A DNA stretch of 42,680 nucleotides, from the NCBI RefSeq assembly GCF_018613155.1, contig NZ_JAGGQU010000018.1:96462-139141 (forward strand). The letters run 5' to 3'. Below the pieces are notes generated by a model. It made no database searches, had not been told where the DNA came from, and saw nothing but the letters and a program-made list of their open reading frames with translations. The stretch's first letter is position 1; the number at the start of each line of letters is the position of its first letter. A program made the position numbers and the translations under genes. This document shows, one piece after another, positions 1 through 42,680 of the stretch. This DNA is from Bacillus sp. ISL-55. Its GTDB lineage: Bacteria > Bacillota > Bacilli > Bacillales > Cytobacillaceae.

Positions 1-116
1 GGAGTTTCTAGGAGGCGACACTGGACAAGCGACTCGAGGGGCTAGGCGCTGGAGCTGGATTAAGAAAACTACATGCAGTTATCCACACCTAAATAATTTT
101 ATAATTTCCTTAACAA
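1..116 (+). repeat. Interspersed repeat, copy A (right end only)
   Basis: These bases match 22523-22637 almost base for base; I see about five substitutions and one single-base indel. They form the right end of a roughly 358-bp interspersed element whose full copy lies at 22280-22637. The shared part contains GGGGCT and AGGCGCT, which form the right arm of the element's outer stem, and an AT-rich tail ending in CTTAACAA. The left part of this copy lies outside the window. No credible open reading frame is present. The similarity is seen directly; the family is not one I recognise by name. Confidence 0.85.
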
Positions 117-121
117 CCAGA

Positions 122-148
122 AATCCCGCCAGGTAACCAGGCGGGATT
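122..148. terminator. Intrinsic terminator-like hairpin
   Basis: A perfect 9-bp stem (AATCCCGCC / GGCGGGATT) closes a 9-base loop, with a T-rich run on the plus side and a weaker one on the minus side. It lies just downstream of the minus-strand zinc-ribbon gene and directly abuts repeat copy A, so it may serve transcripts from either side. Confidence 0.7.
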
Positions 149-181
149 CTTTGTATTTCTTTAGCTGAAGTAAAGCACTAC

Positions 182-388
182 TCAGCCTCCGAAAAAGAAA
201 TCCAGGAGATTGGATCCGGCAGATGCTTCCTTGTTGTAAAACTCCGAGTATCCGCAATTCCTGCAGTACACGACAGTGAACTGGTTATTCTGGATATCAA
301 ACATCTTGGACAAGCCCGTTCCCGTCATTGCCACATCCTTCTGACCTGCATCTGTGCTTCCGCACTTAATGCAACCATTTCCTTTCAT
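182..388 (-). CDS. Small zinc-ribbon domain protein
   Basis: This gene encodes a protein of 68 residues. It has two CxxC pairs, IKCGSTD near the N-terminus and YCRNCGYSEFY about 30 residues later. This is the four-cysteine layout of a one-domain zinc ribbon of the type often annotated as a nucleic-acid-binding Zn-ribbon protein. The C-terminus is hydrophobic and glycine-rich (LLDFFFGG). I chose the ATG at 388 because a GGGAG lies nine bases upstream. A longer in-frame reading from a TTG at 397 would overlap that ribosome binding site. It is monocistronic, with a hairpin terminator at 122-148. The biological role is unknown; the metal-binding assignment rests on the cysteine pattern. Confidence 0.75.
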   Translation of the reverse strand: MKGNGCIKCGSTDAGQKDVAMTGTGLSKMFDIQNNQFTVVYCRNCGYSEFYNKEASAGSNLLDFFFGG

Positions 389-586
389 GTATTCCAACTC
401 CCTTTTATAAGATATAGTTACTTTTACGAATCAAGTAAAATTTAGTTTCACTTTTTCGCCCAAGGAGCTTCTGATCTCGCCATACTTTTGTTGGGCAAGA
501 TGCAAGCTTTTCGAATAGAGTCTACATAAAAGAAACCTAAAAGGGATAACTTATGTTTGTTCTATTTTCAAAGTAGAGGTGAAAAC

Positions 587-1321
587 ATGGAGTGGTTTGG
601 TCACAGTAATCAAGACTTCAATTTCGATATGTTTTCTGCGAGTCATTATACGATATTGGTTATCTGTGTTTTGGTTAATACTATCATTTTTGCTAACCGA
701 AAAAAATTAAGTGATGAAAGATGGAGGAAAGCGGAGCTGGTAACAGCATTGTCCTTAATCTTAATTGAGATCACCAATCATCTTTGGATGTACAAGCATG
801 CTGTCTGGAAAATAGGGCGGTCAATGCCGCTTGAATTATGCAATATTGGCCTTTTGCTCGCAATAGGTTTATTACTGACCAGGAAAAAAATATTTTTCGA
901 GCTTTTGTTTTTCATCGCTTTATTAGGAGCTACACAAGCCATCATCACACCTGCATTAACCTATGACTTTCCCCATTTCCGTTTTTTTCACTTTTTCTAT
1001 GCCCATTTGATGATTGTCTGGGTGACCCTTTATTTCCTATGGGCGAAAGGTTATTACCCAACCTTCAGTTCTGTGATAAAAGTTGTTCTCTTTATTAATC
1101 TGCTGCTGCCAGCAATCCTGTTCATCAATAAGGCAGCTGACGGGAATTACTGGTTTTTACGCCATAAACCGCAAAGTCCCAGCTTCATGGATTTACTCGG
1201 ACCTTATCCATGGTACATTTTTTCATTGGAGAGTTTACTGGTATTATGGAGTTTAATTGCCTGGCTCTGCATGCGGACCTGGCTAAAAGGAGATAAAAGA
1301 ACTTCTTATTCAGATTCATGA
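587..1321 (+). CDS. YwaF/TIGR02206-type integral membrane protein
   Basis: The product is about 244 residues with roughly seven hydrophobic segments, for example YTILVICVLVNTIIFA, LCNIGLLLAIGLLL, ELLFFIALLGATQAII and VVLFINLLLPAILFI. Aromatic and histidine-rich loops such as FPHFRFFHFFYAHLMIVW lie between them. This pattern resembles the YwaF/TIGR02206 (TMEM164-like) family, whose function is not established. The ATG at 587 is preferred because AGAGGTG lies six bases upstream; the upstream in-frame TTG at 557 has no ribosome binding site. The gene stands alone on the plus strand and converges with the hydrolase gene at 1405-2148, sharing the hairpin at 1357-1384. Confidence 0.75.
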   Translation: MEWFGHSNQDFNFDMFSASHYTILVICVLVNTIIFANRKKLSDERWRKAELVTALSLILIEITNHLWMYKHAVWKIGRSMPLELCNIGLLLAIGLLLTRKKIFFELLFFIALLGATQAIITPALTYDFPHFRFFHFFYAHLMIVWVTLYFLWAKGYYPTFSSVIKVVLFINLLLPAILFINKAADGNYWFLRHKPQSPSFMDLLGPYPWYIFSLESLLVLWSLIAWLCMRTWLKGDKRTSYSDS

Positions 1322-1356
1322 ATGTTTTTTATTATTTGTAAAGCTGGACTTAGAAT

Positions 1357-1384
1357 AAAAAAGCTTGCGGCAGAGCCCGCAAGC
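1357..1384 (-). terminator. Intrinsic terminator of the hydrolase gene
   Basis: Read on the minus strand, a GC-rich stem (GCTTGCGG / CCGCAAGC) is followed by a run of six Ts. It lies 20 bases after the stop codon of the minus-strand hydrolase gene. Confidence 0.85.
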
Positions 1385-1404
1385 CAACTACATTCACTTA
1401 CCTT

Positions 1405-2148
1405 CTAAAGTTGTTTTTTAATGAAATCGAGCGTTTTATCAATGATTACTTGCTGGTCGTTATCCAATGTAGCAACATGGTAGCTTTCTTTCATATGATG
1501 GATCAATTTTGTTTCTGAGCTGATGAGATCATAAATGGTTTGTGAATTATCAGGCGGGACAACATGGTCTTCGTCGGAAACAAAAATTAAGGCTGGACAA
1601 AGAACCTTCGAAAGATCTTCTTTTACAGTTTTCATAAATGGCAATATTTCTTTAACTGATTGAACCGGGGTTTTTTCGTATGCAAGCTCCGTTACTCCCG
1701 GCTTCTTGATGTCAGAACCGATAGCGTCCAGGAATCGTGTTCCTTCCAGCTGGAGGACTGGCTCCATTGCCGGTATATCAATGGCCGCATTAATCAGGAC
1801 AATCCCTCTGATATCTTGATGGTTTTCAGCCATATACAAGGTCAGCTTGCCGCCCATTGACAGCCCAGTCACAAAGATCGTATCACAACGCTCTTTTAAC
1901 CATTGAAACCCTTCTTCAATCGATGCGATCCAATCTTGATATGTTGTTTGTTCCATGTCTTCATGATGTGTACCATGACCTCTTAATCGCGGTCCGCAAA
2001 CGGTATAACCCGCAGCTGCATATGCCTCACCCAGGGGCCGCATGCTCTGTGTAGAACCGGTAAAACCATGGGAAACCAATATACCTACCGAATTCCCCTC
2101 AAAATAAAACGGTTCTGCGCCTTCAAGAACTCGATAACTTTCTGCCAT
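1405..2148 (-). CDS. Alpha/beta hydrolase, monoacylglycerol lipase/carboxylesterase type
   Basis: The protein has 247 residues and closely resembles the Bacillus monoacylglycerol lipase (bMGL) and Est30-type carboxylesterases as I recall them. Visible motifs are the oxyanion HGFTGS, the nucleophile elbow GLSMGG (catalytic Ser), VSDEDHVVPP (catalytic Asp) and SYHVATLD (catalytic His), in the correct order. There is no signal peptide, so the enzyme should be cytosolic and hydrolyse short or medium acyl esters or monoacylglycerols. The ATG at 2148 has GGAGGG at good spacing; the upstream in-frame start at 2178 has none. It is transcribed alone and ends at the 1357-1384 terminator. The exact substrate cannot be read from the sequence. 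Confidence 0.9.
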   Translation of the reverse strand: MAESYRVLEGAEPFYFEGNSVGILVSHGFTGSTQSMRPLGEAYAAAGYTVCGPRLRGHGTHHEDMEQTTYQDWIASIEEGFQWLKERCDTIFVTGLSMGGKLTLYMAENHQDIRGIVLINAAIDIPAMEPVLQLEGTRFLDAIGSDIKKPGVTELAYEKTPVQSVKEILPFMKTVKEDLSKVLCPALIFVSDEDHVVPPDNSQTIYDLISSETKLIHHMKESYHVATLDNDQQVIIDKTLDFIKKQL

Positions 2149-2259
2149 ACTCTTTCCCTCCAATCTTAAATACCACATTTAAAGGTTTCGACTGGGCCTT
2201 TTGAAAACCCTCCCTGAATGAATAAAATTACTAATAAAAAAGGCTTCGTAAAGATTGTT

Positions 2260-2285
2260 GTTAAAATCCTAAAGCCGATTTTAAC
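2260..2285. other. Inverted repeat upstream of the hydrolase gene
   Basis: A perfect 9-bp inverted repeat (GTTAAAATC / GATTTTAAC) surrounds an 8-base centre. It lies in the 187 bases between the hydrolase start and the gndA terminator. No T-run follows it, so it looks more like an operator or a structural element than a terminator. Its role is not known. Confidence 0.4.
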
Positions 2286-2335
2286 CTAGATATACGATTT
2301 TGTATTCAATAGCAACAAATTTTGAGAAAAGAGCG

Positions 2336-2369
2336 TAAAAAAAACACAGCGAATATTGAATTCGCTGTG
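2336..2369 (-). terminator. gndA terminator
   Basis: A perfect 10-bp stem (CACAGCGAAT / ATTCGCTGTG) is followed on the minus strand by a run of nine Ts. It sits just after the gndA stop codon. Confidence 0.92.
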
Positions 2370-2377
2370 CTGCGTTC

Positions 2378-3787
2378 TTATTCCATCCATTCAGTGTGGA
2401 AAATACCTTCTTTATCGATGCGCTGATAAGTATGGGCTCCGAAATAATCGCGCTGGGCCTGAATCAGGTTGGCCGGCAATGTTTCTGTTCTATAGCTGTC
2501 AAAGTATGAAAGGGCAGCAGAGAAGCTTGGCACTGGAATTCCGTTCATAACAGCCGCTGAGATAATTTCACGTAACGACTGCTGGTAGCTATCTGCAATT
2601 TCCTTGAAATATGGATCAAGCAGCAGGTTTTTCAGATTAGGGTCGCGGTCATATGCTTCCTTGATTTTTTGCAGGAACTGCGCTCTGATAATGCAGCCTC
2701 CACGGAAGATCATCGCGATATCGCCATAACTCAAATCCCATCCGTACTCTTCGGACGCCGCTCTCATTTGCGCGAACCCCTGCGCGTAAGAACAAATTTT
2801 GCTCAAGTAAAGAGCCTTGCGGATTGATTCAATGAATGCCTCACGGTCACCATTGAATGGCGATGTTTCTGGTCCAGAGAGTACTTTACTAGCTTCCACT
2901 CGCTCTTGCTTCATTGCAGAAATAAAGCGGGCGAAAACCGATTCTGTGATGATTGGCAGCGGTACTCCCAGATCAAGCGCACTCTGGCTTGTCCATTTTC
3001 CTGTACCCTTTTGGCCAGCAGTATCTAGAATCATGTCAACAAGCGGCTTGCCTGTCTCGTCATCTTTCTTTGTAAAAATATCAGCCGTTATTTCGATCAA
3101 ATAGCTGTCAAGCTCACCTTTATTCCATTCTGCAAACACTTCATGCAGCTCTTGGGCACTTAATCCAAGAACATGCTTCAACATGAAGTAGGATTCAGAA
3201 ATCAGCTGCATGTCGCCGTATTCGATTCCGTTATGAACCATTTTTACATAATGGCCTGCTCCATCCGGCCCAATGTAAGTCGTGCATGCTTCACCATTAA
3301 CTTTTGCAGATATATCCTGAAAAATCGGCGCAACCAGGTCATATGCTTCTTTTTGTCCGCCAGGCATGATGGAAGGTCCGTGAAGTGCACCTTCCTCCCC
3401 TCCTGATACACCTGTACCGATGAAGTGGAACCCAAGCTCGCTCAATTCCTTGTTTCGGCGCTGAGTATCAGCAAAATATGTATTACCACCGTCAATGATG
3501 ATATCTCCCTTTTCCAGATGAGGCTTCAATTGCTCGATGGTCGCGTCCGTCGCTGCGCCAGCTTTGACCATCAAAAGGATCTTTCGTGGTTTTTCAATCG
3601 ATTGAACAAACTCCTCAATCGTATAAGTTCCGACGATATTCGTGCCTTTCGTTTCCTCAAGCATTTCATCTGTCTTTTCCCTCGATCGATTATATACAGA
3701 TACAGAATAACCTCTGCTTTCGATATTCATCGCCAGGTTTTTCCCCATGACAGCGAGACCAATGACACCGATTTGCTGTTTTGACAT
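2378..3787 (-). CDS. gndA: 6-phosphogluconate dehydrogenase (decarboxylating)
   Basis: This 469-residue protein is full length and matches B. subtilis GndA (YqjI) along its whole length as I recall it. It oxidatively decarboxylates 6-phosphogluconate to ribulose 5-phosphate with NADP+ in the oxidative pentose phosphate pathway. The N-terminal Rossmann motif is [13 protein letters not shown], the second cofactor region is YNRSREKT, and the substrate-binding segments are [11 protein letters not shown] and [17 protein letters not shown]. The C-terminus has the family's [13 protein letters not shown]. The ATG at 3787 follows a strong GGAGGA box. It has its own predicted promoter (3836-3864) and terminator (2336-2369), so it is probably monocistronic. 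Confidence 0.98.
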
Positions 3788-3835
3788 AGTTCTGCTTCCT
3801 CCTTTATGAAACTGTTTTTTTAAATCATACTCATT

Positions 3836-3864
3836 AATTTAACAATGGACATATGAGGTTGCAA
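3836..3864 (-). promoter_or_regulatory. Predicted sigma-A promoter of gndA
   Basis: On the minus strand TTGCAA is followed after 17 bases by TAAATT, about 50 bases before the gndA start. The match is moderate, so the assignment is tentative. Confidence 0.45.
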
Positions 3865-3919
3865 ACAATCTGGTTTGTTCCTCTATATTTTGACTTAAGC
3901 TGAAGCTGATAAACCTCCA

Positions 3920-5227
3920 TTAAAAATCTTTTTTCTCACTCTCATTACTTCTTCTGCGGTCCTGGAGGAAATCCTTATTAAAACTCGTCCCTGCCCCAGT
4001 ATTCTCCTTAGTCGGAGGCTTTTTCACCTGTGAGCCAGCACTCTCAATGATATTTTTGCCGTATTTCTCACGCAACTGGCTCATCGTATTGAGTAAAGGT
4101 TCCTTTTTTGCATCCTGCTCATAGGAGAATAGGTCGAGCTGCTTGACTGCTTTGTCCGCTTCAAGCAAGTCGGTGCCCGTAATCCCTAGCAGCCGGATAG
4201 AATCTCCATTCCAGTGCTTCAGAAAAAGCGTTTTGGCTGCCGTGGCTATTTCTTCCTGCTTAGATACAGGATTCTGCAGTTTCTGGCTTCGGGTGATCGT
4301 CTTCCTGTCCTTGAACCGGATCATTACACTAATGGTTGTGGCGACCGCTTCCTTCCTCTTCATCCTGGCAGCTACTTGCTCAGACAGTCTATCCAGAACT
4401 TTCAGGAGCTCATGCTGATTCGAAATATCGCGTGGCAGTGTAGTCGAATTGCCGATGCTTTTAAAATCGTACACAGAATCAGGATCCACTTGGCGGTTGT
4501 CCTGGCCATTGGCTCTTTCTTTTAATCTTAATCCGTTGATTCCCAGCAGTCCTTTAAGCTGAATTTCATTTGCTGCCGCCAATCCGCCTATTGTATGGAT
4601 TCCAATACTTTTTAGTTTGTCCGCTGTTTTTGTTCCTACTCCATGCATTTCCCCGACCTCGAGAGGCCACAGGATCCTTGGGATGTCACGCTTTCTTAAG
4701 ACGGTGATTCCCATTGGCTTCTTCATATCCGAAGCTGTTTTAGCCAGAAATTTATTTGGGGCAACACCTATGCTGCACGGCAGGTCCAACTGTTCAAGGA
4801 TTCTTTTTTGGATACTTTCAGCTATTTCCAGAGGCGCTCCGAGGTCGGAGCATTCCGTTATATCCATATATCCTTCATCAATGGAAACAGGTTCGACGAC
4901 ATCTGTGTACTGGCGCAAGAGATCGAACATGGCAGCGGATGCTGTACGGTATCTGTCAAAATTGGGTTTTTTTATGATTAAGTCAGGGCATAGCTTCTTG
5001 GCTTCCCATAAAGGCATTGTTGTCTTGACCCCGAACTTCCTTGCTTCATAACTGCACGTGACAATTATTCCGCGTCTTTCTTCTGGATTGCCGGCAATAG
5101 CCAATGGCTTGCCCTTCAATTCAGGATCGTAAGCCATTTCTACTGAGGCATAAAAGCTATTCATATCAACATGCAAAATGACTTTGCCGTTTTTCGGATA
5201 CATTTCTTTCATGATCCCACTTCCCAA
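3920..5227 (-). CDS. dinB: Y-family DNA polymerase IV (PolY1/YqjH)
   Basis: This 435-residue protein is a translesion DNA polymerase of the DinB class. The palm acidic residues are seen in ILHVDMNSFYASVE near the N-terminus and in VSIDEGYMD about 100 residues later. The helix-hairpin-helix region is GVGTKTADKLKSIGI, and the little-finger domain follows. The sequence KQLDLFSYEQ near the C-terminus is a standard beta-clamp binding motif. It parallels B. subtilis YqjH and holds the same place next to gndA. The start is uncertain: a TTG at 5227 has GGGA eight bases upstream, while the ATG at 5212 is closer to a weaker GTGGG. Both give an intact enzyme. No clear terminator follows it. Confidence 0.95.
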   Translation of the reverse strand: MGSGIMKEMYPKNGKVILHVDMNSFYASVEMAYDPELKGKPLAIAGNPEERRGIIVTCSYEARKFGVKTTMPLWEAKKLCPDLIIKKPNFDRYRTASAAMFDLLRQYTDVVEPVSIDEGYMDITECSDLGAPLEIAESIQKRILEQLDLPCSIGVAPNKFLAKTASDMKKPMGITVLRKRDIPRILWPLEVGEMHGVGTKTADKLKSIGIHTIGGLAAANEIQLKGLLGINGLRLKERANGQDNRQVDPDSVYDFKSIGNSTTLPRDISNQHELLKVLDRLSEQVAARMKRKEAVATTISVMIRFKDRKTITRSQKLQNPVSKQEEIATAAKTLFLKHWNGDSIRLLGITGTDLLEADKAVKQLDLFSYEQDAKKEPLLNTMSQLREKYGKNIIESAGSQVKKPPTKENTGAGTSFNKDFLQDRRRSNESEKKDF

Positions 5228-5337
5228 ATATACGTTCCCTTCTAGTGTATCAAAAAAACGATCTCATTACTTATATTGAGATTCTTTAAGGGTAGAGTCG
5301 AGTTTTGAACATTGTGTGAAGAAAAGCGGCAAAACGT

Positions 5338-5364
5338 TAAATATTTTGATGGAATACCCGATAA
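5338..5364 (+). promoter_or_regulatory. Sigma-D-type promoter of the chemoreceptor gene
   Basis: TAAA is followed after exactly 15 bases by CCCGATAA. The established B. subtilis sigma-D consensus is TAAA-N15-GCCGATAT, so the -10 matches at six of eight bases. It lies 38 bases upstream of the chemoreceptor start, the expected place for a motility-regulon promoter. Confidence 0.75.
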
Positions 5365-5401
5365 ATAATCATAAGGATATAGAAAAGATGGGGGAATTTT
5401 T

Positions 5402-7114
5402 ATGCAGCATTGGTCCATTGGCAGAAAGTATGCAACCGTTTTCGCGTTTATAATGGTTATTTTTCTAGGTAGCTTCATTTATTTGACGACTGTTTTATCT
5501 AACCTGCAGAATGCAATCAACCTTGCCGAGGAAAAAAGTGATTATGCGATTATGATAAGTGAAATGGGATCTTCTTTCCGCCAGAAATATATTATTATTA
5601 CAGACTACATAACTGAACCAAAACCGGAGCTGCTTACGGCGTATGAAAAAGAGGCTGAGCAATTTAGTGCTTCATCAAAAAAGCTGCAAAAATATGTGAA
5701 ATCAAAAGAGGCAAAAACTTTACTTAATGCGATTATGAAAATAGACCAGCATATGGATAAAGTGTGGGAAGAAGATATCTTGATGACTGTCTCAGAATTC
5801 CAACAGAACTTTGAACAGGTTGATATTTATACCCAGATCAGCTTGACGAACAAAGCAGAAACCATTCGTGATATGAACATCGAAAAGTTAAGTGCCATCA
5901 GGCTAACGATCCTTGATGACAGAACAAAAATCATGAAGGAAACCTATACTTCGATAGCTTCGATGATCAGAAACACTTTTATCCTTATCATATTTGCATT
6001 CATTATTTCATCTGTATCCATGTACTTTGTGTCACGCAACATCAGCAAGAACCTCAAAAATGTGGTCGCTTATTGCAAAAGACTCGCTAATGGTGAATTA
6101 AATGTTAAAGCATTGGAAGCAAAGAGTAAGGATGAAGTTGGACAAATTATCATTGCCATGAACCAGCTATCAGGAAACCTGAAAACTTCCATTTCAAACA
6201 TCCTGTCCTCGTCCGACCAGGTAACTGAGATGTCCCGGAACCTAAAACTTAATGCAGAAGCTACAACTGAGGCCAACAATGAAATTACAACATCGATCAT
6301 GCAGGTGGCATCTTCATCTGACGAACAAGTCAAAATCTCAGAACGAACAAATGAAGCGGTAGAAAATGTCTCTTCACAATTAATCGAAGTTACCGGATCC
6401 TTAAAAGAGACGCTTTATACAACCTCTAGCACAAAGGATAAAATCGAAGAAGGCAAACAGTATGCGTTTAACGTGACTGAACAAATGGATCAGATCAATG
6501 GCAAAGTATCCGAGTTAGCGAATGTGATCCACTCTTTGAAAAACAATTCTCAGGAAATCCATAGAATTATTGAAATCATTACTGAAATTTCAAATCAAAC
6601 TAATTTACTGGCTTTGAATGCAGCAATTGAAGCAGCCAGGGCCGGTGAGCACGGAAAAGGGTTTGGTGTCGTCGCGCAGGAGGTTCGCAAACTCGCTGAA
6701 CAGTCAGCTGGTGCAGCAGACAGTATCCGCACCATCCTTGAGCAGACTGGCAAAGAAACAAACCAGGCTGTAAGCGTCATGGATGAAAGCCAGGCAACCG
6801 TACTAAAAGGCAATGAGCTTGTGGAGAAAGTAGCCACAATTTTCGCAGAGATCGCCGAATCAATTGAGGAAGTAAGCCTAAAGGGCAACACGGTAAGCCA
6901 TGCAGTCATCAATGCTAATGAAAAGATGGAATCCATGGCACAATCTGCTAATGAAGTGATTACCGCATCCTCAAGATCCGCGCTATTCCTCGAGCAGGTA
7001 GCAGCAACAACAGAAGAACAGAATGCAACGATGCAGGAGCTTTTGGAATCATCCAGCAAGCTGTCAAGCATGGCCGAAGACCTGAGAAAGTCATTCTCCA
7101 GTTTTAAGTTATAG
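5402..7114 (+). CDS. Methyl-accepting chemotaxis protein
   Basis: The 570-residue protein has a transmembrane helix at about residues 10-32, a mostly helical extracytoplasmic region (33-189), a second membrane helix at about 190-210, a HAMP domain (about 211-264) and a long cytoplasmic signalling coiled coil. The conserved hairpin tip, reading NQTNLLALNAAIEAARAGE and continuing into GKGFGVVAQEVRKLAEQS, lies at about 395-435. This tip binds CheA and CheW. The small sensor region resembles a four-helix bundle, but no ligand can be inferred. The ATG at 5402 follows GGGGGA. The gene converges with cheW, and both carry sigma-D-type promoters, which supports co-regulation with motility. Confidence 0.95.
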   Translation: MQHWSIGRKYATVFAFIMVIFLGSFIYLTTVLSNLQNAINLAEEKSDYAIMISEMGSSFRQKYIIITDYITEPKPELLTAYEKEAEQFSASSKKLQKYVKSKEAKTLLNAIMKIDQHMDKVWEEDILMTVSEFQQNFEQVDIYTQISLTNKAETIRDMNIEKLSAIRLTILDDRTKIMKETYTSIASMIRNTFILIIFAFIISSVSMYFVSRNISKNLKNVVAYCKRLANGELNVKALEAKSKDEVGQIIIAMNQLSGNLKTSISNILSSSDQVTEMSRNLKLNAEATTEANNEITTSIMQVASSSDEQVKISERTNEAVENVSSQLIEVTGSLKETLYTTSSTKDKIEEGKQYAFNVTEQMDQINGKVSELANVIHSLKNNSQEIHRIIEIITEISNQTNLLALNAAIEAARAGEHGKGFGVVAQEVRKLAEQSAGAADSIRTILEQTGKETNQAVSVMDESQATVLKGNELVEKVATIFAEIAESIEEVSLKGNTVSHAVINANEKMESMAQSANEVITASSRSALFLEQVAATTEEQNATMQELLESSSKLSSMAEDLRKSFSSFKL

Positions 7115-7119
7115 ACAAA

Positions 7120-7157
7120 AACAAGCTGACCTAGAGGTCAGCTTGTTTTTTAATTTT
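7120..7157. terminator. Bidirectional terminator between the receptor gene and cheW
   Basis: A perfect 12-bp stem (AACAAGCTGACC / GGTCAGCTTGTT) with a TAGA loop has T-runs on both strands. It separates the convergent chemoreceptor and cheW genes. Confidence 0.92.
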
Positions 7158-7173
7158 TTCCCAAATAACTGCT

Positions 7174-7656
7174 CTAGTTATGCAGCTCTTGCTTTTGGTT
7201 TTGCATATAATCCTTTATTTCTTTGATGCCTTCAAGGGATTGGATCAATGTTTCAGGGTCGATCAACATGATCATCCGTTTATCAAAATTAGCTACACCC
7301 GTAATGAAGCTTGTCTTCTGATATGCGAGAAGGCCCGGCTGTTTTAGATTCTCAGCCGGAATTTCAAGGATTTCCTTCGCATCCCTTACAAGGACGCCGA
7401 TTGAAATTTCGGCTGTCTCTATCACAATCAGCCTGGTTTTGTCTTCAACTTGAATATCCCGGTTGTACAGCACCTTTTCCAGGTCAATGACCGGAATCAA
7501 CTCTCCCCTTACTTTTGTGATTCCTGTTACATAATCAGGCATATGCGGGATTGCTGTCATTCCTTCCATTTTTTCAATAGAAACGACATAAAGAATCGGA
7601 AATGCATATTCTTCATTCCCTGCTTCGAAGACTACAGTCTTATTGCTCTCAGCCAT
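7174..7656 (-). CDS. cheW: CheW-type chemotaxis adaptor
   Basis: The product, 160 residues from the chosen start, is a single CheW domain. It includes YVVSIEKMEGMTAIPHMPDYVTGITKVRGELIPVIDL and a later GVLVRDAKEILEIP, the two linked SH3-like beta barrels of the family. It couples chemoreceptors to the CheA kinase. No receiver domain is attached, so it is CheW rather than CheV. The ATG at 7656 is preferred, with an AAGGGTG box about nine bases upstream; the in-frame GTG at 7668 overlaps that box. A near-perfect sigma-D promoter lies upstream at 7759-7785. This may be an accessory copy paired with the convergent receptor, since main che operons lie elsewhere in Bacillaceae. Confidence 0.92.
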   Translation of the reverse strand: MAESNKTVVFEAGNEEYAFPILYVVSIEKMEGMTAIPHMPDYVTGITKVRGELIPVIDLEKVLYNRDIQVEDKTRLIVIETAEISIGVLVRDAKEILEIPAENLKQPGLLAYQKTSFITGVANFDKRMIMLIDPETLIQSLEGIKEIKDYMQNQKQELHN

Positions 7657-7758
7657 GTGAGTCCACACCCTTTTAAAATTTTTCTATCACTCTATGTATG
7701 TAGATTAAATGGTTCGCTGATGAATGATGTAGTTGGTATACAAGCCATTCTAAGTATT

Positions 7759-7785
7759 ATATCGGTTTCAACAAGTCCAACTTTA
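7759..7785 (-). promoter_or_regulatory. Sigma-D-type promoter of cheW
   Basis: On the minus strand TAAA is followed after exactly 15 bases by ACCGATAT. This matches the sigma-D consensus -10 GCCGATAT at seven of eight positions. It lies about 100 bases before the cheW start and about 30 bases from the edge of the 52-bp repeat array. Confidence 0.82.
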
Positions 7786-7814
7786 GGAGTTTTAAGTCAT
7801 GCGCATGTTTTAAT

Positions 7815-8349
7815 GGACATTTTGATTTCGTGTATCTTCCAAAATGTCTATTAAAGCATCTTTATTGGACATTTTGATGGCTCATTCTTTTCAAAATGTC
7901 TATGAAACCACGTTTTTTGGACATTTCGGTGGCTCACTCTTCTCAAAATGTCTATTAAAACCTGTTTCTTGGACATTTCGAGGCCTTTCTCTTCCCAAAA
8001 TGTCTATTAAAACCTGTTTCTTGGACATTTCACGGCCTTCCTCTTCCCGAAATGTCTATTAAAACCTGTTTATTGGACATTTCGAGAGCTCACTCTTCTT
8101 AAAATGTCTATTAAACCACGTTTATTGGACATTTCGAGGGATCACTCTTTTCAAAATGTCTATTAAACCCTGTTTTTTGGACATTTCGAGGGATCACTCT
8201 TTTCAAAATGTCTATTAAACCACGTTTATTGGACATTTCCAGGAGTCACCCTTTTCAAAATGTCTATTAAACCCTGTTCATTGGACATTTTGAGGGCTCA
8301 TACTTTGGGAAATGTCTATAATCCCTCTTCTCTTGGACATAGACATAGT
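7815..8349. repeat. Tandem array of ten 52-bp dyad-containing units
   Basis: GGACATT recurs at 7815, 7867, 7919, 7971, 8023, 8075, 8127, 8179, 8231 and 8283, always exactly 52 bases apart, with a degenerate eleventh start at 8335. Each unit holds GGACATTT, a variable 16-18 base stretch (often CGAGGGATCACTCTTTTC), then AAATGTCTATTAAACC and GTTTATT leading into the next GGACATTT. Across the unit junction AAATGTCTATTAAAC faces GTTTATTGGACATTT as an imperfect 15-bp dyad with a three-base centre. Units 7 and 8 are nearly identical; the outer units are the most diverged. There is no indel in ten units. The array fills the gap between the cheW promoter and the PepT-like gene. Short ORFs through it shift frame every unit and are not credible genes. 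Confidence 0.97.
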
Positions 8350-8366
8350 GCATATTCCAATAAACA

Positions 8367-8392
8367 AAGGGCTCCCTGACAAGGAAGCCCTT
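8367..8392 (-). terminator. Terminator of the mce-yqjD-pepT-like operon
   Basis: On the minus strand a stem (AAGGGCTTCC / GGGAGCCCTT with one wobble) is followed by TGTTTATT. It lies a few bases after the stop of the PepT-like peptidase and just outside the tandem array. Confidence 0.8.
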
Positions 8393-8398
8393 CAATTC

Positions 8399-9520
8399 TT
8401 ATTGTGCTGCTACTTCTTCAATTAATGCGATGACCATCTCGGCAAGCTTATTGAGCTCTTCGATAGGCATTCTTTCGTTTGTAGTGTGGATTTCTTCATA
8501 CCCTACAGCAAGGTTGACGGTTGGGATGCCGAAGCCTGCAATGACATTTGCGTCGCTTCCGCCGCCACTGTGCAGCAATTCTGAGCTTCTGCCGATTTTT
8601 GCGGCTGCTTTTTTAGCAAGTTCAACGACCAGATCACCTTCACCGAATTTGAAGCCTGGGTACATTACCTGGACATCGACATCTGCCTTTCCGCCCATTT
8701 CCTGTGCAGCTGATTCGAATGCTTCTTTCATTTTTGCTACTTGCGCTTCCATCTTTTCAGGGATAAGAGAACGCGCTTCTGCAAGGATCTCTACATGGTC
8801 GCAGACGATATTTGTCTGTGTACCACCCTGAAAACGGCCGATATTCGCAGTAGTTTCTTCATCAATGCGGCCAAGCGGCATTCTTGCAACAGCCTTGGCA
8901 GCAATCGTGATTGCGGAAACACCTTTTTCTGGAGCAACACCTGCGTGAGCAGTTTTACCATGGATGACGGCTGCAACTTTTGCTTGCGTTGGCGCTGCAA
9001 CAATAATATTTCCAACCTTGCCATCACTGTCAAGTGCATAACCATATTTCGCTTTTACTAAAGAAGAATCCAATGCTTTTGCGCCAACGAGACCTGATTC
9101 TTCTCCGACAGTAATGATGAATTGGATCGTTCCATGCGGAATTGATTGTTCCTTCAGGACGCGAATTGTCTCAAGCATGACCGCTAGTCCAGTCTTATCA
9201 TCAGCTCCAAGGATTGTCGTTCCATCAGTCACGACATACCCATCCTTAATCGATGGCTTAACTCCCTTGGCAGGAATGACAGTATCCATATGAGAAGTAA
9301 AGTAGATTGTATCTACACCTTCTTTTGTACCTTGCAAAGTACAGATCAGGTTTCCTGCTCCATGACCAGTTTGTGCAGTTGTATCGTCCTCGAAAACCTC
9401 TACTCCCAGGTCCTCGAATTTTTTCTTCAAGACGCGTGCAATTTCAGTTTCATACTTTGTTTCAGAGTCAATTTGGACAAGCTCTAAAAACTCATTCAAT
9501 AAACGTTCGTTATTAATCAT
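8399..9520 (-). CDS. M20-family peptidase, PepT-like (YqjE)
   Basis: The 373-residue protein is a di-zinc aminopeptidase of the M20/PepT-like group and corresponds to B. subtilis YqjE. Metal and catalytic residues are visible in order: SHMDTV (His and Asp), GADDKTG (bridging Asp), GEESGLVG (catalytic Glu and metal Glu), LDSDG (Asp) and EIHTTNE (last His). A dimerisation domain with GKTAHAGVAPEKG lies in the middle. It probably trims small peptides in the cytosol. The ATG at 9520 follows GGAGGT. It lies 74 bases downstream of yqjD with no terminator between, so it is likely co-transcribed with yqjD and mce, as in B. subtilis. Confidence 0.92.
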   Translation of the reverse strand: MINNERLLNEFLELVQIDSETKYETEIARVLKKKFEDLGVEVFEDDTTAQTGHGAGNLICTLQGTKEGVDTIYFTSHMDTVIPAKGVKPSIKDGYVVTDGTTILGADDKTGLAVMLETIRVLKEQSIPHGTIQFIITVGEESGLVGAKALDSSLVKAKYGYALDSDGKVGNIIVAAPTQAKVAAVIHGKTAHAGVAPEKGVSAITIAAKAVARMPLGRIDEETTANIGRFQGGTQTNIVCDHVEILAEARSLIPEKMEAQVAKMKEAFESAAQEMGGKADVDVQVMYPGFKFGEGDLVVELAKKAAAKIGRSSELLHSGGGSDANVIAGFGIPTVNLAVGYEEIHTTNERMPIEELNKLAEMVIALIEEVAAQ

Positions 9521-9594
9521 CCTAGCCGACCTCCAATTATGTATATACTATTAGAGTATAACGCTAATCGAATCTCAACACCAAATACGAAATC

Positions 9595-11145
9595 CTATAG
9601 CGGGATGTTGCCGTGCTTCTTGCCCGGTCTGTCTTCCTTCTTTGTCCGAAGCATTTCAAGCGACTGAATCAATTTGATTCGCGTTTCGCGCGGATCGATA
9701 ACATCATCGACCATCCCCTGGCTTGCAGCGACATATGGATTCGCAAATTTCTCACGATACTCATCGATCTTCTGCTGCCTTGTCTGTTCAGGATTGTCGC
9801 TGTTCTGGATTTCCTTCGCAAAAATAATATTGGCAGCTCCCTGAGGCCCCATTACAGCAATCTCAGCATTCGGCCATGCAAAAACAAGATCGGCACCAAT
9901 GGACTTGCTGTTCAAAGCAACATATGCTCCTCCGTATGCTTTTCGTAAAATAACAGTTAGTTTCGGCACTGTTGCTTCTGAATAAGCATACAGTATTTTC
10001 GCGCCATGACGGATGATGCCTCCATGCTCCTGTTTGATGCCTGGGAAGAAACCAGTCACGTCTTCAAATGTAATAATCGGAATATTGAAGGAATCACAGA
10101 ATCTAATAAAGCGTGATGCTTTATCGGAAGAATCGATATCAAGTCCGCCTGCCATTACCTTCGGCTGGTTGCAGACAAGGCCAACGACCTCTCCTTTAAT
10201 CCTTGCAAGACCGATGACGATATTTTTTGCGAAATCCTTTTGTATTTCAAGGAATGAATCGGTGTCGACCACCTGCTCAATTACCTTGCGCACATCATAT
10301 GGACGGACCGCGTCAAATGGAATGGTATCCGTCAAGTCTGGACGATAGTCATCCTTTTCATCTGCTTCAAGGCGCGGAGGCTTTTCTTCATAGTTTTGCG
10401 GCAGATAGCTTAACAACAGCCTGACCTGCTCCAGAGTTTCTTCCTCAGACTGGCCATGGAAATGCGCATTGCCGCTGATCGTATTATGGACAATTGCACC
10501 GCCTAGATCTTCTGCAGAAATCTTCTCCCCGGTAACCGTTTCAATTACTTTTGGACCGGTGATGAACATCTGGCTCGTTTTTTCGACCATGAAAACAAAA
10601 TCCGTAATAGCTGGGGAGTATACTGCCCCGCCGGCACACGGGCCCATAATCACGGAAATTTGCGGAATTACTCCAGAATAAATAGAGTTGCGGTAGAAAA
10701 TATGTCCGTAGCCATCTAGCGAAACGACACCCTCCTGAATCCTTGCTCCGCCGGAATCATTCAACCCTACAAATGGGGCACCATTTTTGGCTGCCAGATC
10801 CATGACATTGGCGATTTTCTTTGCATGCATTTCACCTAATGCCCCTCCGAACACGGTGAAATCCTGCGAAAACAAATAAATCGGCCTGCCATTGACCTTT
10901 CCGTAACCCGTTACAACGCCATCCCCAGGTCCCTTCTGGTTTTCCAGCCCAAAATCCGTGCTGCGATGCTGAATAAAAGGATTCAATTCAACAAAACTTC
11001 CTGGATCGACAAGCAGCTCAATTCTTTCACGAGCAGTCAGCTTTCCTTTTTCATGCTGCTTTTCAATCCGCTCATCACCGCCGCCTAGTTCGATTTCCCT
11101 GCGGCGATCATATAGTTCATTAATTTTCTCATAGATGTCTGGCAT
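9595..11145 (-). CDS. Acyl-CoA (propionyl-CoA) carboxylase carboxyltransferase subunit (YqjD)
   Basis: This 516-residue protein is the beta (carboxyltransferase) subunit of a biotin-dependent acyl-CoA carboxylase and corresponds to B. subtilis YqjD. The N-terminal crotonase-like half includes GGALGEMHAKKI and NDSGGARIQEGV. The C-terminal half includes PIITFEDVTGFFPG and ILRKAYGGAYVALNSK, and it ends KKHGNIPL as PccB proteins do. The ATG at 11145 lies one base after the epimerase stop and has GGGGAGG at good spacing; a longer frame to 11253 would run back through the epimerase. Linkage to methylmalonyl-CoA epimerase favours propionyl-CoA as substrate. No biotin carboxylase or biotin carrier gene is in the window. 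A sodium-pump decarboxylase alpha subunit (MmdA) is the main alternative. Confidence 0.9.
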   Translation of the reverse strand: MPDIYEKINELYDRRREIELGGGDERIEKQHEKGKLTARERIELLVDPGSFVELNPFIQHRSTDFGLENQKGPGDGVVTGYGKVNGRPIYLFSQDFTVFGGALGEMHAKKIANVMDLAAKNGAPFVGLNDSGGARIQEGVVSLDGYGHIFYRNSIYSGVIPQISVIMGPCAGGAVYSPAITDFVFMVEKTSQMFITGPKVIETVTGEKISAEDLGGAIVHNTISGNAHFHGQSEEETLEQVRLLLSYLPQNYEEKPPRLEADEKDDYRPDLTDTIPFDAVRPYDVRKVIEQVVDTDSFLEIQKDFAKNIVIGLARIKGEVVGLVCNQPKVMAGGLDIDSSDKASRFIRFCDSFNIPIITFEDVTGFFPGIKQEHGGIIRHGAKILYAYSEATVPKLTVILRKAYGGAYVALNSKSIGADLVFAWPNAEIAVMGPQGAANIIFAKEIQNSDNPEQTRQQKIDEYREKFANPYVAASQGMVDDVIDPRETRIKLIQSLEMLRTKKEDRPGKKHGNIPL

Positions 11146-11146
11146 T

Positions 11147-11560
11147 CTATTCAGCCTCCCCGTTTTTCTCGCAAAGTTCGTAAAGAACGCTTCCTGTCGA
11201 TTTTGGATGCATGAATGCGACAAGCGCTCCCCCGGCACCTTTTTTAGGAACATCCTGTATCATTTTGATGCCATTTTCCTTCATATCATTGATTCTTTCC
11301 TGGATTGACTCTACACCAAGCGCGACATGGTGAATTCCTTCCCCACGTTTTTTAATAAAGGATGCGATAGCGCTTTCATCAGATAAAGGTTCCAAGAGCT
11401 CAAGCTTCGTTTCCCCGGCTTTTAAAAAAGCTACTTTGACCTTCTCACTTTCTACTTCCTCAACCCCCAATAACGGCAGCTTCAGCACATCTGTATAAAA
11501 TGGGAGGGCATGCTCAATAGATTTGACAGCAATGCCGATATGGTCGACCTTTTTAATCAT
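11147..11560 (-). CDS. mce: Methylmalonyl-CoA epimerase
   Basis: The 137-residue protein is a vicinal-oxygen-chelate fold enzyme that interconverts the 2R and 2S forms of methylmalonyl-CoA. The two beta-alpha-beta-beta-beta modules start at KVDHIGIAV and IHHVALGV. Metal ligands can be seen as the His in DHIGIAV, the His in HHVALGV and the Glu in LYELCE. The ATG at 11560 follows GGAGGG. The gene is translationally coupled to yqjD one base downstream. Together they cover the steps between propionyl-CoA and the substrate of MutAB, which is encoded 5 kb away in the same window. In B. subtilis the homologue is YqjC. Confidence 0.93.
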   Translation of the reverse strand: MIKKVDHIGIAVKSIEHALPFYTDVLKLPLLGVEEVESEKVKVAFLKAGETKLELLEPLSDESAIASFIKKRGEGIHHVALGVESIQERINDMKENGIKMIQDVPKKGAGGALVAFMHPKSTGSVLYELCEKNGEAE

Positions 11561-11597
11561 GTGATTCCCTCCAAATACTATTTAAATATATTTAATC

Positions 11598-11625
11598 ATT
11601 TTAATATTCTATAAAAATGTCACAA
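11598..11625 (-). promoter_or_regulatory. Predicted sigma-A promoter of the mce operon
   Basis: On the minus strand TTGTGA is followed after 16 bases by TAAAAT, about 38 bases before the mce start. Confidence 0.55.
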
Positions 11626-11750
11626 ATCCTTCTTATTTAAATATTGATTATCGAATTAAGGGCTGACATACTATTCATGTTCAGTTTTATACTACTACAC
11701 TAACATAAAAATCAGAGAATATTTGACAAAAATGCATCTCTTAAAAAGGG

Positions 11751-11779
11751 TTGTTGAATTCAATAAGTGGTTGTAAAAT
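11751..11779 (+). promoter_or_regulatory. Predicted sigma-A promoter of the Prli42-like gene
   Basis: TTGTTG is followed after exactly 17 bases by TAAAAT. The promoter lies about 43 bases upstream of the miniprotein start and points toward it. Confidence 0.7.
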
Positions 11780-11822
11780 AATAGTGATAGATAGCGTAAG
11801 CTTTGGAAGGGGGATTTCTATT

Positions 11823-11918
11823 ATGCGTAAGCCAAATATCAGGAAGGTCGTAGTATACGTGATGCTCTTTACTATGCTTGCTTCAACCCTTCTTATGGGA
11901 TTATCAACATTCCTATAA
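11823..11918 (+). CDS. prli42: Prli42-type stressosome-associated membrane miniprotein
   Basis: This 31-codon gene is far below usual length cut-offs. The protein starts MRKPNIRKVVVYVML and continues as one hydrophobic helix ending LLMGLSTFL. A short basic N-terminus followed by one membrane span, and the length of 31 residues, fit the Prli42 family described in Listeria as a membrane anchor for the stressosome and conserved in Firmicutes. The ATG is preceded by GGAAGGGGG. A sigma-A promoter lies at 11751-11779 and a strong terminator at 11935-11967, so the unit is complete and monocistronic. The family call rests on recalled sequence features and should be confirmed by a profile search; that the gene is real is well supported. 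Confidence 0.82.
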   Translation: MRKPNIRKVVVYVMLFTMLASTLLMGLSTFL

Positions 11919-11934
11919 TAACTTTTAAATAATC

Positions 11935-11967
11935 AAAGGGCTGTCAACTAAATTGACAGCCCTTTTT
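11935..11967. terminator. Terminator between the Prli42-like gene and yqjB
   Basis: A perfect stem (AAAGGGCTGTCAA / TTGACAGCCCTTT) with a CTAAA loop is followed by a T-run on the plus strand. The minus strand also reads through it immediately after the yqjB stop, so it probably serves both convergent units. Confidence 0.9.
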
Positions 11968-12482
11968 CATTCCCTGATTGCTCCATATTCTTTTGCTAGC
12001 TCTGTAAAATCCTTTGAAGTTGAAGTAACCAGGATCTTTGTTCCTAATGGTATGTAATCGTACAATGACTCAACCGCCTCATTTTGAAGGCGGACGCAGC
12101 CCTGGGATATTTTTTTGCCGATGCTCGAGGGATCATTCGTTCCATGTATACCGTATATTCGGCCATCCGTATCCTCAGCGTCGAATCCAATCCACCTGCT
12201 GCCAAGAGGATTGTTGGGATCACCGCCCGGAATATCCTTTTTCCGGTAATATGGTTCAGGAGCTTTGACAGTGACGGTAAATAAACCTTCGGGTGTCAGC
12301 TCCTCTGATTTACCAGTTGCTGCGCTGACCACCGTCTGGACTCTGTTTTCATTGATCAGTGCGACCTCATTTGTCTGCTTATTCACAATCACAAATGGAT
12401 CTCCAGGCAGCGGGTTGGTACCCAGCGGCCAAATAGGTGAAAAAATGAACGCTGCTAGAAGCATAGAAATAAACACTGGCAT
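11967..12482 (-). CDS. yqjB: Putative L,D-transpeptidase (YkuD domain)
   Basis: The 171-residue protein has a hydrophobic N-terminal signal or anchor (residues 1-20) and a YkuD catalytic domain. The active-site region reads HGTNDPSSIG, with the catalytic sequence SQGCVRL about 12 residues later (residues about 113-132), giving the conserved His, Ser, Gly and nucleophilic Cys. Such enzymes form 3-3 peptidoglycan cross-links or modify the wall on the outer face of the membrane. There is no LysM domain. The ATG at 12482 follows GGAGGG. It lies 26 bases after yqjA on the same strand, the same pairing as B. subtilis yqjA-yqjB. Confidence 0.92.
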   Translation of the reverse strand: MPVFISMLLAAFIFSPIWPLGTNPLPGDPFVIVNKQTNEVALINENRVQTVVSAATGKSEELTPEGLFTVTVKAPEPYYRKKDIPGGDPNNPLGSRWIGFDAEDTDGRIYGIHGTNDPSSIGKKISQGCVRLQNEAVESLYDYIPLGTKILVTSTSKDFTELAKEYGAIRE

Positions 12483-12508
12483 GTTAATCCCTCCGTGGTC
12501 TATTTCCG

Positions 12509-13498
12509 TTAGTTTGTCACGGCAGCCTCACTTTTATCCTCCCTAGTCTTCAAGCCTTTAAATGACCGTTTCAACAATAGGAATTGTTCCATTTCATTAA
12601 CAAAATGAAGCAGCGCGGCCCTCGCTTCGAACTCTTCTCTTGTTTTCGGAAGCTCCATATTCTCAAACTCCGTTTTCATCCTCATTAATTTATCCAGGTA
12701 AATAAGTACTGTATTGCCAGGATGAATCCCTTTCGACAGCGACTCGATAAACTCAGCGACAATATTAGCCTGTTCCACATGTTTTGGAATAGAAGTGATG
12801 GATGGAAGAACTCTTTCAATGATTTCAAATTGCTTCTCTCTGATTTTAAAATATTGATAATATAAATTTTCATCTCTTAAAAAATGATTTTCTACGTCCT
12901 GGATGGCAAGTGCCTTTGCCTTCTCAATCAGCCTCGCAGTTTCGGTAAGCTCCCGGCCATCCCAGCTTGAATCCTGATTTTTAAGGTATAGGGCAATTTC
13001 ACCGAAAATCTTTTTGAAATGAGCTTCAATGCCTCTTTGGTACTCTTCCAGCTTGTTATCGACACTTGGCATATATAGATTCATGATCAATGCAACACCA
13101 ATCCCGATCGTAATGATCCCCAGTTCGTTCAATAAAAGTTCTCCAGTTACTTTTTCAGCCGAGTAGATATGCATGATGATGACACTGCTAGAAACAACGC
13201 CTTCCTTTGCCCTAAACATGACTACAGTCGGAATGAAGAATAACAATAACAGTCCGATGACAATCGGATGGTAAGCAATTCCCTCAAAAAACACCGCAGA
13301 GAACGCCATCGCAATGATACAGGCCAGGAACCGATGCCACGAGGCCTGCAGTGAGCGTTTCTTTGTCACCTGGATACAAAGAATCGTCAAAATACCTGCA
13401 GACACATAATTTCCAAAGCCGAGGTACTGGGCAATAATGATTGAAACCGCCGTACCCAAAGCTGTTTTTAACGTCCGATAACCAATTCTGAATTTCAC
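12509..13498 (-). CDS. yqjA: YqjA, aromatic acid exporter (ArAE)/DUF939 family membrane protein
   Basis: This 329-residue protein has about five hydrophobic helices in its first 145 residues, for example TALGTAVSIIIAQYLGFG, YVSAGILTILCIQV, ACIIAMAFSAVFF, IVIGLLLLFFIPTVVMF and ITIGIGVALIMNLYMP. A mainly helical, charged cytosolic domain of about 180 residues follows. This is the layout of the YqjA/DUF939 group, related to aromatic acid exporters; transport is inferred, not shown. The start is a GTG at 13498 with GGAG eight bases upstream; an overlapping ATG is out of frame. It forms an operon with yqjB. The last residues are charged and lack structure. Confidence 0.9.
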   Translation of the reverse strand: MKFRIGYRTLKTALGTAVSIIIAQYLGFGNYVSAGILTILCIQVTKKRSLQASWHRFLACIIAMAFSAVFFEGIAYHPIVIGLLLLFFIPTVVMFRAKEGVVSSSVIIMHIYSAEKVTGELLLNELGIITIGIGVALIMNLYMPSVDNKLEEYQRGIEAHFKKIFGEIALYLKNQDSSWDGRELTETARLIEKAKALAIQDVENHFLRDENLYYQYFKIREKQFEIIERVLPSITSIPKHVEQANIVAEFIESLSKGIHPGNTVLIYLDKLMRMKTEFENMELPKTREEFEARAALLHFVNEMEQFLLLKRSFKGLKTREDKSEAAVTN

Positions 13499-13555
13499 AT
13501 TCTATTCTCCTATCAGTAAAACTTATACCGTTTAAATCCCGCCTTACACTCGGGA

Positions 13556-13592
13556 AATAAAAAGATGATCATACCTTCAAGATATGATCATC
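13556..13592 (-). terminator. Terminator of the artPQR operon
   Basis: On the minus strand a 10-bp stem (GATGATCATA / TATGATCATC) is followed by TTTTTATTT, 49 bases after the artR stop. Confidence 0.85.
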
Positions 13593-13640
13593 CATTAGTT
13601 TATCAGATACGTCATGCTTTATAAAAGCACCGCATCCATC

Positions 13641-14363
13641 TTATAGCATTTTTTCGAGGAACTCTTTTGCCCTGCTGCTTTTTGGGCTGCTGAAGAATTC
13701 TGCTGGAGGTGCATCCTCAACAAGTACTCCACCATCAAGGAACAGCACACGGTCCGCTACTTCACGGGCAAAACCCATTTCGTGGGTAACGATTGCCATT
13801 GTCATGCCTGTGTGAGCCAGCGACTTCATGACTTCAAGAACTTCTTTGACCATTTCAGGATCAAGGGCGGAGGTTGGCTCATCAAAGAGCATCACTTCTG
13901 GATCCATCGCAAGGGCTCTGGCAATTGCTACACGCTGTTTTTGACCGCCTGACAGTCTGTTTGGATATTCATGTGCTTTTTCGGAAAGACCGACCTTTTT
14001 AAGAAGCTCTATTCCGTGACTTTCAGCTTCAGCCTTCGCCAATCCTTTAACCTTGATTGGCGCGTATGTGATGTTTTGCAATACGGTCATATGCGGAAAG
14101 AGGTGAAAGTGCTGGAATACCATACCGACGTTTTCACGAACTTTCATGATATTGGTTTTCTTATCAGTAATTTCATCGCCATCAATCATAATCCGCCCGC
14201 TTGTCGGCTGCTCGAGTAAATTCAGGCAGCGGAGGAATGTTGATTTACCCGAACCGGATGGGCCGATGATTGCGACTACTTCTCCATTTTCTATTTCTGT
14301 AGAAATGCCTTTCAAGACTTCTAGTTTGCCAAATGATTTATGAAGGCCGTGTACTTTAATCAC
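13641..14363 (-). CDS. artR: Amino-acid ABC transporter ATP-binding protein (ArtR/YqiZ type)
   Basis: The 240-residue ATPase drives a polar amino acid importer. Walker A is GPSGSGKST, the signature motif is LSGGQKQR, Walker B is [14 protein letters not shown], and the H-loop is IVTHEMGFA, all in the expected order. The protein ends after the catalytic core, as usual for the GlnQ/ArtM class. Its start overlaps the end of artQ by eight bases, indicating translational coupling. In B. subtilis the same three-gene set next to brxB (yqiX-yqiY-yqiZ) is an arginine uptake system; arginine specificity here is inferred from synteny. Confidence 0.92.
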
Positions 14364-15015
14364 TTTGTCTCAATCTCCTTTCCACTGCCTTGCCAATCAT
14401 TGTCAAGGTAATGACCATTACATAATAGATAAGCCCTGCAAAGATTAGCGGTTCAAAAAACCTGTACTGATCTCCGCCGACAATATATGACCTGCGCATA
14501 ATATCATCCACCGCAATGACGGTCACTATCGCCGATTCCTTTGTAAGAGTGATGAATTCATTCATCAATGCCGGCAGGATGTTTTTCATCGCCTGAGGCA
14601 GGATGATGTCACGCATCATTCTCTCTCCAGGAACGCCCAGTGCCATTGCGGCTTCTTTTTGCCCTTTATCGACAGCTAAAATCCCTGCCCTGATGATTTC
14701 TGAAATATAGGCTGCCGAGTTTAAAGAGAATGATGCTACAGCAGCTGTATAGGAGGCAATCTCGAATCCAATAAGCTGGGGCAGTCCATAATAGATGATC
14801 ATCAATTGGAGAATTAACGGAGTTCCGCGGAAAACTGATGTATAAGCATCCGCAAACCAGTTAAGTGCCTTTGATTTACTGATTTTGAAGATTGCCAGGA
14901 CAATCCCAAAAGCAAAGCCAAGCAGCCCTGCTACAAGTACTATTTTTAAAGTGACGCCGATTCCCTTCAGTATATATGGCAATGAAGGAAGGATGGCGGT
15001 AAAATCAAGATTCAT
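14356..15015 (-). CDS. artQ: Amino-acid ABC transporter permease (ArtQ/YqiY type)
   Basis: The 219-residue membrane protein is a His/Glu/Gln/Arg-type permease with about five membrane helices, for example [20 protein letters not shown] and [19 protein letters not shown]. It carries the [22 protein letters not shown] segment, the EAA loop that docks on the ATPase ArtR. The ATG at 15015 has GAGGG upstream. The 83-base gap from artP contains the hairpin at 15055-15088, which could lower permease expression relative to the binding protein. Confidence 0.92.
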
Positions 15016-15054
15016 AGTCTTAACAGCCCTCTCTATCTATTTCTTGAAGGAGAA

Positions 15055-15088
15055 AGGCGTCCAGAAGACATAAGCATTCTGAACGCCT
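15055..15088 (-). promoter_or_regulatory. Intercistronic hairpin between artP and artQ
   Basis: On the minus strand AGGCGTTCAGAA pairs with TTCTGGACGCCT (one wobble), followed by only TTTC. It lies between the binding-protein gene and the permease gene. Such hairpins often cause partial termination or protect the upstream message, so that the binding protein is made in excess. Confidence 0.65.
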
Positions 15089-15098
15089 GTTTTGATTC

Positions 15099-15890
15099 TT
15101 ACTTTTCTCCGCCAAACCATTTAACGATCAATTTGTCTACTTCGCCATTTTCCATTTTTTCTTTAAGTACTTTGTTAAACTCTTCCGTCAGCTTGCTTCC
15201 TTTAGGGAAGGCAATCGCTGAACCGGCTTCTTCTTCGTTCCCATCTTCAATCGTAAATCCAGCAAGGTCAGGATTATTCTTGAAATACCCCACTGCTACC
15301 GTATCCTCAATGATCGCTGCATCAATGCGTCCAGCTTTGATTTCCTGGACTAGTTCAGGAATTCTTGTGCGTTTTTCAATCTTGATTTCCACAGTCTCAG
15401 CAATTTTTTCAGCTTCTTCTTCTTGAATAGAAGAAAGTTGGACACCGACAGTCTTTCCATTTAGATCTTCGATTGATTTAATGTTACTATCTTTTGCAGA
15501 AACGATCATATGTTTCGCTGTATAGTAAACATCAGTGAAGTCAACATTCTCTTTACGCTCTGGAGTTGGAGTCATGCCTGCCATGACAAAGTCAACTCGG
15601 TCTGCCTGGATCGCACCAATAAGGCCGTTGAAATCCATATCCTTGATTTCTACTTCATAGCCCAGTTCATTTGCAATCAGATTTGCCAGATCTACATCAA
15701 AACCAATAATTTCATCACTTGTAGCTGTTTCTACATATTCAAATGGCGGATAGTCAGCTGAAGTACCCATTTTAAGGACTTTCTTTTCTTCTCCACCTTC
15801 GCCTGAAGTTTTTTCAGTGCTTGTCCCGCATGCTGCGAGAACTCCCAATAATAATATGCTCATCAATAAAACTGAAATTGCCTTTTTCAT
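15099..15890 (-). CDS. artP: Amino-acid ABC transporter substrate-binding lipoprotein (ArtP/YqiX type)
   Basis: The 263-residue protein starts with a lipoprotein signal: MKKAISVLLM, a hydrophobic core and the lipobox LAAC, with Cys21 as the lipidated residue. A type-2 periplasmic-binding-protein fold follows, with typical pieces such as MGTSADYPPFEYVE, GFDVDLANLIA, DFVMAGMTPTPERKENVDF and LNGKTVGVQLSS. It is anchored to the outer face of the membrane and delivers ligand to ArtQ/ArtR. Arginine is the expected ligand by synteny with B. subtilis YqiX. The ATG at 15890 has GGGGG nine bases upstream. The leader is long and very AT-rich, with a candidate promoter and dyad at 16005-16032. Confidence 0.93.
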   Translation of the reverse strand: MKKAISVLLMSILLLGVLAACGTSTEKTSGEGGEEKKVLKMGTSADYPPFEYVETATSDEIIGFDVDLANLIANELGYEVEIKDMDFNGLIGAIQADRVDFVMAGMTPTPERKENVDFTDVYYTAKHMIVSAKDSNIKSIEDLNGKTVGVQLSSIQEEEAEKIAETVEIKIEKRTRIPELVQEIKAGRIDAAIIEDTVAVGYFKNNPDLAGFTIEDGNEEEAGSAIAFPKGSKLTEEFNKVLKEKMENGEVDKLIVKWFGGEK

Positions 15891-16004
15891 CTTTTGTTTT
15901 CCCCCTATAATGTCTATTCTGTAATTTTATACAATTTTATTAATATATTAGCTATAAACCTATTGAATATCTGTATATTAACTAATATTTATTAACTAAA
16001 TTGT

Positions 16005-16032
16005 ATTTTAACACATATTAATAAATATGCAA
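16005..16032 (-). promoter_or_regulatory. Candidate art promoter with an internal 16-bp palindrome
   Basis: On the minus strand TTGCAT and TAAAAT are 16 bases apart. The spacer overlaps a perfect palindrome, CATATTTATTAATATG (16014-16029). A dyad in that position suggests a repressor site. The region is very AT-rich, so chance is a real possibility. Confidence 0.4.
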
Positions 16033-16070
16033 TAATATTTTTAAATATAAATAGCCTGAATTTTATCCAT

Positions 16071-16102
16071 AAAAAAAGAACCCCGGCAAAACGGGATTCT
16101 TC
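16071..16102 (-). terminator. brxB terminator
   Basis: On the minus strand GAATCCCG pairs with CGGGGTTC (one wobble) and is followed by seven Ts, directly after the brxB stop. Confidence 0.85.
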
Positions 16103-16107
16103 AGCAC

Positions 16108-16545
16108 TTACATTTCTTCGCAATATTCTTCGAATGCATTTTGCAGTTTGTTTACGACTTGCATTGGATCGTGGCCTTCGATTTCATGACGTTCGACCAT
16201 TGTGCAAAGTTTCCCGTCCTTCAGCAATGCGAAAGATGGGGATGATGGCGGATAGCCAGTGAAATAGCTTCGTGCTTTTTCTGTCGCTTCCTTATCCTGG
16301 CCGGCGAAAACCGTCACAAGATGATCTGGACGCTTATCATAGTGAACAGCATGTGCTGCTGCAGGGCGGGCAATACCTCCGGCGCAACCGCAAACTGAGT
16401 TTACCATTACAAGTGTTGTGCCTTCTTTGGCCAATGCTTGTTCTACTTCTTCGCTCGTTGTTAATTCTGTATATCCAGCTGCACCAATTTCCTGGCGAGC
16501 CTGGCGGACTACATCATTCATGAAAAAATTGAAATCCATGCTCAT
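16108..16545 (-). CDS. brxB: Bacilliredoxin, BrxA/BrxB (YphP/YqiW) family
   Basis: The product is 145 residues with a thioredoxin-like fold and the family's CGC redox motif at Cys52-Gly-Cys54, within [10 protein letters not shown]. Bacilliredoxins remove bacillithiol from S-bacillithiolated proteins after oxidative stress. Other family segments are [10 protein letters not shown] and [13 protein letters not shown], then RHEIEGHD. I chose the ATG at 16545, where the protein reads MSMDFNFF and GGAG lies upstream; an in-frame start at 16599 adds 18 residues that do not look like the family. It is monocistronic with a predicted sigma-A promoter at 16590-16617. The place next to the art operon matches B. 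subtilis yqiW. Confidence 0.93.
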
Positions 16546-16589
16546 CGATACATCTCTCCTCTGCTGTATAGTAACTAGTACATAAATAT

Positions 16590-16617
16590 ATGATACCAAT
16601 TAAAATAAATTTTTCAA
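16590..16617 (-). promoter_or_regulatory. Predicted sigma-A promoter of brxB
   Basis: On the minus strand TTGAAA and TATCAT are separated by 16 bases, about 45 bases upstream of the brxB start codon. Confidence 0.5.
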
Positions 16618-16693
16618 AGTATGTTTAACTCTTATGGATTCCGGGAAAGTTAACAATACAGCTAGATCCATACCCCTAAACTCCCTAGATGAA

Positions 16694-16726
16694 GGACAAC
16701 GGACATTCCGTTGTCCGCTTTTTTTT
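16694..16726 (+). terminator. Strong orphan intrinsic terminator on the plus strand
   Basis: A perfect 10-bp stem (GGACAACGGA / TCCGTTGTCC) with a CAT loop is followed by GC and eight Ts on the plus strand. On the minus strand no T-run follows. No plus-strand gene precedes it: upstream on that strand is only the brxB promoter region. It may end a small RNA starting between about 16600 and 16680, but no convincing promoter or ribosome binding site could be placed there. Confidence 0.85.
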
Positions 16727-16792
16727 GCTTGATCACGTAAATGCTTTTTGAGTTCTGATCATAATGAATATCTCTAGAATACAATTTTGAAA

Positions 16793-16843
16793 AATAAGAG
16801 GGCACCCAAAATACATTAAACTTTTGTGCGCCCTTTCTTATTT
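16793..16843 (-). terminator. Possible terminator of the mutA-mutB-meaB operon
   Basis: On the minus strand an imperfect stem built on GCGCAC / GGTGC with AAAA/TTTT inside is followed by TCTTATTTTTC. It lies about 50 bases after the meaB stop. The stem has a bulge and a mismatch, so the call is moderate. Confidence 0.5.
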
Positions 16844-16893
16844 TAGCTGTTTGTTATAATTGTCCGTTGATTCTCATTCCGTTCCAGGCAAAA

Positions 16894-18021
16894 TTAATTC
16901 TCATCTCCAAAAAAAGCTCTTAATAACTCCTCGACACCTGAAGCTACTGGCCTGTTTCCCGAAATGACTTCATTTTCCACCTTAGGAAGCAAGTTCTTTA
17001 TTGCTGGGTGATGAAAGAAATTTGCCTGAAGCTGATCGATTATCATATCATTCAGCCACTCTTTTGTCTGAAATCTCCTTCTCTCATCAAAGATTCCGCT
17101 TTGTTTCGTAAAACTCTCAAAGTCAGAAATAGTATTCCAGATTTCATCAATTCCTTTGTTCTGTAATGCTGAACTCGTCATTGCTGCTGTCTGCCAGCCT
17201 TTTGTCGCAGGCTGCAGAAAATGGAGAATCCGATTGTACTCTTCTTTAGTCTTTTTTGCTGTTTGCTCATTTGGACCATCTGCCTTATTCACTATGACTG
17301 CATCTGCAAGCTCCATGATTCCTTTCTTCATACCCTGAAGTTCATCGCCAGCACCTGTCAGGACGAGGAGCATGAAGAAATCGACCATATCCCTGACGAT
17401 GACCTCACTCTGCCCAACGCCGACCGTTTCGACAAGAATGATATCGAAGCCAGCAGCTTCACATAATAGCATCGTTTCGCGTGTTTTACGATGGACACCG
17501 CCAAGCTTTCCTCCAGAAGGTGATGGACGGATGAATGCTCTTGGATTTCGTGCTAACCTTTCCATCCTCGTCTTATCGCCAAGGATGCTGCCTCCAGTCA
17601 AGCTGGAGGTAGGGTCCACCGCAAGGACAGCAACTTTATGACCCATGTCGCATAAATAGCTGCCAAAGCTCTCGATAAAAGTACTCTTGCCAGCACCCGG
17701 CACACCTGTAATGCCAATCCGGATAGAACGTCCGGAGTAAGGCAACAGCTTCTGTAAGAGAGTCTGGGCCATCTGAAAGTCATGCTCCGCATTGCTTTCA
17801 ATCAAAGTGATCCCTTTTGCCAGCGCTGTCCTGTCTCCTGATTTGATGTCTTTAGCAAGGGAAGCTGGATCCCATTTGCGTAAATTCTTTTTTTTAACGA
17901 AACGCCCGGCTTTTGCAGCCGGCTGTTCGGCATTTCCGCCCGACACTCCAGGCTTCACTACACTTGAAAAATAATCAGCCTTTTCGGGGTCGAACCATTC
18001 AGGCTTTTTCTCATCAGCCAT
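16894..18021 (-). CDS. meaB: Methylmalonyl-CoA mutase-associated GTPase MeaB
   Basis: This 375-residue G3E-family P-loop GTPase guards methylmalonyl-CoA mutase, gating cofactor loading and protecting against inactivation of B12. Walker A is GVPGAGKST at residues 106-114, followed by VDPTSSLTGGSILGDKTRM. The base-specificity motif is NKADG. The C-terminal helical dimerisation region is present. The first 45 residues (acidic start, then a basic KKKNLRK stretch) extend beyond the core of about 330 residues found in many MeaB proteins. Its ATG overlaps the mutB stop by one base (TAATG), so the two are translationally coupled. It is the last gene of a mutA-mutB-meaB operon. Confidence 0.96.
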   Translation of the reverse strand: MADEKKPEWFDPEKADYFSSVVKPGVSGGNAEQPAAKAGRFVKKKNLRKWDPASLAKDIKSGDRTALAKGITLIESNAEHDFQMAQTLLQKLLPYSGRSIRIGITGVPGAGKSTFIESFGSYLCDMGHKVAVLAVDPTSSLTGGSILGDKTRMERLARNPRAFIRPSPSGGKLGGVHRKTRETMLLCEAAGFDIILVETVGVGQSEVIVRDMVDFFMLLVLTGAGDELQGMKKGIMELADAVIVNKADGPNEQTAKKTKEEYNRILHFLQPATKGWQTAAMTSSALQNKGIDEIWNTISDFESFTKQSGIFDERRRFQTKEWLNDMIIDQLQANFFHHPAIKNLLPKVENEVISGNRPVASGVEELLRAFFGDEN

Positions 18022-20201
18022 TAGCCTGACACTTCCTCATAGCCCAGGCGCTCATAAATAGTCCGTAAAACCTTCTGCGCCGCAACAGGAATGACCGTTC
18101 CGGGACCAAAAATCGCACTTGCTCCATTATCATACAAGAATTGATAATCCTGAGCCGGGATGACACCGCCGACAATCACAACAATATCTTCACGGCCTAA
18201 TTTTTTCAGCTCTTTCACTAGTTGTGGCAGCAATGTTTTATGTCCTGCTGCCAAAGAGCTGATTCCGATGGCATGGACATCATTTTCAACTGCCTGGATT
18301 GCTGTTTCTTCAGGTGTTTGGAAAAGTGGACCAATATCCACATCAAATCCTAAATCAGCAAAAGCGGTTGAAATGACCTTTGCTCCCCGGTCATGTCCAT
18401 CCTGTCCCATTTTCGCAATCATGATGCGCGGCCTGCGTCCTTCATTTTCAAGAAACTCCTGCGTCATATGTTGGACTTCGGCAATTTCCTCACCATTTGT
18501 GAAGGCTGTGCTGTATACTCCGCTGACTGACCGAATGACTGCTTTGTGCCTTCCAGCCGCTTTTTCGATTGCATCCGAAATTTCCCCAAGTGTCGCTCTT
18601 GCGCGAGCCGCCCTAACTGCGTATTCCAGCAGGTTGCCTTCACCTGTTTCTGCGACCCTGGCTAAATCATTTAAAGCTGCTTCAGCTTTTTCATCATCAC
18701 GCTTTTCTTTCAGCTGCTTTAGCCTTTCCAGCTGTTTCGCACGAACGGCTGTATTATCAATATCGAGGATTTCCAGAGGATCCTCCTGATCGAGCTTAAA
18801 TTTATTTACGCCGATGATTGTTTCTTTTCCAGAGTCAATCTGAGCCTGTCTCCTTGCCGCAGCTTCTTCGATGCGCATTTTTGGAAGACCGGTTTCAATT
18901 GCTTTCGCCATCCCTCCAAGACCTTCAATTTCTTCGATATGCTCCCAGGCACGCTCGATGAGTGAATTGGTCAAGCTTTCAACATAGTAACTGCCTGCCC
19001 ATGGATCGATTACCTTTGTAATCCCGGTTTCTTCCTGAAGAAATAGTTGTGTATTACGGGCGATGCGAGCTGAAAAATCAGTTGGCAGCGCAATTGCTTC
19101 ATCAAGTGCATTCGTGTGCAATGATTGAGTATGCCCCATGGCTGCTGCATGTGCTTCAATTAATGTGCGGATGACATTATTGTATGGATCCTGCTCAGTA
19201 AGACTCCAACCTGAGGTTTGAGAATGCGTCCTCAAGGCCATCGACTTTTCATTTTTCGGATTGAATGTTTTAATCATTTTTGCCCAGATGAAGCGGGCAG
19301 CCCTCATTTTGGCTACTTCCATGAAATAGTTCATGCCGATCGCCCAGAAGAAACTTAAGCGTGGTGCGAATGAATCAATATCGATGCCAGCCTTAAGGCC
19401 AGTTCTCACATATTCAAGACCATCCGCGAGCGTGTACGCCAATTCGATATCCGCGGGAGCACCAGCTTCCTGCATATGATAGCCTGAAATACTGATTGAA
19501 TTGAATTTCGGCATATATTTGGAAGTATACTCGAAAATATCGGCAATGATTTTCATCGACATTTCCGGTGGATATATGTAAGTGTTCCTGACCATATACT
19601 CCTTCAGGATGTCATTCTGAATTGTTCCGGATAATTGATCCTGTGTTACACCCTGTTCCTCGGCCGTCACGATGAAAAACGCCATGATTGGCAGGACCGC
19701 ACCATTCATTGTCATGGACACAGACATCTGATCGAGTGGGATCCCGTCAAAAAGAATTTTCATATCTAATATAGAATCAATTGCGACTCCAGCTTTTCCG
19801 ACGTCACCCTCGACGCGAGGATGGTCAGAATCATAGCCCCGGTGTGTTGCCAGGTCAAAGGCAACAGACAAACCTTTTTGCCCCATCGCAAGGTTTCGCC
19901 TGTAGAATGCGTTGCTTTCTTCCGCAGTAGAAAACCCTGCATATTGCCTTACGGTCCAAGGCCTGTTCACATACATCGCTGGATACGGTCCCCTTGTAAA
20001 AGGAGGGAGGCCAGGCATTCCTTCCATATGTTCCGAAGAGGTTATATCTTCTTTTGTGTAGACTGGTTTAACTTTGATTTGCTCGTTCGTTTCAAATAAC
20101 AAATCATCGATGGTTTGCTGAATATGTTGATCCACTTTTTCCTTGCTGTCTTCCTTTTCCTCAGCAAACAAACGTACTTTGGTAAAGTCAGGCTTTTGCA
20201 T
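18021..20201 (-). CDS. mutB: Methylmalonyl-CoA mutase, large (catalytic) subunit
   Basis: This 726-residue enzyme rearranges (R)-methylmalonyl-CoA to succinyl-CoA using adenosylcobalamin. The N-terminal TIM barrel holds [20 protein letters not shown] and [14 protein letters not shown]. The C-terminal B12 domain has the ligand motif DGHDRG near residue 605, with downstream GVIPAQDY and FGPGTVIP. The length is normal for the catalytic subunit. It overlaps mutA by 14 bases and meaB by one, so the three are translated as a unit. B. subtilis lacks this operon at the corresponding place, so it is an insertion, or a retained block, relative to that species. Confidence 0.97.
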
Positions 20202-22143
20202 TTGCGCCTACCTCCATTTCCTGAAGCATAGCTGATAGAGTCTGTATTGCATTGCTTCTTACATGCAGGAACTCAATAATCCCCGAAGTTTTCCATTCGC
20301 TTTGTTTCTCGTCTGGAATGCCTGCCAGGTAAAGCTTAACATTGTGCTCCTTTGCAATCTCCTGCGCCAGCTCTGGCCCGAAAGAATTGTAGGCAGACTG
20401 ATCGCCACAAATAACAAACTGACGTGCATTCGACGATTGAATAAATTGAATCGCTGCTGAACTGGAGTCCACTTCCCCGCTTCTTTCAGCATGAATCCCA
20501 CCAGCTGACAATAAACCGGAAATGAAGTCTGCTCTTACTTTATGCTTCTTCAGCTCACCCAGGCAAATTAAGCCGACTGAAGGGTGCACACCCTTTTTCT
20601 TCAGCTTCTTAGCCCTGAATCTCATTTCTTCATAAGGCTCAGCTAACCTTTTTAATTTTAACGGTGTAAAGCTAGGTTTCACCTCTTTAAAACTACCTTT
20701 GAGAGAGCTATCTGATGCAATTTTACCTATGATAGCATCAAGAGAATCAATCATATAATCTCTTTGTATCTCTTGGTCAACAGGATTACTTATATCATCC
20801 GAAAGGTTCGCATAAACGTTTGTTCCTATCATGCTCTTTTTACGTGTAGAAATATCCTGTTCACGAACCTCAGCTGTCTGCGCAATCTGCTCCTGGAGCC
20901 AGCCGGATTTCAGCGCTTCATAAATTCCGCCGCTGCGATCTACCTCGAGGAATAGCTCCCAGGCTTTTTCTGCCAGTTCCTTTGTCAATGACTCGACATA
21001 CCAGGAACCTCCTGCAGGGTCGGCTACTTTTTCAAGATGCGCTTCAGATTTAAGCACCAGTTGTGTATTTCGGGCAACCCTTTCGGAAAAAGGATTCGCA
21101 GTCCCAGCTGGTTCGTCAAAACTTCCCGTGTGAAGGTATTGGATTCCCCCTAAAACAGCCGCAAAGGCCTCATTTCCAGCCCTAAGCATGTTCACGTAAG
21201 GATCAAAAATAGTTTTTGTGAACTTTGAGGTTTCAGCAGATAGGACCATTTTCCGGTCTTCCTTTTCTGCGCCGAAAGCTTCTGCAGTTTTACTCCATAA
21301 GAGCCTGGCAGCTCTAAGCTTGGCCGTTTCCATGAAGAAGTTAGAACCGATTGCAAAATGGAATACGACCTTTGATAACGCTTTCTTTAATTCCCATCCA
21401 TTGTCAAGCAGCTTTTGTAGAAGATAAACTCCGGTAGAAACAGCAATAGCCAGTTCCTGCACGGCATTAGCGCCGCTGTTATGGTATGGGACTGTATTGA
21501 CCAGGACTGTCTTTACTTCAGGTAATTGCTGTGCTGCTTCTTCAAGGACCTTTGACCATTCTGTGAAAAATTCATTTTCCTCCGTTGGCAGTCCACCAAT
21601 CATACTCGCTTCGGCAACAGGATCCGCTGCAGCGAAACCTGATAGCTTTTCTGCACCACCAGAATCCTTACTGGCAGCAGCCAAAGCTGCAAGCAATGGC
21701 GCCTGAAGAAATCCAGCATTCAGGCTTAAAGGATACTTATTTTTATAGGAAGAGAGAATTGACACCAATGAACGATTATCCGAAAATAACTCCGTTTTTA
21801 CATCAAAGGAAATGGCTGTTTGTCCCTTTGACAGTGCGTTATCAAGTTTCCCTTTCAAGTCTTCAACATCAGAGTAAAAGACGCGGTTTGCAATATGCCA
21901 GGATTTTGACTGGTACCCAAGAGAATGGATGCCTCTTCTAAAATCTGGCTGACCAGGCAGGTCCCCTGCCAGTCCATCTGGAAAATCCACTTTTGTATAA
22001 AGCGGTTTAAGCGTAATATCCTCATATGTATTCGTATAAAGAGAATCAATTGGCTTGCCTTTTAATGAAGCAGCAGCTTTTTCCTGCCAATCTTCAAAAG
22101 TTGCATCTTTGAACGAGGTAGCTTTCATATTTTCAATCGTCAT
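20188..22143 (-). CDS. mutA: Methylmalonyl-CoA mutase, small subunit
   Basis: The product, about 651 residues, is homologous to MutB over its length ([20 protein letters not shown] corresponds to the MutB barrel start). It lacks the DxHxxG cobalamin motif: the equivalent stretch is [13 protein letters not shown]. This is the known pattern of the non-catalytic partner in the heterodimeric bacterial enzyme. The start is the least sure point. The ATG at 22143 has only AAGG close by; an in-frame GTG at 22185 is followed, not preceded, by the GGGGGG run; an ATG also lies five codons further in. A sigma-A promoter is predicted at 22225-22253. It is the first gene of the operon. Confidence 0.93.
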
Positions 22144-22224
22144 AAACCTTACTGTCCATATTTCAGACAGCTTTCCCCCCTTCACTATAATTGTAGTAAA
22201 ATTCTAATTTTTATACTCTACTAT

Positions 22225-22253
22225 ATTTTAGTATACGAATGCTTTTCTAGCAA
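22225..22253 (-). promoter_or_regulatory. Predicted sigma-A promoter of the mutA-mutB-meaB operon
   Basis: On the minus strand TTGCTA and TAAAAT are separated by exactly 17 bases, about 80 bases before the mutA start. The -35 lies only 27 bases from the left edge of the interspersed repeat. A TATACT/AGTATA inverted repeat overlaps the -10 region. Confidence 0.65.
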
Positions 22254-22279
22254 CGAAGTACATTTTCATAAGATGGCAG

Positions 22280-22637
22280 TATAAGTTCAAAAAGCGTAAG
22301 CGCCTCGATCAGCCCCGACAAGCGCTGCCCGCCTGAAACGCCACATCGTGTGGCTGGCGGGTCTAGCACGTCCTGTGCCTCGGAGAGCCGCCCAATGAAG
22401 TCGTTCTTTGACTTCAATGGGCGGCTCGAAATAGAAATGTATAGCCGACTGTCCAGAAACGCAGAAACTGGAGACTCCGACAAAGAAGCGCTTTTTGCTT
22501 CTGCCGGCGGAGTTGAAGTTTCGGAGTTTCTAGGAGGCGACACTAGACAAGCGACTCGAGGGGCTAGGCGCTGGAGCTGGATTAAGAAAACCACAGGCAG
22601 TTATCCTACCTAAATAATTTTATAATTTCCTTAACAA
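22280..22637. repeat. Interspersed structured repeat, copy B (complete, about 358 bp)
   Basis: This is the full copy of an element whose right end is at 1-116 and whose left part is at 42521-42680, all in the same orientation. It contains nested inverted repeats. The outer stem pairs AGCGCCT (22299-22305) and AGCCCC (22311-22316) with GGGGCT and AGGCGCT (22560-22572). One inner hairpin is CCCGCC with GCCACA/TGTGGC and GGCGGG (22329-22361). A 17-bp stem with one mismatch lies at 22386-22426. A nested hairpin of GAAACT, CTCCG and AGAAGC with their complements spans 22464-22522. Predicted frames inside are low-complexity and have no ribosome binding site. There is no transposase, so it is a non-autonomous repeat of a family I do not recognise. 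Confidence 0.92.
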
Positions 22638-22667
22638 AAAGAAAACGCCCAGAGATTTTCTGGACGC
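22636..22667 (-). terminator. Terminator of the bkd operon
   Basis: On the minus strand CGTCCAGA pairs with TCTGGGCG (one wobble) and is followed by TTTTCTTTTTG. It lies just after the bkdB stop and abuts the right end of repeat copy B. Confidence 0.85.
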
Positions 22668-22677
22668 TTTACAGTTA

Positions 22678-24003
22678 TTAATAAATTGATGTTGTCTCTT
22701 TTGACGTATTCTCAAGGATCTCTTTAACTCTTGCAAGGAAACGGCCGCATACCAGGCCATCCAGTACACGGTGATCAAGGGATAGACAAAGGTTCACCAT
22801 ATCACGAACAGCGATCATGCCGTTGTTCATCACAACAGGGCGCTTAACGATCGATTCTACCTGGAGAATCGCTGCCTGCGGGTAATTGATGATTCCCATT
22901 GATTGAACGGAACCGAAAGAACCTGTGTTGTTGACAGTGAAGGTTCCGCCTTGCATATCTTCTGAACGAAGCTTGCCTGCGCGTACCTTTTGAGCAAGTT
23001 CATTGATTTCACGGCCAATGCCTTTGATTGTTTTTTCGTCTGCATTCTTGATGACGGGTACGAAAAGTGCGTCATCAGTCGCGACTGCAATGGAAATATT
23101 GATATCTTTTTTCTGGATGATCTTATCGCCGGCCCACATTGAATTGATTTGCGGGAATTCCTTCAATGCCTGGGCAACTGCCTTCACGAAGAAAGCAAAG
23201 AAAGTAAGATTGAAGCCTTCTTTTTTCTTGAAGTCGTCCTTTAAGCCATTCCTGTACTCTACAAGATTCGTAACATCCACTTCTACCATCGTCCAAGCGT
23301 GCGGAGCTTCATGCTTGCTGCGCAGCATGTTAGCTGCAATTGCCTTGCGCACGCCAGTCACTGGAATTTCAATATCACCGGCAGAAACTGGGACAGACGG
23401 AGCAGGCGCAATTGTTTGTGCCTGTGCTGCTGGCTGTGTTTGTGCTGCAGGCTGTGCTAAAGTAGTTTCAATCTTAGCCGCTTCTTTTGGAGTTTTAGTC
23501 TGAACAGAGGCTTGAGGTATATTACCGGATTCAATCATTTGCTTAAGATCTTTTCGCGTAATCCTTCCGCCAGCTCCACTTCCCTTGACCAGGGATAAAT
23601 CAATGTTATTTTCCTGAGCCAGCTTCAATACTGCAGGTGAATACCTTGCCTTGCTGGCTTCATCCGCTGAAGGTGTCTGTGCTGGAGTTGCACTTGCATT
23701 TGATGCAGATGCAGAATCTGAAGAAGCTGCATCAGCTGCTGGTGCTTCTTCAGAAGCTCCGCCTTCGATTTCAATTGTGCAGATTATTTCCCCAACTGCC
23801 AATGTATCCCCTTCACCTGCAATCAATTCTTTGATTGTACCCGAAAATGAAGATGGTACTTCAGCATTAACTTTATCGGTCATGACTTCTGCCAGTGGAT
23901 CATACTTATTTACTTTGTCGCCAACGGAAACCAGCCACTTACTGATTGTTCCCTCGGTAACACTCTCACCTAATTGAGGCATTTTGATTTGTTCGATTGC
24001 CAC
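22678..24003 (-). CDS. bkdB: Branched-chain 2-oxoacid dehydrogenase E2 (dihydrolipoyl acyltransferase)
   Basis: The 441-residue protein forms the core of the BCKDH complex. It has one lipoyl domain with the modified lysine at Lys44 (VMTDKVNAEV), a long Ala/Pro/Gln/Ser linker, and an E3-binding domain (ARYSPAVLKLAQENNIDLS, then GGRITRKDL). A second Ala-Pro linker leads to the catalytic domain, which ends with the active-site sequence LDHRVLDG. I chose the GTG at 24003 because GGAGGG lies seven bases upstream; the longer TTG frame to 24024 would read through that box. It is the last gene of the bkd operon and is followed by a terminator. Confidence 0.96.
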   Translation of the reverse strand: MAIEQIKMPQLGESVTEGTISKWLVSVGDKVNKYDPLAEVMTDKVNAEVPSSFSGTIKELIAGEGDTLAVGEIICTIEIEGGASEEAPAADAASSDSASASNASATPAQTPSADEASKARYSPAVLKLAQENNIDLSLVKGSGAGGRITRKDLKQMIESGNIPQASVQTKTPKEAAKIETTLAQPAAQTQPAAQAQTIAPAPSVPVSAGDIEIPVTGVRKAIAANMLRSKHEAPHAWTMVEVDVTNLVEYRNGLKDDFKKKEGFNLTFFAFFVKAVAQALKEFPQINSMWAGDKIIQKKDINISIAVATDDALFVPVIKNADEKTIKGIGREINELAQKVRAGKLRSEDMQGGTFTVNNTGSFGSVQSMGIINYPQAAILQVESIVKRPVVMNNGMIAVRDMVNLCLSLDHRVLDGLVCGRFLARVKEILENTSKETTSIY

Positions 24004-24049
24004 AGGTTGACCCTCCTTCTCCAATCATTCTATTTCCAACATGAATATG

Positions 24050-25033
24050 TTAAAATTCAGCAAGTTCTCTCATTGCTTTTTCAACTTTATCAGGATTGAT
24101 CATGAAATATTTCTCCATTGTTGGTGCATAAGGCATTGCTGGTACATCCGGTCCTGCCAATCTCTTGATTGGTGCGTCCAATTCAAACAGGCAATGTTCT
24201 GCGATGATTGCAGATACTTCACTCATGATGCTGCCTTCCTTGTTGTCTTCCGTCACAAGAAGTACCTTACCTGTTTTTGAAGCAGCCTCGATAATTGCTT
24301 CCTTATCCAATGGATATACAGTTCGAAGGTCAAGAATATGAGCAGAAATACCATCCTTCGCAAGTCTTTCAGCAGCCTGTAGAGCAAAGTGGACCGCAAG
24401 GCCATAAGTAATAACCGTGATATCCTCTCCCTCTCGCTTTACATCTGCTTTGCCAATCGGAAGAACATAATCATCCTCAGGAACTTCTCCCTTGATCAGT
24501 CGGTAAGCACGCTTGTGCTCAAAGAATAATACTGGATCTTCATCTCTGATTGCTGCTTTCAATAATCCTTTTACATCATAAGGAGTGGAGGGCATGACAA
24601 TTTTCAAGCCAGGCTGATTCGCAAACACAGCCTCAACAGACTGAGAATGATAAAGGGCACCGTGTACACCACCGCCATAAGGAGCGCGGATGACCATCGG
24701 ACAGCTCCAGTCATTGTTTGAACGGTAACGGATTCTTGCTGCCTCAGAAATGATCTGGTTTACAGCCGGCATTATGAAATCTGCGAATTGCATTTCGGCG
24801 ATTGGACGCATGCCGTACATTGCAGCACCAATTCCAACCCCTGCGATCGCTGATTCTGCAAGCGGAGCATCAATAACGCGATCTTCTCCAAACTTCTCAA
24901 ACAAACCTTGTGTCGCTTTAAATACTCCGCCTTTTTTTCCAACATCTTCACCGAGGACAAAAACTCTCGGATCTCTTTCCATCTCTTCTTTGATTGCCAA
25001 TGTCACTGCATCTATATAAGAAATTACCGCCAT
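24050..25033 (-). CDS. bkdAB: Branched-chain 2-oxoacid dehydrogenase E1 beta subunit
   Basis: This 327-residue protein is the beta half of the thiamine-diphosphate E1 enzyme. Characteristic segments are MERDPRVFVLGEDVGKKGG, APLAESAIAGVGIGAAMYG, MQFADFIMPAVNQI and APYGGGVHGALYHSQSVEA. The C-terminal transketolase domain includes ILDLRTVYPLD and the late GPDVPAMPYAP. With BkdAA it decarboxylates the 2-oxoacids of valine, leucine and isoleucine and transfers the acyl group to lipoyl-BkdB. It lies 12 bases after bkdAA, and its start follows a GGGGG box. Confidence 0.97.
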   Translation of the reverse strand: MAVISYIDAVTLAIKEEMERDPRVFVLGEDVGKKGGVFKATQGLFEKFGEDRVIDAPLAESAIAGVGIGAAMYGMRPIAEMQFADFIMPAVNQIISEAARIRYRSNNDWSCPMVIRAPYGGGVHGALYHSQSVEAVFANQPGLKIVMPSTPYDVKGLLKAAIRDEDPVLFFEHKRAYRLIKGEVPEDDYVLPIGKADVKREGEDITVITYGLAVHFALQAAERLAKDGISAHILDLRTVYPLDKEAIIEAASKTGKVLLVTEDNKEGSIMSEVSAIIAEHCLFELDAPIKRLAGPDVPAMPYAPTMEKYFMINPDKVEKAMRELAEF

Positions 25034-25045
25034 TTTCGTTCCCCC

Positions 25046-26041
25046 TTACTCTTCAGCATATACGTATTTCAGAGCATGTTCAGGCTCCGCATACGGTGCA
25101 TTTTCAGCATAATCAGTTGCTTCATTAACCAGCTTCATGATTCGATCGTTGATTTCCTTTTCACTTTCATCATTCATGATGCCATTTTCCTTCAAATAAG
25201 CGCCGAAGGTAATGATAGGGTCCTTCGTTTTTGCCTGTGCAACTTCATCTGGCGCACGGTAGCTTCTGTCGTCATCATCTGATGAGTGTGGGGTCAGGCG
25301 ATAGGATACAGCCTCGACAAGAGTCGGCCCTTCACCACGGCGTCCTCGCTCAGCCGCTTCCTTGACAACTTTATAAACTTCTAATGGATCATTTCCATCA
25401 ACAGTGACACCTGGCATGCCATACCCGATTGCACGGTCGGAAACCTTCTCGGCTGCAACTTGCCTCTCGTAAGGAATGGAAATCGCATATTTATTGTTCT
25501 CAACCATGAAAATGACAGGAAGCTTATGGACTCCCGCAAAGTTTGCACCCTCATGAAAATCACCCTGGTTGGATGAACCTTCCCCAAACGTAACGAATGT
25601 TACCAAGTCCTTCTTCTCCATTTTACCTGCAAGAGCGATTCCAACAGCATGAGGTACCTGTGTTGTTACTGGTGAAGAACCTGTAACAATCCTATTCTTC
25701 TTTTGACCGAAGTGTCCAGGCATCTGGCGGCCACCAGAGTTCGGGTCTTCCGCTTTGGCAAAACCGGAAAGCATCAGGTCTTTTGCAGTCATGCCAAAAG
25801 TTAAGACCACTCCCATGTCACGGTAGTATGGAAGCACATAATCCTTTTCACGATCTAGAGCAAAAGCAGCTCCTACCTGTGCCGCTTCCTGTCCTTGACA
25901 GGAAATGACAAACGGAATTTTCCCGGCACGGTTCAATAGCCACATCCGCTCATCCAGCCGGCGTGCCAACAGCATTGTTTCATACATTTCCAAAACCTTT
26001 TCATCACTTAAGCCAAGTGCAGCGTGACGATTTTCTGCCAT
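25046..26041 (-). CDS. bkdAA: Branched-chain 2-oxoacid dehydrogenase E1 alpha subunit
   Basis: The 331-residue protein is the alpha half of E1. It carries the thiamine-diphosphate motif GEGSSNQGDFHEGANFAGV, ending at MVENNKYA, and the phosphorylation-loop region YRLTPHSSDDDDRSYR found in this family. PGHFGQKKNRIVTGSSPVTTQVPHAVG marks the substrate channel region. The ATG at 26041 (protein MAENRHAALG) has GGGAGGT at ideal spacing; a frame extending to 26068 adds nine residues without its own box. It is followed by bkdAB after 12 bases. Confidence 0.97.
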   Translation of the reverse strand: MAENRHAALGLSDEKVLEMYETMLLARRLDERMWLLNRAGKIPFVISCQGQEAAQVGAAFALDREKDYVLPYYRDMGVVLTFGMTAKDLMLSGFAKAEDPNSGGRQMPGHFGQKKNRIVTGSSPVTTQVPHAVGIALAGKMEKKDLVTFVTFGEGSSNQGDFHEGANFAGVHKLPVIFMVENNKYAISIPYERQVAAEKVSDRAIGYGMPGVTVDGNDPLEVYKVVKEAAERGRRGEGPTLVEAVSYRLTPHSSDDDDRSYRAPDEVAQAKTKDPIITFGAYLKENGIMNDESEKEINDRIMKLVNEATDYAENAPYAEPEHALKYVYAEE

Positions 26042-26111
26042 CTTTATACCTCCCAATTGTTCGTACAAGGCTCATTTCTAGGGAAAAGAGCTCTTGTTTA
26101 TAAAATAGAAA

Positions 26112-27533
26112 TTAAGAATGGATTGCTTTGCCATCCACTGCCAGGGCAGCTTCACCAATTGCCTCGGACAATGTCGGGTGAGGATGGATGGTATGGGCAA
26201 TTTCCCATGGTGTAGCGTCTAAAACCTTTGCAAGTCCCGCTTCTGAAATCATATCCGTGACATGCGGGCCGATCATATGGACACCAAGAATATCATTGGT
26301 TTCCTTGTCAGCTACGATTTTCACAAAACCATCTGATTCACCATATACAAGCGCTTTTCCGATTGCCTTGAAGGAGAATTTGCCTATCTTCACATCGTGA
26401 CCTTTTTCTTTTGCTTCATCTTCAGTCAGTCCAACGCTGGCCGCCTCTGGAGAGCTGTAAATACATTTTGAGACGAGCGTATAGTCGATTGGATGTGGAT
26501 TTTGATTGTCAATGTGCTCAACAGCTACTATCCCCTCATGTGATGCCACGTGCGCAAGCTGCAAGCCGCCAATCACATCGCCAATTGCATAGATATGAGA
26601 TTCTTTTGTCTGGAAAAATTCGTTTGTCTGGATGAAACCTCTTTCCAGCTGAATTTCTGTATTCTCAAGGCCAATTCCTTCTACATTTGCCTGGCGCCCA
26701 ACAGAGACAAGCAATTTTTCAGCAGTGAATTCTTTCGTTTCGCCTTTAACCTCTGCGCTGATCTTGACACCATCGCCTTTTTGCAGGGTCTCTGATAAGA
26801 CTTTTGCGTTCGTTACAATCTTCACGCCTTTTTTCTTCATTGCGCGCTGCATTTCTCTTGAAACTTCCTTGTCCTCGGTTGGAACAATACGGTCTGCATA
26901 CTCAATTACAGTGACAGCAGATCCAAAGTCAGCAAGCATGGAAGCCCATTCAATGCCAATTACACCACCGCCGACGATAATAATTGACTTAGGAAGATCC
27001 TCCATCACAAGTGCTTCATCTGAAGTCATTACATATTGGCCATCTGCTTCAAGACCAGGCAATGTTCTTGGTCTTGATCCTGTTGCAACGATGACATTCT
27101 TAGGGATCAGCATTTCATTTTCTTCGCCATTGTTCATCTCCACAGAAATGGTTCCTGGCATAGGTGAGAAGATGGATGGACCCAGGATTCTTCCCAAACC
27201 TTCATAAACATCGATTTTTCCTTGTTTCATCAGGTGCTGTACACCACGGTGCAGCTGCTCGACGATTTTCTCTTTTCTTTCCTGTACCTTTACGAAATTG
27301 ACACCAACTTCACCTGTCGTCACACCAAAGTCTTCGCTTTTCTTTGCGGTAGCATAAACCTCAGCACTCCGAAGCAAAGCCTTGCTTGGGATACAGCCTT
27401 TATGCAGGCATGTTCCACCAAGCTTTCCTTTTTCAACGATGGCAGTTTTCAAGCCAAGCTGAGAAGCTCTGATTGCTGCTACGTATCCGCCTGTACCGCC
27501 TCCAAGAATGACCAAATCATATTCTTGAGCCAT
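26112..27533 (-). CDS. lpdV: Dihydrolipoyl dehydrogenase (E3 of the Bkd complex)
   Basis: This 473-residue flavoprotein reoxidises dihydrolipoamide on BkdB with NAD+. The FAD-binding motif is ILGGGTGGYVAA, the redox disulfide is Cys42/Cys47 in GGTCLHKGCIPSK, the NAD motif is IVGGGVIGIEWASM, the second FAD segment is YAIGDVIGG, and the active-site His-Glu pair is in HPHPTLSE near the C-terminus. The ATG at 27533 follows GGAGGG. It lies between buk and bkdAA in the order seen in B. subtilis. A small hairpin (GGCTGG/CCAGCC) without a T-run sits in the 90-base gap from buk. Confidence 0.97.
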   Translation of the reverse strand: MAQEYDLVILGGGTGGYVAAIRASQLGLKTAIVEKGKLGGTCLHKGCIPSKALLRSAEVYATAKKSEDFGVTTGEVGVNFVKVQERKEKIVEQLHRGVQHLMKQGKIDVYEGLGRILGPSIFSPMPGTISVEMNNGEENEMLIPKNVIVATGSRPRTLPGLEADGQYVMTSDEALVMEDLPKSIIIVGGGVIGIEWASMLADFGSAVTVIEYADRIVPTEDKEVSREMQRAMKKKGVKIVTNAKVLSETLQKGDGVKISAEVKGETKEFTAEKLLVSVGRQANVEGIGLENTEIQLERGFIQTNEFFQTKESHIYAIGDVIGGLQLAHVASHEGIVAVEHIDNQNPHPIDYTLVSKCIYSSPEAASVGLTEDEAKEKGHDVKIGKFSFKAIGKALVYGESDGFVKIVADKETNDILGVHMIGPHVTDMISEAGLAKVLDATPWEIAHTIHPHPTLSEAIGEAALAVDGKAIHS

Positions 27534-27623
27534 CTGGATCCCTCCTCTATATATGGTTTAATATTTTTATTTGATTGATGATTTCCACTCCAAGTTTTGG
27601 CTGGTGTTATAACCCAGCCATTC

Positions 27624-28709
27624 TTATCTGCCCGGATATTCTTTTACTTTTTCTTCATCGCGCAGGATGCGGAGGGCGCCTTCAGCAAGAGCCTGCAGTT
27701 CGTTTTCCCCCGGATGGACAATAACGTCCGCGATCCAATTAATTCGTTCAGAGATTTCCTCGACGAACTCTTTGCCGTAAGCAAGGCCGCCCGTCAGTAC
27801 AATCGCGTCCACTTTCCCGGCAAGGACAGCACTAGCTGAACCGATTTCCTTTGCTACCTGGTAAGCCATCGCTTCGTATATAAGCTTTGCCTTAGCATTT
27901 CCTTGCTTGATCATTTTTTCGACCTTAACTGCATCATTCGTGCCAAGGTATCCTACAAGGCCGCCCTGGCCGACTAGTTTTTTCATTATTTCTTCGCGGA
28001 AATAATCACCGGAAAAACATAGCTGAACTAGGTCACCCGCTGGTACTGTACCTGCACGTTCTGGACTGAATGGGCCATCGCCATGCAGACCGTTATTCAC
28101 ATCAACAACTCTTCCCATTTTATGGGCACCAACAGTGATACCCCCTCCAAGATGGGTAATAATCAAGTTCAGCTCTTCATATTTTTTACCCAACTCTTTC
28201 GAAACCCTGCGGGCGACTGCCTTTTGGTTCAATGCATGAAAAATGCTTTTTCGTTCAATGAGCGAGAATCCCGATACACGCGCAACCGGATCAAGTTCAT
28301 CGACCACGACCGGGTCGACGATAAAGGAAGGGATATTCAAACCTGATGCAATTTCATATGCTAGAATACCTCCCAGATTTGAAGCATGCTGGCCTGAATA
28401 ACCTGCTCGCAGGTCATCAAGCATCTTATTATTCACTGCATATGTTCCGCCTTCGATTGGCCGTAACAGCCCGCCGCGCCCACAAACAGCACTCAATTTT
28501 GAAATGTTGATCCCTTCAGTATCAAGCGTTTCAAGTATCGTATTCTTCCTGAATTCGTATTGGTCGATGATGGTTTCATAGGAGTTGATGACAGCTGAAT
28601 CATGACGGATTGTTTTTTCAAAAACGGAAACCTCATTGTCAAATACTCCAATTTTCGTTGATGTAGATCCTGGATTGATAACTAGAATCCGATGTTCTGT
28701 TTGTTGCAC
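27624..28709 (-). CDS. buk: Butyrate (branched-chain fatty acid) kinase
   Basis: The 361-residue protein is an acetokinase-family enzyme with the N-terminal phosphate loop [14 protein letters not shown]. Conserved segments include [28 protein letters not shown] and [15 protein letters not shown]. It converts acyl phosphate and ADP to the acid and ATP, working after Ptb, so that branched-chain acyl-CoA energy is recovered as ATP. I chose the GTG at 28709, which has GGAGGT six bases upstream; the longer frame to 28793 has no such signal and runs into the non-coding gap. The gap to bcd is unusually long for this operon (248 bases) and holds a hairpin at 28731-28749. Confidence 0.95.
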
Positions 28710-28730
28710 AGTTAAACCTCCAATTTGCTC

Positions 28731-28749
28731 GCGGAATGCAAAAATCCGC
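28731..28749. other. Hairpin just upstream of the buk ribosome binding site
   Basis: A 5-bp GC-rich stem (GCGGA / TCCGC) with a 9-base loop lies about ten bases before the buk GGAGG box, in the 248-base bcd-buk gap. It could influence buk translation or message stability. It is too short to be sure of. Confidence 0.35.
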
Positions 28750-28957
28750 AATACGTCAGTAGCATTTAGGAAACAGCAGAGGCGCCGAAACAAATATTCA
28801 GCGCTCTCTGCGGAACCTTTTAAAGGCTGTTTTCGAATTCATTGTTGCAATTTGTATAACTCAACCCCATTATTATTGACTTCGAGGCTTTGCCCTACCC
28901 TTGATAAACATTTGTTACCATGTTTAACACCAACAATTATCTCGATATGAGCCTAAA

Positions 28958-30052
28958 TTAACGGCGGCTAAGGATATGATGGCCGTTTTGCAGGAACTGG
29001 CTGCGGGAATTGCGCATTCTTTCAATCCGCTCTTCTGCCATACGGTCAGCCGCTTTATAAGTAGGAATTCCATCCCTTTTAGCAATTTCAATTACTTTTT
29101 CGATATTGTTGTAAATAGTTTCAACCTTTTTCATTGCTCTTTCAGCGTTATAGCCGTAAAGCTCATCAGCAACATTGATTACACCGCCAGCATTGATGAC
29201 ATAGTCAGGTGCGTACACAATACCCATTTCATGTATGATATCTCCATGTTTTGTATCCTTAAGCTGGTTGTTCGCTGCTCCGGCAATAACCTTCGCTTTG
29301 ATCTGAGGAATTGTTTCGTCGTTGATTACAGCACCTAATGCACATGGTGCGTAAATGTCACAGTCTACGCTATAGATTTCATCCGGCTCAACCGCTTTAG
29401 CACCGAATTCCTCAACAGCTCTTTGTACTGCTTCCTTGTTAATATCAGTAACGATCAGCTGTGCGCCTTCTTCATGGAGGTGACGGCAAAGATTATATGC
29501 CACATTGCCCACACCTTGAACTGCGATTGTTTTTCCTTCTAGAGAATCAGTGCCAAAAGCTTCCTTAGCAGCTGCCTTCATTCCTCTGTATACGCCGTAA
29601 GCCGTTACCGGGGAAGGATTTCCAGATGAACCGAATGCTGGTGAGATACCAGTTACATAATCAGTTTCCTCATGGATTAAGTCCATATCTGCCACAGTAG
29701 TACCCACATCTTCTGCAGTGATATATCTTCCATTCAAGCCCTGGATATAGCGGCCGAAAGCACGGAACATTTCTTCATTCTTATCCTTGCGCGGATCACC
29801 GATAATAACTGTCTTTCCGCCGCCAAGATTCAGGCCAGCAGCAGCATTCTTGTATGTCATACCTTTAGCAAGGCGAAGTGCATCCTCGATTGCCGCTTCT
29901 TCAGATGCATAAGTCCACATACGAGTTCCGCCCAAAGCTGGTCCAAGAGTTGTATCATGAATTGCAATGATTGCTTTCAATCCTGACTGTTTATCCTGGC
30001 AAAATACAACCTGCTCATAATCGTACTGTTCTAGATACTTGAAAATTTCCAT
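28958..30052 (-). CDS. bcd: Leucine (branched-chain amino acid) dehydrogenase
   Basis: The 364-residue enzyme reversibly deaminates leucine, valine and isoleucine to 2-oxoacids with NAD+, feeding the Bkd complex. The catalytic lysine region is [17 protein letters not shown], the glycine-rich substrate site is GGTRMW, and the NAD fold has [12 protein letters not shown]. The ATG at 30052 (protein [15 protein letters not shown]) follows GGGGAGG; a frame to 30112 would overlap the end of ptb and is not needed. It is the second gene after ptb, 28 bases downstream. Confidence 0.97.
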
Positions 30053-30080
30053 TTCTAATTCCTCCCCTGGATTATGTAAC

Positions 30081-30986
30081 TTATTTAGAAGCAGAGCATA
30101 ACGCCAATGCAAGTGAGTATAACTTGCTCTCAGCAGTGTCCGCCCTGGATGTTAACACGATTGGTGCTTTTGCCCCGGCAATGACTGCCCCAACCTTTGC
30201 GTTGGCAAAGTAAATTAATGATTTATAAAGGACATTTCCTACCTCGATCGCTGGGACTAACAGGATATCAACCCTGCCGGCGACCTCACTTTTTATCCCC
30301 TTATGCTCTGCGGCAAGCTGTGAAACCGCATTATCGAGGGCTAGCGGGCCATCCACGATACATCCGGGAATTTGTCCTCTTTTGTTCATCATCGTTAATG
30401 AAGCTGCATCTACCGTGGCCTGCATGGTCGGATTGATCACTTCAACCGCTGCGAGTGGCGCCACTTTTGGCAGTTCAATCCCTATAGAATGAGCTACCTT
30501 GACAGCATTCTTGATGATTTGGGCTTTTTGCTCAAGATCTGGTGCAATATTCATAGCTGCATCGGTAACGATGGTAAATCGATCGTAGCCAGGCACTTCA
30601 AATACAGCCACGTGGGAAAGCACTGCGCCGGTCCTCAGACCATATTCTTTATTTAGGACAGCCTTCAAAATCGCAGCAGTCGGGATATTCCCTTTCATCA
30701 CGACATTGGCTTCTTTCGATTTGACTGCTTTCACGGCCATTTCTGCGGCAGTATTATTATTAGGCGCGGAAATGATCTTAACCCCTTTGCTGTCTGTAAG
30801 TTCTGGATGCTTAGCTGTAATCATTCTTTTGATTTCTTCCTTGTTTCCGTATAAAAGAAAATCGGCAAGCTCCAGGTTTACAGCCTGAGCAACTGCCTCT
30901 AATACCTCAACATCTTCAGCCGCAGCGACAGCAACTGTTTTCCTGTCATTTTGGGATGCCATGCTGATAAGTGAGTCTAATTTCAT
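30081..30986 (-). CDS. ptb: Phosphate butyryltransferase (branched-chain acyl-CoA)
   Basis: The 301-residue protein belongs to the phosphate acetyl/butyryltransferase family. It exchanges CoA for phosphate on butyryl- and branched-chain acyl-CoA, giving the substrate for Buk. Family segments include [33 protein letters not shown] and [31 protein letters not shown] marks the N-terminal domain. It is the first structural gene of the bkd operon. A perfect sigma-54 promoter lies upstream at 31034-31051. The ATG at 30986 has AAAGGG upstream at slightly long spacing. The homologue in B. subtilis is YqiS. Confidence 0.96.
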
Positions 30987-31033
30987 GAATGATTCAACCC
31001 TTTCTGTTCTTCTCGCATCACCGCTAATAATTA

Positions 31034-31051
31034 ATGCAAGAACTGTGCCAA
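31034..31051 (-). promoter_or_regulatory. Sigma-54 (SigL) promoter of the bkd operon
   Basis: On the minus strand TTGGCAC is followed after five bases by TTGCAT. The GG and GC doublets are exactly ten bases apart, matching the established -24/-12 consensus TTGGCAC-N5-TTGCAT in full. It lies 48 bases before ptb, and the upstream gene encodes a sigma-54 activator. Confidence 0.96.
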
Positions 31052-31075
31052 CTTAAAATGTTGAAAACGCTTTAC

Positions 31076-31107
31076 TTTTGCCCAAAAATATTATGCAAAA
31101 AATTGCA
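31076..31107. promoter_or_regulatory. Candidate upstream activating sequence for BkdR
   Basis: Two overlapping inverted repeats lie 25-56 bases upstream of the -24 element: TTTTGC ... GCAAAA (31076-31100) and TGCAA-AAAA-TTGCA (31094-31107). A sigma-54 activator with a C-terminal Fis-type helix-turn-helix is expected to bind such dyads. Binding is inferred. The distance to the promoter is shorter than the usual 80-150 bases. Confidence 0.45.
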
Positions 31108-31118
31108 GAGTGTGAAAA

Positions 31119-33179
31119 TTATTGCATGCTATCTGCTTCAATATTATATTTTTCGAGCTTATAATATAAATTTCTGACTGATACACCTAAAACTTTGGCT
31201 GCAGCTGTTTTATTCCCTTTTACAGCCTTAAGAGTTGATTTGATTACCTTCGCTTCGTACTTGTCCAACTGGAGCGCAAGGGGTTCAGTCGGAATTGACT
31301 GACCTATCGTATCATCACTATCCTTTAGTTGGCTGTTCTGCAATTCAGGCAAATGCTCAATACGGATGATCGTTTCACTATAACTCAAGAAGATAATTGC
31401 GCGACCAAGGACATTTTCAAGCTCCCTTACATTTCCGGGCCAATCATAATCTATCAACTTTTTAATGGCATCCTCAGAAACACCTTCAACGTTACGTCCA
31501 TAGTCTTGATTAATTTTTCGGATCAACCTTTCACATAGGAGAGGAATATCTTCTTTCCTTCTTCTGAGAGGCGGTATATGAATCGGCATTCTGTTCAAAC
31601 GATAATATAAGTCTTCTCTAAAACTGCCGTTCGCAATCGCTTTTTCAAGGTTCATATTTGTGGCGGCTATAACCCTGACATTGATTGGTAGGGGTTTCGT
31701 TCCACCCACCCGGACAATTTCTCTCTCCTGTAAAACCCGGAGTAATTTGGCTTGTGTATTGGCAGGCAATTCACCGATTTCATCAAGAAAAATACTGCCG
31801 TTATTGGCTTCTTCAAAAAACCCGCGTTTACCGCCCCGTTTGGCACCTGAAAACGCTCCTTCTTCGTAGCCAAAAAGTTCGCTTTCCAGCAGCGATTCAG
31901 AAATTGCCGCGCAATTGACACGTATAAACTTGTTGAACTTGCGGTCGCTGGCATTGTGAATCGCATGTGCAAATAATTCTTTCCCTGTTCCTGATTCCCC
32001 GCGAAGGAGGACAGTTGCAGGCGTTTTCGCCCCGAGCTTCGCTTGTTCAATCGGAATCGTCATTTCTTCTGCTTGGCCGATAATATCCTCAAACGAGTAT
32101 TTCGCTTCAAGGGTCCTGATAATCTGCCTTGCGCGTGTCAGCTCCCGATTTAAGCTCTGGATTTCCGACATATCATGGATAACCCCGACACTTCCCTTTA
32201 GCTTCCCATCTACTATGATCGGGGCTACGTTGACAACAACTTCTTTTTTATTGGGGCCAACCCTCATCGCTGTTCCACGAACTGGTCTTCTCGTCTTTAG
32301 GACTTTCATGTGCATGCTCTCGCCTTCGGATATATCAGCGGTGGCTGGCTGCCCGATTACTTCCTCTTCCTTCAGTCCGGTTATCCTGGTATAAGCAGGA
32401 TTGATCAAAATCCCCCGGCCATCCTCATCTACTACAGAAATCGCTTCATCGCTGGAGTTTATGATTGCCTGAAGCATTGTTTGAATCTCTTTTAAATTTG
32501 TTATCTCTTCCGCAAGATTCACAACTTCTGTAATATCCTTAAAAACAGAGAACGCTCCAATCAGTTGGTCATTTTCATCAATAATTGGGATTCTGGTAGT
32601 GATGATTTTCGACCCATTTGGAAGCAATAATTCCTGGTTGGACTCTGTCTTTCTGGTGTTAAGAATTCTAAGAAGCTTGCTTGTTGGTATAATTTCTAAA
32701 ACATGATGCCCTTCTGCCTGTTCTCTTGTTGTTCCGATAATTTTTTCAGCACTTTTGTTAAACAAAGTTATGATTCCTTCTGTATTGATGACTACCATGC
32801 CATCTCCAGAAGAGTTAAAAATCAAGTCATGCTCATATGTAATTTTTCTGAGAGTTTTTATTAACTCTTCCTTTTCCTCTAAAAGGGTCGCCAATAGAAA
32901 TGCGACACTGCCGGGAATCAGTACAGTGTTTTTACCGCGGGCTTCCCTTAATTCCTTGAAGACTTCCTCTTCACCGGTCACTTCAATGATGATATCCAGA
33001 TGATCTGACATATATTGATGCCAATCTGTTCCGGTTTGGATGCCAGCATTTTGCGCCGCGAGAATTCCGGGGGCGTCAGGATTAAGATCAACCACAGCTA
33101 TCACATCTGCAGTCTGTTTGAAAATGTTCAGGATGGCAGTTCCACCCTTACCCGCTCCTACAATCATTACTTTCTGCAT
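31119..33179 (-). CDS. bkdR: Sigma-54-dependent activator of the bkd operon (BkdR/YqiR)
   Basis: The 686-residue protein has, in order, an N-terminal Rossmann-like domain ([16 protein letters not shown], then [13 protein letters not shown]; residues 1 to about 100), two PAS domains (about 115-225 and 235-345), a sigma-54 AAA+ domain and a Fis-type helix-turn-helix. In the AAA+ domain are Walker A GESGTGKE near residue 393, the sigma-54 loop GAFSGA (a variant of GAFTGA) near 441, and Walker [12 protein letters not shown]. The C-terminus ends [23 protein letters not shown] prefer the ATG at 33179 ([10 protein letters not shown]) with GGTGG upstream over 33212. Its own predicted sigma-A promoter lies at 33250-33278. 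It should activate the sigma-54 promoter 70 bases downstream. Confidence 0.95.
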
Positions 33180-33249
33180 AATATCCACCACATATCTGGA
33201 AAAATATTTCATGGGTCCAATTTTCTAGTCTGCAAAATCTTTCACTATT

Positions 33250-33278
33250 ATTGTAATTCTTTTTGTATGCGCTGACAA
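33250..33278 (-). promoter_or_regulatory. Predicted sigma-A promoter of bkdR
   Basis: On the minus strand TTGTCA and TACAAT are separated by exactly 17 bases, a near-consensus sigma-A promoter about 70 bases before the bkdR start. Confidence 0.78.
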
Positions 33279-33330
33279 ATTTCTTTGTATTCTAACTCTT
33301 CTGTAAGTAATGCTCTTTGAATAACTTATA

Positions 33331-33359
33331 TTGCGGAAAAACACGGGGTTAAGTATACT
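33331..33359 (+). promoter_or_regulatory. Predicted sigma-A promoter of yqzF
   Basis: TTGCGG is followed after exactly 17 bases by TATACT, 35 bases upstream of the yqzF start. It diverges from the bkdR promoter. Confidence 0.65.
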
Positions 33360-33393
33360 TTTTAACAGAGGACAAATAATGAGGGGAAACCAA

Positions 33394-33657
33394 ATGATCA
33401 GGATCATAGCATTAATCATTATGTTGATACCAGGCGTCATTGCTGCTTTAGGGGTAAAACTTATGCGAGACATGGTGTTTGGAATCTTGCAGGCGCCATT
33501 TCCGTATTTGTGGCTTCAATTCCTTGCGGGACTTCTTTTTTTCCTGGCTGGACTGGGGTTCATCGCTGGTTTTATCCTGCATCGTGATCGTAAAAGAAAT
33601 AAAGTCCAGGCATTTTTTCGAATACCTGATAGCAATAAAAAGCAAAACAGGCCTTGA
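33394..33657 (+). CDS. yqzF: DUF2627-family small membrane protein (YqzF)
   Basis: The 87-residue protein has two clear membrane helices, IRIIALIIMLIPGVIAALGV and LWLQFLAGLLFFLAGLGFIA. A short loop (KLMRDMVFGILQAPFPY) separates them and a basic tail follows (HRDRKRNK). This matches the DUF2627 family, represented by B. subtilis YqzF, which occupies the same place beside bkdR. The function is unknown. I start at the ATG at 33394 with GAGGGG upstream; in-frame codons back to 33331 lie inside the predicted promoter. It converges with the phosphodiesterase gene and shares the terminator at 33645-33682, whose stem begins within its last codons. Confidence 0.88.
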   Translation: MIRIIALIIMLIPGVIAALGVKLMRDMVFGILQAPFPYLWLQFLAGLLFFLAGLGFIAGFILHRDRKRNKVQAFFRIPDSNKKQNRP

Positions 33658-33682
33658 TTTATTCAGGCCTGTTTATTTTTTC
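33645..33682. terminator. Bidirectional terminator between yqzF and the phosphodiesterase gene
   Basis: A perfect 10-bp stem (AAACAGGCCT / AGGCCTGTTT) with a 10-base loop is followed by TATTTTTT on the plus strand. It overlaps both stop codons of the convergent genes. Confidence 0.88.
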
Positions 33683-34396
33683 CCTTATTCTCCTTGCTTT
33701 TGCAGGGTCATCTGTTATGATCGCACTGCAATCAACCTTGAACAACCTTTCCAGCTCTGTCTCTTTATTTACAGTATATGGTCTCACTTCAATCCCGCTC
33801 TCCAGGGAGGCTCTGACGGTTTGATCCGGTGCAGCCCGCCAGTGAGGATGAAAGCCTTTAGCTTTTATCGACTGTGCGTAAATCCAGGGCATGTATAAGC
33901 CTTCGGAAAGCAAAGGTGCGATTTCAATCTCTGGCGCAAGCAAATAGCTGTGGACAATGCTGTAATGATTGAAGGATGAAATGATGATCCTGTCTGATAA
34001 GCCATAAGCCCTAACCATATTTATGACCTTTTCTTCCATGCCTTCATAAGGGATGATACTATTTTTTAATTCAATATTGCAGACCATTTTGGTTGCTGAT
34101 AGCCATTCCAGTACTTCATCTAAAGTAGGAATCGGTACTTTTTTTGGTAAAGCTTCGAATTTGAAACGGGCATCCAATTTTCTTAAATCCTTTAAATTGT
34201 AGTCCTTTACCAGTCCAGAGCCATCGGTTGTTCGTTCAACCTTTTCATCATGGATCACAACTAGCTCACCGTCTCTTGTCATCTGGACATCAAGTTCCAG
34301 CCCCTCAGCACCCGCTTTTTCGGCTTCTTTAAATGCCAGCAAAGTGTTTTCAGGATATTCGGCTGCATAGCCGCGATGTGCTAAAATAAGAGTCAT
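33659..34396 (-). CDS. yqiK: Glycerophosphodiester phosphodiesterase family protein
   Basis: The 245-residue protein has a GDPD-type TIM barrel with the catalytic pieces in order: AHRGYAAEYPENT (His-Arg), LELDVQMTRDGELVVIHDE (Glu, Asp and second His), and CNIELK (metal Glu). There is no signal peptide, so it should be cytosolic. It would hydrolyse glycerophosphodiesters to glycerol 3-phosphate and an alcohol. Position near spo0A and bkdR matches B. subtilis yqiK. The ATG at 34396 has a weak ribosome binding site. It is monocistronic and divergent from the YycC-like gene. Confidence 0.9.
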   Translation of the reverse strand: MTLILAHRGYAAEYPENTLLAFKEAEKAGAEGLELDVQMTRDGELVVIHDEKVERTTDGSGLVKDYNLKDLRKLDARFKFEALPKKVPIPTLDEVLEWLSATKMVCNIELKNSIIPYEGMEEKVINMVRAYGLSDRIIISSFNHYSIVHSYLLAPEIEIAPLLSEGLYMPWIYAQSIKAKGFHPHWRAAPDQTVRASLESGIEVRPYTVNKETELERLFKVDCSAIITDDPAKARRIREKINRPE

Positions 34397-34438
34397 AAAC
34401 CATCACACCCATCTTTTCAATTTGGAGGTAAATAAACA

Positions 34439-34579
34439 ATGAGACCATTACATATTTCCGCTGAGACCGCTGTTAAGCTTTCCGAAAAACTCGGAGTGCC
34501 TATTGAACAAATCATGCACATGCCCCAACATATCCTTATTCAAAAATTAACGGAACTTGAAAAAGAAAAAGAAAAATAA
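34439..34579 (+). CDS. YycC-like small protein
   Basis: A 46-residue protein beginning MRPLHISAETAVKLSEKLGV, then a helix with MHMPQHILIQKLTEL and an acidic and lysine-rich tail. The ETA and MPQHIL segments resemble the YycC-like family, a group of uncharacterised Bacillus proteins of about this length. The ATG at 34439 has a perfect GGAGGT nine bases upstream, and a strong terminator follows six bases after the stop. It is therefore a real, complete gene despite its size. The family call rests on memory and is less certain than the gene. Confidence 0.82.
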   Translation: MRPLHISAETAVKLSEKLGVPIEQIMHMPQHILIQKLTELEKEKEK

Positions 34580-34584
34580 TTCTC

Positions 34585-34609
34585 AAAACGCCTATTAGGC
34601 GTTTTTTTA
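34585..34609 (+). terminator. Terminator of the YycC-like gene
   Basis: AAAACGCC and GGCGTTTT form a perfect stem around TATTA, followed by more Ts on the plus strand. Confidence 0.9.
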
Positions 34610-34678
34610 TGTAATCGTTCGCTACATATACATGATAATATGCATACTCATGGTTTACCAATTTCCAGGCATATAAAA

Positions 34679-34721
34679 ACATCTTACTTTAGTACGGTAA
34701 GACCGTGATAAAGTAAGATGT
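34679..34721 (-). terminator. spo0A terminator, long compound hairpin
   Basis: A perfect 13-bp outer stem (ACATCTTACTTTA / TAAAGTAAGATGT) encloses a second 5-bp stem (ACGGT / ACCGT) with a 3-base loop. On the minus strand it is followed by TTTTATAT. It lies 45 bases after the spo0A stop. Confidence 0.82.
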
Positions 34722-34766
34722 TCCATATAATATTAAGAATAAATAGCTAATTTTTTCCTAACTCTT

Positions 34767-35564
34767 TCAAGAAGCTTTATGCTCAAGGCGAAGCTTGTCA
34801 GCGACCATTGCGATGAATTCGGAATTTGTCGGCTTTGCTTTTGTCATTGAAACAGTATAACCAAACAGCGAGGAAATGGAATCGATATTCCCTCTGCTCC
34901 ATGCCACTTCAATCGCATGGCGGATTGCACGTTCTACACGGCTTGCCGTTGTATTGAATTTCTTGGCGATATCTGGATAGAGGACTTTTGTGATCGAACC
35001 AAGTAGTTCAATATCGTTATATACCATTGAAATGGCCTCACGCAAGTACATATAACCTTTAATATGTGCAGGGACGCCAATTTCATGAATGATGCTCGTA
35101 ATGCTTGCATCAAGGTTTTTAGGCTTTTGTTCCGCATTCGATCTGCCATAATTAATTGATGACGATGGTTTTCGCGCTACTGATTTTGCCTTGCCGCTTA
35201 CCTGGCGGATATGGCCTGCCAGCTGCTCCATATCGAACGGCTTGAGAATGAAATAGGATGCCCCAAGGTCTACTGCTTTCTTTGTTACATCTTCCTGGCC
35301 AAATGCAGTCAGCATGATTACATTTGGAATGATTCCCTTCTTCATTTCACGAAGTCTCTCCAGGACCGCCAAACCATCAAGGTGAGGCATAATAATATCT
35401 AAAAGCAAGACATCAGGATCTGTATCTTCGAGCATTTCTAAACATTCCTGGCCATTATGGGCAACTCCAACTATCTCCATATCATCCTGAGAGGAAATAT
35501 ATTCCTCAAGAAGACCTACTAATTCTCTGTTGTCATCAACTACGCATACTTTTATTTTGTTCAC
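34767..35564 (-). CDS. spo0A: Sporulation master regulator Spo0A
   Basis: This 265-residue response regulator controls entry into sporulation. The receiver domain (1 to about 125) has the acidic pair Asp10-Asp11, the phosphorylated Asp56 in [12 protein letters not shown], and the switch residues in MLTAFGQED and FILKPFD. The DNA-binding domain begins at [22 protein letters not shown]; from there it is nearly identical to B. subtilis Spo0A to the end (RLEHKAS), including the recognition region around [16 protein letters not shown]. The start is a GTG at 35564 with AGGAGG nine bases upstream, as in B. subtilis. A sigma-H-like promoter and 0A boxes lie upstream, indicating autoregulation. Confidence 0.99.
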
Positions 35565-35634
35565 TACTTGGTTCCTCCTCAATCCAATTATGATCACAAA
35601 CATTATCTTCTCTAAATTCTATTCTAAATGACTA

Positions 35635-35659
35635 ATTCGACAATGCAACAGAAATTCCT
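35635..35659 (-). promoter_or_regulatory. Candidate sigma-H promoter (Ps) of spo0A with an overlapping 0A box
   Basis: On the minus strand AGGAATT is followed by GAATTA at sigma-H-like spacing (consensus RnAGGAwwW and RnnGAAT). The -10 overlaps a perfect 0A box, TGTCGAA (35636-35642). In B. subtilis spo0A is known to be autoregulated from such a promoter. Confidence 0.65.
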
Positions 35660-35723
35660 CTTATTTTTAATTTTTTCTTAAAAAAGTAATATTTTCTTAT
35701 TAATGCTTCATTTTCCTTTGTTT

Positions 35724-35772
35724 TTCGACTTATTTCGCTAGTTGACAAAAAAGCTTCTGGTAATTTGTCGAA
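35724..35772. promoter_or_regulatory. Two further 0A-box candidates upstream of spo0A
   Basis: TTCGACT at 35724-35730 (six of seven bases of TTCGACA) and TGTCGAA at 35766-35772 (perfect) lie in the spoIVB-spo0A gap. With the box at 35636-35642 this makes three, the number known in B. subtilis. Confidence 0.55.
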
Positions 35773-35821
35773 TAATCTTGTTTTCAGGCTGTCTCCTTTT
35801 ATTGATCATGCACACACACAA

Positions 35822-35844
35822 AGAAAAGGCGGCTATTTGCCGCC
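35822..35844 (-). terminator. spoIVB terminator
   Basis: On the minus strand GGCGGC and GCCGCC form a perfect stem around AAATA, followed by TTTTCTTT. It lies 14 bases after the spoIVB stop. Confidence 0.85.
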
Positions 35845-35858
35845 GCCGAATTCCGGTA

Positions 35859-37151
35859 TTAACTTGCCTGCTCTCTTGGTTTTTCGTAAATGTCTATTCC
35901 TGCTTCGTTCAGCATCCATTCTATATGAACACCATATCCACTTGTTGGGTCATTTACAAAGACGTGGGTGACAGCTCCCACTAGCTTATCTCCCTGGATG
36001 ATCGGACTGCCGCTCATTCCCTGGACAATTCCACCTGTTTTTTCTAACAGTTCCGGGTCGGTTACCTTAATGACCATCCCTTTCGTTGCTGGAAATTTCT
36101 GTGGGATAGTGCTGACAATCTCTATATCAAAAAGGTTTACTTCGTCATTATTCACGACCGTCAGGATTTTCGCCGGACCTTCTTTCACTTGATGCGAAAG
36201 CGCAATTGGCAGGGGTTTATCAAATACGCCATTTGAAATATCTTTGTTCAGTTCGCCAAAGATTCCAAAAGGACTGTTCCTTCGGATATTCCCGATTACT
36301 TCCCGGTCAGATGAAAAGCGAGCCAGCTTTTCCCCCGGATTGCCTTTACCGCCTTTTTCAATCGAAGTAACTGTAGATCTTACGATTTGCCCATCACCAA
36401 CGACGATCGGCTTCTTCGTATCCATGTCGGAAATGACATGCCCCAGTGCTCCATATTTTTTTGTCTGAGGATGATAAAAAGTCATCGTCCCAATTCCTGC
36501 AGCTGAATCGCGTATATACAACCCAAGCTTATAAGTGTTTTCATTAACATCTTTTTCTGGCTGTAGTTGAGTTTTGATTTTTTCATTTTCCCTTTTAATT
36601 ACAACATCTAATGGCTTTCCGTCTTCCCCTGCTTGCTTAACAAACGGGCCGACGTCGGCCATTTTTTCTATTTGCTGTCCATTGATTTCTGTAATAATGT
36701 CGCCTTTTTTTATGCCTGCTTTTTCACCTGGTGACACTCTTCCTTCGTTAGCCTGTACCTGGTGATGCCCGACCACAAGGACACCAACCGTATTCAGCTT
36801 TACTCCTATTGATTGACCGCCTGGCCTGACCTTGAAATCTTTCAAGACATTGACATCAACTTTTTTAACCGGGAATCCGGCTAGTTCAAGGACCATTTCA
36901 TCCTTCCCATGTCTTTTTGCCTCTAGAGACAAGGTTTCACCGTTTTGATCGACTGCGATATTTGAGTCTTTTACGGGAGCTGAAACTTGGACTGCATTCG
37001 CCTGGAAATCAAGCTTTTGCCCCTCGAATAATGTTATATCACCTGGAATAGATAAATATTCATGTACTGGTTTTGCAAATCCTAAAGCAATTAATGAAAC
37101 AAGGAGAATTCCACCAATAAATTTTCTGAGAAAATCCTTTTTCAAATCCAT
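35859..37151 (-). CDS. spoIVB: SpoIVB serine peptidase (sigma-K checkpoint)
   Basis: The 430-residue protein matches B. subtilis SpoIVB. An N-terminal membrane segment (about residues 12-26) is followed by a region ending in [20 protein letters not shown], a PDZ domain (about 120-200, [20 protein letters not shown]), and the S55 peptidase domain. The catalytic His lies in [12 protein letters not shown] near residue 237, and the catalytic Ser in [12 protein letters not shown] near 380. It is secreted from the forespore and cleaves SpoIVFA to start sigma-K activation. The ATG at 37151 has GAGGAGA upstream. It lies between recN and spo0A, as in other Bacillaceae, and has its own terminator. No forespore promoter could be placed with confidence. 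Confidence 0.98.
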
Positions 37152-37236
37152 TCACTCTCCTCGCTTCTAGTCCACACACATCGAAAATGGCTACATCTTT
37201 AATTTTGCCTCGACTCCCCGCATTTATAACCTGTAT

Positions 37237-37271
37237 AAAAATAAAAAAGCTACCCATTATGGATAGCTTTT
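37237..37271 (-). terminator. recN terminator
   Basis: On the minus strand AAAAGCTATCC pairs with GGGTAGCTTTT (one wobble) and is followed by TTATTTTT. The stem begins at the recN stop codon. Confidence 0.85.
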
Positions 37272-38962
37272 CATGTAACTGCCTTCATATTCTGGGCAAG
37301 CTTCAGCAATTCTTCAGCATGCTGTTTCGTCAGGTCCGTAACTTCAACCCCTGAGATCATCCTGACAATTTCCTTTACTTTTTCAGAGGAAGAAAGTGGA
37401 GTGACAGATGTTTTCGTCCTTCCACTCTTTATGACTTTTGCGATATACAGGTGTGTATCTGCCATCGCGGCGACTTGAGGCAAATGCGAAATGCACAGAA
37501 CCTGTGATCCAGCCGATACACTATAGATTTTTTCGGCAATCGATTGTGCAACCCGGCCGCTGACTCCTGTGTCCACTTCATCAAAAATAATCGAAGTGAC
37601 ACCCTGATGTTTTGAGAAGATACTTTTCAGGGCGAGCATGATCCGCGAAAGTTCTCCTCCGGATGCAATTTTTGACAAAGGCTTCAGTGGTTCGCCTGGA
37701 TTTGTAGAGATATAAAATTCAACCTTATCAGAACCCTTCTTATGGAAATGGTCAGCATTAGCGTCGATTCTTAGGTCGAAAACTGTCTTTTCCATATACA
37801 GCTCTTTTAGTTCTTTATGGATTAACTTTGTAAGTTTTTTCGCCCATTTCCTGCGAGTTTGAGTCAGGTTATTGGCCTCGATACGCAAATCCTTCTTAAG
37901 CGATGCAAGCTCCTTTTCCATCTGGCCAATATGGACTTCTTTATTTTGCAGCGTCTCAATTTCTTCTTCGATTTTCGAGGAATACTCCAGGATTTCTTCT
38001 ATCGTTTTCCCATATTTACGCTTCAATTGATTGATTTCATTTAGTCTGTCATCGATTTCAATCAGCCGCTGCGGATCATATTCAAGAGAATCAAGTTCAT
38101 TCCTGATCGTCCTTGCTGCGTCTTCCAGCATATAAAAACTGTTCGCAACAGTGTCCGCAACATTTTTGTAGTCTTGATCCAGATCAGCCGCATTCTGAAG
38201 GTTATCCATTGCTAAACCAACCCAGTCAAGTCCCTTTTGCTCACCCTGCAAAGCGGAATAACTGGTCTGAATGCTCTCATAAATTTTTTCGAAGTTGCCA
38301 AGCTTGCGCTTCTCTTCAAAAAGCTCCTCATCCTCATTCATCTTTAGGTCCGCTGTGAGGATTTCATCATGTTGGAACTGGATCAAATCAAGTCTATGGG
38401 CCATTTGCTGTTCATTTTCACTTAAGCTTTTCAGTTTTTTCTGTGTTTGTTCATATGAACGGAAAACCTGCTGGTATTCATGAAGGGCAGGCAGGATTTC
38501 ATCTGCACCAAATTGGTCAAGCAGATTGATATGCTTTGTCTCATCCATCAATTCCTGGTGCTCATGCTGACCATGAATATCAATCAAAGTCGAACCTACT
38601 TCGCGCAGGGTTGCGATTGTGACAAGTTTGCCATTAATTCGGCAAACGCTTTTTCCACTCGCCGAAATATCTCTTCTTAAGACAATCATCGCATCTTCAA
38701 TCTCGATGCCAAACTCAGCTGCTTTTCCATAGCTCGGATGGTTTTCGCCTTCCAGATGGAATAAACCTTCAATTTCAGCTTTATCTTCGCCATGTCGGAC
38801 GAATTCTGCTGAGCCCCTCCCGCCAACGAGCAAGTGGACGGCATCAATGATGATGGATTTCCCAGCACCAGTTTCACCTGTAAGTACGGTAAGGCCTTTA
38901 TTAAAAGAAACGGATAATGACTCAATTATTGCGAAGTTTCGTATTGATAATTCGTTTAACAA
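37271..38962 (-). CDS. recN: DNA repair protein RecN
   Basis: This 563-residue SMC-like ATPase acts early in double-strand break repair. Walker A is TGETGAGKS at about residues 28-36. Long coiled-coil arms occupy roughly residues 150-360. The C-terminal ATPase half has the signature SGGELSRIMLALK, Walker B SIIFDEVDTGVSG and the late CISHLPQVAAMAD. The start is a TTG at 38962 with GAGGTGA seven bases upstream. It follows argR by 16 bases with no terminator, so argR and recN form one operon, the order usual in Firmicutes. Confidence 0.97.
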   Translation of the reverse strand: MLNELSIRNFAIIESLSVSFNKGLTVLTGETGAGKSIIIDAVHLLVGGRGSAEFVRHGEDKAEIEGLFHLEGENHPSYGKAAEFGIEIEDAMIVLRRDISASGKSVCRINGKLVTIATLREVGSTLIDIHGQHEHQELMDETKHINLLDQFGADEILPALHEYQQVFRSYEQTQKKLKSLSENEQQMAHRLDLIQFQHDEILTADLKMNEDEELFEEKRKLGNFEKIYESIQTSYSALQGEQKGLDWVGLAMDNLQNAADLDQDYKNVADTVANSFYMLEDAARTIRNELDSLEYDPQRLIEIDDRLNEINQLKRKYGKTIEEILEYSSKIEEEIETLQNKEVHIGQMEKELASLKKDLRIEANNLTQTRRKWAKKLTKLIHKELKELYMEKTVFDLRIDANADHFHKKGSDKVEFYISTNPGEPLKPLSKIASGGELSRIMLALKSIFSKHQGVTSIIFDEVDTGVSGRVAQSIAEKIYSVSAGSQVLCISHLPQVAAMADTHLYIAKVIKSGRTKTSVTPLSSSEKVKEIVRMISGVEVTDLTKQHAEELLKLAQNMKAVT

Positions 38963-38978
38963 GGAAACGTCACCTCTT

Positions 38979-39428
38979 TTACAGCATTTCGAGAAAACGA
39001 TTTGTGACTTGCTCTGTATCCTCTGGAGTACGGCAAATAATCAGGATGGTATCATCTCCACAAATCGTCCCAAGAATATCTTCCCAATCGAGATTATCAA
39101 TCAATGCTCCGATCGCATTGGCATTGCCCGGCAGAGTTTTCATTACTAAAAGATGGCCTGCCTGGTCAATTCGGATAAAAGCATCCATTAACGACCTTTT
39201 TAATTTTTGCAATGGATTGAAACGCTGATCTGCAGGAAGACTGTATTTGTATCTCCCATCAATCAAAGGAACCTTTACAAGATGGAGCTCCTTGATGTCA
39301 CGTGAAACTGTCGCCTGTGTAACATTAAAACCGGCAGCTTTCAATCGATCGACAAGTTCATCCTGCGTCTCGATATCTTTGCTCGCGATTAATTCACGGA
39401 TTTTTATATGTCGCTGTCCTTTATTCAT
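38979..39428 (-). CDS. argR: Arginine repressor ArgR/AhrC
   Basis: The 149-residue protein has a winged helix-turn-helix (residues about 1-70, [21 protein letters not shown], then [19 protein letters not shown]) and a hexamerising arginine-binding domain with [14 protein letters not shown] and [14 protein letters not shown]. It represses arginine synthesis and activates catabolism in response to arginine. The art transporter in this window is a plausible target, but no clear ARG box was found there. The ATG at 39428 has AGGGGTG upstream. A moderate sigma-A promoter (TTGTAC, 17 bases, TAACAT on the minus strand at 39471-39499) precedes it. Confidence 0.97.
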
Positions 39429-39605
39429 TCATATCACCCCTGGATATATCCGAAACATTCATATACTCATATGTTAGCCGATTTCAACAGAATGTACAAT
39501 CATTCGTGGACTTTCGGCAAAAGATATCATTGGAATTGACGAAGTGGTGAACTTGCTATTTTAAAAAAGAAAATTTCAAAATTAAGGTGTCTTTTACCAT
39601 CACAC

Positions 39606-39636
39606 AAAAAAGAACAGGCTAATTCCGCCTATTCTT
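39606..39636 (-). terminator. Terminator of the dxs-yqxC operon
   Basis: On the minus strand AGAATAGGC pairs with GCCTGTTCT (one wobble) and is followed by TTTTTGTG. It starts within the last codons of yqxC. Confidence 0.85.
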
Positions 39637-40477
39637 CTTCGCTGGTTTGCTTTGATTTTAGTTCATTATGCGCTTCGATCACGACTGCTTCAGGCTTGTT
39701 CTTCATTAACAGCCTCCCTTTTTCTTCTTCAGTGCCATTCCACTGCAGATGAAGCAGGAATTCGATATTGCCATCACCGCCTGTGATCGGCGAGAAGCTT
39801 AAATCCATAACATCATAGCCCTCTTCTATCGAAAAAGAAATGATCCTGTCCAAAACTTGTTCGTGGACTTTCCTGTCACGCACGATACCTTTTTTGCCGA
39901 CTTGTTCTCTTCCGGCCTCAAATTGCGGCTTGAAGAGTGCGACAACATCGCTGCCAGTTACCAGCAATGTTTTTAACACAGGCAAGATCAGCCGCAGAGA
40001 TATGAAAGATACATCAATGCTTGCGAAATTTGGCATCCCTTTAATCAAGTCCTCTGGTTTCACATAGCGGAAGTTTGTCCGCTCCATTACGACGACACGT
40101 TCATCCTGTCGCAGCTTCCAGGCAAGCTGGTTATAGCCGACATCCAGGGCATAAGACATCTCAGCGCCATTTTGAAGGGCACAATCAGTAAAGCCGCCAG
40201 TCGAAGACCCGATATCCAGAAGCGTTTTTCCTTGGACATCAAGATTAAAAACCTTTAATGCCTTTTCAAGCTTCAGTCCCCCACGACTCACATATGGCAG
40301 GACATTTCCCTTTACCGTCAGGGGAATGTCACTGCTAACCTTTTCACCAGGCTTGTCCAGTCGGTTTTCATTGGAGTAGACGAGCCCCGCCATGATTGTC
40401 CGTTTGGCCTTTTCCCTCGTTTCGGCAAGGCCGCGTTCAACAAGCAGTACATCTAATCGTTCTTTTTTGATTTTCAT
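39629..40477 (-). CDS. yqxC: TlyA-family rRNA methyltransferase/putative hemolysin (YqxC)
   Basis: The 282-residue protein has an N-terminal S4 RNA-binding domain (RLDVLLVERGLAETREKAKR) and an FtsJ-like methyltransferase fold. The AdoMet motif is LLDIGSSTGGFTDCALQNGA, followed by ALDVGYNQLAWKLRQDERV and SIDVSFISLRLILP. Homologues are annotated as TlyA 2'-O-ribose rRNA methyltransferases or hemolysin-like proteins; RNA methylation is the better supported role. It starts three bases after the dxs stop with GGGCG upstream, so it is co-transcribed with dxs, as in B. subtilis. Confidence 0.94.
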   Translation of the reverse strand: MKIKKERLDVLLVERGLAETREKAKRTIMAGLVYSNENRLDKPGEKVSSDIPLTVKGNVLPYVSRGGLKLEKALKVFNLDVQGKTLLDIGSSTGGFTDCALQNGAEMSYALDVGYNQLAWKLRQDERVVVMERTNFRYVKPEDLIKGMPNFASIDVSFISLRLILPVLKTLLVTGSDVVALFKPQFEAGREQVGKKGIVRDRKVHEQVLDRIISFSIEEGYDVMDLSFSPITGGDGNIEFLLHLQWNGTEEEKGRLLMKNKPEAVVIEAHNELKSKQTSEEE

Positions 40478-40480
40478 TTG

Positions 40481-42376
40481 CTACGCCCTTTTTTGTTTCT
40501 GTCTCGCAAGCTTCTGCATTCGCAAGACGACATCTTCTGTTGTCATTCCAATTTCCTTAAGAAGTTTATCAACACTGCCATGCTCAATGAATTGATCCGG
40601 GATACCCATCCTGTCGATTTCTACATGCTGATAACCAAGGTCATGTGATGTTTCGAGCACGAAGCTGCCGAATCCACCTTGAAGGACAGCTTCCTCAATG
40701 GTAAGGATCGGAATGTTATCTTTCAGGATGCCCGAGAGCATCTCTTCATCCAGAGGCTTGATAAAACGGGTATTGACTACTTTTACTGAAATCCCCTGCT
40801 TAGCAAGAATCTCCGCTGCCTCCATAGCCATTGGAATCGTTGTTCCGAATGTCAGGATGGCTGCATCTTCACCTTCACGAAGCACTTCCCAGGTTCCGAT
40901 CGGGATTTCTTTTAACTCTTCATCCATCGGTACACCCAACCCATTGCCTCGTGGATAACGCATCGCAATCGGGCCTTCGTCATACTTTAAAGCGGTGTAC
41001 ACCATGTGTTGTCCTTCATTTTCATCTTTCGGCATCATCAATACCATATTAGGCAAGTGCCTTAAAAAGGCGATATCAAATACACCCTGATGCGTTTCTC
41101 CATCTGCGCCAACGAGTCCCGCACGGTCAATGCCAATAAAGACATTCAAGTTCTGGCGGCAAATATCATGGACCACCTGATCATAAGCCCGCTGCAAGAA
41201 GGTTGAATAGATCGCCAGGAATGGTTTCATATTTTGCGTTGCCAGGCCCGCTGCAAACGTAGCCGCATGCTGCTCAGCAATCCCGACGTCAATCATCCTG
41301 TCAGGGAATTCGCTGGCAAAGCCCTCAAGCTTAGAACCAACAGGCATAGCTGGCGTCACAGCCACGATCCTTTCATCGGTCCTCGCGATTTTCCTTACTG
41401 TTTCACTAACCAGCTTGCTCCAGGCTGGCGGCGGTGCCGATTCAGGCTTCACAAAATCACCGGTCTCCATTTTATAAGGTCCGGTTCCATGCCAGGTGCC
41501 AATTTTATCGTTTTCCGCAGGGTTATATCCCTTACCCTTTTTCGTAATGACATGCAATAACACGGGACCTTCCTGCTTTTTTGCATATGCAAGGTTTTCA
41601 AACAGGTCGTCGTAATCATGACCATCTACTGGTCCGAGATAGGTGAATCCTAATTCCTCGAAAAAGATTCCTGAGACAAACAGATATTTTAAGCTGTCCT
41701 TTATCCTTTCGGCAGTCGCTGCGAGCTGACCGCCAATAGCAGGCACCTTTTTTAACAAGTATTCAAGTTCATCTTTTACCCAATGGTACTTCCCAGCAGT
41801 CCGTAGGCGGCCAAGTACACTATGCAAAGCTCCAACATTAGGTGCAATCGACATTTCGTTATCATTCAAAATGACAATCAGCTTCTTCTTTTCATGCCCG
41901 ATGTGATTCAAGGCCTCTAAAGCCATTCCACCGGTAAGGGCACCATCACCGATAATCGGAACGATGTGGGAATTTTCCCTCTTTAAGTCTCGGGCAATCG
42001 CCATCCCCATAGCAGCTGATAGAGAAGTTGAACTATGGCCTGTTTCCCAGACATCATGCTCACTTTCAATCATCTTTGGAAAACCGCACAGTCCTTTATG
42101 CTGCCTTAATGTATCAAATTGACACGCTCTTCCGGTGAGGATTTTATGTACGTATGATTGGTGGCCAACATCCCAAAGAAATTTATCCTTCGGGCTGTCA
42201 AAACACTTATGAAGGGCAATCGTTAATTCGACAACACCGAGGTTAGGTCCTATGTGTCCGCCTGTAACTGATAGTTTTTCAATTAAAAACTGCCGAATCT
42301 CCCCGCTTAACTCTTCCAATTCCTTGTTCGAAAGATTTTTCAAGAAGGAAGGGTCTTTTATTGATAAAAGATCCAT
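40481..42376 (-). CDS. dxs: 1-deoxy-D-xylulose-5-phosphate synthase
   Basis: The 631-residue thiamine-diphosphate enzyme condenses pyruvate and glyceraldehyde 3-phosphate in the first step of the MEP isoprenoid pathway. The cofactor motif is [18 protein letters not shown], continuing to [16 protein letters not shown]. The substrate region has [15 protein letters not shown], and the second domain has [16 protein letters not shown]. The length is normal. The ATG at 42376 has only a weak purine stretch upstream. In B. subtilis dxs directly follows xseA-xseB-ispA; here the region upstream ends in an interspersed repeat, so any such genes would lie beyond the window. Confidence 0.98.
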
Positions 42377-42520
42377 TTCGGACCACTCACTTTCATTTCT
42401 GACTTATTATTCCGGGTTGTTTAATCATATTCTGAAAAAGTTGTTAGTAATAACATATATTAAGTAAAGAAAGGTTTTCAAGCACTAGCTGTAAATATGG
42501 CGTCTATTTTCAGATTTATG

Positions 42521-42680
42521 TATAAGAAAAGCGCAAGCGCCTTGTTCAGCCCGACAAGCGCTGCCCGCCAAAGAACGCCACGTCCTGTGGCTGGCGGGTC
42601 TATCACATCGTGTGCCTCGGAGGGCCGAACAGTGAAGTCGTTCTTTGACTTTATCGGGCGGACCGAAATAGAAATGTATA
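42521..42680 (+). repeat. Interspersed repeat, copy C (left part only)
   Basis: From TATAAG onward these bases align with 22280-22443 of the complete copy. The AAGCGCCTT outer arm, the CCCGCC ... GCCACG / TGTGGC ... GGCGGG hairpin and the GTGAAGTCGTTCTTTGACTT loop region are all recognisable. The element runs off the window end, 144 bases upstream of the dxs start. Compared with copy B, one arm of the first hairpin changes A to G, which still pairs as a wobble in RNA, while the second hairpin is partly degraded. Confidence 0.85.

Follow-up and report, generated by a model that had tools for sequence, protein, structure and literature searches.

The array described here lies in a stretch of 42,680 nucleotides from Bacillus sp. 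ISL-55 (the window, meaning the whole stretch analyzed), a genome that probably belongs to the genus Mesobacillus. It occupies the intergenic region between genes encoding an M20-family peptidase and a CheW-domain protein. The features in and around it are as follows:

5402..7114, plus strand: methyl-accepting chemotaxis protein gene (PF00015), convergent with cheW
7174..7668, minus strand: CheW-domain protein gene (PF01584, E 1.6e-33)
7759..7785, minus strand: sigma-D-like promoter of the CheW gene, TAAA-N15-ACCGATAT, immediately downstream of the array as read on the minus strand
7815..8334, no strand assigned: array of 52-bp units, ten units with 20 alternating half-sites, and a partial eleventh, GGACAT, at 8335-8340
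7816..8290, plus strand: GACATTT cores, n = 10, at 7816 + 52k, all exact
7842..8316, minus strand: AAATGTC cores (GACATTT on the minus strand), n = 10, at 7842 + 52k, all exact, each 26 bp past a plus-strand core
8365..8394, minus strand: terminator-like stem-loop belonging to the M20 peptidase gene and separating it from the array
8399..9520, minus strand: M20-family peptidase gene (PF01546, PF07687), upstream of the array as read on that strand

On the minus strand, the M20 peptidase gene is thus followed by the terminator-like stem, the array, the sigma-D-like box and the CheW gene, in that order. Two terminator-like sites were found between 7600 and 8500, where 0.6 would be expected. The first-pass annotation had placed a sigma-D promoter directly beside the array; a box resembling one is present at 7759-7785, named from what we take to be the sigma-D consensus, and its TATATCGG part is found in 14 of 15 orthologous loci (G007 lacks the exact string), but a stricter sigma-D pattern does not match it. 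In an Rfam search of the window, the array itself matches no known RNA family. The only match to reach its gathering threshold is sbrA (RF01489, a Listeria sRNA) at 16656-16723 on the plus strand (60.9 bits versus 45); the genome carrying it is Mesobacillus-type.

Copies of GGACATTT start at 7815 + 52k (k = 0-9) with zero indels, the eleventh start being shortened to GGACAT, and TRF reports a period of 52 with 9.6 copies, 84% matches and 0% indels. The earlier description of ten units of exactly 52 bp, each holding a GACATTT ... AAATGTC dyad, is borne out. The true step of the array is 26 bp, with the cores on alternating strands and all 20 exact.

A BLAST search of the window genome with its own array yielded 36 matches in approximately 18 separate places on 15 contigs. 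These adjoin unrelated genes, and the tie to the cheW promoter that had been proposed at first is therefore incidental: the window array is a member of a dispersed family, not a single-locus curiosity. Matches occur in 20 of 61 genomes (60 relatives and the window genome), 19 of them, the window genome included, in the same genus. A pattern that leaves the gap on each side of the core free (12-26) finds 130 matches in the window genome and none in a reversed control; among the matches listed, the gap lengths are almost all 19/19. With this pattern, arrays are present in 18 of 21 genomes of the genus (again none in the reversed control) and, family-wide, in 33 of 193 genomes and six of 25 genera. 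Within a draw of 299 genomes from the class, four match, three of them from the window's genus and one with a lone match; the reversed control also gives one match there, in G498. A scan of named genomes with the exact 26-bp pattern finds at least 115 stretches, 80 of them listed. The genera among the matches listed are Mesobacillus, Ureibacillus, Pallidibacillus, Metabacillus, Robertmurraya, Cytobacillus, Heyndrickxia, Lentibacillus and unclassified Bacillus. In the open-licence literature, judged by title or by the start of the abstract and also searched by the letters GGACATTT, no description is recognizable as this family.

The invariant part of the family is the 7-bp GACATTT core, which recurs on alternating strands every 26 bp. 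Between arrays, identity is 99% in the core versus 29% in the inner spacer (60 genus arrays, orthologues included). Inside arrays, mean unit identity is 82% (151 arrays), with the spacers homogenized per array, so that each array carries its own homogenized spacer on a common scaffold. Neighboring opposite cores are spaced by exactly 26 bp in 411 of 429 cases at 42 loci, and in 1264 of 1306 across 159 parsed arrays, a set that includes loci picked by the exact pattern. The count is 1081 of 1150 half-steps in a set of 112 arrays whose choice, except for L225, took no account of spacing; L225 was picked by the exact pattern too, and the loci of the exact-26 scan (at least 115 stretches, 80 listed) are left out. 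The chaining rule behind the 159- and 112-array counts accepts steps of 24-28 only, a bound that the free-gap pattern does not share. The 69 half-steps of the 1150 that are off by one or two are spread over 48 of the 112 arrays and are mostly uncompensated by the following step, which implies that a strict helical phase is unnecessary unit by unit.

Orthologues of the cheW locus allow the same features to be followed at one place. Across consensus units from 14 species joined by a minimum spanning tree, there are 0 core versus 114 non-core substitutions. The modal step is 26 in all 14 anchored arrays, and 124 of 131 individual steps are 26. The flanking DNA has 26 indels per 228 substitutions, a rate that would predict roughly 13 changes in array length (a rough figure, since it rests on the minimum spanning tree), and none is seen in the modal step. 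Of the 21 genus genomes, 15 were given for this comparison and 14 could be anchored; the six left out are G002, G008, G010 and G012, which have no array there, and G004 and G005, in whose stretches no peptidase gene was found. Copy number at the locus varies between species from 4 to 20 half-sites while the step stays at 26, and the drift in unit length that the first-pass annotation named as a sign of a neutral minisatellite is not seen, either here or in the half-steps of the 112 arrays. Its view of an ordered array is thereby supported, and the conservation of core and step makes a neutral minisatellite unlikely.

Some arrays record how their units have been copied. At the cheW locus of G007 (L054), two unit types alternate with a period of 104 bp, and in another array of that genome (G007:C2:109303-109907) unit types recur in mixed order; both arrangements are as expected of recent tandem duplication of unit groups. 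In G012, which has no pattern match, a coding region that by eye resembles an insertion sequence lies beside cheW (L068), where most members of the genus have an array.

The arms that flank the core are less uniform. In the window's genus, the two half-sites differ and read TTTAAT.GACATTT...AAATGTC.AAGAAA on the leading strand. The first half-site is plus in 66 of 81 arrays and the last is minus in 67 of 81, as whole inverted pairs; about half of the last right arms have the symmetrical form.ATTAAA, which is rare inside arrays. A compensatory change suggested for the eighth pair of the inner dyad is not upheld. In the window, units 1 and 2 have T-A and unit 5 has C-G, and units 3, 4 and 6-9, six of the ten, have a C.A mismatch, with T.G in unit 10; Watson-Crick pairs are found there in 14 of 60 genus arrays, versus 30 expected. 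The same arrays show Watson-Crick pairs to be rarer than chance at three positions, 7/25 (14 versus 30 expected), 33/-1 (18 versus 30) and 35/-3 (6 versus 29), and these anti-palindromic positions make the unit polar. Among arrays with other arm types, the arms do match each other, in 288 of 434 pairs versus 194 by between-array shuffling (z 9.4; 62 of 118 arrays), a shuffle that ignores relatedness and a set in which a few of the 62 arrays come from the window's genus and most from other genera. In each of two genomes, G077 and G080, arrays that share core and step fall into two arm classes, a coexistence that is hard to square with a single protein reading the arms. The core and the step are general; palindromic arms differ from class to class, and it is in the window's genus that the polar form is seen.

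This polarity can be compared with replication in six complete genomes, taking dnaA as the origin and a single dif match as the terminus. The 43 arrays compared are those listed from these genomes, one search having supplied at most ten scored candidates per genome, and are not all of the arrays present. The arms point with replication in 39 of the 43 and against it in two, and are neutral in two; of the independent loci, 17 of 19 agree (p = 7e-4). Independent loci are arrays grouped by clustering of the flanking proteins; grouping by k-mers or blastn had merged unrelated loci (into five groups with blastn), probably via array-to-array matches, and was replaced. Agreement holds at all four convergent loci and at both divergent loci. 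The spacers are polar as well: their leading strand has a purine excess in 39 of the 43 arrays and at 17 of the 19 loci, the excess failing at L251/L271 and L262. On the arm-defined leading strand, spacer GC skew and AT skew are both 0.37, versus 0.06 and 0.04 in noncoding flanks, and ordinary strand composition is therefore no explanation. A replication-aligned direction is well supported for the window's genus. In G077 and G080, the + strand purine fraction of 19 arrays ranges from 0.36 to 0.69, with no consistent purine excess; the direction of replication was not located in these two.

Transcription and replication mostly run together: both flanking genes are on the leading strand at 12 of the 19 loci, one of these loci being tied between two gene contexts. 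Where the flanking genes are co-directional, arm polarity matches theirs in 52 of 55 arrays, a count in which orthologues recur and from which 20 arrays of unclear polarity are left out. At the hit-serC locus (L008 in the window genome and L080 in G007), arms and genes point in opposite directions. All six complete genomes have hit on the lagging strand, so that by orthology the arms at hit-serC would follow replication, although none of the six has an array at that place. At one head-on locus (L269 and L274; by eye, beside a gene for a 3-hydroxyacyl-CoA dehydrogenase-like protein), the arms run with the genes and against replication; a weak disagreement with replication is also seen at L262. 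The purine skew of the L269/L274 spacers still follows replication (0.81 and 0.80), opposite to the arms, so one signal can be uncoupled from the other. L101 has a similar spacer, pyrimidine-rich in arm orientation.

The explanation favored here, to which we would give somewhat less than an even chance, is that these are selected, replication-oriented DNA-binding arrays for a putative factor, with a role linked to replication or to the organization of the chromosome. The family would then consist of dispersed arrays of cis-acting DNA sites under purifying selection. Each site would comprise the GACATTT core with its short arms; sites would alternate between strands 26 bp apart, a pair spanning 52 bp or about five helical turns, and a putative oligomeric DNA-binding protein could fill them in a regular row. 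The unlike arms and purine-rich spacers would make the array directional, mostly along replication. A bound array is proposed to act in chromosome upkeep, whether by delimiting nucleoid domains, by orienting forks or translocases, or by insulating intergenic DNA. Selection on the core and step, with selection inferred as the cause, is the best-supported part of this reading.

Several candidate partners were considered and rejected. A Y1 transposase (PF01797, matches to which do not separate RAYTs from other Y1 transposases) is encoded in 15 of the 18 carriers of the genus but is absent from G006, G014 and G015, and is present in all three of the non-matching genomes G008, G010 and G012. The RTP fork-trap protein (PF02334) is over cut-off in none of 11 carriers among 20 genomes searched. 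The one genome of the 20 with a match over cut-off is G120, which has no array match; carriers G006 and G089 have matches below cut-off, and B. subtilis, the control for this search, matches PF02334. The octamer GAGAAGGG, which we take to be the SpoIIIE recognition sequence (SRS), occurs once forward and never in reverse in 23,712 bases of units. AGCGG, presumably the Bacillus Chi site, occurs 25 times forward and six times in reverse, a bias that may only reflect the purine skew.

Known repeat systems resemble the arrays in part. KOPS/SpoIIIE recognition sequences, Chi and Ter-RTP are polar, replication-aligned, short single sites; the arrays are likewise polar and aligned with replication but are long. 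MIRU-VNTR loci of mycobacteria consist of direct repeats of one sequence in units of about 50-100 bp. The arrays here are similarly tandem, at many fixed intergenic loci and variable in copy number, but share only core, arms and step, with spacers unrelated between arrays. Palindromic repeats with regular spacers are also a feature of CRISPR, but the array spacers are alike within an array (mean unit identity 0.82) and unlike between arrays, which is the opposite of CRISPR. BOX elements of Streptococcus pneumoniae, according to the accessible part of PMC3049150, are interspersed; their central modules stand in tandem in varying number, and their ends are inverted. The arrays share these traits, inverted ends included; by eye, however, they have no end modules like boxA or boxC, and orientation with replication is not described for BOX in that part of PMC3049150. 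For the stem-loop families of PMC2267715, the Bacillus species clustered are, in the portion available, Bacillus anthracis, B. halodurans and B. subtilis, and the motif of the triplex repeats in the corresponding portion of PMC4666352 differs from the array motif.

REPs, as presented in the available part of PMC3733652, are dispersed and intergenic, alternate in orientation within clusters, lie mainly beside co-directional or convergent genes, and are tagged by GTAG and CGTC. The arrays are also extragenic and alternating, and their neighbors are mostly co-directional or convergent: of 128 classified arrays, 75 lie between co-directional, 37 between convergent and 14 between divergent genes, with two within an ORF (ORF calls were mechanical, and the divergent neighbor of L263 is probably spurious). 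However, a position table of 83 polar arrays shows, by eye, no conserved GTAG/CGTC foot, and the arrays differ from REP/BIME in having a single 26-bp step, array-specific spacers, no tracking with Y1 and a mostly replication-oriented direction. REP/BIME and BOX elements are the nearest known kinds, to the extent that the accessible parts of these sources describe them.

It may be asked whether the family is a REP/BIME- or MITE-like selfish repeat, which is the strongest of the alternatives but still rather unlikely. A polar inverted element would once have spread via the single-stranded lagging-strand template, which would orient it with replication, and would then have expanded in tandem at loci now fixed. 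The dispersed, intergenic, alternating inverted units and their gene context fit such an origin, as do the whole inverted pairs (66 of 81 starting plus, 67 of 81 ending minus), the patchy presence across family members (33 of 193 genomes) and the Y1 transposase match in 15 of the 18 genus carriers. However, PF01797 is absent from three carriers and present in three genomes without a pattern match, no exact pairs of cores up to 60 bp apart are found outside arrays in 212,630 bases around them, and core and step are kept at orthologous loci, which is unexpected of dead repeats. Zero matches were obtained in the plasmids and phages searched for the pattern, which also counts against such a repeat; of two viral contigs that carry it, one is chance-like and the other Mesobacillus-like.

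A transcribed ladder of RNA hairpins (a 3' UTR stabilizer, an attenuator or a stand-alone RNA), with replication alignment following from genes co-oriented with replication, is less probable again. Compared with 50 mononucleotide shuffles, both strands of the window array do fold much better (z -12.3 and -9.5), as would suit the hairpins that the first-pass annotation had raised. The fit of polarity to co-directional genes (52 of 55 arrays), the arms of L269/L274 that follow genes and not replication, and the arm pairing in other arm types (62 arrays; 288 of 434 versus 194, z 9.4) also speak for such a ladder. However, positions 33/-1, 35/-3 and 7/25 pair below chance in the genus, divergent loci follow replication, and so does hit-serC if orthology holds. 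In the window, moreover, the array comes after a terminator-like stem and ahead of a promoter. Among arrays that lie behind a co-oriented gene, 16 of 66 have a terminator-like site before the array, versus 0.4 by shuffling, and none was seen in the other 50, a count that comes from a crude script with 16 arrays set aside.

The spacers alone could be read as a one-way Rho insulator, an idea that seems a little more doubtful still. The head-on strand is pyrimidine-/C-rich; Rho would stop antisense or head-on transcripts on it and let those in the leading direction pass. In leading-strand reading, G exceeds C in 77 of 83 polar arrays, and spacer skew follows replication even where arms do not (0.81 and 0.80). 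These features fit the targets of B. subtilis Rho, which, in the accessible part of PMC13323073, terminates C- and T-rich, mostly antisense, sequences; the same part, however, assigns the purine bias to genes and not to replication direction. An insulator would account for the skew and leave the invariant core, the 26-bp step and the arms unexplained, and the other genus examined has no consistent purine excess (the 19 arrays of G077 and G080). A neutral minisatellite expanded by unequal crossover, finally, would suit the variable copy number (4 to 20 half-sites at the cheW locus), the within-array homogenization (82% mean unit identity), the alternating unit types at the G007 cheW locus and the single-unit indels that occur, but is very improbable, since one core and one step recur at numerous unrelated loci and in several genera, on unrelated spacers, and since the cheW locus shows 0 core versus 114 other substitutions with unchanged modal length.

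A more specific form of the DNA-binding reading is possible but doubtful. The arrays would be chromosome-wide polar markers of replication direction on both Mesobacillus replichores, read by a putative lineage-specific protein in a 26-bp ladder, and relatives elsewhere in the Bacillales would keep the core and step with palindromic arms swapped as coevolving pairs. Interspersed bacterial repeat families are often dismissed as selfish debris. Here, the core, the step and, in one genus, the direction are held while the spacers change, over approximately 19 independent loci in six complete genomes. The arrays thus offer a natural quantitative test for function in an intergenic repeat family, and labeled array DNA could serve as a probe for protein. 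If the alignment with replication is functional, a long polar array would join the few known short replication-oriented signals.
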